Shown in pieces: positions 1 to 56,023 of a stretch of DNA of 56,023 nucleotides (position 1 is the first letter of the stretch; each line of letters begins with the position of its first letter). A program made the position numbers and the translations under genes. This stretch comes from Bacillota bacterium. Its GTDB lineage: Bacteria; Bacillota; Sulfobacillia; Sulfobacillales; Sulfobacillaceae. Below the pieces are notes generated by a model. It saw nothing but the letters and a program-made list of their open reading frames with translations. It made no database searches and had not been told where the DNA came from. The stretch lies in assembly GCA_021797825.1 (NCBI GenBank), contig JAJZZA010000014.1:1-56023 (forward strand), written 5' to 3'.

Positions 1-94
1 GAAGAGGGACGAGGGCGATCTCATCCGCAAACTGGCGAAATAAGGGGGCCGCGCCCACCGTACGGCCTGTCGGCTCTATCATAGACATGTTCAT
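1..94 (-). CDS. N-terminal fragment of an unidentified protein, possibly a transposase (runs off left edge)
   Basis: An open minus-strand frame begins at ATG 94 and continues to the window edge without a stop, giving about 31 residues that begin MNMSMIEPTGRTVGAAPLF. Two further in-frame ATGs lie at 88 and 82. A purine-rich GAAGAGGG lies a few bases upstream of the first ATG as a plausible ribosome binding site. The short 'TGRTVGAAPLFRQFAD' stretch reminds me of the start of some DDE transposases, but this is an impression and no catalytic part is visible. The gene is transcribed leftward, away from the S41 peptidase gene. Confidence 0.35.
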   Translation of the reverse strand, partial: MNMSMIEPTGRTVGAAPLFRQFADEIALVPL

Positions 95-274
95 AAGACC
101 CTCTTCGCGATGGGGGACGCCAACTCCCTTGCGACCTATGCTGACAAGTTAATGGAAATATTTAGGTGCGGAAAACGTGCCAGAGCACATGTTGCTGGCG
201 CAAGTGCGCGTCAGTGATATCAAGCGTTCCCCCGGCAGCCAACATCGCCAGCGAGCCCCGCCGCCGTCGTGTGA

Positions 275-1618
275 TTAGCCCGTCGGCCCAGCCTGGGGGC
301 GGTCGGACGAAACCTGTTCAATCCAGGCGACGGCCTGTTCGAGTGCCCCGTCGCGTCCCACGACATAGTCATGGAGCGATGGCTCGGCCACAATGTCGGG
401 GACCAGACCCGTCTGCACAAATTCCGTTCCATCCGGGGCCAAATTCCAGACGCCGCAGACGAATCCCCAACCGCCACCTGGCATGGGGAAAAACGCGGGT
501 TGTCCGCTGCTGCCGCCGGTGGTTTGGCCTATCACCACGCCCCGTTGCGCGGCACGAAAAGCCACCACGAAATCCTCGGCCGCACTATAGGTGCGGGGCG
601 ACGTGAGAACCGCTACCGGGCCGTCGAACCGGGTTAAACCCGTATGGGGAGCGAGGGTGCCCGCAGACGGCTGCAACTCCCAGCGCGCTGGCAACCCCCA
701 GCTTTCCAGGACCGGGGCGGTGACCGGAATGCGCGCTCGCCAGAGCGGGATCTCGGCGTGAATCAATCGAGACAGGATTTGCAATCCCCAGCCGCTGCTA
801 CCGCCGCGATTGGAGCGGAGATCGATGATGATTCCGCGAATGCCGTTGAAATGCGGAAAGGTGTCATCAAACGCCACCACTGGGGCTGCGTCCCGAAAGT
901 GGGGGAGATCGATATGGGTAATATCCGGGGTGACCAGTTGGGCGGTGACGGGTTGAATGACATCTTCGGCGTAATCGGCGGTGACGGTCCATTGGCCGAA
1001 CTGTCCGTCTGCCTGGCGCCCCGCCAACTGGATGGAAGTTCCGGGGTCGCGCCGCAGAAAACGGTCGGCCACCTTGGCCGCCAGGTCGTGGGGCGTGGAG
1101 GCGGAAACTGTGCGGGCCACTCGGTCGTAAACTTGACCAATCGGCTCCCCATCGACCTCGGTGAGGATGGTTCCGGGCGGAATGAGGGCACTGTCGGCGA
1201 CCACCAGCTGGTCTCCCACCCAGTCCAGCCGGAGACCGGGGCGCGAACGTCGTTGATAGAGTGCGGCCGGAGGCAATATTCCGGTATGACCGTCGCCCAG
1301 ACAGGCCGCAAACACCTCTAACCAGTCGTAGTACTCGGTTGTGGGGAGAGGCCCGGCAGCCAATAACCGCTCCAGGGTTTCCTGGTAGGCGATATCCCAT
1401 TGCTCGGGGGTGACGCGGCCCCAAAAGCCATAGGTTGTCCGCGCTGCGGCCCAGAATCGGGACAAACCGGCAATCTCCTCCGACAGGGGCAGAATGGAGG
1501 GGGGTGGTGGTACCGGAGAGTTCCCCAACGGATCGGCGGCGGCCCCTGCGTATGGGGCCAGTGCGTCAAATATCTGATTCGACACCGCTTGAGACAGGAT
1601 CGGCAAGCGTTTAGTCAG
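275..1618 (-). CDS. S41-family (C-terminal processing-type) peptidase
   Basis: A serine peptidase of the S41 tail-specific protease family, about 447 residues. Family landmarks are GDGHTGI near residues 108-114, a PDZ-like middle part (GTILTEVDGEPIG), the core strand GIIIDLRSNRGG, and TSPRTYSAAEDF, which carries the likely nucleophile serine, followed by TTGGSSGQP. No signal peptide is evident, so it is probably cytoplasmic. The open frame extends back to 1864 but would then overlap the HAD gene in implausible sequence. A GGAGGAG at about 1624-1630 points to a CTG start at 1618, while TTG 1606 is the nearest conventional start. It is last in a leftward S9 peptidase-HAD-S41 set, suggesting peptide turnover. 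Confidence 0.75.
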   Translation of the reverse strand: MTKRLPILSQAVSNQIFDALAPYAGAAADPLGNSPVPPPPSILPLSEEIAGLSRFWAAARTTYGFWGRVTPEQWDIAYQETLERLLAAGPLPTTEYYDWLEVFAACLGDGHTGILPPAALYQRRSRPGLRLDWVGDQLVVADSALIPPGTILTEVDGEPIGQVYDRVARTVSASTPHDLAAKVADRFLRRDPGTSIQLAGRQADGQFGQWTVTADYAEDVIQPVTAQLVTPDITHIDLPHFRDAAPVVAFDDTFPHFNGIRGIIIDLRSNRGGSSGWGLQILSRLIHAEIPLWRARIPVTAPVLESWGLPARWELQPSAGTLAPHTGLTRFDGPVAVLTSPRTYSAAEDFVVAFRAAQRGVVIGQTTGGSSGQPAFFPMPGGGWGFVCGVWNLAPDGTEFVQTGLVPDIVAEPSLHDYVVGRDGALEQAVAWIEQVSSDRPQAGPTG

Positions 1619-1730
1619 TAAACTCTCCTCCCTCTCTGCTATATCGGTCAACGCCGAGATTGTCGCACAGATGACGGGTTCGGCGCCGGGATTGCCCCCA
1701 GCGCACGACGGATCGGGGCAGCGCATTAAC

Positions 1731-2429
1731 CTATCGCAACAGCGCAGGTAATCGCGTGAGCGAGGGAATGTCCGCCACGATGAGGCTGGGATCCGGACAA
1801 GGCAGGCGGCGCGGGTTGTACCACACCACCGGAATCCCCAGCGCGGAGGCACCAACGACGTCATATGACCAGGAATCTCCGATGAAGAGGCATTCGGCGG
1901 CCATCACCCGCAATTTTTCCAGGGCCACCCGAAAGATTTTCGGATCGGGTTTAAATGCGCCCACCGCATCGGCCGCGATCCGCAAAGTCGGGGGAAAGTA
2001 AGCCGAGAGCTCAATACTGTCGAGTCGACCCCCCAGCAAGTCGGCCGGTCCATTGGTGACCACTGCCAGCCTAAACCGCCCGGCCAGTTGGCTCACCACG
2101 GTTTTGGTCTCCGGGAACGGCACGCATTCCCGGCGCATGGACCGCGTGTGCCGTTCCAGCAGGTCGGACAGATTCGGGATGGTGATATCATAAACCACTT
2201 CGAGAAACTGCCAGCGTAGCCGCCTGGCCACCATGGCCGGCAAGCTGCCACTGTTGACGTAATCGAAGAGGGTGGTGTCACACCGGACAAAACGCGGCCA
2301 GATCTCCGCAGGGTCGATGGGGTAAGGCGCCAGCAGCTCTTCCAGCATGCGCCGGGTGACGGTCTGCCAGGTTGCGGAAAAATCATAGAGCGTGTCATCC
2401 ATATCAAACAACAACGCCTTGATGCTCAT
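1731..2429 (-). CDS. HAD-superfamily hydrolase (phosphatase)
   Basis: A 232-residue haloacid dehalogenase-type hydrolase, likely a small-molecule phosphatase of unknown substrate. All four HAD motifs are present: FDMDDTL (motif I, catalytic Asp pair) close to the N-terminus, VVTNG (motif II), the lysine in FKPDPKIF (motif III) and FIGDSWSYD (motif IV). A helical cap is inserted between motifs I and II, so this is a class C1 cap. The start is ATG 2429, whose ATG overlaps the TGA of the upstream S9 peptidase gene (ATGA), so the two are translationally coupled. A longer in-frame reading back to 2726 is only the antisense of the peptidase gene. Confidence 0.85.
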   Translation of the reverse strand: MSIKALLFDMDDTLYDFSATWQTVTRRMLEELLAPYPIDPAEIWPRFVRCDTTLFDYVNSGSLPAMVARRLRWQFLEVVYDITIPNLSDLLERHTRSMRRECVPFPETKTVVSQLAGRFRLAVVTNGPADLLGGRLDSIELSAYFPPTLRIAADAVGAFKPDPKIFRVALEKLRVMAAECLFIGDSWSYDVVGASALGIPVVWYNPRRLPCPDPSLIVADIPSLTRLPALLR

Positions 2430-4465
2430 CGCGTGCCGTCCGACAGGTGGGTGCTCAGCCAATCGCGGATGAGTTCCAGCCGGTGCACGCGATGCCAGGG
2501 GTTGCCTGAACGCGACAGTTCGTGGCTTTCCCCCGGAAACCGCACGAACTCGGTTTCCCTGCCCAGATATTTTAACGCCGCGAAAAGCTCCTCCGCCTGT
2601 GATACGGGGCAGCGGTAGTCCTCTTCGCTGTGCAAAATCAAGAGCGGCGTGGTGATGTTTTCCACGGCCATCAAGGGACTCGCCGTCAGGTACCGGTGCG
2701 GGTGCTGCCAGGGCACCGCTCCCCATTCCCAGCCATCGAGATAGCCGATGTCACTGGTGCCGAAGAAACTGAGCTCGTCGACCACCGAGCGCATGGTCAC
2801 CGCTGCCCTAAAGCGGTCGCTGTGGCCGATTGCCCAGTTGGTCATAAAGCCGCCGTAGGACCCGCCTAAAATGGCCAACCGGTCCGGGTCAAACCGGTTT
2901 GTGCGCAGGGCGGCGTCCAAACCTTGCAGGACATCTTGGAAATCCTGTTGGCCCCAGGCGCCGCGAATGCTGGCGCAAAAGGCCTCGCCATAGCCGCGGC
3001 TGCCATGCGGGTTGGCAAATACCACCCCAATGCCGGCCGCCGCCAAGAGCTGAAATTCCAGAAAAAAGACGGGGGCGTACATGGCCATGGGTCCTCCGTG
3101 CACCTCCACCGCCAAGGGATGGCGGCCAGGGGAATCCGGATATAGCAAGAATCCGTCCAGTTGGTCCCCAGCAGGATCGGTTTGAAACGAAAACCTTTCC
3201 GGATGATAGACCGTCACCTCGTCCAGAAGATCGCGGTTGAGATGGGTTGCTCGGGTCACGGAGGACAAGACAGCGCCTTGCGTCCGTTCGGCCCAAAACA
3301 GATCGCCGGGGTGCGCCGCCTCCATGATGAGCAAACCGAACGTCTTGCACTCGGCGTCGGTGGCCATCGCGTAGACCACCTGCTCGCCTCGCGTCATCGG
3401 GGTCAGGTGCCCGTCCTGCAAGTTGACCGCCGCCGCCTGCACGGTGCCGCCGCGGCTGGCGATGACGTACAATGTGCCGCCGTCGCTAGCGACAGAGGGG
3501 TGGAGCCCGTCGGTGTGGGCGTGCATGTCGTCCAGGGCGTGATTGCCGAAATCCCAGTTTTTCGGATCGGATATTTGATGAAACGTCTCCTCCGGGCGGG
3601 TCACGTCCACCGCATACAAACGGGTTTGGGTGTAGAACCCATATTCCAGGAAATGCCCGAAACCATAGAGGGTTCGGCTGTCGGGGGCAAAGACCGGCGT
3701 GCCGAAATCCCCTGCTTCCGGCGTGACGGCGGTGATGGCCGAGGTACTGCGCTCCATGACCCAAATGCGGTCACGAGGGGTCAAATCCGCGTCGAAGCGA
3801 CGGTTGGCGGCGAACGCCAGGTACCGGCCGTCCGGGCTAAAGCACGGGGAATGGTGGTGATAGGGTCCGTCCGTTAACCGCAGCCCGCCGCGGTCTGGAT
3901 CCAGCGGGACTTGCACCAGGTGCCGAAAGCGTCCGTCATAGTAGCCGACGGTGTCCATCCGATATGACAGCCGGCTAATCCGGCGGACATCACGGGTAAA
4001 CCGCTCCCGGGGAGAGCCCAGCTCGCGGCGGTGCCGCGCGTCCTCTGCGGAAGCGGGAAGACCGGGTCCCGATATCATCACTTCCACCACCAGACTCTGG
4101 CTGTCCGGGGACCACACCGGGTTGAAGACATCCTCCGCCCAATTCGTCAGCTTGACCGGGTCGCCTCCGGCGAAGGACAGGACGTAAAGGTCGGCACGGT
4201 CTGCAGCGGGCGGGCGTTTGGAGACGAACGCCAAGTACCGGCCGTCTGGCGAGATCCGGGGACTTTCGTCACGCGGGCCTTGCGTCAACGCCCGGGTTTG
4301 TCCGGTCGCGCGGTCAACCGTCATGATGCGTTTGCGATAGGTGTCATGTTCGCCATCCATACGGCTTTCGACATAGTAAAGGCGCTGGCCGTCTGGGCTC
4401 ATTGCCACCTCTTCCGGAATGATGAACCGGAACAGGTCTTCCGGTACTAAGCGGCGCTTGACCAT
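2426..4465 (-). CDS. S9-family prolyl oligopeptidase / acylaminoacyl peptidase
   Basis: A cytoplasmic serine peptidase of 679 residues. The N-terminal ~400 residues form a WD40/TolB-like beta-propeller (repeated SPDGRYLAF-type blades) that limits access to the active site. The C-terminal alpha/beta-hydrolase domain carries the triad: Ser in GGSYGG (about S536), Asp in HSEEDYRCP (about D616) and His in GESHE (about H648). Such enzymes cleave short peptides or remove N-acyl amino acids. AAAGGAGGA lies seven bases before ATG 4465, so that start is preferred over an ATG at 4486, which would put the ribosome binding site inside the gene. It heads the operon with the HAD and S41 genes. Confidence 0.88.
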   Translation of the reverse strand: MVKRRLVPEDLFRFIIPEEVAMSPDGQRLYYVESRMDGEHDTYRKRIMTVDRATGQTRALTQGPRDESPRISPDGRYLAFVSKRPPAADRADLYVLSFAGGDPVKLTNWAEDVFNPVWSPDSQSLVVEVMISGPGLPASAEDARHRRELGSPRERFTRDVRRISRLSYRMDTVGYYDGRFRHLVQVPLDPDRGGLRLTDGPYHHHSPCFSPDGRYLAFAANRRFDADLTPRDRIWVMERSTSAITAVTPEAGDFGTPVFAPDSRTLYGFGHFLEYGFYTQTRLYAVDVTRPEETFHQISDPKNWDFGNHALDDMHAHTDGLHPSVASDGGTLYVIASRGGTVQAAAVNLQDGHLTPMTRGEQVVYAMATDAECKTFGLLIMEAAHPGDLFWAERTQGAVLSSVTRATHLNRDLLDEVTVYHPERFSFQTDPAGDQLDGFLLYPDSPGRHPLAVEVHGGPMAMYAPVFFLEFQLLAAAGIGVVFANPHGSRGYGEAFCASIRGAWGQQDFQDVLQGLDAALRTNRFDPDRLAILGGSYGGFMTNWAIGHSDRFRAAVTMRSVVDELSFFGTSDIGYLDGWEWGAVPWQHPHRYLTASPLMAVENITTPLLILHSEEDYRCPVSQAEELFAALKYLGRETEFVRFPGESHELSRSGNPWHRVHRLELIRDWLSTHLSDGTR

Positions 4466-4563
4466 CAATGCGTCCTCCTTTGTCACCGTATCACGCAGCG
4501 TGGCGTCGGTTCACCGGATAAGCTCTCACCACAGCTTACGGGATTATTCCCCTGGTTGGAAAG

Positions 4564-4608
4564 CCCGGTGACACCGGGTTCTGACCCAGTCTGGCTGTGC
4601 CAGCCAGA
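4564..4608. promoter_or_regulatory. Two adjacent perfect short inverted repeats in a divergent intergenic region
   Basis: CCCGGT-GAC-ACCGGG (4564-4578) is followed closely by TCTGGCTG-TGC-CAGCCAGA (4590-4608). Both are perfect dyads with three-base centres. They lie between the leftward S9 peptidase gene and the rightward TenA-like gene, where a regulator could act on both promoters, or they could form leader hairpins. No T-run follows either one, so they are not ordinary terminators. Confidence 0.4.
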
Positions 4609-4692
4609 GATTCTGAGGTTTTCTGCGGATTTGGCGCGGACCATCGCGGCCCGTGCACGATGATCGGCGCCCGTCATGGTCAGACGGCCGCC

Positions 4693-4722
4693 TTGCCTAT
4701 TTTTCCAGCGGGCGGTTATGGT
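4693..4722 (+). promoter_or_regulatory. Candidate sigma-A promoter of the TenA/CADD-like gene
   Basis: TTGCCT (4693-4698) and TATGGT (4717-4722) are separated by 18 bp, about 75 bp before the ATG. The -35 is a 4/6 match and the -10 a 4/6 match. It is the best-placed candidate in this divergent region. Confidence 0.35.
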
Positions 4723-4796
4723 ATGACGGGACCTGGCCACGAGCGGGATCCATTTGGTGACGCGCGCGATATCATCGGCATAAGGGGTGTTGAATC

Positions 4797-5525
4797 ATGC
4801 CAGAGGTTGGCAATTTGAGCAATTATGGGCAGGTGGAACGGATCATGGAGCAATTTGTGGAGAAAACCTTTTTGGATCAACCGTTTTTTCGATCGCTCCT
4901 GGCAGGGGAGTGGAGCCGGCCATTCTTGCAGTACTTTGCGTGGCAATATGCGCATTATAGTGCCAATTTTCCGCGCGTTTTGGGCGCGGCCATAGCCGCC
5001 ATGGAGCCGATCGACGATTGGTGGATTCCGCTGGCGGACAATCTTTGGGATGAGGCCGGAAGGGGGGAGCCCGGACGCTCCCATGCCCTGATATTCCGGA
5101 GTTTTTTGGTCACGGTCGACCCAAGTGCCCGGAATCTGCATCCGACCCCCGGCCGGTGGCCCGCGATGGGCGAGGGCGTGCGCGGGGCGCTCCATGCCTT
5201 TCTCGAGTTTTTCCGGAACGCCACCCCGTTGGAGGCGATGGCGGCGGTGGGGTTAGGTTCCGAATTGTTCGCGGGGAGGATCATGGGCGTCATCGGACGA
5301 GGTCTGCGTCACCCGCATTACCAAACGCACGGGCCGCTTGACACGCGGTTTTGGGATCTCCACGCGATGGTCGACGAACCCCGCCACTACCAGTTGTGCC
5401 GCAACGTTTTGGGCCAGTTTGCCAGCCCGCAGGATCTGGCACGGATGGTGGAGGTGGGTCAAGCCATCGCCTGGTCGGAGGCCCAAATGTACCAAGGCAT
5501 CTACTTAGAGGGGCAGGGACGGTGA
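4797..5525 (+). CDS. TenA/PqqC/CADD-like (heme-oxygenase-fold, iron-containing redox) protein
   Basis: A 242-residue all-helical protein of the heme-oxygenase-like fold. RPFLQYFAWQYAHYSANFPR and LADNLWDEAGRGEPGRSH resemble the conserved blocks of the iron-containing redox enzyme/CADD group, where Glu and His residues bind a di-metal centre. Members oxidise small substrates or serve in cofactor synthesis; the substrate here cannot be read from sequence. AAGGGGTG before ATG 4797 is an acceptable ribosome binding site. An internal ATG at 4845 (MEQFVEK) is an alternative start. It is monocistronic, convergent with the pirin gene, and ends just before a strong inverted repeat. Confidence 0.75.
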   Translation: MPEVGNLSNYGQVERIMEQFVEKTFLDQPFFRSLLAGEWSRPFLQYFAWQYAHYSANFPRVLGAAIAAMEPIDDWWIPLADNLWDEAGRGEPGRSHALIFRSFLVTVDPSARNLHPTPGRWPAMGEGVRGALHAFLEFFRNATPLEAMAAVGLGSELFAGRIMGVIGRGLRHPHYQTHGPLDTRFWDLHAMVDEPRHYQLCRNVLGQFASPQDLARMVEVGQAIAWSEAQMYQGIYLEGQGR

Positions 5526-5531
5526 GCGTTT

Positions 5532-5579
5532 CGCCAAAAGCCCGTAGTTGCCGTGATGCTGTTAGGCGGGCTTTTGGCG
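5532..5579. terminator. Large perfect inverted repeat between convergent genes (bidirectional terminator candidate)
   Basis: CGCCAAAAGCCCG (5532-5544) is exactly complementary to CGGGCTTTTGGCG (5567-5579), giving a 13-bp stem with a 22-base loop, 6 bp after the TenA-like stop codon. The AAAA/TTTT inside the arms would leave a short U-rich side on either transcript. It sits between convergent genes, where a shared terminator is expected. The downstream T-run is missing, so termination may be weak or the element may have another role. Confidence 0.55.
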
Positions 5580-5731
5580 GGGGACCGGAACCCTTCCGGG
5601 TCACGCACAGCCCCGAGCCAAAGACGGTTCGAGCCGGTGAATTCCGGCGGGACCGCTGGCCTTTCCCGGGGATCCAGAGGGGCTTGGGCGGCTCAGGACC
5701 GGCAGGCGAGTCGTTGGTGAGTGAGGGATTG

Positions 5732-6712
5732 TCACGAAGGAGTGGGCGGCGGGGTTCGGATAACCGGGATGGTGCCCAGGCGTCCTTGCTGATAATCCTC
5801 GAAGGCCTGGGCAATTTCCTGGTGGGTGTTCATGACGAACGGGCCATACTGCGCAACCGGTTCGCGGATCGGCTGTCCTCCCAGCAAAAGGATCTCCAGC
5901 GCGGAATGCTGACTGGCTTGGTTTGCATCGGCCGCGATGTCGAGGGCATGGCCAGGACCGAAGGCCGCGAGTTGGCCGGCGAAAAGCGCGTGGCGGTTTT
6001 CGCCCACGGTTCCGGTTCCCGACAGCACGTAAACCATGGCGTTAAAAGACGGCGGCCAGGGGAGTCGCAGGCGCGCGCCGGGATAGACCGTAGCATGTGC
6101 ATAGCAAATCGGGGTATGGGTGACACCGGGCCCGTTGTACCCGGCCAACTCTCCGGCGATGAGGCGAATCAGCGCTGCTCCGTCGGCGGATGCCAGCAGC
6201 GCAACCCGGTTGCCGGCAATGTCTTGATAGCGGGGAGGCGTCATCTTGAGCCGGCCGGGAAGGTTGACCCAAAGTTGCACCCCGTGAAAGCGTCCGCCAT
6301 TTTGCACCAGCGCCAAAGGTGGCATTTCGTCGTGCAGGATTCCGCTGCCTGCCGTCATCCACTGGGTATCGCCGTCCGCAATCAGCCCGCCGCCGCCTTG
6401 CGAGTCGTGGTGCACGAGCGTGCCGTCCATCATATAGGTCACCGTTTCGAAGCCCCGGTGCGGGTGCCAGGGGGCGCCTTTAGCCTCTCCCGGCCCATAC
6501 TCTACCGGGCCCAGGTGGTCGAGTAACAGGAACGGATCGACCGCCGTAAAGGGCAGGAGCCGGCCGGGGAATGGTCGGCGCACGGGGAAACCGGCCCCTT
6601 CCAACAACGAAACGGCGGTGACGATGGTGGTGACGTCACGGCTTTTTAGCAGACGGTCGGGCTCCGGCACCCGAGGCAGCATTAACAAATTGTCGGGGAC
6701 GATGGCGGGCAT
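5732..6712 (-). CDS. Pirin family protein (bicupin)
   Basis: A 326-residue pirin. The N-terminal cupin shows the metal-binding signature HPHRGFETVTY followed by HHDSQ and GSGILHDE, which give the His/His/His/Glu ligands of an iron site. The C-terminal cupin includes NAMVYVLSGTGTVG. Bacterial pirins have been described as quercetinases or as modulators of pyruvate metabolism; which applies is not visible. The start is ATG 6712, preceded by AGGGAGG six bases upstream. The longer open frame back to 6901 lacks pirin-like sequence. It lies downstream of, and in the same direction as, the MerR-exporter pair and may be cotranscribed. Confidence 0.9.
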   Translation of the reverse strand: MPAIVPDNLLMLPRVPEPDRLLKSRDVTTIVTAVSLLEGAGFPVRRPFPGRLLPFTAVDPFLLLDHLGPVEYGPGEAKGAPWHPHRGFETVTYMMDGTLVHHDSQGGGGLIADGDTQWMTAGSGILHDEMPPLALVQNGGRFHGVQLWVNLPGRLKMTPPRYQDIAGNRVALLASADGAALIRLIAGELAGYNGPGVTHTPICYAHATVYPGARLRLPWPPSFNAMVYVLSGTGTVGENRHALFAGQLAAFGPGHALDIAADANQASQHSALEILLLGGQPIREPVAQYGPFVMNTHQEIAQAFEDYQQGRLGTIPVIRTPPPTPS

Positions 6713-6795
6713 ATAGGACCTCCCTGGGGTGAGTGGGTGAGTTTGGTGGCGGCGGTCGCCGGGCTCGGGTGCATACCGGGCCTCCCGCGATCCGG

Positions 6796-8286
6796 TCAAG
6801 ATATCGATTCGGCCTGAGCGGCACCCTGCGGAGAAGGGACGTCGGTGCCGCGCAGGGCAGAGAGAATCGCCGCCAGCAAAGAGATGGCGGTCATGGCCCA
6901 AAACGCGGTGTGGACACCGTGAATGAAACCTTGCAGAGAAGCAGCTCGGGCCGGACCAGAGACGCCGCGCACGGTGCCGGCGAAAATGGCCAGCATGGCT
7001 TGCCGGGGGATTTGCGAAGTGACCAGCACTAACGAAAAAGCGACGGAAATCAGCATGCCGGTATTGGTGGTCAAAGACCGCACCCCGGAGGCCTCACCGC
7101 GGTAGTGGGGGCCGGCGGAATTCATGATCCCGGTGGTGTTGGGCGAGTTGAAGAGACCCGAACCGATTCCTCCCAGTCCCATAAAGAGGGCGAGGTGCCA
7201 ATATGGGGTGTGAAGACCGGTGTCCAGAGCGAGCGCCGCCAGACCCGCCATGGAGATGACAATGCCCAAGGTGGCGGGAATCACCGCCCCCCAGCGATCG
7301 GCGATAGCCCCGCCGATTGGGGAAAAGATCAAGAGACCGATGGCCAACGGGGTTGAGAGAATGCCCGCCATCAGGGCGGAGTCGCCTTTGGCCCCTTGGA
7401 AGTAAAAAATTAGCAGAAACATGATGGACATGCGGGCCACCGCATTGAGCGTGGCGGCCAGATTGCCGAGGCCGAACCCGCGATGCCCAAACAGCCGGAG
7501 ATGAATGAGAGGCCACGGCCGATTCCATTCCAGGGCGACGAACACCGGCAGCATTACGACGGTTGCGCCTGTGCCGAGGTAGACCGGAATGGTCCGCCAG
7601 CCCACCACCGCTCCCCAGGTCAAGCTGACCAAGAGACCGGTAATCGCCACTAAATAGGAGGCAATGCCTGCCCAGTCGATGGGCTGGCGGCTCGGACTCA
7701 AATGGGTCCGAAAACCTAAGACCCAAAGACCCCATGACACGGCGATGATGCCAAACGGAACGTTGAACCAAAATGTCCACTGCCAGCCGTAATCGGTGGT
7801 CAACCAGCCGCCCAGCACCGGACCGACGATTTGGCCTACCGCCACCACCATGATGTTTACGCCGAGCGCGCGGCCCAATTGGCGGCTGGGAAACGCATCG
7901 GCCACGATGGCGGTGCTGTTGGCCATGATCATGGCCCCGCCAATTCCTTGCAAGACACGCAGCCCGATCAGCCAAGCCGCCGAGCTGACAAATCCCGCCA
8001 CCAGCGACAAGACCGTGAACAACGCCATCCCCGACAGATACAGGCGACGGCGGCCGAAGCGGTCGGCAAGACTGCCGGCCATGAGCACCACCACGGTTTG
8101 GGCGACCATATACGACATCATGACCCACATGGCTTGCAACAGGGATGCGTGCAGCGTGCGAATCAGATCAGGCAGCGCAATTAACAAGGTGCTGAAATTG
8201 AGCGCCGACAGCAGGGCGCCGAGACTGGTGACGGACAGAATCCACCACTTGCGGGCGCTGCCCGCGGGCTCCGCGCCGATGCTCAC
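6796..8286 (-). CDS. MFS drug exporter, DHA2 (EmrB/QacA) type, 14 TM segments
   Basis: A 496-residue polytopic membrane protein. The loop after TM2 is the MFS motif A variant GSLADRFGRRRLYL, followed by the RVLQGIGGA motif B. Length and about 14 hydrophobic segments fit the DHA2 family of proton-driven multidrug exporters. Translation starts at GTG 8286, which overlaps the TGA of the merR-like gene (GTGA), so regulator and transporter are coupled in one operon. The MerR-family sensor probably controls expression in response to an exported compound, as is common for such pairs. Confidence 0.9.
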   Translation of the reverse strand: MSIGAEPAGSARKWWILSVTSLGALLSALNFSTLLIALPDLIRTLHASLLQAMWVMMSYMVAQTVVVLMAGSLADRFGRRRLYLSGMALFTVLSLVAGFVSSAAWLIGLRVLQGIGGAMIMANSTAIVADAFPSRQLGRALGVNIMVVAVGQIVGPVLGGWLTTDYGWQWTFWFNVPFGIIAVSWGLWVLGFRTHLSPSRQPIDWAGIASYLVAITGLLVSLTWGAVVGWRTIPVYLGTGATVVMLPVFVALEWNRPWPLIHLRLFGHRGFGLGNLAATLNAVARMSIMFLLIFYFQGAKGDSALMAGILSTPLAIGLLIFSPIGGAIADRWGAVIPATLGIVISMAGLAALALDTGLHTPYWHLALFMGLGGIGSGLFNSPNTTGIMNSAGPHYRGEASGVRSLTTNTGMLISVAFSLVLVTSQIPRQAMLAIFAGTVRGVSGPARAASLQGFIHGVHTAFWAMTAISLLAAILSALRGTDVPSPQGAAQAESIS

Positions 8287-8753
8287 GATTCGTCACCGGA
8301 CGCGGCGCGGGTGCCCAGCTGCTGCAAGAGGTCGCTTTGGACCGCCTGATAGCGCCGAAGTTTGGCCTCCAGCAACTGCTGCATGTCGCGGAGTCCCTGC
8401 AGCCGTTGCTCGACCAGGTCGAGTTGGGATTGGGTCAACAGCTCGGCTTGGCGGAGGATGGCCAAGCGGTCTCGTGGCAGGGGCTGTTGGTGATAGGCCT
8501 CGCGCAGACGTCCTACCTCGTCTTCGATGGCCAAAAGATCGCGGATTTCGTCCAAAGACCATCCCAGCAGGTCTTGCATGTTGCGAATCCGGTGGACTCG
8601 CTCAATCGTTTCGGGAGCATACATGCGGAACCCGCCGCGTTTTCGCGTCGAGACAATCAAACCCATTTTTTCGTAATAGCGGAGTGTGCGGGTGGTGGTC
8701 CGGCACTGCTCGGCCACCCCCCCGATTTGCAGCAATTCCGCTTGATTGACCAT
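8283..8753 (-). CDS. MerR-family transcriptional regulator
   Basis: A 156-residue regulator. The N-terminal winged helix contains the family signature TTRTLRYYEKMGLI followed by RMYAPETIERVHRIRNMQ, and residues ~90-140 form the dimerising coiled coil. The C-terminal effector part is short and contains no cysteine. It is therefore not a metal sensor of the classical type and is more likely a small-molecule or drug sensor. ATG 8753 follows GGGAGG. It overlaps the exporter gene by four bases and is preceded by a dyad-containing promoter, so autoregulation by DNA untwisting is likely. Confidence 0.9.
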   Translation of the reverse strand: MVNQAELLQIGGVAEQCRTTTRTLRYYEKMGLIVSTRKRGGFRMYAPETIERVHRIRNMQDLLGWSLDEIRDLLAIEDEVGRLREAYHQQPLPRDRLAILRQAELLTQSQLDLVEQRLQGLRDMQQLLEAKLRRYQAVQSDLLQQLGTRAASGDES

Positions 8754-8786
8754 GGTGCGCCTCCCTCATAGGTGTCATTGAATAGG

Positions 8787-8811
8787 ATTATAACGTAAAC
8801 GTCAAGGTTGG
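8787..8811 (-). promoter_or_regulatory. Candidate MerR-type promoter/operator
   Basis: On the minus strand a TATAAT -10 box (8792-8787) is immediately preceded by ACGTTTACGT (8802-8793), whose outer ACGT arms form a dyad. In MerR-controlled promoters the operator dyad lies in an over-long spacer between -35 and -10, which fits this arrangement. The -35 is poor (about GATTCC with a 19-bp spacer), as expected for an activator-dependent promoter. Confidence 0.4.
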
Positions 8812-9148
8812 GGAATCGCAATTCCGGCAAGCCGGTCGTGCGTGCCGTGAGGATCCGCCGCTTTGACGGGTAAAGTCGTGATCTCCCGGTTCCGTGCCCA
8901 GGCTGGAGTAGGCAGGGGGAGACCGAAAACACCGCCCAGGGCGGCCTCCTTAGGGCAGCACCGCCGAACAATAACCCCGGACTTAAGACCGCGCCAGGGG
9001 TGGGAAACGGCCCGCAAACCGAGACGGGTCCGGCCTGTCGCACGCCCTAGCGGGCACGACCGGTTAGATTGCTAAGATCGACTGTGCCAGGCTCTAAGAC
9101 CTCCGGCCAGCGAGGGCAGAAATCAGCGAGGCGGCCCTGGCAAGCCCG
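8812..9148. other. Intergenic region without a convincing gene
   Basis: Between the MerR promoter and the end of the lipoprotein gene there is about 340 bp with only short, composition-driven open frames. A small hairpin, CCGCC-CAG-GGCGG (8932-8944), is followed on the minus strand by TGTTTT and could terminate the lipoprotein transcript, though it lies about 200 bp past the stop codon. Confidence 0.4.
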
Positions 9149-9880
9149 TCACGGACCGAACGTCTTCGGCAGCACCTCGGGAGATGGAGGCGGGGCACCG
9201 GAGACGAGCGCCAGTGCTTGGCCGGTCCAGCGATAGACGTAGGTGTCGCGGCCGGCCGCGCCATACTGCACGCAACTGGACGCGGCGGACGGGTTGACCA
9301 GGTAGGCGATGGCGAACTGCCGCGGGCCATCCGCGCTCACGGCGTCTTTGGACCGGACCGCCAACGCCTGGGGAGGCAGTTTGGTCGTGTCGGTGATGAG
9401 GGTTTCCCCGTCAAAAACATAGATGATGGCGCCGCTGCAGGCGTCGCCCGCATTCTGCCGGAGATCAATCGCATACAGATCCCGCCCGGCTCCGTCCGAC
9501 GTCGCCGCGACGGCGAAGGGACAGCCGCCGGGAGCCGGCACAAATGCCTGGCAGTTATTCCACAGGGCGGCGACTACCGCTTCGTCGCGGCTCGCCACCG
9601 CCGAGTTGGGCGAGGACGGGGGAACCGTTGGGAAAGACGCGGAGGACAGCGGGAGCGGCGAAGGGGAAGACGGGGACGGCGATGCGCCGCGGGAGCTCCT
9701 TCCGGCAGACGGGGAGAGCCCGGGCGTTTTAGAAGTGGCGCGGGGAGACGAAGACGGCGGTGAAGCGCTGTTCCCGCACGCGACTAAAATCACCATTAAG
9801 GCCATCGCCAAAAATGCGGCGGCACCGGTGAGAAACCGGGACCAGGTCGGGGATTTCGGGGGCACCAGGGTTGGGGCCAT
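9149..9880 (-). CDS. Lipoprotein with Ser/Pro-rich linker (LppP/LprE-like)
   Basis: A 243-residue predicted lipoprotein. A basic N-terminus is followed by a hydrophobic stretch and the lipobox LVAC with the acylated cysteine at residue 35. Residues ~36-95 are a low-complexity Ser/Pro/Ala linker typical of surface-exposed lipoproteins. The C-terminal ~150-residue domain has two or three cysteines that could pair and motifs (ALWNNCQAF, RQFAIAYLVNP, DTYVYRW) that resemble the LppP/LprE family; the function is unknown. ATG 9880 follows GAAGGAG seven bases upstream. It stands alone. Confidence 0.7.
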   Translation of the reverse strand: MAPTLVPPKSPTWSRFLTGAAAFLAMALMVILVACGNSASPPSSSPRATSKTPGLSPSAGRSSRGASPSPSSPSPLPLSSASFPTVPPSSPNSAVASRDEAVVAALWNNCQAFVPAPGGCPFAVAATSDGAGRDLYAIDLRQNAGDACSGAIIYVFDGETLITDTTKLPPQALAVRSKDAVSADGPRQFAIAYLVNPSAASSCVQYGAAGRDTYVYRWTGQALALVSGAPPPSPEVLPKTFGP

Positions 9881-10090
9881 GCTGTTCTCCTTCTCGGATG
9901 AGAGGCGGGAAAGACGCCATGAGCCGACTCTGGGCCAGACACGGGCAGGACCAGCCCGACCCCTATTACAGCGCGGACGATGCGGCCCTTTGCCACCATC
10001 CGGTGGCACCTGTCATTATACAATACAATATGCCGGGCTTGGCGACGAATACGAACCACCGCTCCGCCCAACAGTTGCAGACGCAGGCCG

Positions 10091-10427
10091 ATGACACTCG
10101 CCGCGTCATCGTCCGGGACGCCCTCCCGGGGATTGGCGACCGGATGCCGGTTCGCGGACGCAGCGCGTCGCCACCTTTGGGCGGGCAATCAATGGTGGCA
10201 GTTTACCGGGCGCAAAGCGGCTCTGGCGGGGGTGACCGCGGTCTTGGCCGATCCCCGCAATCCGTCGCGGCTGGGTTCCGCGTGCGGATTGACAAGCGCA
10301 ATCGTTCGCCGCCGGCCTCCTTTCGGGGCATCCGCTGGGGATTCTCGCTGGCCTCGCTGAGACCCTCGTTGCGGACCGCATGGCCAGTCGGGCGGCGCTC
10401 CACCGGCCACACTTGGCGTCTCCTTAA
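10091..10427 (+). pseudogene. Frameshifted small ORF upstream of lepA, unidentified
   Basis: From ATG 10091 one frame reads QWWQFTGRKAALAGVTAVLA and DPRNPSRLGSA, then degenerates. Removing one base near 10310-10320 joins it to a second frame that reads AAGLLSGHPLGILAGLAETL and ends at TAA 10425. Both halves have protein-like composition with hydrophobic segments, and together they look like a small membrane protein of about 110 residues with a +1 frameshift. I do not recognise the family. The 5' boundary and start are uncertain, and no clear ribosome binding site is present. It could be a decayed gene or a sequencing error in an intact one. Confidence 0.35.
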
Positions 10428-10541
10428 GAGACCCCTGCCGTCTTTGTCCCTTAGAGAGCACTATCGTTGACTGAACGTCTCTGACCCTTTACGCGTAGCC
10501 TCCTGACGGGCACACCCCGGATCAAGCATCAAGCGCGCCTC

Positions 10542-10569
10542 TTGCGTGCTGTAGGGGACTTGGTATGAT
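10542..10569 (+). promoter_or_regulatory. Candidate sigma-A promoter of lepA
   Basis: TTGCGT (10542-10547) and TATGAT (10564-10569) are spaced by 16 bp, 38 bp before the lepA GTG. The ATG inside TATGAT is in frame with lepA but is better read as part of the -10 box than as a start codon. Confidence 0.5.
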
Positions 10570-10606
10570 AAAGGGATACGACCGCAATAGCGGCAGGAGG
10601 CCAGAC

Positions 10607-12406
10607 GTGGAACAGTCCCGGATCCGGAATTTCTCGATTATCGCGCACATCGACCACGGTAAGAGCACGCTCGCGGACCGCCTCATCGAGGTCACCGGGA
10701 CCCTGTCCAAACGGGACATGGCGCCGCAAGTGCTTGATTCCATGGACCTGGAACGGGAGCGGGGCATCACCATTAAAGCCCAGGCGGTGCGGATTGACTA
10801 TCCGCATGAGGGGATGGCCTACCAACTCAACCTGATTGATACCCCGGGCCATGTGGACTTTACATATGAGGTGTCACGGGCGCTGCAGGCGTGCGAAGGG
10901 GCGCTGTTGGTGGTGGATGCGGTGCAAGGGGTGGAGGCGCAAACCCTGGCCAATCTTTATTTGGCCTTGGAGCACGATCTGACGGTGATTCCGGTGATTA
11001 ATAAAATTGATTTGCCTAACGCCGATCCCGAGCGGGTAATCGAAGAACTAATCGAAATCGGCATCGACGGCACCGATGCCGTGCTGGTCTCCGCGAAACA
11101 GGGCATTGGCATCGACCGGGTGTTGGAAAAAATCGTGGCGTTCGTGCCCAAACCATCGGGAGACCCGCAGGCGCCGCTGCGGGCGCTCATCTTCGACTCC
11201 CGGTTCGATACCTATAAAGGCGTGTTGGTCTACATCCGGGTCGTCGACGGGTCTGTCGGGGTTGGCGACCCGATCCGGTTTATGGCCACCCGCAAAGATT
11301 TTACGGTCACCGAAATTGGGGTCTTTCGTCCGCACGCCACCCCGGTTGACCGCTTGCATACCGGCGAGGTGGGGTTTGTTGCGGCATCGATCAAGTCGGT
11401 GCAGGATACCCGGGTGGGCGATACCCTGACCCGGTCTGATAACCCGGCGCGAGAAGCTTTGCCGGGATACCGTCCGGCGCAGCCGATGGTCTATTCCGGT
11501 CTTTATCCGGTGGACTCCGGAGATTACGTCCGCTTACGGGAGGCATTGGAAAAGCTCCAGCTCAACGATGCCGCGCTCACTTTTGAGCCGGAAACCTCGG
11601 TCGCGTTAGGGTTCGGCTTCCGGGCGGGTTTTCTCGGACTGTTACACTTAGAGGTCATCCAGGAGCGTCTGGAACGGGAGTATGATTTGTCGCTTATCAC
11701 CACGGCGCCCAACGTGGTCTATCAGGTGACGCGGGTGGGGGGCGGGGTGCTGCGGATTGACAATCCGGCTATGCTGCCGGCGGCGGGGGAGATTCTCACC
11801 ATTGAGGAACCGGTGGTTCAAGCCCATATCATTACGCCCACCGATTATATCGGGGCGGTAATGGAGTTGGCGCAGGAACGGCGCGGCACCTACGTCGAGC
11901 TGTCCTATCTGGACCCCCGCCGCGCGATGTTGACCTATCGGCTTCCGCTGGGGGAAATCATGTATGACTTTTTTGACCAGTTAAAGAGCCGGACACGGGG
12001 TTACGCCTCGTTCGACTATCAATTGGCGGGTCTTGAGCCGTCCGACTTGGTGCGCATGGATGTGTTGATTAACGGCGAGACGGTCGACGCGCTGTCGACC
12101 ATTGTGCATCGCCAAAAAGCTTATTACCGGGGACGGGGATTGGTGGAAAAACTGCGCGAGTTGATTCCCCGGCAGTTGTTTGAGGTTCCCATTCAGGCGG
12201 CGCTGGGGGGCCGGGTGATTGCCCGCGAAACGGTCAAGGCGATGCGCAAAGATGTTCTCGCCAAGTGTTATGGCGGCGACATCACCCGCAAACGCAAGCT
12301 GTTGGAAAAGCAGAAGGAAGGCAAACGCCGCATGAAGTCGGTGGGCAATGTCGAGATTCCGCAGGAAGCCTTTATGGCGGTGCTGCGCGTGGGCGAGAAG
12401 GAATGA
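10607..12406 (+). CDS. lepA: Elongation factor 4 (LepA)
   Basis: A ribosome-dependent GTPase that back-translocates or remodels stalled ribosomes, 599 residues (family ~600). G motifs are present in order: AHIDHGKST (G1), DTPGHVDF (G3) and NKIDLP (G4), then domains II, III, the EF-G-like domain V and the LepA-specific C-terminal domain ([18 protein letters not shown]). GTG 10607 is chosen because AGGAGG lies six bases upstream and the resulting N-terminus ([14 protein letters not shown]) matches LepA. The open frame back to 10565 runs into the promoter. It heads a rightward run with hemW, as in other Firmicutes. Confidence 0.97.
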
Positions 12407-12410
12407 CGAG

Positions 12411-13616
12411 ATGGTGAGCCGCCAAGTTGATTGGGTGCCGAAAATTTCCGACTGGGGCCTATACATCCATATCCCGTTTTGTCAAGCGCGGTGCACCTAC
12501 TGCGATTTTAATACGGTTACCGCGATGGGGGTCGAAGACCATCCGCAGTATGTGGAGGCCATTCTGGCGGAGTGGGAGGGGGCCCAGATCCCTGACGGCA
12601 CCCTGGTGTCCGTGTTTTTCGGCGGCGGCACCCCCTCCCTTTTGCACCCGGATTGGGTGGCGAAAATTCTCGCGCGGGTGGCGCGCCGAACGGCTTGGGC
12701 GCAAACCGTGGAAGTTACGTTGGAGGCCAATCCGGGCACGCTCACCGCGGACCGTCTGTCGGGCTATCGGGCAGCGGGCGTCAATCGGCTCTCGATTGGC
12801 GCGCAGGCGTTGCAACCGCATCACCTGATCGCGCTTAACCGGATCCACGGCCCTGGGGATATCGTCTCGGCCATGGCCGAGGCGCGGGCGGCCGGATTTG
12901 CGAATGTGAGTTTCGACGCGATTTATGGTCTGCCGGGGCAGACCTGGCAAGAGTGGCAGGCGACCGTGCAGGGGTTGCTGCAAATGCGGCCCGACCACCT
13001 CTCGCTCTATCAGTTGCAGGTTGAGACGGGCACTCCCTTAGCCGAGGGCATCAAGCAGGGCCAGTGGGCGCTGCCGGCCGCGGACTTGACCGCGGAGATG
13101 GCGGTTTGGGCGGAGGAAACGCTGCCCCAGCAAGGATTCCAACGGTATGAGATTTCGAATTTTTGCCGACCGGGGCACTCCTCCCGCCACAATACCCTCT
13201 ATTGGACGCTCAACCCCTATCTCGGCTTGGGTGCCGGCGCGCATTCCTTCGGCGCGGGACGTCGTTGGTGGAATGCGCGGGGCGTGCGCCGATATCAAGC
13301 GGCGGCGCTGGCGGGGGACGCGCCTGCGGCGGGCGAGGAACGGCTTTCGCTGGACGAAGAGATGCGGCAATATGTCTGGCTCGGATTAAGGATGAGCGCC
13401 GGGATCGACCCGCAACGGTTTTTTGAACGCTTCGCCTATCCCGTGGCGGTATTTGAGCAGGCGTTTGACGAGCTTTCCGCTTTGGGCCTGCTCGACCGAC
13501 AACATGACGCCATCCGCTTGACCGCCCGCGGGCGTGACCTGGCTAATGTGGTCGCGCGGCGACTGCTGGATGCCGAGGTCAAGATTCTTGACATCGGAAA
13601 TTGCAGGACGGTATAG
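12411..13616 (+). CDS. hemW: HemW, radical SAM heme-binding protein (HemN-like)
   Basis: A 401-residue radical SAM protein. The 4Fe-4S site CQARCTYC follows YIHIPF, then comes the GGGTPS SAM-binding motif. The cysteine that follows CxxxCxxC in true coproporphyrinogen dehydrogenase HemN is replaced (CDFN), which is the HemW signature. HemW is thought to bind and transfer heme and is often misnamed oxygen-independent coproporphyrinogen III oxidase. ATG 12411 lies five bases after the lepA stop, with AGAAGGA upstream. The hrcA promoter lies inside its last codons. Confidence 0.93.
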   Translation: MVSRQVDWVPKISDWGLYIHIPFCQARCTYCDFNTVTAMGVEDHPQYVEAILAEWEGAQIPDGTLVSVFFGGGTPSLLHPDWVAKILARVARRTAWAQTVEVTLEANPGTLTADRLSGYRAAGVNRLSIGAQALQPHHLIALNRIHGPGDIVSAMAEARAAGFANVSFDAIYGLPGQTWQEWQATVQGLLQMRPDHLSLYQLQVETGTPLAEGIKQGQWALPAADLTAEMAVWAEETLPQQGFQRYEISNFCRPGHSSRHNTLYWTLNPYLGLGAGAHSFGAGRRWWNARGVRRYQAAALAGDAPAAGEERLSLDEEMRQYVWLGLRMSAGIDPQRFFERFAYPVAVFEQAFDELSALGLLDRQHDAIRLTARGRDLANVVARRLLDAEVKILDIGNCRTV

Positions 13617-13617
13617 T
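13588..13617 (+). promoter_or_regulatory. Sigma-A promoter of the hrcA operon
   Basis: TTGACA (13588-13593) is separated by 18 bp from TATAGT (13612-13617). It is a 6/6 plus 5/6 match overlapping the end of hemW. The predicted start of transcription is about 13624, directly in front of the CIRCE operator, so bound HrcA would block initiation. Confidence 0.85.
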
Positions 13618-13628
13618 TCTGATAGGAT

Positions 13629-13655
13629 TTAGCACTCTGGCGCAGGGAGTGCTAA
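13629..13655. promoter_or_regulatory. CIRCE operator (HrcA binding site)
   Basis: A perfect match to the consensus TTAGCACTC-N9-GAGTGCTAA (left arm 13629-13637, right arm 13647-13655). HrcA binds this dyad and represses class I heat-shock genes until HrcA is titrated away from the GroE chaperonin. Here it lies between the sigma-A promoter and hrcA, giving autoregulation of the whole hrcA-grpE-dnaJ operon. Confidence 0.97.
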
Positions 13656-13675
13656 CAGAGGTGGAGGTGAGGGGC

Positions 13676-14689
13676 GTGGACGAACGGAAACGCCGCGTGC
13701 TGGAGGCGCTGATTACGGATTATATTGCCACCGCCGAGCCGGTCGGTTCCCGGACACTTTCCCGAAAATACCATTTGGGGGTCAGTTCCGCCACGATTCG
13801 CAACGAAATGGCGGACTTGGAGGAACTGGGCTTTCTTGAGCAGCCTCATACGTCGGCGGGGCGCATTCCGTCCGACAAAGGGTATCGGTTTTACGTCGAC
13901 CAGCTGATGCAGCCGGATAGGCTGCACACCGACGATATCGCCCGCATCCGGGTCGCCTACCGGGCCCGCATGCGCGAAGTGCAATGGTTTATCCACCAAA
14001 CGGCGCGACTGGTGTCGGAGTTGACCGCCTATCCGTCGGTGGTGCTGGCGCCGGGAGTCGATGAGGCCAAATTGTTCGACGTGCGGGTCTTGCCGCTGGG
14101 ACGGGACGCGGTGTTGCTGGTCATGCAAACCGATGCGGGCATCATCCAAAATCATACCGTCAGTCTTCCGGGCGGGTTCGATATGGCGGAACTTAAGGCT
14201 TTGGCGGCGGAATTCACCTTGCAATTCCGGGGCGTCTCGATTAAAGAATTAAAGGACAGGATTGGTGATCCCGTCGCAGGAGACGTCTCCCGCTACCGGG
14301 GGTTGTGGCAGGGGGCCCTGCAGTGGATGGCCGCGGTGGAGGGCGATGACGACAAGGTGACGGTGGCGGGACCGTTGAATATCTTGAATTACCCGGAATT
14401 TCGCGATGTCGACAAAGTGCGCCGGGTGCTGGGATTTTTGGAACAGGAGGCGGCCATTGACCAGTGGGCGCAGAGCTGGCCGGCCGACGGGGTTCAAGTC
14501 ATGATTGGCGCGGAATCTTTGGTCGACGACATTCAGGATTGCAGCGTGGTGACGGCGACATATCGGGTAGGACCATACGTTGTGGGCCGGCTGATGGTTT
14601 TGGGTCCGCGGCGCATGCACTATGCCCGGGTCATCGCGATTGTGCAAGCGGTGTCTGAAGAATTGTCCCAAGCCCTGAACTGGGCGTAG
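13676..14689 (+). CDS. hrcA: Heat-inducible transcription repressor HrcA
   Basis: A 337-residue repressor of class I heat-shock genes. The N-terminal winged helix includes IATAEPVGSRTLSRK and VSSATIRNEMADLEELG, and the HTSAGRIPSDKGYR block that follows is diagnostic. The C-terminal part is the GAF-like dimerisation domain. GTG 13676 follows GGAGGTGA by a few bases; the open frame back to 13601 would translate through the CIRCE element and is rejected. It heads the operon grpE-dnaJ-prmA-rsmE and is autoregulated through the adjacent CIRCE site. Confidence 0.97.
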   Translation: MDERKRRVLEALITDYIATAEPVGSRTLSRKYHLGVSSATIRNEMADLEELGFLEQPHTSAGRIPSDKGYRFYVDQLMQPDRLHTDDIARIRVAYRARMREVQWFIHQTARLVSELTAYPSVVLAPGVDEAKLFDVRVLPLGRDAVLLVMQTDAGIIQNHTVSLPGGFDMAELKALAAEFTLQFRGVSIKELKDRIGDPVAGDVSRYRGLWQGALQWMAAVEGDDDKVTVAGPLNILNYPEFRDVDKVRRVLGFLEQEAAIDQWAQSWPADGVQVMIGAESLVDDIQDCSVVTATYRVGPYVVGRLMVLGPRRMHYARVIAIVQAVSEELSQALNWA

Positions 14690-14714
14690 CAAATTGCCAG
14701 GAGGCGAAGGCAGC

Positions 14715-15326
14715 ATGCAAGAGGAACAAGAGACGACGCTTGAGGGTTTTGACGCGGAGGGTCGGGCAAAAGACGCTGAAACGGCCACCGATGAGGGCGA
14801 AATCAGTGTCTCGCCGGATGCGGAGGGCGAGCAACAGCCATCCGAGGACAGCCAGGGCGCTGCGGCCCCAAACTGGGAGTTGCTGGCCGAGGAGCGCTAC
14901 GAACAACTCGTGCGGCTGCGCGCCGATTTCGAAAATTTCCGCCGACGGGTTGACCGCGATCGCGATGAATTGTCGGGGCGGTTGACCGGCCGGTTATTGT
15001 CCGATTTGCTTCCGGTTTACGACAATTTGGAGCGAGCCATAAAATACATGCCCAATGAAGGGGACGCCAAGGCTTGGCGAGTCGGGGTCGAAATGACGCT
15101 CAAAGGGTTTGATGAAGCGCTGACCCGGATGGGGGTGGCGCCTATCCCGTCGGTAGGGGAGATTTTTGATCCGCGGGTGCATGAAGCGGTGCAGCGGGTG
15201 GACCATGAGGCGCCGGAAGGCACCATTGTGGAGGAACTGCAAAAAGGCTTCCAATGGAATGACCAGGTGATTCGTGCCAGTTTGGTGCGGGTGTCAACGG
15301 GAAACCCCGTCGCCTCCGACCAATAG
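14715..15326 (+). CDS. grpE: Nucleotide exchange factor GrpE
   Basis: A 203-residue co-chaperone that releases ADP from DnaK. An acidic, disordered N-terminal ~55 residues leads into the long coiled coil (RLRADFENFRRRVDRDRDEL) and the C-terminal beta-wing with PSVGEIFDPRVHEAV and VIRASLVRVS. AGGAGG (14699-14704) precedes ATG 14715 by ten bases; the open frame can be extended to a TTG at 14694, which would place this site within the gene. Downstream is dnaJ, not dnaK, after a 52-bp gap. Confidence 0.95.
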   Translation: MQEEQETTLEGFDAEGRAKDAETATDEGEISVSPDAEGEQQPSEDSQGAAAPNWELLAEERYEQLVRLRADFENFRRRVDRDRDELSGRLTGRLLSDLLPVYDNLERAIKYMPNEGDAKAWRVGVEMTLKGFDEALTRMGVAPIPSVGEIFDPRVHEAVQRVDHEAPEGTIVEELQKGFQWNDQVIRASLVRVSTGNPVASDQ

Positions 15327-15378
15327 ATAATCGATAGCGGGGACTTAATGACAGACGGGAAAAAATGGGGGAGGTGCC

Positions 15379-16497
15379 ATGATGGCAAATAGGGATTACT
15401 ACGAAGTGCTGGGAATCAGCCGTGACGCGAGCGCCGACGACATCAAACGGGCATTTCGTCGCCTGGCTGCCAAACACCACCCGGACGCCAATCCGGGGAA
15501 TCCCCACGCCGAGGAACAGTTTAAAGAAATCAACGCCGCGTACCAAGTTCTTTCGGATCCGCAGAAGCGTGCCCAGTACGATCAATTTGGCCATCGGGGA
15601 GCGGAAGGCGAGGCGGGCGCCGACTTTGGGTTTGGGGGATTCGGCGATATTTTCGACATGTTTTTTGGGGGTAACACCGGGGGGGCCAGCCGCCGGACGG
15701 GTCCCGAACGGGGACCGGATCTCCGCTATGACTTGACGGTCACCTTGGACGAGGTGCTGCACGGCGCCGAAAAGGAAGTGCGGGTGGCGCGTGAGGAGAC
15801 GTGTGCGCACTGCCATGGCAATCAGGCGGAACCGGGAACGCGGATTGAGACTTGCAGCCAGTGTCGCGGCGTGGGTCAAGTGGAGCGGGTGACGCAAAGC
15901 TTTCTGGGCAATATCCGCCGGATCGAAACCTGCCCGCGGTGCCACGGCGCAGGCAAGACGGTGCAAACCCCGTGCCGCGTCTGTTCGGGACGGGGGCAGG
16001 TGCGAGCCGAAAAAAAACTAATGGTCCATATGCCGCCTGGGGTCGACGACAACACGCGATTGCGGGTAGCCGGGGAAGGCGGTGCCGGACGCCGCGGGGG
16101 ACCGCCGGGCGACTTGATCGTGTTTGCGCACGTGGCCAAGCACGATCACTTTGAACGGGACGGCGATGATTTGTGGACGGTGGCTTCGGTGGGCTTTGCG
16201 CAGGCGACGCTCGGCGCTGACGTGGAAGTCCAGGGTTTGGAAGGGCCGGAACGGATTCATATTCCGGCGGGAACCCAGCCGGGAACTGTGCTGCGGGTCG
16301 CGCGGGCCGGTTTGCCGCGCATTGGGCATCCATCCAACCGCGGTTCCCTCAATATCCGCGTGCAGATCGCCGTCCCGACCCAGTTGTCGGCGCGGGAGCG
16401 CGAAGTGCTGCGGACCTGGGCGGAAATGCGCCAAGAGCCGGTGGTGGCGGAGGACAAGGGAATTTTCCGCAAGGTGAAAGATGCCTTGGGCCGCTAA
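15379..16497 (+). CDS. dnaJ: Chaperone protein DnaJ
   Basis: A 372-residue type I Hsp40 that stimulates DnaK ATPase and delivers substrates. It has the J domain with HPD at residues 34-36, a Gly/Phe-rich linker (~75-102), four zinc-binding CxxC repeats (Cys pairs 142/145, 159/162, 185/188, 199/202) and the C-terminal peptide-binding domains. The first zinc repeat, CAHCHGNQ, lacks the usual final glycine. GGGAGGTG precedes two consecutive ATGs at 15379. It follows grpE directly in the operon and overlaps the start chosen for prmA. Confidence 0.96.
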   Translation: MMANRDYYEVLGISRDASADDIKRAFRRLAAKHHPDANPGNPHAEEQFKEINAAYQVLSDPQKRAQYDQFGHRGAEGEAGADFGFGGFGDIFDMFFGGNTGGASRRTGPERGPDLRYDLTVTLDEVLHGAEKEVRVAREETCAHCHGNQAEPGTRIETCSQCRGVGQVERVTQSFLGNIRRIETCPRCHGAGKTVQTPCRVCSGRGQVRAEKKLMVHMPPGVDDNTRLRVAGEGGAGRRGGPPGDLIVFAHVAKHDHFERDGDDLWTVASVGFAQATLGADVEVQGLEGPERIHIPAGTQPGTVLRVARAGLPRIGHPSNRGSLNIRVQIAVPTQLSAREREVLRTWAEMRQEPVVAEDKGIFRKVKDALGR

Positions 16498-17389
16498 CGT
16501 GGACACCACCCCGGATTACTTGGCGGTTACGGCCTGGCCGGAGGTGGAGCACCTCGAGGCCGCCATGGGGTTTTTCTATGGATTCGGCGTCTCGGGGGTC
16601 GAGTGGGAGGATGGCCAGCCCGCCTCCCCGGCTTTTACCGATATCCCGATGGCGCCAGGTAGTCCCTTTGTCCGGGCGTTTTTTCCTGACGACGACGCCT
16701 GGCCCGACACCTGGCCGAGGCTTAAGGAGTCGCTTGAGCGGACGGGATGGCGATGGGACATCCACCTGGTGCGAACCCAAGAATGGGCCTCAAGCTGGAA
16801 ACGGTATTACCAACCGGTTGCCATTGGCGACCGCTACACGGTGGTTCCGGCTTGGCACGACCGAGCCGGATGGGACCCTGAGCGCACCATCTTTCTCGAT
16901 CCCGGAATGGCCTTTGGAATCGGTACGCATCCCACCACCCGCATGTGCCTGACCGCCATCTTGTCCCTTCCGGTGGCTGGGCGCGCTGTGCTTGACCTCG
17001 GGTCAGGATCGGGCATCCTGGCGATTTTGGCAGCCAAGCGCCACGCCGGGCGAGTGGTTGCGGTCGAGCCCGACCCCGTCGCAATGCGGGCGCTTGGGCA
17101 AAATGTGACGATAAATGGGGTCGATGACGTGGTGACAACGGTGGCCGGGACGTTGGCCCACGTGCGCCCCGAAGAGACTTTCGACCTTATTTTAGCCAAT
17201 TTGATTGCGGATATTATCCTGAGCGAGTGGTCCGCGCTAGCGAGCCGTTTGCAGCCGGGCGGACATGCGTTGCTCTCCGGAATCTTGGCCGAGAAGACCG
17301 CGGCGATCACCGATCGGGTGGCCACGACCGGTCATCGGGTGGTCGGGCAAGCCGAACGGGAGGGCTGGATGCTCTTGGTGGTGGCATGA
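16481..17389 (+). CDS. prmA: Ribosomal protein L11 methyltransferase PrmA
   Basis: A 302-residue SAM-dependent methyltransferase that trimethylates ribosomal protein L11. The N-terminal L11-recognition domain (~1-95) is followed by the Rossmann domain with the PrmA-specific LDPGMAFGIGTHPTT, motif I VLDLGSGSGILAI and the ILANLIADI substrate loop. ATG 16481 follows AAGGTG and overlaps dnaJ by 17 bp. GTG 16499, two bases past the dnaJ stop, is an equally possible start with a weaker binding site. It ends in an ATGA overlap with rsmE. Confidence 0.93.
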   Translation: MPWAANVDTTPDYLAVTAWPEVEHLEAAMGFFYGFGVSGVEWEDGQPASPAFTDIPMAPGSPFVRAFFPDDDAWPDTWPRLKESLERTGWRWDIHLVRTQEWASSWKRYYQPVAIGDRYTVVPAWHDRAGWDPERTIFLDPGMAFGIGTHPTTRMCLTAILSLPVAGRAVLDLGSGSGILAILAAKRHAGRVVAVEPDPVAMRALGQNVTINGVDDVVTTVAGTLAHVRPEETFDLILANLIADIILSEWSALASRLQPGGHALLSGILAEKTAAITDRVATTGHRVVGQAEREGWMLLVVA

Positions 17390-18111
17390 TTCGGTTAGTG
17401 GTGCAATCCGACCAGACCAGCGGGCAGGTTGTTCGGCTGAACGATCGGCAACAGCATTACCTGACCCGGGTTATGCGGGTTTCGTCGGGCGCGGCGGTGG
17501 AACTGCTGATTCCGGGCCAAGGACTGTTTGCGGCTACCCTGGAATCTGCCGGTCAAATGGCGCTCGGAGAGCGCATCGCGGAACGGGTGGCCTCGCCCGT
17601 GCAGTTGACGCTGGCCCAGGCTCTGCTCAAACAGGACCGCATGAGCGAAATTATCGAAAAGGGCACCGAGGCGGGTATTGGCCGGTTCATCCCGTTGCTC
17701 ACGGAACGAACCATCGTGCGCGACGTTTCCCCCAAGCGACTGGTCCGCTGGCGCAGTATTGCCGCCGAGGCGGCGGAGCAATCGCGGGGGGGGATGGTGC
17801 CGGAGGTGGTGGAGCCGGTGTCGTTAAAGATTTTTAGCCAAGAGAAGCAGGCGGGATTGTGCTTGGATCCCGAGGGACCTTCGCTGGCTGCCTGGCTGCG
17901 ATCGAGGCCGAGCGACACGGCGATTACGCTGGTGGTGGGACCGGAAGGCGGTCTGACCGGGAACGAGCTTAATCGTCTGGATGACATCGGGTTTTGTCGC
18001 GTGTCGCTGGGACCCCGCATACTGCGGGCGGAAAATGCCGGCGTCTATGCCGCGGTATTGTTGCATTTTTGGTTTGGAGAAGCGCTTCCCACAATTGGGC
18101 AAGACTACTAG
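17386..18111 (+). CDS. rsmE: 16S rRNA (uracil-1498-N3)-methyltransferase RsmE
   Basis: A 241-residue SPOUT-fold RNA methyltransferase that makes m3U1498 in 16S rRNA. The N-terminal PUA-like domain includes HYLTRVMRVSSG. The trefoil-knot SAM site is shown by LVVGPEGGLTGNEL and LGPRILRAENAGVYA. The start overlaps the prmA stop (ATG 17386, TGA 17387), so prmA and rsmE are coupled, as in many Firmicutes. The open frame upstream of 17386 is a shadow of prmA. Confidence 0.95.
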   Translation: MIRLVVQSDQTSGQVVRLNDRQQHYLTRVMRVSSGAAVELLIPGQGLFAATLESAGQMALGERIAERVASPVQLTLAQALLKQDRMSEIIEKGTEAGIGRFIPLLTERTIVRDVSPKRLVRWRSIAAEAAEQSRGGMVPEVVEPVSLKIFSQEKQAGLCLDPEGPSLAAWLRSRPSDTAITLVVGPEGGLTGNELNRLDDIGFCRVSLGPRILRAENAGVYAAVLLHFWFGEALPTIGQDY

Positions 18112-18160
18112 AGTCGGCGTTTGGGGATTCGGTCATCCTACCCGCAGGAGGTCGATAGAC

Positions 18161-18310
18161 GTGGGGAAGGTGATCGAACTCAAGTTCTGCGACATCTGTC
18201 ACAAACCGGTTATCAAGCATGAAGCCCTCTCCGTTTCAACAGGGTTTTTGGACAGTACCTTGTGTAAGGAGTGCGTCAGTAAATACGGTCATCTGTACCG
18301 TCCTTGGTAG
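18161..18310 (+). CDS. Small zinc-ribbon-like protein (two CxxC pairs)
   Basis: A 49-residue protein beginning VGKVIELKFCDICHKPV and containing CDIC and, 23 residues on, CKEC, a spacing that fits a small zinc ribbon or treble clef. AGGAGG lies nine bases before GTG 18161, and a second in-frame GTG at 18170 is also possible. It lies about 50 bp after rsmE and probably closes the heat-shock/rRNA-modification operon, where B. subtilis has mtaB instead. I do not recognise a named family; nucleic-acid or protein binding is a guess. Confidence 0.65.
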   Translation: MGKVIELKFCDICHKPVIKHEALSVSTGFLDSTLCKECVSKYGHLYRPW

Positions 18311-18715
18311 TCCGGGTCACCCGCCCGGCAGCATTTCGTCCCCGCTTGCCGTCGCAGCGGGAGTCGGCTCGGGGAACTGAAGGACGCGATTTCGGTCCGC
18401 CGCGGTTTACGACCGCGCGGTTTCACTGCCTGGCGATGTCCTGATGGAGACCCACCGACGTCATGCGAATCATGTTACTGGCGGGTATCTCGCTCTGACA
18501 ACGCCGGCTGCTTTCCCAACCGGCGAGAGTGGATGCGCGGGCACTTAGTCGTGATCTTTTCGGGGGGTTGCGGCATGTCTGGCGGCACATCTTTTTGATC
18601 GTTGCGCGTTTTGCCGCACGGGGTGGCAGAGGGTTCGATTGACATTGAAGAGCCGCCGGGGTTTTTGCTATCATGAAACGAAATATGGCGATATGGGCTA
18701 GAATGGACGGTCGCG
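18311..18715. other. Intergenic region upstream of the DNA methyltransferase
   Basis: About 400 bp of non-coding sequence with no convincing ORF on either strand. Near its right end TTGAAG-18 bp-TATCAT (about 18645-18674) is a candidate promoter for the methyltransferase gene, and a TTGACA just before it is too far (24 bp) from the same -10. A GTCCGGGT-CACC-CGCCCGG imperfect hairpin lies just after the zinc-ribbon gene. Confidence 0.4.
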
Positions 18716-19999
18716 ATGTCATCAATCCTTTCCTCGCCGTGGGCGCAACCCGAAAACTGGGATTTTCGCGATGCGGACACCAAGGAAGGCACTCACGTTA
18801 TCCATTCCTATCCGGCCATGATGATTCCGCAAGTGGCCCGCGGCCTGATCGCTCGGCTGCGCCGGCTAAACGCGGACGCCCAGACGTTGCTTGACCCTTT
18901 TTGCGGGGCAGGCACCGTATTGGTGGAAGCTGCCCGCCAAGGTTTGGCGTCATGGGGCAACGATTTGAACCCGTTGGCTCTTCGCATCGCGCGGGCCCGC
19001 ACTACCCCGGTTGACGAAGCGGTGTTAACGCGCGAGAGCGACCGCTTGCAGGAGGCGCTGACCGCTTCGCGTTTGGCCCGCTGGGATGGCCCGATTCCGG
19101 CCTTCAAAGGCCGCGATTATTGGTTCAAAGCCGAGGTCAGTCGCGCACTGGCCTTTGTTCAGCAGCAAATCGCCAGGCAACTGACCGATCCGGATGTCCG
19201 CCGGCTGGCGGAGGTGGCGTTCAGCGAAACCGTGCGCTTGGCCTCCAATACGCGCAACGGGGAGTTCAAACTCTATCGGATTCCGGCGGACCGGCTGGCG
19301 GCGTTTCAACCGGATGTTTTGGCGCTCTTTAGCCAAACCTGGCAGCGCTACCGAGCCGGACTTGGGGAATTTAACGCCGCATTGCGGCAGGCGGCCGCCA
19401 CCCGGATTGTCTATGGGGATAGCCGCCGCTTGGCGGGTGTGCCGGATGCGTTCTTCGATCTCATGGTGACGTCGCCGCCCTATGGCGATTCCCGCACTAC
19501 CGTCGCCTACGGCCAGTTCTCGCGTCTTTCCCTGGAATGGCTGGGCGTCCCCCCCGAAGAGGCGCGCCGCGTGGACCGCCAGCTGCTCGGCGGCCGCCAA
19601 ACCCCGGATAGTCCGGCGGGTGCGATGTTGCCCGCGGCGGTGCAAACCGGCCTTGCGGCCATTGCCGTGCAGGACCCCGCGCGCGCTGGGGAAGTGCAAG
19701 CCTTTTACCGGGATTTGGACCGCGCGCTGGGGGCTATCACGCAAAAATTGCGGCCCGGGGCGCTCTGCGCCTGGGTGGTCGCCAACCGGACGGTCAAACG
19801 GGTGGTGCTCCCCACCAACACGATTATCGCGGAGCTGGCAATGGCGCGCGGGTACGAGCTCATCGAGGACTTAAGCCGCAACATTCCCAACAAACGCATG
19901 CCGCTGGCCAACAGTCCGAGCAATGTGCCCGGTCAGACAGGCGTTACCATGACCCAAGAACACCTGGTTATTCTGCGTTACCGCGGTAGCCAAGCCTGA
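18716..19999 (+). CDS. Solitary DNA methyltransferase (N6-adenine/N4-cytosine type)
   Basis: A 427-residue SAM-dependent amino-methyltransferase. SAM-binding motif I DPFCGAGT is at residues 60-67 and catalytic motif IV TSPPYGDS at 252-259. Between them lie about 185 residues that may contain target recognition, an order like alpha-class enzymes. TSPPY favours N4-cytosine or a related base target. No restriction endonuclease gene is adjacent, so it may be an orphan methylase or part of a defence system encoded elsewhere. An RNA target cannot be excluded. ATG 18716 has only a weak GGACGG upstream. It interrupts the conserved order between rsmE and rpsU. Confidence 0.8.
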   Translation: MSSILSSPWAQPENWDFRDADTKEGTHVIHSYPAMMIPQVARGLIARLRRLNADAQTLLDPFCGAGTVLVEAARQGLASWGNDLNPLALRIARARTTPVDEAVLTRESDRLQEALTASRLARWDGPIPAFKGRDYWFKAEVSRALAFVQQQIARQLTDPDVRRLAEVAFSETVRLASNTRNGEFKLYRIPADRLAAFQPDVLALFSQTWQRYRAGLGEFNAALRQAAATRIVYGDSRRLAGVPDAFFDLMVTSPPYGDSRTTVAYGQFSRLSLEWLGVPPEEARRVDRQLLGGRQTPDSPAGAMLPAAVQTGLAAIAVQDPARAGEVQAFYRDLDRALGAITQKLRPGALCAWVVANRTVKRVVLPTNTIIAELAMARGYELIEDLSRNIPNKRMPLANSPSNVPGQTGVTMTQEHLVILRYRGSQA

Positions 20000-20097
20000 A
20001 GCGGTTTCACGGTTGTGCAGACCTGGCGGGCGAGGCATCCCGTGATGTTTCACCTCGGGACGGCCTACCCGCCATCGGTGTCCCGTCCGCTCGCGCC

Positions 20098-20115
20098 ATT
20101 GCCCGGTGGGGCAAT
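20098..20115. terminator. Small perfect hairpin after the methyltransferase gene
   Basis: ATTGCCC-GGTG-GGGCAAT is a 7-bp perfect stem with a four-base loop, about 100 bp after the methyltransferase stop. It lacks a T-run, so its role as a terminator is doubtful. Confidence 0.25.
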
Positions 20116-20262
20116 GACCGCTGCCACGGACCCGGCGGCGGCCGGCCCGGGGGCCAATTCAGGGGGAGGCAAGGCGGTCGGGCGGTCGCAGGGTTGAGTG
20201 TCGGGACCTCGCGGGGTAATGGTGCGCGGCGCCCGCCCCCAACGGCGGTCTCCAGGATAAGT

Positions 20263-20292
20263 TTGACACCGTTTCCATGGCCCTCATATAAT
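20263..20292 (+). promoter_or_regulatory. Strong sigma-A promoter of rpsU-yqeY
   Basis: TTGACA (20263-20268) and TATAAT (20287-20292) are both perfect consensus with an 18-bp spacer, 46 bp before the rpsU start codon. High expression is expected for a ribosomal protein gene. Confidence 0.9.
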
Positions 20293-20338
20293 AGGGGGAA
20301 GCAACCCCGACCCGAGCGGGTGGAGGGGAGGGAAACGT

Positions 20339-20515
20339 GTGTCAGAAGTCAAAGTTGGAAAAAATGAAAGTCTGGAAAGCGCCCTCAAGCGGTTTAAACG
20401 CCAGATCCAAAAAGCTGGTGTACTAGCGGAGGCTCGTCGGCACGAGCACTACGAAAAACCCAGTGTTCGCAAAAAGAAAAAGTCGGAAGCCGCCAGGAAA
20501 AAGCGGTCAAAGTAG
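20339..20515 (+). CDS. rpsU: 30S ribosomal protein S21
   Basis: A 58-residue, highly basic ribosomal protein. It reads [19 protein letters not shown] then [19 protein letters not shown], the standard S21 pattern in which the N-terminal strand and the [12 protein letters not shown] helix contact 16S rRNA near the anti-Shine-Dalgarno region. It starts at GTG 20339 after the purine-rich GGAGGGGAGGG. A second GTG two bases earlier is out of frame. It stands before yqeY, as in most Firmicutes, under a consensus promoter. Confidence 0.97.
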
Positions 20516-20538
20516 TCGGTTCGGTGGGAGGCAGCTCG

Positions 20539-20991
20539 GTGGCCTTGCGGGAACGGTTGAATGAGGATTTGAAGGTAGCGATGCGGGCAAAAGATCCGGT
20601 CCGCCTGGCGGTGATCAGGGGAATCAAGGCGGCCGTGTTGTCGGCCGAAACCCGGGCAGAACGGGTTACCCTGGAAGACGAGGGGATTTTGCAGGTTATC
20701 AGCAAAGAACTGAAAGAACGGCAGGAGGCCCTGCCGGAGTTCGAACGGGCTGGGCGACAGGATTTGGTGGACAAACTCCGGCAGGAGATGGCTATCGTGC
20801 AGGAATATCTGCCTGCCCCCCTATCGTCGGACGAGTTGGCGAAATTGGTCGCGGATGCGATTGATCGCAGCGGCGCCGCCGGCCCCCGCGACCTGGGCAA
20901 GGTGATGGGCATATTGCAACCGGCCATTCGCGGACGGGCGGACGGGCGGATGGTGGCCGATCTGGTTAAGTCTCAACTGCAACGGGGATAG
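20539..20991 (+). CDS. yqeY: GatB/YqeY domain protein
   Basis: A 150-residue YqeY-family protein (usual length ~148) related to the tail domain of GatB. That domain binds tRNA in the amidotransferase, though the role of the free-standing protein is not settled. Family patterns include LRERLNEDLKVAMRAKD near the N-terminus, QEYLPAPLSSDEL and GKVMGILQPAIRGRADGR at the end. GTG 20539 follows GGGAGG by seven bases; the GTG at 20524 lies before that site and is rejected. It is cotranscribed with rpsU and is followed by a strong intrinsic terminator. Confidence 0.92.
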   Translation: MALRERLNEDLKVAMRAKDPVRLAVIRGIKAAVLSAETRAERVTLEDEGILQVISKELKERQEALPEFERAGRQDLVDKLRQEMAIVQEYLPAPLSSDELAKLVADAIDRSGAAGPRDLGKVMGILQPAIRGRADGRMVADLVKSQLQRG

Positions 20992-20995
20992 CAAG

Positions 20996-22015
20996 ATGGT
21001 GGGAAAAGCCCGCAGCGCCGTGCTGCGGGCTTGTTTTGCGGTGATCCCGGCTTTTTTGGCCGCCGGGCTGGGGTTCGGGACCGGACGGACAGAGGGTCCG
21101 CGCGTTGCACCGGGTTTCATCGAGGTGTGTTATGCGGTGCGGACAGCCGGTGGCGAAACCCTGGCCTGCCGTTCCTATTCGGCCAGCGGGGGCGCGCGCG
21201 GTCCGGCGGTGGCCGTGGGCCGCTTGGGCCTGGTGGCTGAAGCCCAAACTGCCGGCGCGGTTCCCGGGGCCATCGTGACCACCACCGGTTTCGCGGTGAA
21301 AATCGTGAGGGCGGGAAGGGTCCACACCATGGCGCGGGCTCCGGCGGACTGGACGTTGTTGGCGGTGCGACGGGTTGCCGGCCGGATCTGGACGGTTGCC
21401 GAAAACGTTGCCAAACGCCAGGACGTGATCGGGAGATTGGGTGCCAACGGCCGCTGGGATTGGGTCAAAACGCCGATTCCCGCAGGAATTACCACGTTGT
21501 TGCGCCAACCTTCCGGACAGCTGGCGGTGGCGGTGATGTCTTCCCATCGCGCCCGCGTGTTGTCCGGAAAGGGAAGGCCGTTGGCGAGTGTGGGCGGAAT
21601 CACGCCGCAAGGCACGGTGGGTTTCGCGGAGGGAAAGACGCTGGTGCCGTTTGCCAGCGGGTCAAACGGGTTTGGCTTGGCGCTGGTGGCGGCGCGGCAG
21701 GTGCAATACCAATTGTACCCGTCGGTCTATCGCGCGGTGATTGAGGTCACCGACACCAGCCCGGTGTGGGGCGTGAGCCCGGAGGGAATGGTGCCGTTTC
21801 GCCAGGGACGGTTTCGGTTTTCCGAACGCCGTCGGTGGCCGCGGCCGCTGCCGGGAACCATAACCCTGGTGGGCAGTGGCCGCCCTTGGATGTTGGTGGT
21901 TGACGGGAATAGCCAAGGCGTCTGGTTCAATGTGCAAACCGGCCGCTATGGTCCCGGGTTTCAGATAAACACCCCATGGCCGGCGGTCGTGCGGGCGATT
22001 GCCCTGGGGTCGTAA
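20996..22015 (+). CDS. Exported protein of unknown function, propeller-like
   Basis: A 339-residue protein with a signal peptide: basic start MVGKAR, hydrophobic core to about residue 28 and small residues at the likely cleavage site. The mature part has repeated beta-rich segments (AVAVGRLGLVAEAQ, LLAVRRVAGRIWTVAE, TITLVGSGRPWMLVV) suggesting a degenerate beta-propeller. I recognise no catalytic motif and no named family. ATG 20996 lies five bases after yqeY, but a perfect intrinsic terminator occupies codons 5-14, so expression may need readthrough or a start further on (in-frame GTG 21041). Its last 55 bp overlap the convergent rhodanese-like gene. Confidence 0.6.
   Translation: MVGKARSAVLRACFAVIPAFLAAGLGFGTGRTEGPRVAPGFIEVCYAVRTAGGETLACRSYSASGGARGPAVAVGRLGLVAEAQTAGAVPGAIVTTTGFAVKIVRAGRVHTMARAPADWTLLAVRRVAGRIWTVAENVAKRQDVIGRLGANGRWDWVKTPIPAGITTLLRQPSGQLAVAVMSSHRARVLSGKGRPLASVGGITPQGTVGFAEGKTLVPFASGSNGFGLALVAARQVQYQLYPSVYRAVIEVTDTSPVWGVSPEGMVPFRQGRFRFSERRRWPRPLPGTITLVGSGRPWMLVVDGNSQGVWFNVQTGRYGPGFQINTPWPAVVRAIALGS
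21008..21038 (+). terminator. Intrinsic terminator of rpsU-yqeY, inside the next ORF
   Basis: GCCCGCAGC (21008-21016), loop GCCGT, GCTGCGGGC (21022-21030) gives a perfect 9-bp GC-rich stem followed by TTGTTTTG. It sits 17 bp past the yqeY stop but 12 bp inside the exported-protein ORF, whose signal-peptide codons it overlaps. It should cut the downstream gene off from the strong rpsU promoter. Confidence 0.8.
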
Positions 22016-22638
22016 CCGTCACCGTGCAGGTAGCGGATAATGCCCCCCACCAAATAGCCGACTTGGGAAAATCCCCGCTGAAATGCCCACCAAGCGGCCA
22101 GCACCGACCGGTCGTCCCGCCCCGAGACAAACAAGAGGGGCCGCGAGGGATCATCGACCGTCAAGATGTCGGGCCATTGGGAAAACGCCAGGGCCCGGGT
22201 GGCGGGAGCGAATGGGTGCAGCTCCTGCTCGATGGACTCCCTGACGTCCACGATCTCGACGGTGGGGTTGGCCGCGAGAAACGTCAAGAAATCTGGCGGG
22301 CGCACCAAATTGCCCCGGATCACTTTAAGCCCGCGCGGTTGCCAGGTGCTGGGCTGGCTGGCCAGCACGCCGATGACATGGATGCCAAGCGGCGTCAGCT
22401 CATCGGCCGCCACTTGACCACTCACCGGGGTGTCGGCGATCAGGACGACGCGTAGGCCCGCGGCAAACCGGCCATCGAGCAGCAAGGGCATGCCAAAACG
22501 CGGTCCCGCCACGGGCCAGGAGTTGGCGAGATGAATCTGCACATATTGCCGGGGTGTCCGAATGTCGACTAGGGTGGCGCCGCGATCGGCTTGCCGGTTG
22601 ACGTCTTGGTGCGAGAGAACGACCACACTGCTTCCCAT
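21961..22638 (-). CDS. Tandem rhodanese-like protein without cysteine
   Basis: A 225-residue protein with two rhodanese-like repeats. The first has LVDIRTPRQYVQIHLANSW and the second EIVDVRESIEQELH plus RSVLAAWWAFQRGFSQVGYLVGG. Active rhodaneses transfer sulfane sulfur through a loop cysteine; here the loops read LIADTPVSG and FVSGRDDRS, and the whole protein has no cysteine at all. It is therefore probably a binding or scaffold protein, not a sulfurtransferase. GGAGGA seven bases before ATG 22638 supports the start. It follows the radical SAM pair on the same strand and overlaps the exported-protein gene at its 3' end. Confidence 0.75.
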   Translation of the reverse strand: MGSSVVVLSHQDVNRQADRGATLVDIRTPRQYVQIHLANSWPVAGPRFGMPLLLDGRFAAGLRVVLIADTPVSGQVAADELTPLGIHVIGVLASQPSTWQPRGLKVIRGNLVRPPDFLTFLAANPTVEIVDVRESIEQELHPFAPATRALAFSQWPDILTVDDPSRPLLFVSGRDDRSVLAAWWAFQRGFSQVGYLVGGIIRYLHGDGYDPRAIARTTAGHGVFI

Positions 22639-22693
22639 ATTTTTTCCTCCGAATGGTCATCGACCGTCTCAAATTGCGCTGTGGCGTGCCTGC

Positions 22694-23356
22694 TCACAGC
22701 CACTGATGCTTGACTGGGGCGTGATGGAGCGGTGCCACCGGAATCCTCGGCAAGGCAGGTTGCGCCGGGGCAGGCAGTTCTACCGGCGGCCGCCCGCTGA
22801 AATCGGTGAGACAGAGCGGGCGGTGCAAGGCAGCGGCCAGGCTTATCAGCTGATGCAGCCCGTCGTCCGGGACGTTATCCAGTTGCACCTGCGGATATTT
22901 AGCAGCCAGGTAGGCGATGGCCTCCTGGCCGATGGTGCGCCAATCCAGCCAGATCTCGGCGCCCGCGAATGCCTCGGTCATCCCCTTCAACGCATCGTCG
23001 ATTTGGCACAAAGGGGTCATCGCCGGCCGTTTCACGATGAGACGCCGCAATGGATAGCGGCGGACGGCGCGGGTGAGGTCCTGCCAGATCTCTGTGCCCG
23101 GAGCGGGCGGGCAGGGCAGGCACAGGTCGACGGGGCCGCTGTCGAGGTCGGGCGCGAGGGCCTCGAGGGCGGCGTGCCAGACTTGGCCGGATTGCGGGAC
23201 GAGTGTTGCCCGTGAACCCGGACCGCTGGGGGGGGGACCGCCACTAACCACATGGCCTCGCCCGCCATGCCATCGCAGAAACCGCTGCGCGTGCCAGGAA
23301 CCGTCTTGCCCGGCGGGCAGCAGCAGGGTAGGGACCCAATATAGCGGCTGGGTCAT
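22694..23356 (-). CDS. Unknown partner protein of the radical SAM gene
   Basis: A 220-residue protein that I cannot assign. It begins MTQPLYWVPTLLLPAGQDG and has a Pro/Gly-rich N-terminal third, a middle with LDLCLPCPP-like and RRLIVKRPAMTPLCQIDD stretches, and a helix-rich C-terminal half (EIWLDWRTIGQEAIAYLAAK). No transmembrane segment or known catalytic motif is visible. Its start overlaps the TGA of the radical SAM gene (ATGA), so the two are translationally coupled and very likely act together, perhaps as substrate-binding partner. The in-frame extension to 23383 is not needed. Confidence 0.6.
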   Translation of the reverse strand: MTQPLYWVPTLLLPAGQDGSWHAQRFLRWHGGRGHVVSGGPPPSGPGSRATLVPQSGQVWHAALEALAPDLDSGPVDLCLPCPPAPGTEIWQDLTRAVRRYPLRRLIVKRPAMTPLCQIDDALKGMTEAFAGAEIWLDWRTIGQEAIAYLAAKYPQVQLDNVPDDGLHQLISLAAALHRPLCLTDFSGRPPVELPAPAQPALPRIPVAPLHHAPVKHQWL

Positions 23357-24156
23357 GGCCCAACCTCCAACACGGTATCCCAAAATGCGGTCAGCCCGCG
23401 GTTCACCAACAGCCAGCGTCCGTCCTCGCCAATCGCGGTGCCGGACATGTAAATCGGCAGACTTGGACGACGCCGGCGAATTTCCTCAATAATCGACGCC
23501 ACCGTCAGCAGATGGGGAGCCGCGAACATGGCGAGCTTGGTCCCGGCGGGACGAAACGGCTTGACAACCACATGGGCAAGCTGGCGAATTTGCAGCAACG
23601 CGGTCAGATGGGTATCCATCGCCTCCTCATCGACAAACGGGGCAACGCCCACCAGTCCCGCGGGGGAGATGCCGTTGTCGGCTGCCAGCACAGCAATTTC
23701 GAGCCAGCGTTGGGCTGGCAGGCGGTAGGGTGAAAGTTGCTGGCGAATGGGGTCAATCAGCCATTCGCCGCCTCCCGGCCCTAAGTTCGTCGCTCCGGCG
23801 TCCCTTAACAGGCTAAGCAGTTCGTGAACCGGACGACGCTCCACGCGGTGGTGATGGTCGAGTTCCACCGCCGAAAAGGCTTGAATAGGGGATGCGGTGC
23901 GGTGGCGAATCCGCCGGACCAGATTCACAAAGTATCCAAAGGGCTCCGTCACCGTCAGCCCTCCCCGGATTTTGACCAGTTCTTCCCGCGGCCAGGACGG
24001 GGGCAGCTGGTGGGGGGCGATGGCCGCCGCCACGCGGCCAGGATTTCTCAGCGGAACCGGCGTGGCAAAATCACAAAACGCACAACCCATCCAACAAGCG
24101 CGCGTGGTCGTGACCTTTAGTACCGGTATGCTGCGGGCATGTCCCCCGTCCGCCAT
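23353..24156 (-). CDS. Short radical SAM protein related to MqnE/MqnC/CofH
   Basis: A 267-residue radical SAM protein with CWMGCAFC at residues 21-28 (CxxxCxxC cluster site). Further blocks resemble the MqnE/MqnC/CofH group: IRGGLTVTEPFGYFVNLV (compare GGLHPxLPFxYYVDL), IQAFSAVELDHH, NLGPGGGEWLIDPIRQ and SAERW-like PAQRWLEI. These enzymes act in futalosine menaquinone and F420 synthesis, but members are usually ~360 residues. This one lacks much of the N-terminal region, and no mqn or cof genes are nearby, so its reaction is unknown. ATG 24156 has AAAGGGGGA about ten bases upstream. It is coupled to the unknown partner gene. Confidence 0.75.
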   Translation of the reverse strand: MADGGHARSIPVLKVTTTRACWMGCAFCDFATPVPLRNPGRVAAAIAPHQLPPSWPREELVKIRGGLTVTEPFGYFVNLVRRIRHRTASPIQAFSAVELDHHHRVERRPVHELLSLLRDAGATNLGPGGGEWLIDPIRQQLSPYRLPAQRWLEIAVLAADNGISPAGLVGVAPFVDEEAMDTHLTALLQIRQLAHVVVKPFRPAGTKLAMFAAPHLLTVASIIEEIRRRRPSLPIYMSGTAIGEDGRWLLVNRGLTAFWDTVLEVGP

Positions 24157-24282
24157 CAGTGTTGGTTCCCCCTTTTCTTAATTTATTCGACATCCAGCCC
24201 GCGGTTCCTGCACCGGGATCCGTCTCATCAACCCCGACGGGTCCGCATAGCATGAAGCAGCTTGAATTCGAGGAGGATGGTT

Positions 24283-24567
24283 ATGGACAAGATCCGCCCC
24301 ATCGCTCGGCTGGCCGAGGCATTGGAAATCCCCCCCGAGGTATGGGCCGGCGTGCCGCGAGTTGAGATGGTGGGGCAGCTTCAGTTGCGGGTGGAAAATC
24401 ATCGGGGTCTGGAGTATTACCAGCCGCACCGTCTGGTCTTGCGCACGCCCGACGGCCGGGTGGTGGTCCACGGCCAAGACTTGGTGATCGCCTGGATGGA
24501 TCAACGCGCGGTCTTGGTAACGGGTCAGGTGCGGTCGGTCGAGTTCGGGGGGGCCAGCCGTGACTGA
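24283..24567 (+). CDS. yqfC: Sporulation protein YqfC (YabP/YqfC family)
   Basis: A 94-residue YabP/YqfC-family protein. VPRVEMVGQLQLRVENHRGL and GRVVVHGQDLVIAWMDQRAVLVTG match the beta-rich family pattern. In B. subtilis yqfC and yqfD are mother-cell sporulation genes under sigma-E. A CATAGCAT sequence at 24246-24253 loosely resembles a sigma-E -10, but I cannot see a convincing -35. GAGGAGG precedes ATG 24283 by six bases. It overlaps yqfD by eight bases, begins the long conserved rightward block and marks the organism as a likely spore former. Confidence 0.85.
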   Translation: MDKIRPIARLAEALEIPPEVWAGVPRVEMVGQLQLRVENHRGLEYYQPHRLVLRTPDGRVVVHGQDLVIAWMDQRAVLVTGQVRSVEFGGASRD

Positions 24568-25762
24568 GTGGTTTTACCGGTGGCTGGGGGGATGGGTGGA
24601 GGTGTCGCTTCGCCACGGCGCCGAAGAGGACGCGCTGAGCCGGATTGTGATGTCGGGTCAAAGACTGTGGAAGATCGCGCGCGATGGCGAGGGCGTGCAT
24701 TTTGTGGCCGGTCTGGCAGGAATCGGCGCGATTCGGCGGGCCGCTCGCGGATGTCAGGTCACGGTCAGTTTTGGCCGGCGCGGAGGGGCGCCGTTTCAGT
24801 GCAAATCGTTGCGGCGTCGGCCATTCTTGTTGGTGGGGCTCTTGTGCGCCGTCCTGTTGCTGGAGATGGCGGTGACGCGGGTCTGGGTGGTGAGCGTGGC
24901 GGGCGGCCTGCCGCTTGCTCAACAAGCCCAGATTGTGCAGGCGGCCCGGGACAGCGGCCTTGGCCCCGGCACGCCCAAAGGCGCGGTGCAGGTCAACGCG
25001 ATTCGCCGCGCCATGCAAAAACGCCTGCCCCGGTATGCGTGGATTGGAATCCAGATTCATGGCGTGGTGGCCACCATTCAGACGGTGCCGTGGACCGCCC
25101 GCCCCGCTGCGCACGTGGTGCCCCGGCTCGTGGCCGACCGATCCGGACGCATAACCGGCGTATGGGTTTATATGGGGGAGCCGATGGTCGCGGTCGGCGA
25201 TTGGGTGCGGCGTGGTCAGGTGCTGGTTCGGGGGGGGGTGACGGGATTGGTGCCGACCCCCAAGGACGGGCAAGCCGTGCAACCGGGGGTGGCGGTGACG
25301 CCGGCGGAAGCCGCGGTGTGGGCCGAGGTCCGCTATCAGGCCGAGGTCTTTCAGCCATTTCACGCCGTGCAGTACCATACTACAGGCCGCACGTTTACCA
25401 CCGTGACCGTGACGCTGGATCAGGGTCCGCCGATTTTGGTGTGGGGTCTGGGCCCGGTGCCGTTTCGACATTACCAGGTGACCAAACGGGAAACCCCGGT
25501 CATGTGGGCTGACGTGGTCCTGCCCGCAGAGATGACCAAGATGATCTATAATGAGACAATCAGGAGTTCAATGATTTATCGGCCAAATGTTGCCCTGCGA
25601 TTGGCCACCAAAGCGGCCGAGCAACGCTTGCAAAATGATGTGCCAAAAGCTGGCACAGTGCTAGACCGGCGGTGTGTGACCCGCTGGACCCGGACCGGGG
25701 TGTGGGTGGATGTGATGTGGACGGTCAGTCAAGACATTGCCCGAGCTCCCCGTAATCCGTAA
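24560..25762 (+). CDS. yqfD: Sporulation protein YqfD
   Basis: A 400-residue YqfD-type protein with an N-terminal cytoplasmic part, one clear transmembrane segment (about 90-115, PFLLVGLLCAVLLLEM) and a large extracytoplasmic domain. Family landmarks include WIGIQIHGVVATIQ, ADRSGRITGVWVYMGEP and GDWVRRGQVLVRGGVT. The protein functions in the mother cell during spore formation, with a mechanism not established. It starts at GTG 24560 within the end of yqfC, so translation is coupled. It is followed 53 bp later by phoH in the standard order. Confidence 0.88.
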   Translation: MTEWFYRWLGGWVEVSLRHGAEEDALSRIVMSGQRLWKIARDGEGVHFVAGLAGIGAIRRAARGCQVTVSFGRRGGAPFQCKSLRRRPFLLVGLLCAVLLLEMAVTRVWVVSVAGGLPLAQQAQIVQAARDSGLGPGTPKGAVQVNAIRRAMQKRLPRYAWIGIQIHGVVATIQTVPWTARPAAHVVPRLVADRSGRITGVWVYMGEPMVAVGDWVRRGQVLVRGGVTGLVPTPKDGQAVQPGVAVTPAEAAVWAEVRYQAEVFQPFHAVQYHTTGRTFTTVTVTLDQGPPILVWGLGPVPFRHYQVTKRETPVMWADVVLPAEMTKMIYNETIRSSMIYRPNVALRLATKAAEQRLQNDVPKAGTVLDRRCVTRWTRTGVWVDVMWTVSQDIARAPRNP

Positions 25763-25815
25763 AGCCAGCCTGGTTGCAACGGCCAATGTCACCAACCAAA
25801 AAAGGGGGAAACCGG

Positions 25816-26802
25816 TTGCCGCCAATCCAGTGGGCCATTGCGGATAACCACGCCGCCAGTGCCATGTTTGGGCCAGGAGACGAGCATTTAACTGTCATCG
25901 AGCACGCGCTGGCGGTGAAACTGACGGCGCGCGGCAATATCATCGCGATTTCAGGAACAGACGATGCTCAGGCCAAAACGCAGGAAGTCTTGGATTTGTT
26001 GGCGGAATGGGCCATGGCTGGACAACCGGTGCGGCGGGAAACGGTTGACGCGGCGGTGTATGCCGTAGTGGATGGCACTCAGCGCCAGTTCCGCCATCTG
26101 TTGACGGAAACGGTGTATACCACCACCTCCGGCAAGGCGATTCGGCCCAAGACGATTGGTCAGCAGATTTATGTCGAAGCGGTGCGCCATCACACCCTGG
26201 TGTTTGGGATAGGACCGGCCGGAACCGGAAAGACCTACTTGGCGATGGCGATGGCGGTGCAAGCCTTGAAAGCGCACGAGGTGGAACGGATCATACTGAC
26301 CCGTCCGGCGGTGGAGGCCGGTGAAAACCTGGGATTCCTGCCGGGGGCGTTGGAAGACAAGGTGGATCCCTACTTGCGGCCGCTGTACGATGCCTTGTTT
26401 GAGTTTTTAGGCACGGAAGCGGTTGAGAAGTATCGGGAACGGGGCCATATCGAAATTGCCCCGTTGGCGTATATGCGGGGACGTTCGCTAAATTCCAGTT
26501 TTATTATTCTGGACGAAGCGCAAAATGCCACCTATGAACAAATGAAGATGTTTTTGACGCGTTTGGGTTACGGATCCCGGATGGTGGTGACCGGGGACGA
26601 GACCCAGGTCGACTTGCCGCGCGGGGTGCGATCCGGTTTGTCGGAGGCGGCTCGCATTTTGGCCCATGTGACCGGTGTCAAATCGATCTGGCTGGATCAA
26701 CGCGATGTGGTCCGGCACCCGCTGGTGGCCGAGATCATTGCCGCCTATCGGCGCTATGAAGGGGACAAGGGAGCGGACCGGGATGAAAGTCATACGCCCT
26801 AG
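25816..26802 (+). CDS. phoH: PhoH family ATPase (PhoH-like)
   Basis: A 328-residue P-loop ATPase of the PhoH/PhoL family, with an N-terminal KH-like part and the ATPase core. Walker A is GPAGTGKT at residues 133-140 and Walker B is FIILDEAQN, followed by TGDETQVDLP (sensor motif). The family is linked to RNA metabolism and ribosome maturation together with YbeY, encoded two genes on. A TTG at 25816 is chosen because GGGGGA lies six bases before it; the frame continues back to TTG 25774, where no binding site is seen. It overlaps pgpH by 20 bp. Confidence 0.9.
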   Translation: MPPIQWAIADNHAASAMFGPGDEHLTVIEHALAVKLTARGNIIAISGTDDAQAKTQEVLDLLAEWAMAGQPVRRETVDAAVYAVVDGTQRQFRHLLTETVYTTTSGKAIRPKTIGQQIYVEAVRHHTLVFGIGPAGTGKTYLAMAMAVQALKAHEVERIILTRPAVEAGENLGFLPGALEDKVDPYLRPLYDALFEFLGTEAVEKYRERGHIEIAPLAYMRGRSLNSSFIILDEAQNATYEQMKMFLTRLGYGSRMVVTGDETQVDLPRGVRSGLSEAARILAHVTGVKSIWLDQRDVVRHPLVAEIIAAYRRYEGDKGADRDESHTP

Positions 26803-28984
26803 TGCCAAGTGGTTTCGGCACTTGCAGCCGGACAGGATTCCGTGGCTCCGGAGTTGGCAAGCCCGGCAATTATCGGTGGCCGGGTTGCTGTGGCTGGTGG
26901 TCACGGCCATTTTTGCCTTGACCATGTATGCGCAGCGGGTGGATGTCACCGCCGGCGATCTCGCCCCCCGCACGGTCTATGCGCCCTATGGGGTGGTGGA
27001 TTGGGCGGCGACGGCCAAGGCGCGCCAGCAGGCCGGCAATGCGGTTCCGGGGGTATATACCACCAATCCGGCGGTGCTCGGCCAGCAAAAACAGAAACTG
27101 GTGGCAAACTTCTCGCTTGTGGCGGAGCTCTCGGCGGACACCGCGGCCCCCCTGGTGGCGCGCGAGGAGGCTGCGCAAAGCGGGATACCAATTGGGTTGC
27201 CGCGTGCCATCTGGGGTCAGGTGCTGGCCTTGCCAGCTAACCGACTGAGCCAATTGCAGCAAGATGCCGCGGTCATCCTGGCTTCGGTGATGGGAAACGG
27301 CAACGGCATCCGCAATACCACAGTGGGATTGGACGAAGCCAAAAGCTTCGTGGCCAAACTGGCCAGCCAGGAGGAAACCGACTCGGGGCTTCGGATGTTT
27401 CTCACGGCCATGACGCAATCGCTGGTGGTTCCCAACACCTCCCTGAACGCGCAGGTCACGGCGGAACGCAGGGCGCAGGCCGAGTCGCAAGTGCCGGTGG
27501 TCAAGATCCTCAAGGGAGAAACCGTGTTGCGCCAGGGTCAGGTGGTGACCGCCGCCGATATCGAAGTACTGCGCCAGCTCGGACTGCTTGACCGCGGATT
27601 TAATGCCGGACCGGTGGTCGGCTCGATGATCGTCGCGGCCGCCTTCGTGGGCATCATGGCGAGCTATCTGTGGGTACTGCGGCGCCGTCTGGCCGAGTCC
27701 CCGGAACTGGCCATCATCGCCAGCTTGGTGACGGTGGTGGGATTATTGGCCGCGGACACCCTCGCTGGCATTCCCGCGGTCAGCTATCTGGTGGTGCCCA
27801 CCGCGGTGATGCTGATTACGGCTCTTATCGACAATGGCCTGGGGCTGGTCATGGCGGGACTCTTGGCGCTGGCGATTGCGGTGTTGACGGGCAGCGACTT
27901 AAACGTGGTGCTGGTCTCGTTTTTTGGCGGGGTAGCGGCGGTATTTGGCGTGAGCCGCCTGTCACAACGTTACGATATCATTCGTTCCGGCGTGTTGGTG
28001 GGGGTCGTCAACTTGGTGGTGCTGCTGGGACTTGATGTCATGCAAGGGGCAGCGTTCTTGCAGGCCCCGGTGTGGCAGGCGCTGGTCTTTGCCTTGGTGG
28101 ACGGTTTGGGGGCGGCGGTTTTGACGATGGGCTCCATCCCCTTCCTGGAGGGGCCATTTGGGATTATCACCGCCATGAAACTGATTGAACTGGCGAATCC
28201 CAACCAGCCGCTGTTACGCAAACTGCTGGTCGAAGCGCCGGGGACCTACCATCACAGCATTATGGTGGGAAATCTGGCGGAAGCTGCGACCGAGGCGGTG
28301 GGAGGCAATTCGCTGCTGGCCCGGGTGGGCGCCTACTACCACGACATTGGCAAATCCAAGCGGCCGTATTTCTTTATCGACAACCAATTTGGTGCCGAAA
28401 ACCCGCACGACAAACTCGCACCCACGCTGTCCGCCCTGATTATTTCGTCCCACGTCCGCGATGGCATCGAGTTGGCTCGCGAATATCGGGTTCCCGATCC
28501 CATCGTCCATTTTATCCGGGAGCACCACGGCACCACCATTATCAGCTATTTTTACCGCAAGGCGGTACAGGCGGACACCGGTGAGGGGGTCGCGGAATCC
28601 GATTTCCGGTATGACGGTCCCCGGCCGCAGAGCAAGGAAACGGCGATTGTCATGCTCGCCGACGCCAGCGAGGCGACAACCCGCACCTTAAAGAATCCCA
28701 CACCGCAAATCATTGAGCAGGTGGTGCGGCGTGTGATCAAAGATCGTTTACAGGATGGACAGCTGGATGAATCCAACTTGACGTTGAAAGAACTCGATGT
28801 GATCGCCCGCACGTTTACGCGGATTTTGACCGGGGTGTTTCATCAGCGCATTGAGTACCCCGACAAGGTGCTCAAAGAGATGGAGAGGAGCCGCAATCGT
28901 GGAAATATGGGTCCAAAGCCTCCCCGTGTGGTGCGCCGAATGGGAGGAAACGGTCCGCCAGGCGGCCCGGGCAACCCTCACTAG
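26783..28984 (+). CDS. pgpH: Cyclic-di-AMP phosphodiesterase PgpH (7TM-HD)
   Basis: A 733-residue membrane protein. It has one N-terminal TM helix (about 30-50), an extracytoplasmic 7TMR-HDED domain (~50-280), seven TM helices (~280-480) and a cytoplasmic HD phosphohydrolase domain. HD-domain residues are seen in YHHSIMVGNL, AYYHDIGKSKRP and REHHGTT. PgpH hydrolyses c-di-AMP, a second messenger controlling potassium and osmotic balance in Firmicutes. ATG 26783 lies inside phoH, with GGGAG upstream. The 3' end overlaps ybeY by 86 bp. Confidence 0.93.
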   Translation: MKVIRPSAKWFRHLQPDRIPWLRSWQARQLSVAGLLWLVVTAIFALTMYAQRVDVTAGDLAPRTVYAPYGVVDWAATAKARQQAGNAVPGVYTTNPAVLGQQKQKLVANFSLVAELSADTAAPLVAREEAAQSGIPIGLPRAIWGQVLALPANRLSQLQQDAAVILASVMGNGNGIRNTTVGLDEAKSFVAKLASQEETDSGLRMFLTAMTQSLVVPNTSLNAQVTAERRAQAESQVPVVKILKGETVLRQGQVVTAADIEVLRQLGLLDRGFNAGPVVGSMIVAAAFVGIMASYLWVLRRRLAESPELAIIASLVTVVGLLAADTLAGIPAVSYLVVPTAVMLITALIDNGLGLVMAGLLALAIAVLTGSDLNVVLVSFFGGVAAVFGVSRLSQRYDIIRSGVLVGVVNLVVLLGLDVMQGAAFLQAPVWQALVFALVDGLGAAVLTMGSIPFLEGPFGIITAMKLIELANPNQPLLRKLLVEAPGTYHHSIMVGNLAEAATEAVGGNSLLARVGAYYHDIGKSKRPYFFIDNQFGAENPHDKLAPTLSALIISSHVRDGIELAREYRVPDPIVHFIREHHGTTIISYFYRKAVQADTGEGVAESDFRYDGPRPQSKETAIVMLADASEATTRTLKNPTPQIIEQVVRRVIKDRLQDGQLDESNLTLKELDVIARTFTRILTGVFHQRIEYPDKVLKEMERSRNRGNMGPKPPRVVRRMGGNGPPGGPGNPH

Positions 28985-29351
28985 CGTTGGCGGTCTGGCG
29001 GATGCGGAGGTTAGCATTTTGTTGACCGACGATGAACGGATTACGGCCTACAACCGCGATTACCGCGGGATCGACGGGCCGACCGATGTCTTGTCGTTTA
29101 GTCAGCGGGAAGGGGTTGGCGGCGATCCTGATGACCCGCTCTTGGGGGATGTCGCCATCTCGGTCGAACGGGCGACGGCGCAGGCGTTGGATTTTGACCA
29201 CAGCCTGGCACGCGAGATGGGTTTCCTGACGGTGCACGGGGTCTTGCATCTCTTGGGCTGGGATCACCAGCTGCCGGAGGATGAGCGGGCCATGATGGCC
29301 AAAACCGAAGAGATTCTGACGATGCTGGGACTGGTCCGTGAAACGCGCTGA
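28899..29351 (+). CDS. ybeY: Endoribonuclease YbeY
   Basis: A 150-residue zinc metallo-RNase for 16S rRNA 3'-end maturation and ribosome quality control. The metal site HGVLHLLGWDH supplies His113, His117 and His123, and PTDVLSFSQRE and GDVAISVERA are further family blocks. GTG 28899 follows GAGAGGAG by eight bases and places the first 86 bp inside the end of pgpH in another frame. The open frame back to 28851 lacks family sequence. It ends 14 bp inside dgkA. Confidence 0.94.
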   Translation: MEIWVQSLPVWCAEWEETVRQAARATLTSVGGLADAEVSILLTDDERITAYNRDYRGIDGPTDVLSFSQREGVGGDPDDPLLGDVAISVERATAQALDFDHSLAREMGFLTVHGVLHLLGWDHQLPEDERAMMAKTEEILTMLGLVRETR

Positions 29352-29838
29352 AACCCTCGGGGAGTCCTTCCGCTACGCCTTTCGCGGTCTTTGGTATGCG
29401 TTGCAAACCCAGCGCAATTTGCGGCTGCATGTGACGGCGGCATGCTGGATCCTGGCGCTGGGATGGGTGCTGGCGTTGCCGCAGCGCGAATTCATCACCC
29501 TCTTGGTGGCCATTATCGTGGTGATGGTGGCGGAAATGGTCAATACCGCGATTGAGGCGGCGGTCGACCTGGCCAGTCCCCATTTTCACCCGCTGGCCCA
29601 GACCGCCAAAGATGTGGCGGCCGGCGCGGTCTTGCTGGCCGCTATCGGCGCCGCCGCACTGGGCCTTTGGGTGTTCGCATCACACATCACGCAGATCCCG
29701 GGCGATTTTGTGGTACGATGGAAGCAGAGTCCGATGGCCACGGCGGTGGTGGTGGCCGCATTGGTGTGCGAGTGGATTATCGTGTGGCGGATTTCTGTGC
29801 ACGCACAGGAGCAAAGGAGGCCAGGACCCTCTCGGTGA
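29338..29838 (+). CDS. dgkA: Diacylglycerol/undecaprenol kinase (DgkA family)
   Basis: A 166-residue integral membrane kinase. The DgkA signature EMVNTAIEAAVDL is followed by HPLAQTAKDVAAGAVL. In Gram-positive bacteria these enzymes mostly phosphorylate undecaprenol for cell-wall lipid carrier recycling. Three TM helices form the usual ~120-residue enzyme. An additional TM segment (about 134-155, ATAVVVAALVCEWIIVW) and a basic tail extend this one. GTG 29338 overlaps ybeY, and its TGA overlaps the next GTG, so it sits within a tightly coupled run. Confidence 0.9.
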   Translation: MKRAETLGESFRYAFRGLWYALQTQRNLRLHVTAACWILALGWVLALPQREFITLLVAIIVVMVAEMVNTAIEAAVDLASPHFHPLAQTAKDVAAGAVLLAAIGAAALGLWVFASHITQIPGDFVVRWKQSPMATAVVVAALVCEWIIVWRISVHAQEQRRPGPSR

Positions 29839-31106
29839 AGCACATTCATTGGGTGTCCATCGTTGTGCTCCTTTTGGTGGTGGGGATTTCGGCCCTCTAT
29901 TCGATGGCTGAAACTGCGATGATGGCCTTATCCCGGGGGAAGGTCCGCAACCTGGTCGAAAACGGGGAAAAACGGGCAAAACGCTTAGAACGCGTGATAC
30001 GTGAACCCAATAGGTTGCTGGGCACGGTGTTGGTTGGCAACAACTTGGCGAACATTTTTGCCTCGTCTCTGGCGACGGCGTTTTTTATCCATTATTTTGG
30101 GGGTCCGGGCGTCACCATTTCCACCCTGGTGATGACCCTGCTCATCCTGCTGGCCGCGGAAATCACCCCCAAAACCTACGCGGCCTACAACGCGGAGTCG
30201 GTCGCGTTGCGACTGACCCTCTTTTTGGACATGTCGGCCCGTATATTTGGTCCCGTTGTCCGCGTGTTAAGTTGGGTGGCGGGAGGCATCATCCGGCTAT
30301 TCGGGGGACAAGCTCAAGGCGGCCGGCTCATTACCGAAGAAGAAATCCGGCACCTGGTCGAAGTGGGTGAAGAAGAAGGCTTGCTCCTGCGGGAAGAGCG
30401 CGACATGATCCAAGGGATTTTTGACTTGGGCGATACGGTTGTGCGGGAAGTGATGGTGCCGCGCATCGATGTCAAAGGCTTGTCGGAAACGGCGCCCCTC
30501 AGTGAAGCCTGGGACGCGCTGATTCAGTGGGGGCATTCCCGTTTGCCGGTGTTCCGCGATACCATTGATGATGTGACGGGAGTGCTGTATGCCCGGGACG
30601 TATTGGCCTATGTAAAGGAAAAACCTCCTGACACCCCGGTTCGGGAATTGGCCCGGCCGATTCATTACGTGCCCGAAACCAAGAAAATTGACGATTTGCT
30701 GGCTGATTTTCGCCGCCGACGGACACACATCGCCGTCGTCTTGGATGAGTATGGGGGGACAGCCGGGATCGTCACCATCGAAGACTTGCTGGAAGAAATT
30801 GTCGGCGAAATTCAGGATGAGTATGACATGGAAGATCAACCCTTGCGGGAGGTCGAGCAGGGCCGGCTGGATGTGGCGGGCCTGTTGGCGCTTGACGAGA
30901 TTAATGACTGGATTGACACCGAGTTGCCGCACGAGGATTTTGACACCGTGGGTGGACTGGTGCTCCATCTGTTGGGACGGGTGCCGGTGGAAGGTGATGT
31001 GGTGACGCTGGACGGCGTGGAATTTACGGTGTCAAAAATGAACGGGCGCCGTGTATCGCGCGTAACCATCCGGATCCTCAACGAGGGGATCAACGATGAA
31101 CGATGA
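29835..31106 (+). CDS. CNNM/CBS-domain transporter-associated protein (HlyC/CorC family)
   Basis: A 423-residue membrane protein: an N-terminal CNNM/DUF21 domain with about four TM segments (starting IHWVSIVVLLLVVGISALYS, and LLGTVLVGNNLANIF), two CBS domains (VMVPRIDVKG to ARPIHYVP, and HIAVVLDEYGGTAGIVT), and a C-terminal CorC_HlyC domain. Members are linked to Mg2+/Co2+ efflux, and 'hemolysin' is a historical name. GTG 29835 overlaps the dgkA stop as GTGA. It is an insertion relative to the B. subtilis order, which has cdd directly after dgkA. Confidence 0.9.
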   Translation: MKHIHWVSIVVLLLVVGISALYSMAETAMMALSRGKVRNLVENGEKRAKRLERVIREPNRLLGTVLVGNNLANIFASSLATAFFIHYFGGPGVTISTLVMTLLILLAAEITPKTYAAYNAESVALRLTLFLDMSARIFGPVVRVLSWVAGGIIRLFGGQAQGGRLITEEEIRHLVEVGEEEGLLLREERDMIQGIFDLGDTVVREVMVPRIDVKGLSETAPLSEAWDALIQWGHSRLPVFRDTIDDVTGVLYARDVLAYVKEKPPDTPVRELARPIHYVPETKKIDDLLADFRRRRTHIAVVLDEYGGTAGIVTIEDLLEEIVGEIQDEYDMEDQPLREVEQGRLDVAGLLALDEINDWIDTELPHEDFDTVGGLVLHLLGRVPVEGDVVTLDGVEFTVSKMNGRRVSRVTIRILNEGINDER

Positions 31107-31548
31107 ACGGCCTGTACACGCACCCGGCGGCGAACACCCTAGCGTAGCGGAGCGCGCGATAGCAGACCTGGTGCAGGCCGCCCGCGGCATCCGAGCTAGG
31201 GCCTACGCCCCCTATTCGCACTTCCCGGTGGGCGCCGCCTTGCTCTGCGCGGACGGCACCGTGATAACCGGGGTCAATGTGGAAAACGCCAGTTCGCCGT
31301 TGGCTTGTTGCGCGGAACGCGCCGCCGTCTATGCCGCGGTGGCCGCAGGTCAGCAGGTGTTTCGGGCGATTGCGGTGGTGGGCGGAGAACGGCCGCTGAC
31401 GCCTTGCGGCGGCTGCCGACAGGTATTGGCCGAGTTTGGCGACCTGACGGTGGTGGCGGCCACGCCCGATCCAGCCGTGCCGGTCCGGAGCTTTCGCCTC
31501 AGCGCGTTGCTGCCGGAATCTTTTGGAAAAGAGGATGTTGGTGTATAA
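31096..31548 (+). CDS. cdd: Cytidine deaminase
   Basis: A 150-residue homotetrameric-type deaminase converting cytidine and deoxycytidine to uridines in pyrimidine salvage. The zinc site is CAE (Cys72, Glu74 as proton shuttle) and PCGGC (Cys104, Cys107), and NVENAS is the substrate-binding motif. A ~20-residue extension precedes the usual start of the family domain. ATG 31096 lies in the last codons of the preceding gene, and the 3' end overlaps era. Confidence 0.95.
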   Translation: MNDERPVHAPGGEHPSVAERAIADLVQAARGIRARAYAPYSHFPVGAALLCADGTVITGVNVENASSPLACCAERAAVYAAVAAGQQVFRAIAVVGGERPLTPCGGCRQVLAEFGDLTVVAATPDPAVPVRSFRLSALLPESFGKEDVGV

Positions 31549-32431
31549 AGCCGGTTTCGTCGCTCTGCTGGGTCGGCCCAACGTGGGCAAATCGACTTTG
31601 CTCAATGCGCTGTTGGGACGAAAAATCGCGATTACCACGCCCAAACCGCAAACCACGCGCAACCGCATCATGGGCGTGATTCATCGCCCGGACGCGCAAC
31701 TGGTGCTGGTGGACACGCCGGGGGTGCACAAGGCGCTGCATAAGTTGGGCGAACGCATGAACAAGACGTCGCGCAGCGCGTCCCGGGACGTGGACCTGAT
31801 TTGGCATCTGGTGGATGTCAGCCGGCCTCCGTCCGAGGAAGACCAATGGGTGGCGGGACTTTGCCGATCGGCGGCGATTCCCGCCTGGCTGCTGGCCAAT
31901 AAGTGCGACCTGGTGCAAAACCTCGCCGGGCGCGTGGAGCCCTATTTGGCGCTCGCCCCCTACGCGCGCCACTTTGTGGTGTCGGCCTTTTACGAGCAGG
32001 GCCTGGATCCGCTGCGGGATGCGGTCTTCGACGTTTTGCCGGAAGGGTCCCCGTACTTTCCCGAAGAGATGGTGACCGATCAGTCGGAAGATTTCTACGT
32101 CTCGGAAATTATAAGGGAAAAGATTTTGGACGCCACCCGGGACGAAGTGCCCTATGCCGTCGCCGTGATGGTGGATGAACGGGTAGCCCGCTCTTCCCGG
32201 TTGACATTCATTCGGGCCACCGCATATGTGGAGCGCGATACCCAAAAGGCGATCGTGATTGGGAGCGGGGGGCGCATGCTCAAAGCGATTGGACAGGCGG
32301 CGCGAGCGGAACTGGAAGCGTACTATGGTCACCAAGTGTTTTTGGATCTTTGGGTCAAAGTCCGCCCGCGCTGGCGCAATGAAGACGAATGGCTTCGCCG
32401 GCTCGGCTTTCGGGAACCGGGTAGGTCGTGA
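31535..32431 (+). CDS. era: GTPase Era
   Basis: A 298-residue essential GTPase that binds the 16S rRNA 3' end during 30S assembly. GTPase motifs are GRPNVGKST (G1), DTPGVHK (G3) and NKCDL (G4). The C-terminal KH domain includes VIGSGGRMLKAIGQAAR. The exact start is unclear because ATG 31535, TTG 31538 and GTG 31541 are all in frame right after AAGAGG; GTG has the best spacing, and ATG is kept by convention. It follows ybeY, cdd and precedes recO in the canonical order. Confidence 0.94.
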   Translation: MLVYKAGFVALLGRPNVGKSTLLNALLGRKIAITTPKPQTTRNRIMGVIHRPDAQLVLVDTPGVHKALHKLGERMNKTSRSASRDVDLIWHLVDVSRPPSEEDQWVAGLCRSAAIPAWLLANKCDLVQNLAGRVEPYLALAPYARHFVVSAFYEQGLDPLRDAVFDVLPEGSPYFPEEMVTDQSEDFYVSEIIREKILDATRDEVPYAVAVMVDERVARSSRLTFIRATAYVERDTQKAIVIGSGGRMLKAIGQAARAELEAYYGHQVFLDLWVKVRPRWRNEDEWLRRLGFREPGRS

Positions 32432-32437
32432 CGCCTT

Positions 32438-33214
32438 ATGGCCAGCTATCAGGACCACATGGTCGTTCTCAAGGCTCGGGCCTACCGGGATTATGACAGT
32501 CTGGTCACCCTGTTCGGTCTGAAATCGGGGAAAATCGCTGCGATTGCGAAAGGGGCGCGCCGGCCCAAGAGCGCCTTGTCTGGACGCATAAGCCCCTTAT
32601 CCTATAGTCAGGTGGGTCTTTACCGCGGCCGATCGGGACTGGAAACCGTAACCGAGGCCGAATTGGTCGAGGGGTTCGCTCGGATTGCGGCCGATTTGAC
32701 CCGGATCAGCTGGGGGATGGCGCTGGCGGATCTGGTCGATGAACTGTGGGAGGAGCGCGAGGCCTCGCCCGCGACCTTCTCGGTGCTGGTGGCCGCCTTG
32801 GAGGCGCTGAACGATGGCCGCCCGGCCACGGGTACGGGACTGGCAGCGGGATGGCAGTTGCTGGGCATTGCCGGGTACTTGCCGGACCTCAACCACTGTG
32901 GCCGGTGCCACCGGCCGGTGGACAACGGGCCGGTGGAGGTGGCGCTGGCTCAGCCTGCCGTATACTGTGGGCGCTGTCAATCGGCGGAACGGGTTGCCGG
33001 GCGAATTCAAATTAGCCTCGGCAGTCTCCGTAGTTTACAATATTGGGTGGCATTGCCGCCGAAACGGTTGGGACAGGGAGAAGCCAAGGGACAGATCAAA
33101 GAGGAGTGTCTGGGCCTCTGGCTCCGTTTTGCCCGCTGGCAGTTGGGTCGGAGTCCGCGGAGTTTTGAGTTTTTGAATACCGTAGAGGCGCCTGACGTCT
33201 CTCCCAGAAAGTGA
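32438..33214 (+). CDS. recO: DNA repair protein RecO
   Basis: A 258-residue recombination mediator that helps load RecA at gaps with RecR/RecF. It has an N-terminal OB fold ([33 protein letters not shown]), a helical middle, and a four-cysteine zinc site (Cys154, 157, 177, 180). The C-terminal RSFEFL is also family-typical. ATG 32438 lies six bases after era. The binding site is weak, which suggests coupling to era translation. Confidence 0.92.
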
Positions 33215-33224
33215 GGACGGTTTG

Positions 33225-34109
33225 GTGACGTTTCAAGACATCGTCATGCGGTTGAAGGCTTTTTGGCAGGCCCACGGCGCGGTGCTGGCGGAACCGTATG
33301 ACCTGGAAGTGGGGGCGGGCACGATGAGTCCGCTGACTTTTTTTCGCGCTTTGGGTTCCGATGCCTGGCGGGTTGCCTATGTGCAGCCCTCGCGACGGCC
33401 CGTCGACGGACGGTACGGGGAGAATCCCAACCGGTTGTATCAGCACCACCAATTCCAAGTGTTGTTGAAACCGGCCCCGGATGACGTGGTCGAATGGTAT
33501 TTGCAGAGTTTGGAGGGGATTGGGCTCGACCGCGCCGCCCACGACATCCGGTTTGTCGAGGACAACTGGGAGCAGCCTAGCATTGGGGCCTGGGGCCTGG
33601 GATGGGAAGTCTGGCTGGATGGCATGGAAATCAGTCAGTTTACCTATTTTCAGCAGATCGGGGGACACGAGTGCCGCCCCGTGTCGGTCGAGTTGACCTA
33701 CGGGTTGGAGCGCCTGGCGAGTTATCTGGCCGAGGTGGACGACGTTTGGTCTTTAGAGTGGGCGGCGGGAGTCAGTTACCGCGACTTGTTCGGACGGGTG
33801 GAATGGGAACAAGCCACCTATAGTTTCGAGGCAGCCGACCCGGCCGTGCTGAGGACGCTTTTTGACCTGTATGAAAAGGAGTCCGGACGCCTGTTGAACC
33901 AGCGGTTGACGCGTCCGGGATACGAATATCTGTTGAAAGCGTCTCATACCTTCAATACCCTGGATGCGCGGGGGGCGATATCGGTGACCGAGCGCCAGGC
34001 CTATATTGGCCGCATTCGGCGATTGGCCCGCCAAGCCGCCGATCTTTATCTCGCACTGCAAGAGTCCCCGGGCAGGGATGCGAAAGAGGTGACCGCAGTC
34101 GGTGGGTAA
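33225..34109 (+). CDS. glyQ: Glycyl-tRNA synthetase alpha subunit
   Basis: The 294-residue catalytic subunit of the bacterial alpha2beta2 glycyl-tRNA synthetase. [45 protein letters not shown] and [20 protein letters not shown] are near-invariant class II synthetase blocks. GTG 33225 is preferred to TTG 33222 because GAGG lies eight bases upstream. No T-box leader fits in the 10-bp gap after recO, so regulation by uncharged tRNA is not evident here. It overlaps glyS by eight bases. Confidence 0.97.
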
Positions 34110-36144
34110 GCAGACGGAGCAGGACGGGCTGGTATTCGAGGTGGGAGTCGAGGAAATTCCCAGCCAATATCTGACGGAATTGGCCGAGGAGCTATTTGCG
34201 CGCGTCATGGCGGAGTTAAGCGGCGCCCGCCTGGCGGCGTTTGACATGAAATGGGGTGCAACTCCGCGGAGATTGGTGGTGATGGGGCAGGTGGCTCGCT
34301 GGCAGGCGCCGGAGGCGGAACGGGTTAAGGGGCCCGCGCTGACGGTGGCGTACCGCGACGGCCAGCCGTCACCGGCGTTGCGGGGATTTGCCAAACGGGT
34401 CGGTGTGGAACCCTCGGCGCTCACCGTGGAGGGAGTGGGCGCGAAAGCTTATGTGGCGGCCGTGATCGCCAAGCCCGTGCAATCAGCCGGCGAGGTGCTG
34501 CCGCGGGTATTGGAATCCGCATTTTCCAATCTTTCGCTGCCGCGCAGTATGCGTTGGGGAACCGGAGATATCCGGTTTATCCGGCCGGTGCGCTGGTGTC
34601 TGGCGCTTTTGGGGGACCAACCGCTGGCCGTGACCATCGCCGGCATTGCATCCGGCACCGTGACCTACGGCAACCGGACCGATCATCCCCAAGCGATCCG
34701 TGTCCCCTCCGCCGCGCAATACCTGTCGACAATGGCGGAGGGGCGGGTGGTGCTGGACCCGTTGGAGCGTGCGGAGGCGATTCGCCGGCAAGGCGGCGAA
34801 CTGGCCGAAGAGATCGCGGGCCTGGTCCCGTTTGACGAGCAGTTGCTCGCGGAAGTGACGAATCTGGTGGAATGGCCGACCCCGTTTTTAGGGCGCTTCG
34901 ATGACCATTTCTTAAACATCCCGGAAGCGATTTTGGTGACCTCGATGAAGGTCCATCAGCGTTATTTTCCCGTCCGCGGAAAAGATGGCCGTCTCCTGCC
35001 GGCGTTTTTAGGCGTGCGCAACGGCCAAGGCCGCGCCTTGGAACAAGTCCGGGCGGGCAACGAAAAGGTGCTGCGCGCCCGGTTGGCGGATGCCGACTAT
35101 TTCTATCGTCAAGACATATCGCAGCCTTTGGCGGCGCGGCGTCCGTTACTCGACGCCGTGGTGTTTCATGCCCGCTTGGGAACCTATGGCGACAAGATTG
35201 GCCGGGTTGCCGCCTTGTTTGACGGGACTCGGGAGTGGTGGGCGTTCGATTCCCGTCAGGAGGCGGCTTGGCGGCGCGGCCTGGAACTCTTTAAATGCGA
35301 TTTGGTGAGCCAGGTGGTCCAAGAATTTCCCGAGCTGCAAGGGGAGATGGGAGCGATCTATGCTGAGCGGGACGGGGAGGCGGCGGAGGTGGTGGCGGCC
35401 ATCCGCGACCAATATCATCCGGGGTTTCCCGGCGACCGGATACCCGCGCAACCGGTGGGTCAGCTATTAGGGCTGCTCGATCGGATTGACACGGTGGTGA
35501 TGGGCATGGCTGCGGATCTGCGGCCGACGGGTTCGGAAGATCCGTTCGGCATGCGGCGCTACGCGCTGGCGATTGGCCGCCTGGCGATGGAGACGCCGAT
35601 TTTGGGTTCCCGCTCGGTCGCGCAACTGACCAGGCATGCCGCCCGGCTCTGGAATCTGCCGGAACAGGCCGGCGAGGCGGCGACCGCCTTGGTGCAAACC
35701 CGGCTGGAGAACATGTTGGCGGTGCAGTATCCGGTGGAGGTGGTGCGGGCCGTGCTGGCGGTGGCTGAAGGCTGGACCAGCTTGGAGGAGCGGATCATAT
35801 GGGTGCACGGTCTGCGGCAGGATCCGGACTACGCCGGTTTTTTGGCGGCCTTCAAACGGATGTGGCGGGTCATCGACAACGCCGCGCCAACATACGCCAG
35901 CGACTATCCATTGGGCGCGGAACAATCACTGGCGGCGATTGCGGATGAACTGGAAACGATCGGCCACGCGGCGCGCGAGCAGTGGTGGGATCGGGTGCGG
36001 GCGTCGCTGCCGGTGGTGAACCGGTTTTTCGAGGACGTTTTGGTTATGGATCCGGATCTTGGCCTGCGGCAGCGCCGGGTTGGCCTGCTGGCCCGCTGCT
36101 GCCGCGCCTATCGCCGGTATTTTGCAGCCGAACAGTTGTCGTAG
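34102..36144 (+). CDS. glyS: Glycyl-tRNA synthetase beta subunit
   Basis: A 680-residue tRNA-binding subunit of the tetrameric glycyl-tRNA synthetase. Early residues [15 protein letters not shown], then [28 protein letters not shown] and [12 protein letters not shown] are standard, and an HD-like and an anticodon-binding region occupy the C-terminal half. GTG 34102 overlaps the end of glyQ, ensuring stoichiometric translation. It is followed nine bases later by the PPDK regulator gene. Confidence 0.97.
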
Positions 36145-36153
36145 GGGGCCATT

Positions 36154-36972
36154 ATGCGTGAAGCGCGAGTCTATATCGTGTCGGATTCCCTCGGCGAAAC
36201 CGCCGAGCGGGTGGCTCACGGAGCCGCCATACAATTTCAGCACGATGCGGCCATTCACATCATTCGGGTGCCCCACCTCGCGGATGCAACGGGCGTGGAG
36301 CACATCGTCGAACAGGCCAGCCAGGGTCCGGCGGTGATTGTCTACACCATGGTGCGTCCCGAATTGCGCGCCCTGTTGGCCCAGCTGGCGGGCGAACGCA
36401 ACATCAAACATGTGGATGTGCTGGGTCCCATGCTGGAAGCGTTAGAGACGCAGTTGGGCGTCTCGCCGCGCTTGATTCCCGGTCTTAGCCATCAACTTGA
36501 CCAGGAGTACTTTGCCCGGGTGGAGGCCATTGATTTTGCCGTGAAATATGACGACGGCAAGGATCCGCGCGGCATCCGCCAGGCCGACGTGGTGTTGCTG
36601 GGGGTCTCCAGAACCTCAAAAACCCCGGTGAGTCTCTACCTGGCCAATCATCGGCTTAAGGTCGCCAATGTGCCGCTGGTGCCGGAAGTACCGGTTCCCA
36701 GCGAGGTGTTTACGGATGGACGCAAGAAGGCGGTCGGGCTGATTATCGATGCGGAGGTCTTGATGGGTATCCGCCAGCAGCGGCTCAAGAGTCTGGGGCT
36801 GGCGGCGCGAGCCCAATATGCCAGCATGGAGCGGATTATGTCGGAGCTGGATTACGCCTGGGATACGTACAACCGGCTGAAATGTCCCGTGATCGACGTG
36901 AGCAATCACGCGGTGGAAGAAACCGCTACGCGGGTCTTGGAACTTCACAGACAAGGAGGCATCGGGTCATGA
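36154..36972 (+). CDS. yqfL: Pyruvate, phosphate dikinase regulatory protein (bifunctional kinase/pyrophosphorylase)
   Basis: A 272-residue DUF299-family protein that inactivates PPDK by ADP-dependent phosphorylation of its active-site threonine and reactivates it by phosphorolysis. Landmarks are YIVSDSLGETAE near the start, the P-loop-like GVSRTSKTP and LANHRLKVANVPLVPE. Its stop overlaps the ATG of ppdK (ATGA), so enzyme and regulator are translated together. The direct coupling makes the PPDK target assignment firm, as opposed to PEP synthase. Confidence 0.94.
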   Translation: MREARVYIVSDSLGETAERVAHGAAIQFQHDAAIHIIRVPHLADATGVEHIVEQASQGPAVIVYTMVRPELRALLAQLAGERNIKHVDVLGPMLEALETQLGVSPRLIPGLSHQLDQEYFARVEAIDFAVKYDDGKDPRGIRQADVVLLGVSRTSKTPVSLYLANHRLKVANVPLVPEVPVPSEVFTDGRKKAVGLIIDAEVLMGIRQQRLKSLGLAARAQYASMERIMSELDYAWDTYNRLKCPVIDVSNHAVEETATRVLELHRQGGIGS

Positions 36973-39611
36973 CGCGCTATGTTTATCCATTTGCTGAAGG
37001 GGACGGCCGCAACCGTGCGCTTTTGGGCGGCAAGGGGGCCGGATTGGCCGAGATGAGCCGAATTGGGCTGCCGGTTCCGCCCGGTTTTACGATTACCACC
37101 GAGGCGTCTATTGCGGCGCAAGCGCTCGGCGGATTCCCGGACGGGATGATGGACCAAGTCTGGGAAGCGCTTGAGCGGCTTGAAACGACGGCGGGCAAGC
37201 GCTTGGGGGATGCGGCCCGGCCGCTCCTGGTTTCCGTGCGGTCCGGGGCTCCGGTGTCCATGCCCGGCATGATGGATACGGTGCTTAATCTCGGGTTGAA
37301 CCAGACTGTGCTGGAGGGACTTGCCCGGTTGACGAAGAACCGGCGGTTTGCGCTCGACAGCTATCGCCGGTTCATCCAGATGTTTGGCAACGTGGTCATG
37401 CGGATGGAACACAATCGGTTCGAAGAGATTTTAGAGCAGGTCAAATCTCAAGCCCAGGTGGCCATTGATACGGAATTGTCCGAAGAGCGGCTGGAGCAAA
37501 TCATTGACCGCTACCTGGCACTGGTGGCGTCGGCCACCGGTCGTCCGTTTCCGAGTGATCCCCGCGAACAGCTGACGATGGCGATTCAAGCGGTGTTCGA
37601 GTCGTGGAAAAACCCGCGCGCGGTGGTCTACCGCCGGTTGAACAAGATTGCGGATACGCTCGGCACGGCCGTCAATGTGCAGTCCATGGTGTTTGGCAAT
37701 ATGGGGAATACCTCTGCCACCGGGGTGCTCTTTACCCGCAATCCCAACACCGGCGAGCCGGGAATGTACGGCGAGTACCTGACCAACGCGCAGGGGGAAG
37801 ACGTGGTGGCCGGAATCCGGACTCCGAAGTCCATGGATTTGATGATTGCCGAAATGCCCTCCACCCACCGGCAATTGACGGAGGTGTGCGCCTTGCTCGA
37901 ACGCCATTACCATGATATGCAAGACATCGAGTTTACCGTGGAACGCGAGACGCTCTATCTTCTGCAAACCCGCGCCGGCAAACGCACCGCCCGCGCCGCG
38001 GTGAAAATCGCGGTCGATATGGCGCACGAAGGATTGATTGCCAAACACGAGGCCTTGTTGCGGGTTGATCCCGATCAGGTGGCGCGACTGTTGTATCGGC
38101 AAGTGGATCCGGCGGCTGAGGTTACCGTGTTGGCCCAGGGACTGCCCGCTTCCCCGGGAGCCGCGGCAGGGCAGGTGGTATTTACTGCGGATGAGGCCGA
38201 GCGCCGGGGCAATCAGGGTCAGGCCGTGATATTGGTGCGTCCGGAAACGACCCCGGACGACATTCACGGCATGGTGGCCGCGCAAGGGGTGCTGACCAGC
38301 CGGGGAGGGATGACGTCGCATGCGGCGATTGTTGCCCGGGGCATGGGCAAGCCGGCGGTCACCGGCTGCGAGGCGGTGCGGATCAATCTGGAGCAGGAGT
38401 ACTTTGTGGTGGAGGGGACGCGCATCGACCGCGATGCGGTGATTACCATCGATGGCGCGACCGGACGGGTCATCATTGGCCCCGTTCCCACCATCGAGCC
38501 CTCGTTATCGGCGGAGTTTACGGAATTGCTGGAGTGGGCGGATGAGACCAAACGCTTGGGGGTCGAGGCCAATGCGGACACGCCGGAAGATGCCGGCAAG
38601 GCCCGTGAATTTGGCGCCCGGGGGATTGGGCTCTGTCGAACCGAGCATATGTTTATGGGACAGGATCGATTGCCGGTAATGCAGGAGATGATTCTGGCGG
38701 AAACCGTGGATGAGCGGCGGGAGGCTCTGCAAAAACTTTTGCCGATGCAGCAAGCCGATTTCTATGGGATCTTAAAAGCCATGGACGGGTTTGCGGTGAC
38801 GATCCGGCTCCTCGACCCCCCGCTGCACGAGTTCTTGCCGGACATCTCCGAGACCCAAACGCTTTTGGCCAGAGCCCGCGCCGCCAATCAGGCCGAAGAC
38901 ATCCGGCGTTTGGACGCCGTATTGCGCCGTACCCGCGCCCTCTATGAATTCAATCCGATGTTGGGCTTCCGGGGCGTGCGGCTCGGAATTGTCTATCCCG
39001 AAATTTACGCCATGCAGGCCCGCGCGATCTTTCAAGCACAGGCGGCTCTTTTAGGTGAGGGTTATCATCCTGCAGTCGAGGTGATGATCCCTTTGGTGGG
39101 AATCCCGGCGGAATTGGAGGCCATGCGGGATTTGGTGGCGACGACCAATCAGGCGGTGCGCGTCGAAACCGGCCAAGCCCTGCCGTACCATATCGGCACC
39201 ATGATCGAGGTTCCGCGAGCCGCACTGGTTGCCGGCACCATTGCGCAGGCGGCAGAATTTTTTTCATTCGGCACCAATGATTTGACCCAGACAACATTTG
39301 GATTTAGCCGCGACGACGCCGAAAGCAAGTTCTTGCCGGCCTACCTGGCTGACAAGATCTTGCCGGAAAACCCTTTTATGGTCTTGGACCGGGAAGGGGT
39401 GGGCCGGTTGATTGAAGTGGCGGTGGCGGACGGAAGAGCAGTCCGTCCCGGACTGCGAGTCGGCATCTGCGGGGAGCACGGCGGCGAGCCCTCCTCGATT
39501 GAGTTTTGCCATAGGATCGGTCTTGACTACGTCAGTTGTTCCCCCTATCGTGTGCCGGTGGCCCGTTTGTCGGCGGCGCAAGCCGCCCTCCGCGAGGTTA
39601 ACGAAAAATGA
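36969..39611 (+). CDS. ppdK: Pyruvate, phosphate dikinase
   Basis: An 880-residue enzyme interconverting pyruvate + ATP + Pi and PEP + AMP + PPi. It has an N-terminal nucleotide-binding domain (LLGGKGAGLAEMSRIGLPVPPGF), a central phosphohistidine domain with GGMTSHAAIVARGMGKPAV (catalytic His and the adjacent Thr modified by the regulator) and a C-terminal PEP/pyruvate TIM barrel (ARGIGLCRTEHMF, GTNDLTQ, GICGEHGG). Length is typical. ATG 36969 overlaps the stop of the regulator. Downstream a 183-bp gap leads to dnaG. Confidence 0.97.
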   Translation: MTRYVYPFAEGDGRNRALLGGKGAGLAEMSRIGLPVPPGFTITTEASIAAQALGGFPDGMMDQVWEALERLETTAGKRLGDAARPLLVSVRSGAPVSMPGMMDTVLNLGLNQTVLEGLARLTKNRRFALDSYRRFIQMFGNVVMRMEHNRFEEILEQVKSQAQVAIDTELSEERLEQIIDRYLALVASATGRPFPSDPREQLTMAIQAVFESWKNPRAVVYRRLNKIADTLGTAVNVQSMVFGNMGNTSATGVLFTRNPNTGEPGMYGEYLTNAQGEDVVAGIRTPKSMDLMIAEMPSTHRQLTEVCALLERHYHDMQDIEFTVERETLYLLQTRAGKRTARAAVKIAVDMAHEGLIAKHEALLRVDPDQVARLLYRQVDPAAEVTVLAQGLPASPGAAAGQVVFTADEAERRGNQGQAVILVRPETTPDDIHGMVAAQGVLTSRGGMTSHAAIVARGMGKPAVTGCEAVRINLEQEYFVVEGTRIDRDAVITIDGATGRVIIGPVPTIEPSLSAEFTELLEWADETKRLGVEANADTPEDAGKAREFGARGIGLCRTEHMFMGQDRLPVMQEMILAETVDERREALQKLLPMQQADFYGILKAMDGFAVTIRLLDPPLHEFLPDISETQTLLARARAANQAEDIRRLDAVLRRTRALYEFNPMLGFRGVRLGIVYPEIYAMQARAIFQAQAALLGEGYHPAVEVMIPLVGIPAELEAMRDLVATTNQAVRVETGQALPYHIGTMIEVPRAALVAGTIAQAAEFFSFGTNDLTQTTFGFSRDDAESKFLPAYLADKILPENPFMVLDREGVGRLIEVAVADGRAVRPGLRVGICGEHGGEPSSIEFCHRIGLDYVSCSPYRVPVARLSAAQAALREVNEK

Positions 39612-39794
39612 CGCCGCGTCCTGCCAGCGGGGAATGCGCCGGACGCCGGTGAGATCCCCTCCCGGCCCGGGCAGGGCTTTCCCCGCACGGTCGAAAAAAC
39701 GGGGGCGATGGGTCGCGACAAAACCCCTGGACAAGCAGGAAATTTTCGATCGGTGGCGAATTTTTATGGGCATGGGTTAAGGGGGATCCCCGCG

Positions 39795-41582
39795 ATGGCA
39801 TTTCATGACCGGGATAGCTGGGCGGATTCTGTGCGGCAGGCCACAAATATTGTCGAGGTTGTGGGCCGGCACGTCAGCTTGAAGCGGAAAGGTCGCCATT
39901 ATTGGGGACTCTGTCCCTTTCATAAGGAGCGCACCCCGTCTTTTAGCGTCGATCCGGAACAACAGCTATACTATTGTTTTGGATGTCACAAGGGCGGAAA
40001 TGTGTTCACGTTTGTGATGGATGTGGAAGGCCTTGGCTTTGTGCAAACGGTGGAGTCGCTGGCCGACGCGGCCGGGATTCCCCGCCCCGCCCTCAAGCGA
40101 TCTGATGCCGGCGCCGACCGTGCGGAACGGCTTAGGGCGGTGATGGAATGGGTCCAAGAGTACTTTGTCGGCAGCCCGACGGAGCGTCCGGATAGCTGGA
40201 GGCGGTATTTGGACGGGCGTCGGGTTTCGGAGGAATCGCGCCGCCGTTTTGGTTTGGGATGGGCTCCGGACCGCTGGGACGGGTTGGTCCAGTTCTTGAC
40301 CCGGCGGGGCGTTTTAGCGGGTGAGATGGAGGCCGCGGGCGTGGTGGTCAAGCGCCGCGACGGGACCGGGTTGGTTGATCGGTGGCGAGGCCGACTCATG
40401 TTTCCGATTTGGGACGCCACGGGAAAGATTGTGGCATTTGGGGGACGGAGTCTGGTTGCCGGTCAAGAACCTAAATACCTGAATTCTCCAGATACCGACC
40501 TGTTCCACAAGGGAAGGCTTTTGTACGGTGCCCACCTGGCGCGGCCGGCCTGGCGCAATGGCGAAGCCCCGTTGTTGGTTGAAGGCTATTTTGATGTGCT
40601 GGCGTTTCACGCGGCCGGCGTCAGCCGGGCAGTGGCGTCTTTGGGAACAGCCCTGACCGAAGTTCAGGCGCAGTATTTGCGGCGATTCCACGAAGCGGTG
40701 GATTTGTGCTATGACCGGGACCCGGCCGGCCAAGATGCCACGCGTCGTGCGTATCTGATTCTGTCCGCCGCCGGCATCAAGGTCAACGTCTTGCAATTGC
40801 CGGCCGGGAAAGATCCGGCCGAACTGCTGGAATCGCAAGGGGTTGATGCGCTGCGGGCCGTGTCGGGAACCGCCCGTCCTTATCTTGAGGATGTGTTGGA
40901 CAGCGTGCGAGCCCGACCCGAGTTGGCCACCCCGCGCGGCAAAGCCGAGATTGTCCATGAGGTGCGGGCGGTGTGGCAAGCGATACCGGATGCGGTGGAA
41001 AAAATGGAGTATCTGGATGTCATTGCCAGGACCTTGCGTATACAGCCTAAAATTCTATCACAAGGTTTTGGGGTGACGCAAGGGGCCGAGCATACATTCG
41101 GAAAAAATAGGCATAATATGGAGGTAACGCCGGCTCCGTCGCGGTCGTTGCCCTCCATCGAAATCAGACTGCTGGCGACGGTGCTGGAACGTGGCGAAGG
41201 CTTGGACCGGGTGGTTGGGCAGATTCCGGAATGGGGCCAGCAGCCTGCGGTCGCCGCGGTCTTGGAGGCGGTGGCGCAAGGCATGCGGAAAAACAACCTG
41301 GCGATATGGGTGGAGCGTCTCGATGAGTCAGCCCGGGGTTTGGCACTCCAAGCCAATGCCTGTGCGGTTCCGGACGGAGGGGTAGAAGCAATCGACGAGT
41401 ATGTTCGGGCCATCAAGTACCGACGTTGCCAAACGCGGTGGGACGAGTTGAAAGAACGGATACGACAGGGTGACAGCAGCCCGGATTTGCTGGCCGAGGT
41501 GCAGTCCGTGCAGCAGCTGCTGCAACGGCAAAAGGCGGCCGCATGGGCTCCGGATCGTTCACGGATGGGAAAGGAGGGATGA
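39795..41582 (+). CDS. dnaG: DNA primase
   Basis: A 595-residue replicative primase. The N-terminal zinc-binding domain uses Cys40, His43, Cys61 and Cys64 (CPFH...CFGC). The TOPRIM catalytic core includes [12 protein letters not shown] and [10 protein letters not shown], and the C-terminal helicase-binding domain follows. ATG 39795 with AAGGGGG upstream gives the conserved start; the frame extends to 39708 without family sequence. It overlaps the region just before rpoD, forming the dnaG-rpoD macromolecular-synthesis unit (without rpsU, which is 19 kb upstream). Confidence 0.96.
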
Positions 41583-41584
41583 CA

Positions 41585-42700
41585 ATGGCTCAGGGGAAAC
41601 GGGTAGTGCCGCAAATTGAAGAAGTCAAGGCGCTAATCCGCCGGGGACAGGAACGGGGCAAACTGTCCTACGGGGAAATTGTGGATACCCTGCAGTCGGT
41701 CGATCTTCCTCCCGACCAAATCGACAATATTTATGAGATGTTCGGTGAACTGGGGATTGAACTCGTCGGCGAACAGGAACCGGTTGAAGTCGTGGCGACA
41801 GCGACGACCGAGGCTGGGGGCCAAGAGGATGAAGAGATTCCCCGGGGAGATATTTCTGTTCCGGACGGGGTCACCATTGACGACCCCGTGCGCATGTATT
41901 TAAAGGAAATCGGGCGTGTTCCGCTGCTGAATGCGGAGGAAGAGGTCGAACTGGCCAAGCGGATTGAAGTCGGAGACGATGAGGCCAAGCGCAAACTGGC
42001 CGAAGCCAACCTCCGCTTGGTGGTCTCCATCGCCAAACGCTACGTGGGCCGTGGCATGTTGTTTCTCGATCTGATTCAAGAGGGCAATTTAGGACTCATC
42101 AAGGCCGTTGAGAAATTTGATTACCGCAAGGGATACAAGTTCAGCACCTATGCCACGTGGTGGATCCGGCAGGCCATTACCCGGGCGATTGCCGATCAGG
42201 CCCGAACCATCCGGATTCCCGTACACATGGTGGAGACGATTAACAAGTTGATTCGGGTGCAACGCCAATTGCTGCAGGAATATGGGCGCGACCCCAGCCC
42301 AGAAGAGATCGCCAAGGAAATGGGCATCACGGTGGAACGCGTGCGCGAGATTCTCAAGGTGGCGCAAGAGCCGGTGTCGCTGGAAACCCCGATTGGGGAA
42401 GAGGAGGATTCTCATTTGGGGGATTTTATTGAGGACGAGGATGCGCCGGCACCGGCCGAAGCCGCAGGCTATCAACTGCTCAAAGAGCAGTTGGAAGAGG
42501 TGCTGGACACGTTGACCAACCGTGAAGAAAAAGTGTTGCGTTTGCGTTTTGGCTTAAACGACGGCCGTGCCCGCACCTTGGAGGAAGTGGGCCAGGTATT
42601 CGGCGTGACGCGCGAGCGCATCCGCCAGATCGAAGCCAAAGCCTTGCGCAAGCTGCGCCATCCCACCCGGAGCAAAAAATTGAAGGATTATCTTGATTAG
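41585..42700 (+). CDS. rpoD: RNA polymerase primary sigma factor (SigA/RpoD)
   Basis: A 371-residue group 1 sigma factor, the size of B. subtilis SigA. A short region 1.1 is followed by region 1.2 ([17 protein letters not shown]), region 2 with [16 protein letters not shown] and [17 protein letters not shown] (-10 recognition), region 3 and region 4.2 with [20 protein letters not shown] (-35 recognition). AAAGGAGGG favours ATG 41585; another ATG at 41579 abuts the site. Consensus TTGACA/TATAAT promoters elsewhere in the window agree with this protein. Confidence 0.98.
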
Positions 42701-42706
42701 CATCGC

Positions 42707-42737
42707 CAGGCGGGCCCAATCACCGGGGCCTGCTTTG
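42707..42737 (+). terminator. Weak hairpin after rpoD
   Basis: CAGGC-GGG-CCC (42707-42717) can pair with GGGGCCTG (42725-42732) with a three-base bulge, followed by CTTTG. It is positioned directly after the rpoD stop but lacks a real T-run. Confidence 0.35.
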
Positions 42738-42864
42738 CATACGGGTCAAATGATGGGGTTACACTGCTCTTTATGAGGTGCGCTTTCATGCGTCTATCAT
42801 GTTTTCACGTTATCATGGCCGGCGTGGTGTGAAGAGAACGGATACCAAGAGGAGTTGATCCCCC

Positions 42865-44808
42865 ATCTGCGGGATAGCCGGAGTGTGGAAACGGCAGCGC
42901 CCGACGCGGCCACAAGAAATTGCGGGCATGCTGGAGGCGTTATGGCATCGGGGCCCGGACGACGAAGGCGTCTTTCATAGCCACCAGATGACTTTCGGGA
43001 TGCGCCGGCTGGCGGTTATGGACGTCGAATGCGGGAGGCAGCCGTATCGGTCCGAGGATGGTCGCGTGGTAGCGGTCTATAACGGGGAACTGTACAACTA
43101 TCCTGAACTAAAAGCCCTGGTCGAGGCGCGCGGTCATAAGCTTACCAGCCGAGCCGACGGCGAGGTGATCGTCCATCTTTATGAGGAATTTGGGTCGGAT
43201 TTTCTCTCCCGTTTAATTGGCATGTTTGCCCTGGCGCTGTGGGATACCAACCACGATCGGCTGTTGGTGGCCCGTGACCCAGTCGGGCAAAAACCCCTTT
43301 ATATCTGGGATCAGGGCAGCATGCTGGCCTTTTCCTCCGAACTGAAGGCCTTTCATCGCCTGGAGGAGTTTAGGGCGATAATCAATCCCCGGTTCCTCTC
43401 AGCCTATCTGGCTCATCGTTTTGTTCCCGCTCCCCACACGCTGCTGGAAGGCGTCAGCAAGCTCGCTCCGGGCGAGGCTTTGCTGGTGTCCCGCGACGGC
43501 CGCCGCCAGCGCTGGACATATTGGCAACCGCCGATGATTCCCGCCGACACCCCGCAGCAGATGGACGAATGGGTACAACGGCTTGACGACACCTTAAGCC
43601 GCGTGGTTGCTCGACACCTGCCGTCGGATGTGCCCATGGGCATCTTTTTGTCGGGAGGATTGGATTCCAGTCTGCTGGCTGCGCTGGCCGCCCGCCAAGG
43701 AGAGAAACTTGAGGCCTGGGCGGCGGTGTTTCCGGATGACTATCCGGGTTACGATGAATCTCCCTTTGCCGAACGGGTGGCGGCGGAACTCGGGCTGGAG
43801 CTCCATCGCATTCCGGTTGATTGGCTTATTACGCCCGACCGTCTGCGCGAACTGGCTTATGTGATGGATGAACCCATGGCCGATCCGACCGTGTTGCCGC
43901 TGGACGGTTTGGCTCGGGCGGCCGCCGACAAGGAAACGGTCATGTTGTCGGGCGAAGGCGCCGATGAAATTTTCGCGGGATACGCCGGCTACGGGGAAGT
44001 GGCGAGCTTGCGGCGCCTCAGTCGGATCCCGCGGCCCGTCCGCGATCTGTGGATTGCGCGCGGTTGGCCCGGAGCGGGAGCTTTTCGGCGTGTGCACGAG
44101 CCGCTGGCCGAGCGCTATCGGGGCGTGGGCTTTACATTTAGCCCGGATGAACAGATCTTCCTATTGGATGCCTCGCTGGTGACTTCGGATCGTTCGGCCG
44201 CGGTGCGCGATTACTGGGAGGCCGCATCCGGGGCCGGTCTTGACCCGATGCAAATGATGCAGGGATTTGATGTCCGCTGGTTCTTACCCGATGACGTGCT
44301 GCTCAAGGCCGACCGGATTGGCATGCATTATCATTTGGAGGTTCGGGTTCCCTTTTGCGATCCGGAATTGGTAACCTTGGCAATGACCATGCCTCCACAG
44401 ATTCGGCGAAACGCGCGGGAAGACAAACGGGTCTTGCGAAAGGTTGCGGATCGTTATTTGCCCTCGCAAATTGTTCATCGCCCCAAACGGGGATTTCCCA
44501 CACCGTTGACCCAGTTGATGGCCGGCCCGCTGCGCGAAATGGCCTGGGACGTGCTGGCGGGCGACCGGTGGCGCGAGCGCGGCTGGTTTCGTGTCCAACC
44601 GGTGCGCGCGTTGTTGGAGGCGATGGGACCAAACAACCCCACCGCCGCCAGGCAGGTATATGCTTTGCTCATGCTGGAATTGTGGCTGGAAGAGGTTGCC
44701 GAAATCCAGCCCGCTTACTCCAGAACGTCTTCCATTTCTAGCCCGTTGGAGACGGGGAGCGCGACCGGGAACGTCAATCTGCCGGGTGGTGCCGCCATGA
44801 GGTCATAA
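42865..44808 (+). CDS. asnB: Asparagine synthase (glutamine-hydrolysing), apparent AUC start codon
   Basis: A 647-residue AsnB-type enzyme with an N-terminal Ntn glutaminase (CGIAGVW..., WHRGPDDEG, YNGELYNY, SRADGEVI) and a C-terminal PP-loop synthetase (SGGLDSS at ~263-269, LSGEGADEIFAGY). The catalytic Cys must be residue 2. It is encoded at 42868 and is preceded by ATC 42865; an in-frame TGA at 42856 leaves only TCC, CCC and ATC upstream. AGAGGAG lies ten bases before ATC. The first conventional start (GTG 42883) would remove the nucleophile. So initiation at AUC, or a base error for ATG, is implied. The 3' end overlaps the DUF2508 gene by 94 bp. Confidence 0.88.
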   Translation: MCGIAGVWKRQRPTRPQEIAGMLEALWHRGPDDEGVFHSHQMTFGMRRLAVMDVECGRQPYRSEDGRVVAVYNGELYNYPELKALVEARGHKLTSRADGEVIVHLYEEFGSDFLSRLIGMFALALWDTNHDRLLVARDPVGQKPLYIWDQGSMLAFSSELKAFHRLEEFRAIINPRFLSAYLAHRFVPAPHTLLEGVSKLAPGEALLVSRDGRRQRWTYWQPPMIPADTPQQMDEWVQRLDDTLSRVVARHLPSDVPMGIFLSGGLDSSLLAALAARQGEKLEAWAAVFPDDYPGYDESPFAERVAAELGLELHRIPVDWLITPDRLRELAYVMDEPMADPTVLPLDGLARAAADKETVMLSGEGADEIFAGYAGYGEVASLRRLSRIPRPVRDLWIARGWPGAGAFRRVHEPLAERYRGVGFTFSPDEQIFLLDASLVTSDRSAAVRDYWEAASGAGLDPMQMMQGFDVRWFLPDDVLLKADRIGMHYHLEVRVPFCDPELVTLAMTMPPQIRRNAREDKRVLRKVADRYLPSQIVHRPKRGFPTPLTQLMAGPLREMAWDVLAGDRWRERGWFRVQPVRALLEAMGPNNPTAARQVYALLMLELWLEEVAEIQPAYSRTSSISSPLETGSATGNVNLPGGAAMRS

Positions 44809-44972
44809 CCCAACGCTTGCCGAGCCTGCCGGACCAGAAGACGAACGTTTTCCTCAGCCGCTTGCAATTGGTAGATGGCGTAATCGCAGTAATCGCCCGC
44901 GGCGTACAAGAAAGCGGTTTCCGCATTGTCGCGGGCGCTAACCGCCTCTTTTAAAGCTTGTTGCCAATTCAT
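44715..44972 (-). CDS. DUF2508 (YaaL-like) small protein
   Basis: An 85-residue helical protein. ALKEAVSARDNAETAF and CDYAIYQLQAAEENVRLLVRQ match the pattern of DUF2508/YaaL proteins (ExxxAxxxF, DYAIYxLxAAxxxYxYLLxxA). That family is found near recR in Firmicutes; its function is unknown. GGGGAGGGG shortly before ATG 44972 is a strong binding site, supporting reality of this gene over the antisense tail of asnB. It is convergent with asnB and overlaps its last 94 bp. Confidence 0.65.
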   Translation of the reverse strand: MNWQQALKEAVSARDNAETAFLYAAGDYCDYAIYQLQAAEENVRLLVRQARQALGYDLMAAPPGRLTFPVALPVSNGLEMEDVLE

Positions 44973-45403
44973 GGATCACCCCTCCCCTTTTTCATGATAT
45001 GCCAGAAAATGCCGATTATGATTGTTGGCAAAACTTTCTGTACCCGGACTGCAGGGATGGATTCCGCTGCTGTCTGTCCACTTGCCCGGAACAACGAGGG
45101 TGAAAACCCGTCGTGCAATGTTTTGGGGGAGCGCAACGTCCCGCGGGTTTGTGATCATGGTCACGACGCCGGCGCGGAGAAGACGCTAAAACAGAAGCCG
45201 AGGTGTTTATACGAGATCGCAGGCGAACCGTCCGCCTTGCTCTGACGAATGTCGCCCGTCGCGGGCGACCGGGCAGTCATTGCGACGCCCCCTCATCGCA
45301 GGCGGGGATTGCACCGGTTTTTGCCGGACAAGGTCTGCAATTCTAGAGAATGCGGCCGGGAGCTGGGTTTTTGGTGGGGGGGACGCTGTTGACGAGGGAT
45401 GAC
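44973..45403. other. Regulatory intergenic region before the 12-TM protein gene
   Basis: About 430 bp without a convincing ORF between divergent genes. It holds a CRP/FNR-like palindrome (45150-45165), a possible -10 (TATACG, 45208-45213) and a perfect 8-bp hairpin GTCGCCCG-TCG-CGGGCGAC (45251-45269) that could act in the leader. Confidence 0.5.
45150..45165. promoter_or_regulatory. CRP/FNR-family binding site candidate
   Basis: TGTGA-TCATGG-TCACG matches the CRP/FNR-type consensus TGTGA-N6-TCACA at nine of ten positions. Its centre is about 60 bp before the predicted transcription start if TATACG (45208-45213) is the -10, the classical class I activator position. Control of the downstream membrane protein by a redox- or ligand-sensing CRP/FNR regulator is inferred. 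Confidence 0.5.
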
Positions 45404-46666
45404 ATGAAGGCGCAAGCCGGCCGTTATAAGCCGAGCGTTAATATCGAACGCGCTCCACGCGGTTACGTTCCCCTGATTTACATCGGAGCGGGGTGGCTCT
45501 TTTTAGTGTTGGCGGCGGGGGTTATGATCCGCCAGGCGCATGCCGTTGCCTATGCCGATTTCGGGGATCCCTGGGTGGTTGTTGTCGTGCATCTGGTCAC
45601 TCTGGGTTTTCTTTCCATGACGGCGATGGGCGTGCTGAATCAATGGGTCCCCGTGGTCTTTGATGTGCCGGCCATGGGACCGCGGCGCGGCCTCTTATAT
45701 TTTGGGCTCTATACCGTCGGGGTGGCGGGTTTCGTTGGGGGATTCGGTTACCGGCTGTGGCCGCTGGTTGCGGTCAGCGGAGCTTGGCTGGCGGGAGCCA
45801 TCGTGTTGTGGAGTGCAACCATTCTTGGCCAACTGGTCCGCTCCCCCAAACCGCGCGACGTCGTCCATCGCGGCCTGCAACTGGCGATAGCCGGCTTTAA
45901 CGTCACGTGGGGTTTGGGTTTGTTTATGGCGCTTTCCTTCATCGGTTGGTGGCCCGAATATCAGGTGCTGCGCGCTCACCTCGCCACTGCCCTAGTGGCT
46001 TGGCTGGGATGTCTCATTTTAACCGTCCAGTTAAAGCTTAACCCAATGTTTGCCCTGTCAAAAATCGACGGATTGCGGCCCGGTATTCCCCTGGGTTTGG
46101 CGGGTGCCGGGGTGGTATTGGCTTGGGTGTCGGCGTTTACGCCGGTTTGGGTGTTTCGTTGGGCGGCGCTGTGTTGGATTGTGGCGGCGCTCTGGACGAT
46201 GGCCCAATCGGTTTATTTGGTGAGACGCGGCAAGTCAGCCCGGACCGACCGGTTGTTCATCGGCGTGGCGGCGGCTTGGCTCTTATTGCTCGGCGCGGCG
46301 GTCCTGGCCTTTTGGCTGAGCCCGCTGGCGGTTTTGCTGGCGTTTTGGGGAATGACGGCGCTGGTGTTGAGTTATCAGACCCGGATTTTGCCTTTCCTGG
46401 TGGCGTTGACCGTGGCCAGGCGTTTGCCGGCTCCTCCCGGGAAGGCCTTTTTCCTGGCGCAAGCGATGCATTCCATCAGTCAACCAGCAATTGTGGGAGC
46501 CCTGGCGCTGGTGGGGGCCTGGGCGAATGTGGCAGGCATCGTCGGGCATCGGCCCGATTTCGAGGTGGTGGCGGGCCTGGGGGTCATTCTTCTGGTGGTT
46601 TCGCAGGCGGCCACCGTGGGCCTAGCGATGCGACGGGGCGGACAGCGCCCTGCTGCCGGCGGTTAA
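45404..46666 (+). CDS. 12-TM membrane protein resembling heme-copper oxidase-like/NnrS proteins
   Basis: A 420-residue protein with about 12 transmembrane helices. Histidines lie in membrane helices: VVVVHLVTLGFLSMTAMG, LRAHLATALVAWLGC and AQAMHSISQPA. The 'HLxTLGFLxMxxMGxxxQxVPV' and 'AHxAxxxWLG' patterns recall NnrS-like and cytochrome-oxidase-subunit-I-like proteins that bind heme, but the full set of oxidase ligands is not evident. A role in respiratory or nitric-oxide stress is inferred. ATG 45404 has GAGGG upstream; ATG 45350 is a longer alternative. A CRP/FNR-like site lies 240 bp upstream. Confidence 0.6.
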   Translation: MKAQAGRYKPSVNIERAPRGYVPLIYIGAGWLFLVLAAGVMIRQAHAVAYADFGDPWVVVVVHLVTLGFLSMTAMGVLNQWVPVVFDVPAMGPRRGLLYFGLYTVGVAGFVGGFGYRLWPLVAVSGAWLAGAIVLWSATILGQLVRSPKPRDVVHRGLQLAIAGFNVTWGLGLFMALSFIGWWPEYQVLRAHLATALVAWLGCLILTVQLKLNPMFALSKIDGLRPGIPLGLAGAGVVLAWVSAFTPVWVFRWAALCWIVAALWTMAQSVYLVRRGKSARTDRLFIGVAAAWLLLLGAAVLAFWLSPLAVLLAFWGMTALVLSYQTRILPFLVALTVARRLPAPPGKAFFLAQAMHSISQPAIVGALALVGAWANVAGIVGHRPDFEVVAGLGVILLVVSQAATVGLAMRRGGQRPAAGG

Positions 46667-48026
46667 AGGGGATCAGGCCAGCCCATGCCCATGCGTGCAA
46701 AGCCCGCCGGGCAGAGCGCGGGGAGTGCGCGCGGAACCGCCTGCGGATCCCAAAGCAGCGCAGAGGCAGCACCGGTTAATCAAGATGATGGTTTAGTGGG
46801 CTTGCGCACCGGACCGCACCGCAAGCACTCTTGCCGACGTTGCCGGGTATCTCGGGTGATAGGTCCACAGAACGGTTAAGAACTCGCCCTCCGATGGACG
46901 CGCTTGCGTTGTCGCGGCGGCCCGCGTTGCTGGCATTGCTCAATTCGTGGGTGGCGCTTGCGCCCACTGAGTGGCGGCGTCGGCGCACATGCCCGCGCCG
47001 GCCGAGACCTTTGACTCCGGGAGACCGGGAGATGCGGTGTCGCGGCGGCGCCGGCAGATCGCGACCGGTTTCCGCCCACCCGTTCCACAGCGGTTAAGGC
47101 CAATCGGCAATTGGTGATGGCCAGAAGCTCACTTCGCCTGGGTGTGGGTGCTGGCGAAATGGCGGACCAGGGCGCAATACCCCGGTGCCTCCTCGCGCCG
47201 GATTGTCCGCTGAGCCGCATGGTTCAATGTCGGCCACCATTCTTCTGCCGCGGGCCCGTGAACTGACCGGCTACCCGCCGGGCCTCAACGCGGGTTTCAT
47301 GAAACAGGCTATTAATGATTTGATCGCGGACGGGACCATTCGCCGTGAGCGCCAGGCATACTTTGCGTTCCGGAAATCCATGTTGCCAGCGGGTTTGTCG
47401 ATCGATTCCAGCCGGCGCCAGGACTCTAGGGGGGGATGACCAGCTGGCGCAAAGTCCTATATCCTGCCAAAAGCGATCGCTGCGGAGCAGCAGGAGGCTA
47501 CCCATCCGCCGATGCTGCGGCTTTCAGCCAGACTTTCGCTGGCGACCTGAAGGACGGGATCGGCTGCCGATGACGGAGCTCGCTCGCGTCACGGCAGTCG
47601 CGCCGTGAGCTGGGCCCCGTCTTCGGCGTGCATGAGCTTTCGAGCCAGCTCGGGGAATTGGCGGTCCGCGTTGTTCCGGCGACGCCCACCCCGTCTGTTG
47701 TGGGCAGATTAGCCGCGGTTGGGCAGGACAATTCATCGCCTCGAGGCGATACCGCCATATTTCGCGTTGCGCATCATGTCCCGACTGTGCCCTTGACCGG
47801 GGGGATAAATCATATTGCGGGAGAGCGTCGTGGCAGTTGGCCGCGGATTGTGGCCGAAGCCGGCCCCGGGCCGCCGCGGCATGACCGACACCATGATGGG
47901 CGGGGCGGGGCCCGGCAGACGCCCCGATTGTTCAAAAATATTGGACAGGCTGGGCGATTCCCTGCGAAACACCCGGCCGACAATTCGGTATCATAGTCGC
48001 GAGAGAATGATGAAGGGAGAACCCCG
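46667..48026. other. Gene-poor 1.36-kb region with apparent remnants of coding sequence
   Basis: No intact gene can be supported. Short frames have protein-like runs: ATG 46892 (MDALALSRRPALLALLNSWV), ATG 47227 (listed separately) and 47628-47780 (VHELSSQLGELAVRVV...TPSVVGRLAAVG). They lie in different frames and lack binding sites. This looks like one or more genes decayed by frameshifts. The last ~60 bp contain TATCAT (about 47989) as a possible -10 for the TPR gene. Confidence 0.4.
47227..47439 (+). pseudogene. Possible remnant of a helical/winged-helix-like protein
   Basis: A 70-residue frame reading MSATILLPRARELTGYPPG, AFMKQAINDLIADGTI-like helix-turn text and RRERQAYFAF. The composition is coding-like, but there is no ribosome binding site and no recognised family, and flanking sequence is degenerate. 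Probably a fragment. Confidence 0.25.
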
Positions 48027-48539
48027 ATGGAGCAGCCGGATCTTACGATGGTTCGCCATCTGAAATCCAAAGGACGGTTTTCTGAAGCGCGGGCCCTGCT
48101 CGAAGAATGGTTGGCGGAGGATCCCGAGAATCCTCGTTTGTGGCTGGAAATGGCATTTATTCTGGACGCCATGGGACAGGAGCCCGAGGCCATTGGGTGT
48201 TACCAACGCGCACTTGATGGAGGATTGGATCGAGCGTTTGTGCTGGAAGCGTACATCGGGTTAGGAATGAATTGGCGATTGACCGGTCATCTCTATGAGG
48301 CGCGCAAGCTGTTGGAGAAAGCCGTGGCCGAATATCCTGATTTTCCCAGTGCGCGGGTGTTTTACGCTTTGTTGCTCTATGCCGACGGGAACCCGGGTGA
48401 CGCGATCCGCGCCCTGCTCGATGTGGTGCTGGATGTCGCCCATGCGCCAGACATTCGGCAATACCGGGCGGTCTTGAAATATTACCGCGATCACCTGCAC
48501 GAATCTCGATCGATGGGGACGCCCGATCTTCCGGACTAG
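48027..48539 (+). CDS. Tetratricopeptide repeat protein
   Basis: A 170-residue soluble protein made of about three to four TPR units: FSEARALLEEWLAEDPENPRL, EPEAIGCYQRALDGG, LYEARKLLEKAVAEYPDFPSA and PGDAIRALLDVV. TPRs mediate protein-protein contacts; no catalytic domain is attached, so the partner is unknown. GAAGGGAG seven bases before ATG 48027 is a good binding site. It is convergent with the O-methyltransferase gene, whose end touches this stop (overlap of four bases). Confidence 0.8.
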   Translation: MEQPDLTMVRHLKSKGRFSEARALLEEWLAEDPENPRLWLEMAFILDAMGQEPEAIGCYQRALDGGLDRAFVLEAYIGLGMNWRLTGHLYEARKLLEKAVAEYPDFPSARVFYALLLYADGNPGDAIRALLDVVLDVAHAPDIRQYRAVLKYYRDHLHESRSMGTPDLPD

Positions 48540-49168
48540 CCAACGCGGCAGATTGTGAGGCCATCCGCCATGGGCAACAGGACTGACGTCAAGCGGGGAT
48601 CGTGGGCGGCGGATTCGTTAAAAGTCCTCAGCGCCCGCGTAGCGTCGTCATTGACGGCTGGGTCCAGCACTCGCCCTCCCCATAGGGTGTTGTCCGCGAC
48701 GATCAGGGTTCCCGGTTTGCTCAGCCGAATGGACCACAACAGGTATTGCGGGTACGATGTCTTGTCGGCGTCGATGAAGACAAAGTCAAACGTGCGCCCT
48801 TCCCTGGCCAATTCGGCAAGACTGTCCAAAGCCGGTCCCACGCGATATTCGGCCCGTTCCGCCAGGCCTGCTCGGGTCAGCGTGGCGCGCGCCGCTGCAA
48901 CGTGCTCGGGGTGCAACTCCAGCGACGTTAAACGCCCATCGGGCGGCAACGCCCGCGCCAGCCAAAGCCCGGAATATCCGGCTAGCGCGCCGATTTCCAG
49001 AATCTCTTGACTGTGGCTCGCAACGGCCAAAAGGTGCAGCACCTTGCCGGCTAAAGGGGCCACCGAGATGGCTGGCAGGTTGCGCTGGCGGATTTCCTCC
49101 GCGACCGAACGCAGGCTGTCATCTTCTTGGACGAACAACCGCGCGGCGTACTCTTCCCGTTTATCCAT
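48536..49168 (-). CDS. Class I SAM-dependent O-methyltransferase (YrrM/CCoAOMT-like)
   Basis: A 210-residue O-methyltransferase. SAM motif I is LEIGALAGYSGLWLARAL, the acidic loop is LTSLELHPEH, and the family signature DFVFIDADKTSYPQYL carries metal-ligand aspartates, followed by IVADNTLWGGRVLDP. Relatives methylate catechol-type hydroxyls or tRNA (TrmR). ATG 49168 is preceded by AGGCAGGA; a TTG at 49201 overlapping the folE stop (TTGA) is an alternative. It lies directly downstream of folE on the same strand and is probably cotranscribed. Confidence 0.85.
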   Translation of the reverse strand: MDKREEYAARLFVQEDDSLRSVAEEIRQRNLPAISVAPLAGKVLHLLAVASHSQEILEIGALAGYSGLWLARALPPDGRLTSLELHPEHVAAARATLTRAGLAERAEYRVGPALDSLAELAREGRTFDFVFIDADKTSYPQYLLWSIRLSKPGTLIVADNTLWGGRVLDPAVNDDATRALRTFNESAAHDPRLTSVLLPMADGLTICRVG

Positions 49169-49197
49169 ACCATCCTGCCTTTCGCGTCGCCGGTCAG

Positions 49198-49866
49198 TCA
49201 AGGGCGCAACAGGCGCAACATCTCCTGCCGGCGGTCTTCTTCGTGGTAGATGCCGCGGGTGGCGATGGTGAGGGTCTGGCTCCCTGGTTTTTGGATCCCG
49301 CGCATGGTCATGCAGAGATGTTCAGCTTCGAGGATGACCATGACCCCTTGCGGTTGCAAAGTGTCCATAAGGGTGTCAGCGATTTCGTTGGTCATGCGTT
49401 CTTGGATTTGCGGACGGCGGGCCACCCTGTCGACCAATCGCGCGAGTTTGGACAATCCCGTGACTTCCCCGCCATCAGGCATGTAGGCGACATGGGCCTT
49501 GCCGAAAAACGGGAGTAAATGGTGTTCGCAGGCCGAATAGAAAGGGATATCCTTGACCAGCACGAAGTCGTTGTGATTGACATGAAAGCGTGCCGAAAGC
49601 ACCTCCGCCGCGGGCCGGTGCAGACCAGCAAAAATTTCGGCATACATATTGGCCACGCGTTTGGGAGTGTCGCGCAATCCTTCCCGATCGGGGTCTTCCC
49701 CGATCGCCTCCAGAATCATCCGGACGGCGCGTTCCGCTTTTGCCAGATCGATTTCGACGGAGAGCGGACTAGGGTCCGCCCAGTCTTCGGGGGCGGTCCA
49801 GGCTAGGGGGTCAGCCACCGACGCCACGGTCTTGGGATTTGGTTGCGATCCGGTACCCTTGGCCAT
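49198..49866 (-). CDS. folE: GTP cyclohydrolase I
   Basis: A 222-residue FolE, making 7,8-dihydroneopterin triphosphate from GTP, the first step of folate synthesis. Zinc and active-site motifs are [20 protein letters not shown] and [32 protein letters not shown] and [12 protein letters not shown] are further blocks. A ~35-residue N-terminal extension precedes the family core. GGAAAGGAAG upstream of ATG 49866 supports the start. Confidence 0.96.
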
Positions 49867-50025
49867 GTTGTGTTACTTCCTTTCCCGGCCGTTTCGCCCG
49901 GATTGATGGTCGTTTGGTCCGCAAGGTCGCAATACACCGCCCGTCGATGGTGCCTAGGCGTCCCTCGACGGCGACTCGTCTCCGACAGTACGTGCATTCC
50001 ACTCTATCACGAAATCCGCATCGGA

Positions 50026-51051
50026 TCACCCGCCGATGCGAAACATCTCGACTTTCGGGAGAGGGGGGCTTTCAGCCTGGCGATCGGCCGAATAGCGGTC
50101 GTTGCGAGCCGTCCAAATGGAGCCGATGACGTCGCTTAAGACCGCATCGGATGCGCCGGAGCGCAACAATTCTCGGAGGTCCCGGCCGTCGACCCCGAAC
50201 AGACAGGTATAGAGCCGTCCATCCGGCGACAGCCGGGAACGGGTGCAACTGTGGCAAAACGGTTGCGTCACCGAGGCAATCAGGCCGATTTCACCGTGTC
50301 CGTCCCGATATCGGTAGCGGCGGGCGACTTCACCGGGTTGGGACGGATTCTCCGGAATCACGGGCCAGCGGCGGTTGACTCGGTCCAGGATTTCCGCAGC
50401 GGGCACGACGTCATCCAACTTCCAGCCGTTGGTGGTGCCGACGTCCATATATTCGATGAAACGGACAACATGGCCGGTTCCTCGAAAGTATTCCGCCATC
50501 GGTTCAATCTCCTGGTCATTAAGACCCTTACGCACCACCATGTTGATTTTTACCGGCGTTAAACCGGCCTGCGCGGCCGCCTCAATTGCTTCCAAGACTC
50601 GCGACACCGGGAATGAGACGTCATTCATTTGTTGAAACACCGATTCATTTAAGGCGTCTAGGCTAACCGTAATGCGGTTTAGGCCGGCAGCCCGGAGCTG
50701 TTGCGCCCGGTCGCGAGTCAAGAGCGATCCGTTGGTGGTCATTGCCAGGTCGCAAATACCGGGGATAGCGGCCAGTTGTTGAATGAGTGTGTCGAGGTCC
50801 CGGCGGATGAGGGGCTCACCGCCGGTCAAACGCAATTTTTTTACCCCGTGGCGCGAAAATAGGGTGGCCAGGCGGGTGATCTCTTCAAACGTCAAGAGTT
50901 CACGGCGGGGAAGAAACGGGAAGTCCGTGCCATAAATCTCCTTGGGCATGCAATATACACACCGGAAATTACACCGATCCGTCACAGAAATCCGCAAATC
51001 GCGGGCCGGTCGGCCAAATTTGTCAAGCAATGCCTGGGATATGTCCGCCAT
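50026..51051 (-). CDS. moaA: GTP 3',8-cyclase MoaA
   Basis: A 341-residue radical SAM enzyme that, with MoaC, makes cyclic pyranopterin monophosphate from GTP in molybdenum cofactor synthesis. The N-terminal cluster site is CNFRCVYC, followed by LTGGEPLIRRD and TTNGSLL. The C-terminal second 4Fe-4S cluster site is CHSCTRSRLSPDG with a later Cys in LYTCLF, and the protein ends with the functional Gly-Gly tail (FRIGG). GGAGGGG precedes ATG 51051, and TAAAAT about 20 bp further up is a possible -10. No other moa genes are in view. Confidence 0.96.
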   Translation of the reverse strand: MADISQALLDKFGRPARDLRISVTDRCNFRCVYCMPKEIYGTDFPFLPRRELLTFEEITRLATLFSRHGVKKLRLTGGEPLIRRDLDTLIQQLAAIPGICDLAMTTNGSLLTRDRAQQLRAAGLNRITVSLDALNESVFQQMNDVSFPVSRVLEAIEAAAQAGLTPVKINMVVRKGLNDQEIEPMAEYFRGTGHVVRFIEYMDVGTTNGWKLDDVVPAAEILDRVNRRWPVIPENPSQPGEVARRYRYRDGHGEIGLIASVTQPFCHSCTRSRLSPDGRLYTCLFGVDGRDLRELLRSGASDAVLSDVIGSIWTARNDRYSADRQAESPPLPKVEMFRIGG

Positions 51052-51690
51052 CGTTTCCCCTCCGTCTCCATTTTACCATGAGCCCGGCCGCTGCCGTCGA
51101 GAGGGGGGCGGGCAGAAGGTGGGGCGTCCCCCGCCGACGGCGGAGACAGTCATGGCCAGTCCCGACCCGGCCGCTGCGCCAGCGAGGTGTCTCCAACCCG
51201 GAAGGGTGGCGGTTTAATTCCCGCACGACCAACCATGAAACCAGGAAGCAGTCAAAACTGCGATGGGGTTGATAGACAAGGTCGGCGGCCGGGTGGCCTG
51301 CTTGCAACCCGGTGTCGCCCTTCTGTTTGACGTTTCTCTTCGCTCACGCCTGTCGCGGCGGGCAGCCGTCGACCTGATGGCTATTCTGCCACCGCGCGGG
51401 ACCACCGTCCCTGGGGTGGCCTCTCCCGAGCACCCCGGGCGACATGCCCTCGGCAACGCCCGTCGTGAACGTGGACTTACGGCTGCCGAACAAACCACCC
51501 GGCAAGATTGGGCGGGAGCCTGGCGGTATTCCTTCGGCGCGCAGGAAGGACGCGACGGACACTGCGCGCGGACCGGTCACGAGACCCTCCCGCCCGCGGA
51601 GGCGCTCGAGTCACGACCTGGCTTTACATCGGCAGGTCTTTTAGAGAAGGTTTGGGGAAATGTGACGGCATAGCCATCGCGTGGGCGCCG
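51052..51690. other. 640-bp region without a supported gene
   Basis: It contains the moaA leader and several overlapping frames (for example 51263-51673 on the plus strand, ending SAGLLEKVWGNV) that lack binding sites and family similarity. Some may be remnants. The left ~30 bp hold the presumed moaA -10 (TAAAAT on the minus strand). Confidence 0.4.
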
Positions 51691-52506
51691 CTAATGGATA
51701 ACGATGAGCGACGCCGTGCCTAACCCGATCGATATGATGGCCAGCCGGAAAAAGGAATGGTGGCGGAAATATCGCAGCAGGAAGCGGGCCGACAACCAGG
51801 CCGTTATCCCGGCAGCCACGCCGCCGAGCAGCGAAGGCAGCAACATCCCGTGCAGGCCGCCATGCAGTTTCGGCAGTTCGAGCACCGCGGCTGCCAAAAT
51901 GATGGGGGTGGCCAAGAGGAAACTGAAATGGGCGGCATCGCCAAAATTTAACCCGCGGCTGACGCCGCCCGTCATGGTGGCGCCGGAGCGGGACATCCCC
52001 GGGAGGAGCGCGAGGATCTGGAACACGCCGATTATTAAGGCGTCCCCACTGGTCAGCGAGGGCAATGTTCGGGACCGTCGGGTGCGTTTTTGCACACGAT
52101 CGCCAATTAGCATGAGCATGCCGTTGATGATCAGGAAAATGCTAGCCGCTAGCGGGTTGGCAAAAAGGGATTCCAGCGGATGTTTAAAGACCAGGCCTGC
52201 CAGACCAGCGGGAATGGTGCCCCAAACCAGCAACCAAGCCATTCGACCGTCCATGGTGCGCTTGCCCCGCAGCCAGGCGAAGAACCCTCTGATGATGCGT
52301 GACCATTCTCGGTTGAACAGCAAGAACAGGGCCAATGCGGTTCCGGCATGCAACGCCACCAGAAAAGGCAGATAGCGGGCACCGGAGGTGGGTGTTGGGA
52401 TGGGGACGACGTGCGGCAAAATTACCAACAGGCCAAGGCTCGAAAACGGGAACAACTCGGTCACGCCTTGCAGAATTCCTAACAAGGCAGCGGCGGCCAA
52501 TGGCAT
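51691..52506 (-). CDS. uppP: Undecaprenyl-diphosphatase UppP (BacA)
   Basis: A 271-residue integral membrane phosphatase that recycles undecaprenyl pyrophosphate to the monophosphate lipid carrier and gives low-level bacitracin resistance. Signature blocks are GILQGVTELFPFSSLG and LLPGMSRSGATMTGG, and about eight hydrophobic segments follow the BacA layout. The usual PxSSxxHL motif is altered (PFSSLGLL, no His), which is worth noting. AGGAGG lies before ATG 52506, inside the end of the small upstream ORF, so the two are coupled. With DgkA it serves the same lipid carrier. Confidence 0.93.
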   Translation of the reverse strand: MPLAAAALLGILQGVTELFPFSSLGLLVILPHVVPIPTPTSGARYLPFLVALHAGTALALFLLFNREWSRIIRGFFAWLRGKRTMDGRMAWLLVWGTIPAGLAGLVFKHPLESLFANPLAASIFLIINGMLMLIGDRVQKRTRRSRTLPSLTSGDALIIGVFQILALLPGMSRSGATMTGGVSRGLNFGDAAHFSFLLATPIILAAAVLELPKLHGGLHGMLLPSLLGGVAAGITAWLSARFLLRYFRHHSFFRLAIISIGLGTASLIVIH

Positions 52507-52508
52507 TT

Positions 52509-52685
52509 CTATTCCTCCTGGTCAGCGATGGGTGAGGCGTCTTGCCAAGGAGATAGTAACATTCCAAGAATCGCCCCGATTGCCATCGCGACCAGACCGG
52601 GAAATACCGTTGCGCCAGCCGACCCCATTACGGCTCCGAGACCCATCGCCGTTACAATCCCCGGCACGGCGCGCGGGCGCGCCAT
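52509..52685 (-). CDS. Small membrane protein upstream of uppP
   Basis: A 58-residue hydrophobic protein: MARPRAVPGIVTAMGLGAV and ATVFPGLVAMAIGAILGMLL form two TM helices, followed by a polar tail. AGGTAGGG precedes ATG 52685. Its stop lies two bases before the uppP ATG, and the uppP binding site is inside its last codons, so cotranslation is likely. I do not recognise a family. The open frame back to 52790 adds only basic low-complexity residues. Confidence 0.5.
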   Translation of the reverse strand: MARPRAVPGIVTAMGLGAVMGSAGATVFPGLVAMAIGAILGMLLSPWQDASPIADQEE

Positions 52686-53252
52686 CACCCTACCTCGCGA
52701 TCGGCCAGCGCGCACGGCGTGCTCCGGTTGGCGGTCACGGTCGTTGTTCCGGGACTTCGGTGAGAGATCCACCAGGCGATGGCCGGCCACGCGGGGTTGG
52801 CGATACCTGCCATGCCCGGCGGGCGGCAGGCCGGGCCATCGCTTTGACCGCTGACAGCGACCGCGGTCGGGTTAAGGGAAAACGTCATCATCCGATTAGG
52901 CCCCCTGGCACTCATATTGGTAAGAGACGGTCGGTCATCCCGAGTCCTGGCGATTCGTGTTAGGTCATTGCCTTATCACCACTGGGCCCCAACGCGGGAA
53001 GGTTCGGGAACCCTGCCCGCTCAAAAGGGCAGATGTCGGCGGCGAGTGCCTGTGGCCAATGGGGTAGGGGATTTAGCAAGGAAGCCGGGCACGATGAGTC
53101 CAAGCCCCGTTCGGCGCACCAGCTCAAGGTGAGGGCGCCGGGTTCGGGTGTTGCTGGGGCCCAATCTCTTTAAACCCATGGAGCGCATCCCCCCTCGCCG
53201 GCGACCAGCATCTCGAACGCCGGGTATTCGTCCGGATCCGGTTGGTGACGGG
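52686..53252. other. Intergenic region with no supported gene
   Basis: About 570 bp between the small membrane protein gene and the end of the winged-helix regulator gene. Frames here are short, Arg/Pro-rich and without binding sites. No terminator or repeat stands out. Confidence 0.4.
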
Positions 53253-53834
53253 TCAACATCCGGAAAAACGGTATCCGCGGTGCGGAACCGTGATGACGTG
53301 GCTGGTGCCAAGAGTTTTTCGCAAGATATGAATATAGGCTTTAAATGTGCCTTGGGTCCAGGGCGTCCGGCCATGCTCGGTGATGCCCATCGCGTTGATG
53401 GCGTCAAGACGAATCGGTGCCGGGTTTTCCGCCAAGATTTGCAGCAGAGTGACCGCCTTGGGAGGCAATGCCAGCGGCTGTCCATGATGTCTCAGAATAT
53501 TCGACTGGGTATCGACGGTGACACAGGGAGATGTGTGGGGAACCGGGGGAGCTTCGGGTCCGGCACCCGGTTGCAAGTGCCGAAGACTTGTCTTTAAATG
53601 GCGGAACAACATGACGACATGGATGTGATGCCACTCCGCCACTTCAACCAATGCTGCCAGCCATCGGATATCGTCAAACCAGGTTGGGTCGATAGCCAGC
53701 ATGTCGATGGCTTGGGCGGTGATCGTGACCAAGGCGTTGTTAATGGATGGGAGCGGGATCAACGCGGCGCGATCCCATTGCGGTTCGTTAAACCAGGCTC
53801 TGATGTCTTGGTGTGTGAGATATCCAATCCGCAT
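53253..53834 (-). CDS. OmpR-type winged-helix transcriptional regulator with non-canonical N-terminal domain
   Basis: A 193-residue protein. The C-terminal ~95 residues are a Trans_reg_C (OmpR/PhoB) winged helix: LRHHGQPLALPPKAVTLLQ, APIRLDAINAMGI, TFKAYIHILRKTLG and VITVPHRGYRFSG. The N-terminal ~85 residues (AIDMLAIDPTWFDD, HIHVVMLFRHL) may be a degraded receiver-like domain, but the phosphorylation pocket is not recognisable, so control by phosphorylation is unlikely. No histidine kinase is adjacent. GGAGGG precedes ATG 53834. Confidence 0.8.
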   Translation of the reverse strand: MRIGYLTHQDIRAWFNEPQWDRAALIPLPSINNALVTITAQAIDMLAIDPTWFDDIRWLAALVEVAEWHHIHVVMLFRHLKTSLRHLQPGAGPEAPPVPHTSPCVTVDTQSNILRHHGQPLALPPKAVTLLQILAENPAPIRLDAINAMGITEHGRTPWTQGTFKAYIHILRKTLGTSHVITVPHRGYRFSGC

Positions 53835-54228
53835 GATGAATTCCCTCCACGGTTGTCACCCGTCGGCTTTCACGGAGTGAACACCGAAATCTGTGCCGGA
53901 TCGGGGCGAAGCGCCAAGGCCGTCGGGTTGCCAGCATCGGACACGGTCAGGCAAGACGAAGCTAGCTTCATCATCGTCAGCAATCGCCCTAATTCTACCC
54001 CGCGAACATTACCGGCAAATTAATGGCGTGTGAAGAATGTGTTAAGCATTGGATAAACCGGGTCGCAGCCGACACGGAAGTGGATGAAGTGCGGGTCTCG
54101 CGCTTGGCACAGACGTGTCGTGATGGGGAAAACCTCGGGGCGGGAATCCGTTGAAGTTTCGCCTTGGCGGATTTGGCGAATAACCCGTTTAAGCCCACTG
54201 ACGGATAAATGGAGGGTGTAAGGTTGGT
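53835..54228. other. Intergenic region; possible 43-residue ORF
   Basis: About 390 bp. A plus-strand frame from ATG 54023 to TGA 54154 reads MACEECVKHWINRVAADTE and could encode a 43-residue CxxC-containing peptide, but the binding site is weak. A TTCGCC...GGCGAA hairpin (about 54157-54180) follows it. Nothing else is supported. Confidence 0.3.
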
Positions 54229-54540
54229 CTAGATTACCCAGCAGTCGGCCCAGTTTTGTACTTGGTCCATAACTGGCTCGAGAGCCCGTCCCTTTTCCGT
54301 GAGCAGATATTCGATTCGAACCGGTATGTCCGGATAGACTCGGCGTTGAACGATATCGGCCAGTTCAAGTTCTCTGAGCCGTTCCGTCAGCATGCGGTCG
54401 CTGATCTGGGGGATCATGTCCTGAATTTCAGAGAATCGATGACGTCCCGACAACATGGCCCGAATAATGAGTCCAGTCCACCGTTTGCCTAACAATTGGA
54501 ACGCGGCTTCAAATTTTGGGCATAATTTGAAATCATTCAT
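54229..54540 (-). CDS. HxlR-family transcriptional regulator
   Basis: A 103-residue winged-helix protein. CPKFEAAFQLLGKRWTGLII, RHRFSEIQDMIPQISDRML and TERLRELELADIVQRRVYP match the HxlR family, with the conserved N-terminal cysteine (Cys7) that senses thiol-reactive compounds in YodB/HxlR-type members. GGAGGTGGGCC precedes ATG 54540. The strong divergent promoter at 54695 is a likely target, but the gene it should drive is missing. Confidence 0.92.
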   Translation of the reverse strand: MNDFKLCPKFEAAFQLLGKRWTGLIIRAMLSGRHRFSEIQDMIPQISDRMLTERLRELELADIVQRRVYPDIPVRIEYLLTEKGRALEPVMDQVQNWADCWVI

Positions 54541-54694
54541 GGCCCACCTCCGGGATCCTTGCGATTACAGTAACACACCTCCTATTGTCAGACAACGGCG
54601 CGTATGCGGTTCCCCGGCCGCGGCGGGGGATGGGACGTAGTCTCCGACCCGATTATCGCATTGGCGAGGTGGCCGGGTTGTGATGGCCATAAGC

Positions 54695-54723
54695 TTGACA
54701 AAAGTAAGTCACACTAATATAGT
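54695..54723 (+). promoter_or_regulatory. Strong outward sigma-A promoter, no intact gene downstream
   Basis: TTGACA (54695-54700) and TATAGT (54718-54723) with a 17-bp spacer. The spacer and flanks (AAGTAAGTCACACTAATATAG) are AT-rich and may hold the HxlR operator. The next ~300 bp rightward hold no supported ORF and then the insertion sequence on the opposite strand. Confidence 0.65.
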
Positions 54724-55043
54724 ATGTCGTGGCCCGTGGTATTTTAAGGAAGACGCTTACATATCATGATGGGTCGAAGTCTGAGTGATCCCCAGTTTTT
54801 ACCATGCTCGGAGTATTAGGTGTTGTTTTGCGCCGTATTTGGCTCGTTGAGGTCGGCCACGGACGTGGCCGGTGGGTCCGATCATGCGCAATCGGAGACG
54901 AGACCCCACGTGGGACATCGGTCCGGGATGTCGTGGGTTGGCTTGTACCAGGAGACATCCGTTTGACGGCATGCTCGCGCGCCGTCTCGGGGCGACGGCG
55001 TTAGCGGCGATGGGGGAAGGGCGCTCGGCGCAACGGTGCCGGG
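54724..55043. other. Region between the outward promoter and the transposase; probably contains the IS end
   Basis: No supported gene. The left end of the IS element should lie here, but its terminal inverted repeat cannot be recognised because the other end is outside the window. Confidence 0.35.
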
Positions 55044-56023
55044 CTAGGTTGGAGCCGGGGCGGCGCCGACGGAGGGGACACTCTGCATGAACTGGGCGTG
55101 CCGTCGCTGCAGCGCCCGCCAGGAGAGCCCGCCCTGGGTTAAGGCCCAATGACCCCAGCGCCACAGCGCATGGGTGCGCGTCTTCACCGAATTGGCGCGC
55201 CAGTGGGCGTCCAGGCCTCGGGCTTCGGCGTCCCATCCGGCGACGTTGAGCCAGTAATAACTCCAGGCAAAGACGAGCCACAGGCGATCCCAGCGGCTGG
55301 CCGTGCCGAGCTTCACGCAATCGAGATGAAATCCCGCTCCGGGGTCATTCTTCTGATCTTGGTAAGCCTCTTCGCAGGTAAACCGTTGACCATACGCGGC
55401 CACAACTTCGCTCCAGGGGCGGGCCTGAAGGCCCGCAGACACCAAGAGAAACCAGGGATCCGCGGGGCCGTGTCGGCATACACCACTAACCGGCCGTGAT
55501 AGGAGCCGCCCTGAGCCCGTTTGCCATAGTCCACCCTACCATCGAGTTGAAGAGGGCGCCGTTTGCCCAAGAGGCACAAGGGGAGCCATTCGTGTGCCCA
55601 CCGCACCCACACACTCCCTTTGCTCCGGATGATCCAATCCCACCCAAGCGCATCCCGGAACCGGAAAAAGCGCACCGTGGCAAACCCGCGGTCCGCCAGC
55701 CGTATCGGGTGACATGTTGCGGGCAGCAATCGCGCGACCCGCTCACATAGCGCCTCCTCCACGTCCCGCATCTGGTTCTGGAGATCGGCTTTGGCCACGG
55801 TCGTCCACGCCACGGGAATCGCCCGTCCGTGGGCGCGCACATGGATACTTAGCGTCTGGAAGCGCCCATCCTTGGTTTTCGGATCGGTCCAATCCAGGGT
55901 CAGGTGCACAAGGCGGGCGGCGCCGATGACCGTCTGGATCAGGTCGCCGCAGGCGACCTCCAAATCGATCCCGACATTGCCCAGAAATCGATCCACCCGT
56001 TTAATGGCGTGTTTCGCGGTGGT
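54780..56023 (-). mobile_element. IS4-family insertion sequence, partial
   Basis: The element is inferred from the transposase; its left boundary is only approximate, and the right end is outside the window. It may have inserted into, or next to, the gene that the HxlR-linked promoter once served. Confidence 0.5.
55044..56023 (-). pseudogene. IS4-family transposase, frameshifted and cut by window edge
   Basis: A DDE transposase read leftward from beyond the right edge. The first part contains AKHAIKRVDRFLGN, the first catalytic Asp in LTLDWTD and the second in IRLADRGFA. The second part (from about 55460 down to TGA at 55044) contains the IS4 YREK signature as Y-GQ-R-FTC-E-EAYQDQ-K, which carries the catalytic Glu, then SYYWLNVAGWDAE. 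The halves are in different frames. Restoring one base near 55461-55468 (GCGGATCCCTGG) joins DTAPR to DPWFLLVSAG. No slippery heptamer is seen, so this is more likely a mutation or sequencing error than programmed frameshifting. Confidence 0.85.

Follow-up and report, generated by a model that had tools for sequence, protein, structure and literature searches.

Comparison among relatives shows that asnB of this Bacillota bacterium, which encodes a glutamine-hydrolysing asparagine synthase, has AUC as its true start, and that this start is old and has been preserved as ATC. On the sequence evidence, we consider it likely that the gene is translated from a weak, IF3-discriminated AUC at position 42865 and that AsnB is thereby kept low. 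The stretch of DNA analysed (56,023 nucleotides, hereafter the window) corresponds to contig C114 in a draft assembly of 3.59 Mb and 156 contigs, and the features discussed are collected in Table 1.

Table 1. Coordinates of the asnB start region and neighbouring features, numbered from the first letter of the window.
Feature	Position	Strand	Evidence or remark
rpoD, upstream neighbour, same strand as asnB	41543..42700	+	ORF and profile evidence
Shine-Dalgarno-like AGAGGAG	42848..42854	+	sequence
In-frame TGA, closes asnB frame upstream	42856..42858	+	sequence, codon listing
ATC start codon of asnB	42865..42867	+	directly 5' of Cys nucleophile codon; ATC/ATT in 24/34 family copies
asnB CDS from AUC: asparagine synthase (glutamine-hydrolysing), 647 aa	42865..44808	+	open frame, profile match
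TGC codon of Cys-2 (glutaminase nucleophile), with GIAG next	42868..42870	+	invariant alignment column; TIGR01536 match start
GTG, next conventional start downstream, rejected	42883..42885	+	Cys and GIAG lost; NTG in 4/34 orthologues

The asnB locus and its start region

The frame is open from the ATC up to the stop ending at 44808, and its product matches TIGR01536 with 431 bits (cut-off 267) over model positions 1-517 of 517. The match begins at the Cys, whose equivalent in the PDB homologue 7ylz is residue 2. The protein thus resembles the glutamine-hydrolysing asparagine synthases with a Cys-2 nucleophile, the remainder of its glutaminase domain being intact, and differs from TIGR01536 AsnB in its start codon only; the Cys stands at position 2 only if AUC is the start. 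Two asnB paralogues in the same genome start with GTG and ATG. The gene lies downstream of rpoD and dnaG, and most relatives keep the rpoD-asnB order, whether or not additional DNA separates the two genes; in most copies rpoD precedes asnB on the same strand, which identifies these as orthologues. Between rpoD and asnB there is a 19-codon ATG frame (42773-42832, + strand) without obvious Shine-Dalgarno (SD) sequence, overlapped by a terminator-like hairpin (42776-42795). No Rfam match to a riboswitch or T-box was found within the window.

Read backwards from the Cys codon, the asnB frame contains ATC, CCC, TCC and TGA, i.e., no ATG, GTG or TTG, and the Cys codon TGC is followed by GGG ATA GCC GGA GTG, the last of these being GTG 42883. 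The initial annotation, whose coordinates for this region are correct on direct reading, had proposed an AUC start from exactly this arrangement (ATC directly 5' of the Cys codon, the frame closed by TGA 42856 and lacking any NTG in between); the ATC itself turns out to be shared by most of the family, which is more than chance. The AGAGGAG motif continues imperfectly as GGAGTTGATC, with one mismatch to GGAGGTGATC. Its AGGAG has an aligned spacing of 9, which is usable, and the SD score is 7.2 for ATC 42865 versus 5.2 for GTG 42883. A TTG at 42855 adjoins the SD out of frame with asnB; a frameshift from it was rejected, as the Cys would then stand at codon 5 and the TTG is not conserved in frame.

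Start codons of asnB in relatives

A search of the GTDB order yielded orthologues nearly all from the same family, at 55-63% identity, and 34 copies from the GTDB family, including one from a sister family, were tallied. The codon preceding the Cys is ATC in 22 copies, ATT in two, ATG in nine and GTG in one, and no other codon occurs there; such swapping between ATC/ATT and ATG/GTG at a single position is the behaviour of a start codon and not of an internal Ile. Among 73 readable AsnB starts from outside the group, 68 are ATG, four TTG and one GTG, with no ATC or ATT. The choice of codon is also narrower than for isoleucine in general: ATC accounts for 22/24 (92%) of ATC/ATT/ATA at the start, whereas its share is 29%, 45% and 48% in the three internal columns with conserved Ile, and 40% when every Ile codon of these asnB genes is counted (naive binomial probabilities of 2e-7 to 7e-6, uncorrected for kinship). 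This retention of ATC against mixed internal Ile codons suggests selection. The ATC/ATT copies have a median SD score of 10.6 and are no different from the NTG copies in SD strength (p 0.44), giving no sign of compensation.

A similar history emerges from the maximum-likelihood tree of 39 AsnB proteins (midpoint-rooted, with some weak inner branches), which requires six start codon changes, where shuffled labels require 14.2 on average, and which has ATC on the deepest branches of the ingroup. It had been anticipated in the initial annotation that relatives with ATG at this position would speak against an AUC start; such copies do exist (9/34), but they form two nested clades only, while 24 copies retain ATC/ATT. 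The single GTG belongs to the sister-family genome G026. The presence of ATG in two clades and of GTG in one genome indicates that the weak asnB start is not indispensable. One genome (G005) holds two asnB copies of the group (L024 and L278), of which one starts with ATC and the other with ATG; the protein of the second is identical to that of L036, which comes from a MAG contig under a separate name, and contamination is possible.

These data bear directly on three other readings of the start. A one-base sequencing or assembly error hiding a true ATG, which the initial annotation had offered as an alternative, would be conceivable for a single draft genome in 156 contigs; it is refuted by the same ATC in 21 other copies from relatives of many genera, two of them in genomes with a single-contig chromosome (G016 and G023), and its probability is negligible. 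No more credible is initiation at GTG 42883, even though no conventional start precedes it in the frame, because the protein would lack the glutaminase nucleophile. Such a start would delete the Cys, as was rightly noted in the initial annotation, together with GIAG, and these are conserved in the group, with the glutaminase domain otherwise intact; the codon itself is not conserved as NTG (GTG in two orthologues, ATG in two) and is ATA, ATT or ATC in most of them. Translation could also begin at an upstream NTG, yielding a short propeptide that ends in Ile and is cleaved before the Cys. An in-frame NTG is present in 12 of the 24 ATC/ATT copies, usually 2-3 codons upstream and often exactly three. 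However, in the other 12, including the window copy, the stop comes first; where present at this distance, the NTG mostly overlaps the SD or lies beside it and has a worse SD score of its own, no propeptide sequence is conserved, and the retention of ATC at its third base is left unexplained, so that we regard a propeptide as very improbable.

Initiation on AUC and the parallel with infC

How such a codon might be used is suggested by other genes with rare starts. infC is the classic IF3-controlled gene, and in all 30 infC loci of the order the codon at the conserved N-terminus, or the one just before it, is ATC, ATT or ATA. In the window's genome infC starts with ATC after AAGGAGG (L034:1487-1489, contig C99), and five genomes of a single genus also have an ATG or GTG in frame, two codons 5' of the ATC, at a site too near the SD. 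In E. coli pcnB, a gene other than infC in a lineage other than that of asnB, the rare start is AUU. asnB shares with infC the rare codon class, the very ATC used in this genome, and an SD upstream, and IF3 discriminates against the infC start (PMC5472188); infC begins with ATT in E. coli and with ATC in Streptomyces (PMC5472188). In contrast to infC, asnB encodes a biosynthetic enzyme and not a translation factor, and would have no direct IF3 feedback loop. A further parallel is sigR of Streptomyces, whose GTC start is repressed by IF3 (PMC5472188) and which, like asnB, combines a non-NTG start conserved across relatives with a strong SD and is hidden from gene finders; its GTC with few GTT variants mirrors the ATC with few ATT of asnB. 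The two cases differ in that GTC departs from ATG at two bases and AUC at one, that the sigR start was proven genetically while that of asnB is known from comparison alone, and that asnB covers many genera, with changes to ATG, unlike sigR. With its non-NTG start, conserved rare codon and usable SD, asnB has three traits of the infC/pcnB/sigR class.

We propose that the SD would position the ordinary initiator tRNA (anticodon CAU) on the AUC, which would be read with a third-base mismatch. AsnB would then begin with fMet-Cys, removal of the Met exposing the nucleophile, and IF3 would discriminate against the poor start as it does in infC of the same genomes; AsnB would be low, and should rise as IF3 activity drops. 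In the finished relative Sulfobacillus thermotolerans (G023) the initiator tRNA is indeed ordinary, with a CAU anticodon, and the 2.4 Mb of this genome scanned for tRNAs contain two CAU tRNAs, of which one shows the features of an initiator, and a single ordinary tRNA-Ile(GAU), with no special AUC-reading initiator tRNA seen. IF3 here retains the residues aligned with Y75, R99, K110, R131 and R133 of E. coli, which matter for fidelity. A codon survey of IF3 found non-Watson-Crick pairs to be tolerated at the third base only, and weak pairs to be excluded (PMC10158994); such exclusion of weak third-base pairs fits repression and makes efficient use of AUC unlikely. Taken together, the AUC codon, the infC parallel and the CAU initiator tRNA make it likely that fMet-tRNA initiates weakly on the AUC and that IF3 counteracts this. 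The low or regulated initiation suggested in the initial annotation would fit the codon and the infC parallel. We infer a regulatory role for the asnB AUC, as we do its decoding as fMet, low AsnB output and IF3 sensitivity; the odd start is probably a sign that translation of the gene is kept weak.

Near-cognate starts elsewhere in the lineage

The main rival to a regulatory role is that the AUC is real but purposeless, the lineage broadly tolerating AUC, AUU, ACG and CUG as starts and asnB having inherited one of them. A survey of starts by a home-made gene finder over 76% of the S. thermotolerans genome speaks for such tolerance: among genes with a strong SD for which SD and coding signal most favour a non-NTG start, 13 have ATC, 11 ATT, 11 CTG and 10 ACG, versus a background of about 3.4 per other codon, and AAG and AGG are not enriched as starts. 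An E. coli control of 438 genes gave four genes at ATC/ATT/CTG/ACG versus 0.4 per other codon, which is too few to prove a difference or to establish a higher rate here. Within the window the survey found no other near-cognate start and left asnB itself unflagged at the threshold used, which shows it to be insensitive.

Individual genes also point to tolerance. The clearest is tpiA, in which ACG stands before the conserved ANWKMHKT, each time with an SD, in 7/7 genomes examined of the Sulfobacillus genus g8 (L279-L284; G023:C1:549885, + strand); in the six relatives of S. thermotolerans there is an in-frame stop upstream and no NTG, except for a GTG within the SD in three of them, and tpiA of other genera has NTG where the start is clear. 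From the ACG, Tpi has 252 residues. The S. thermotolerans proteome study gives it 241 residues (PMC7409299), which corresponds to a start at the Met within NWKM, and an annotation from this Met would leave out two conserved residues, Asn and Lys. In tsaD, ACG lies directly before KILGIESSCDET in three g8 genomes (G023:C1:1688887, + strand; L293 and L294), preceding ILGIESSCDET; the genera read besides g8 start tsaD with ATG or GTG, and G026 (L318) apparently with ATC. comB (G023:C1:2358603, + strand; loci L299-L308) has ATC in six genomes of g8, and apparently ACG in the window's genome (L299) and in G017 (L308). Further candidate near-cognate starts in S. thermotolerans (G023:C1) are those of fmt (CTG, 2309412), an RNase J-like gene (CTG, 1357562), a sigma factor (ATT, 1164729), radA (ATC, 412336) and a CbiX-like gene (ACG, 1757862).

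Against a purposeless start stands the retention of ATC itself in 22/24 copies while Ile codons elsewhere are mixed, and we consider this rival rather unlikely, though to be taken seriously. A broader reading, which we advance tentatively, is a Sulfobacillus-type relaxed start selection, where infC, asnB, tpiA, tsaD, comB and others would be initiated from AUC, AUU, ACG or CUG by the ordinary initiator tRNA, as a group whose translation would depend on the level of IF3. Its clearest members might be asnB, with AUC family-wide, and tpiA, with ACG genus-wide. Regulation of asnB through its AUC and lineage-wide tolerance could both be true.

To our knowledge, apart from infC, pcnB and sigR, a non-NTG start that relatives have kept is found in very few genes of bacteria. 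A survey of triplets of closely related genomes counted one or two changes to AUU per tens of thousands of genes, reporting none to AUC (PMC5622118). On the practical side, near-cognate starts are missed by gene finders, as with Tpi of S. thermotolerans. A metabolic enzyme starting at AUC over many genera, together with the ACG of tpiA, provides natural material on how start codons may tune expression, and both cases bear on the strictness of initiation outside model bacteria.
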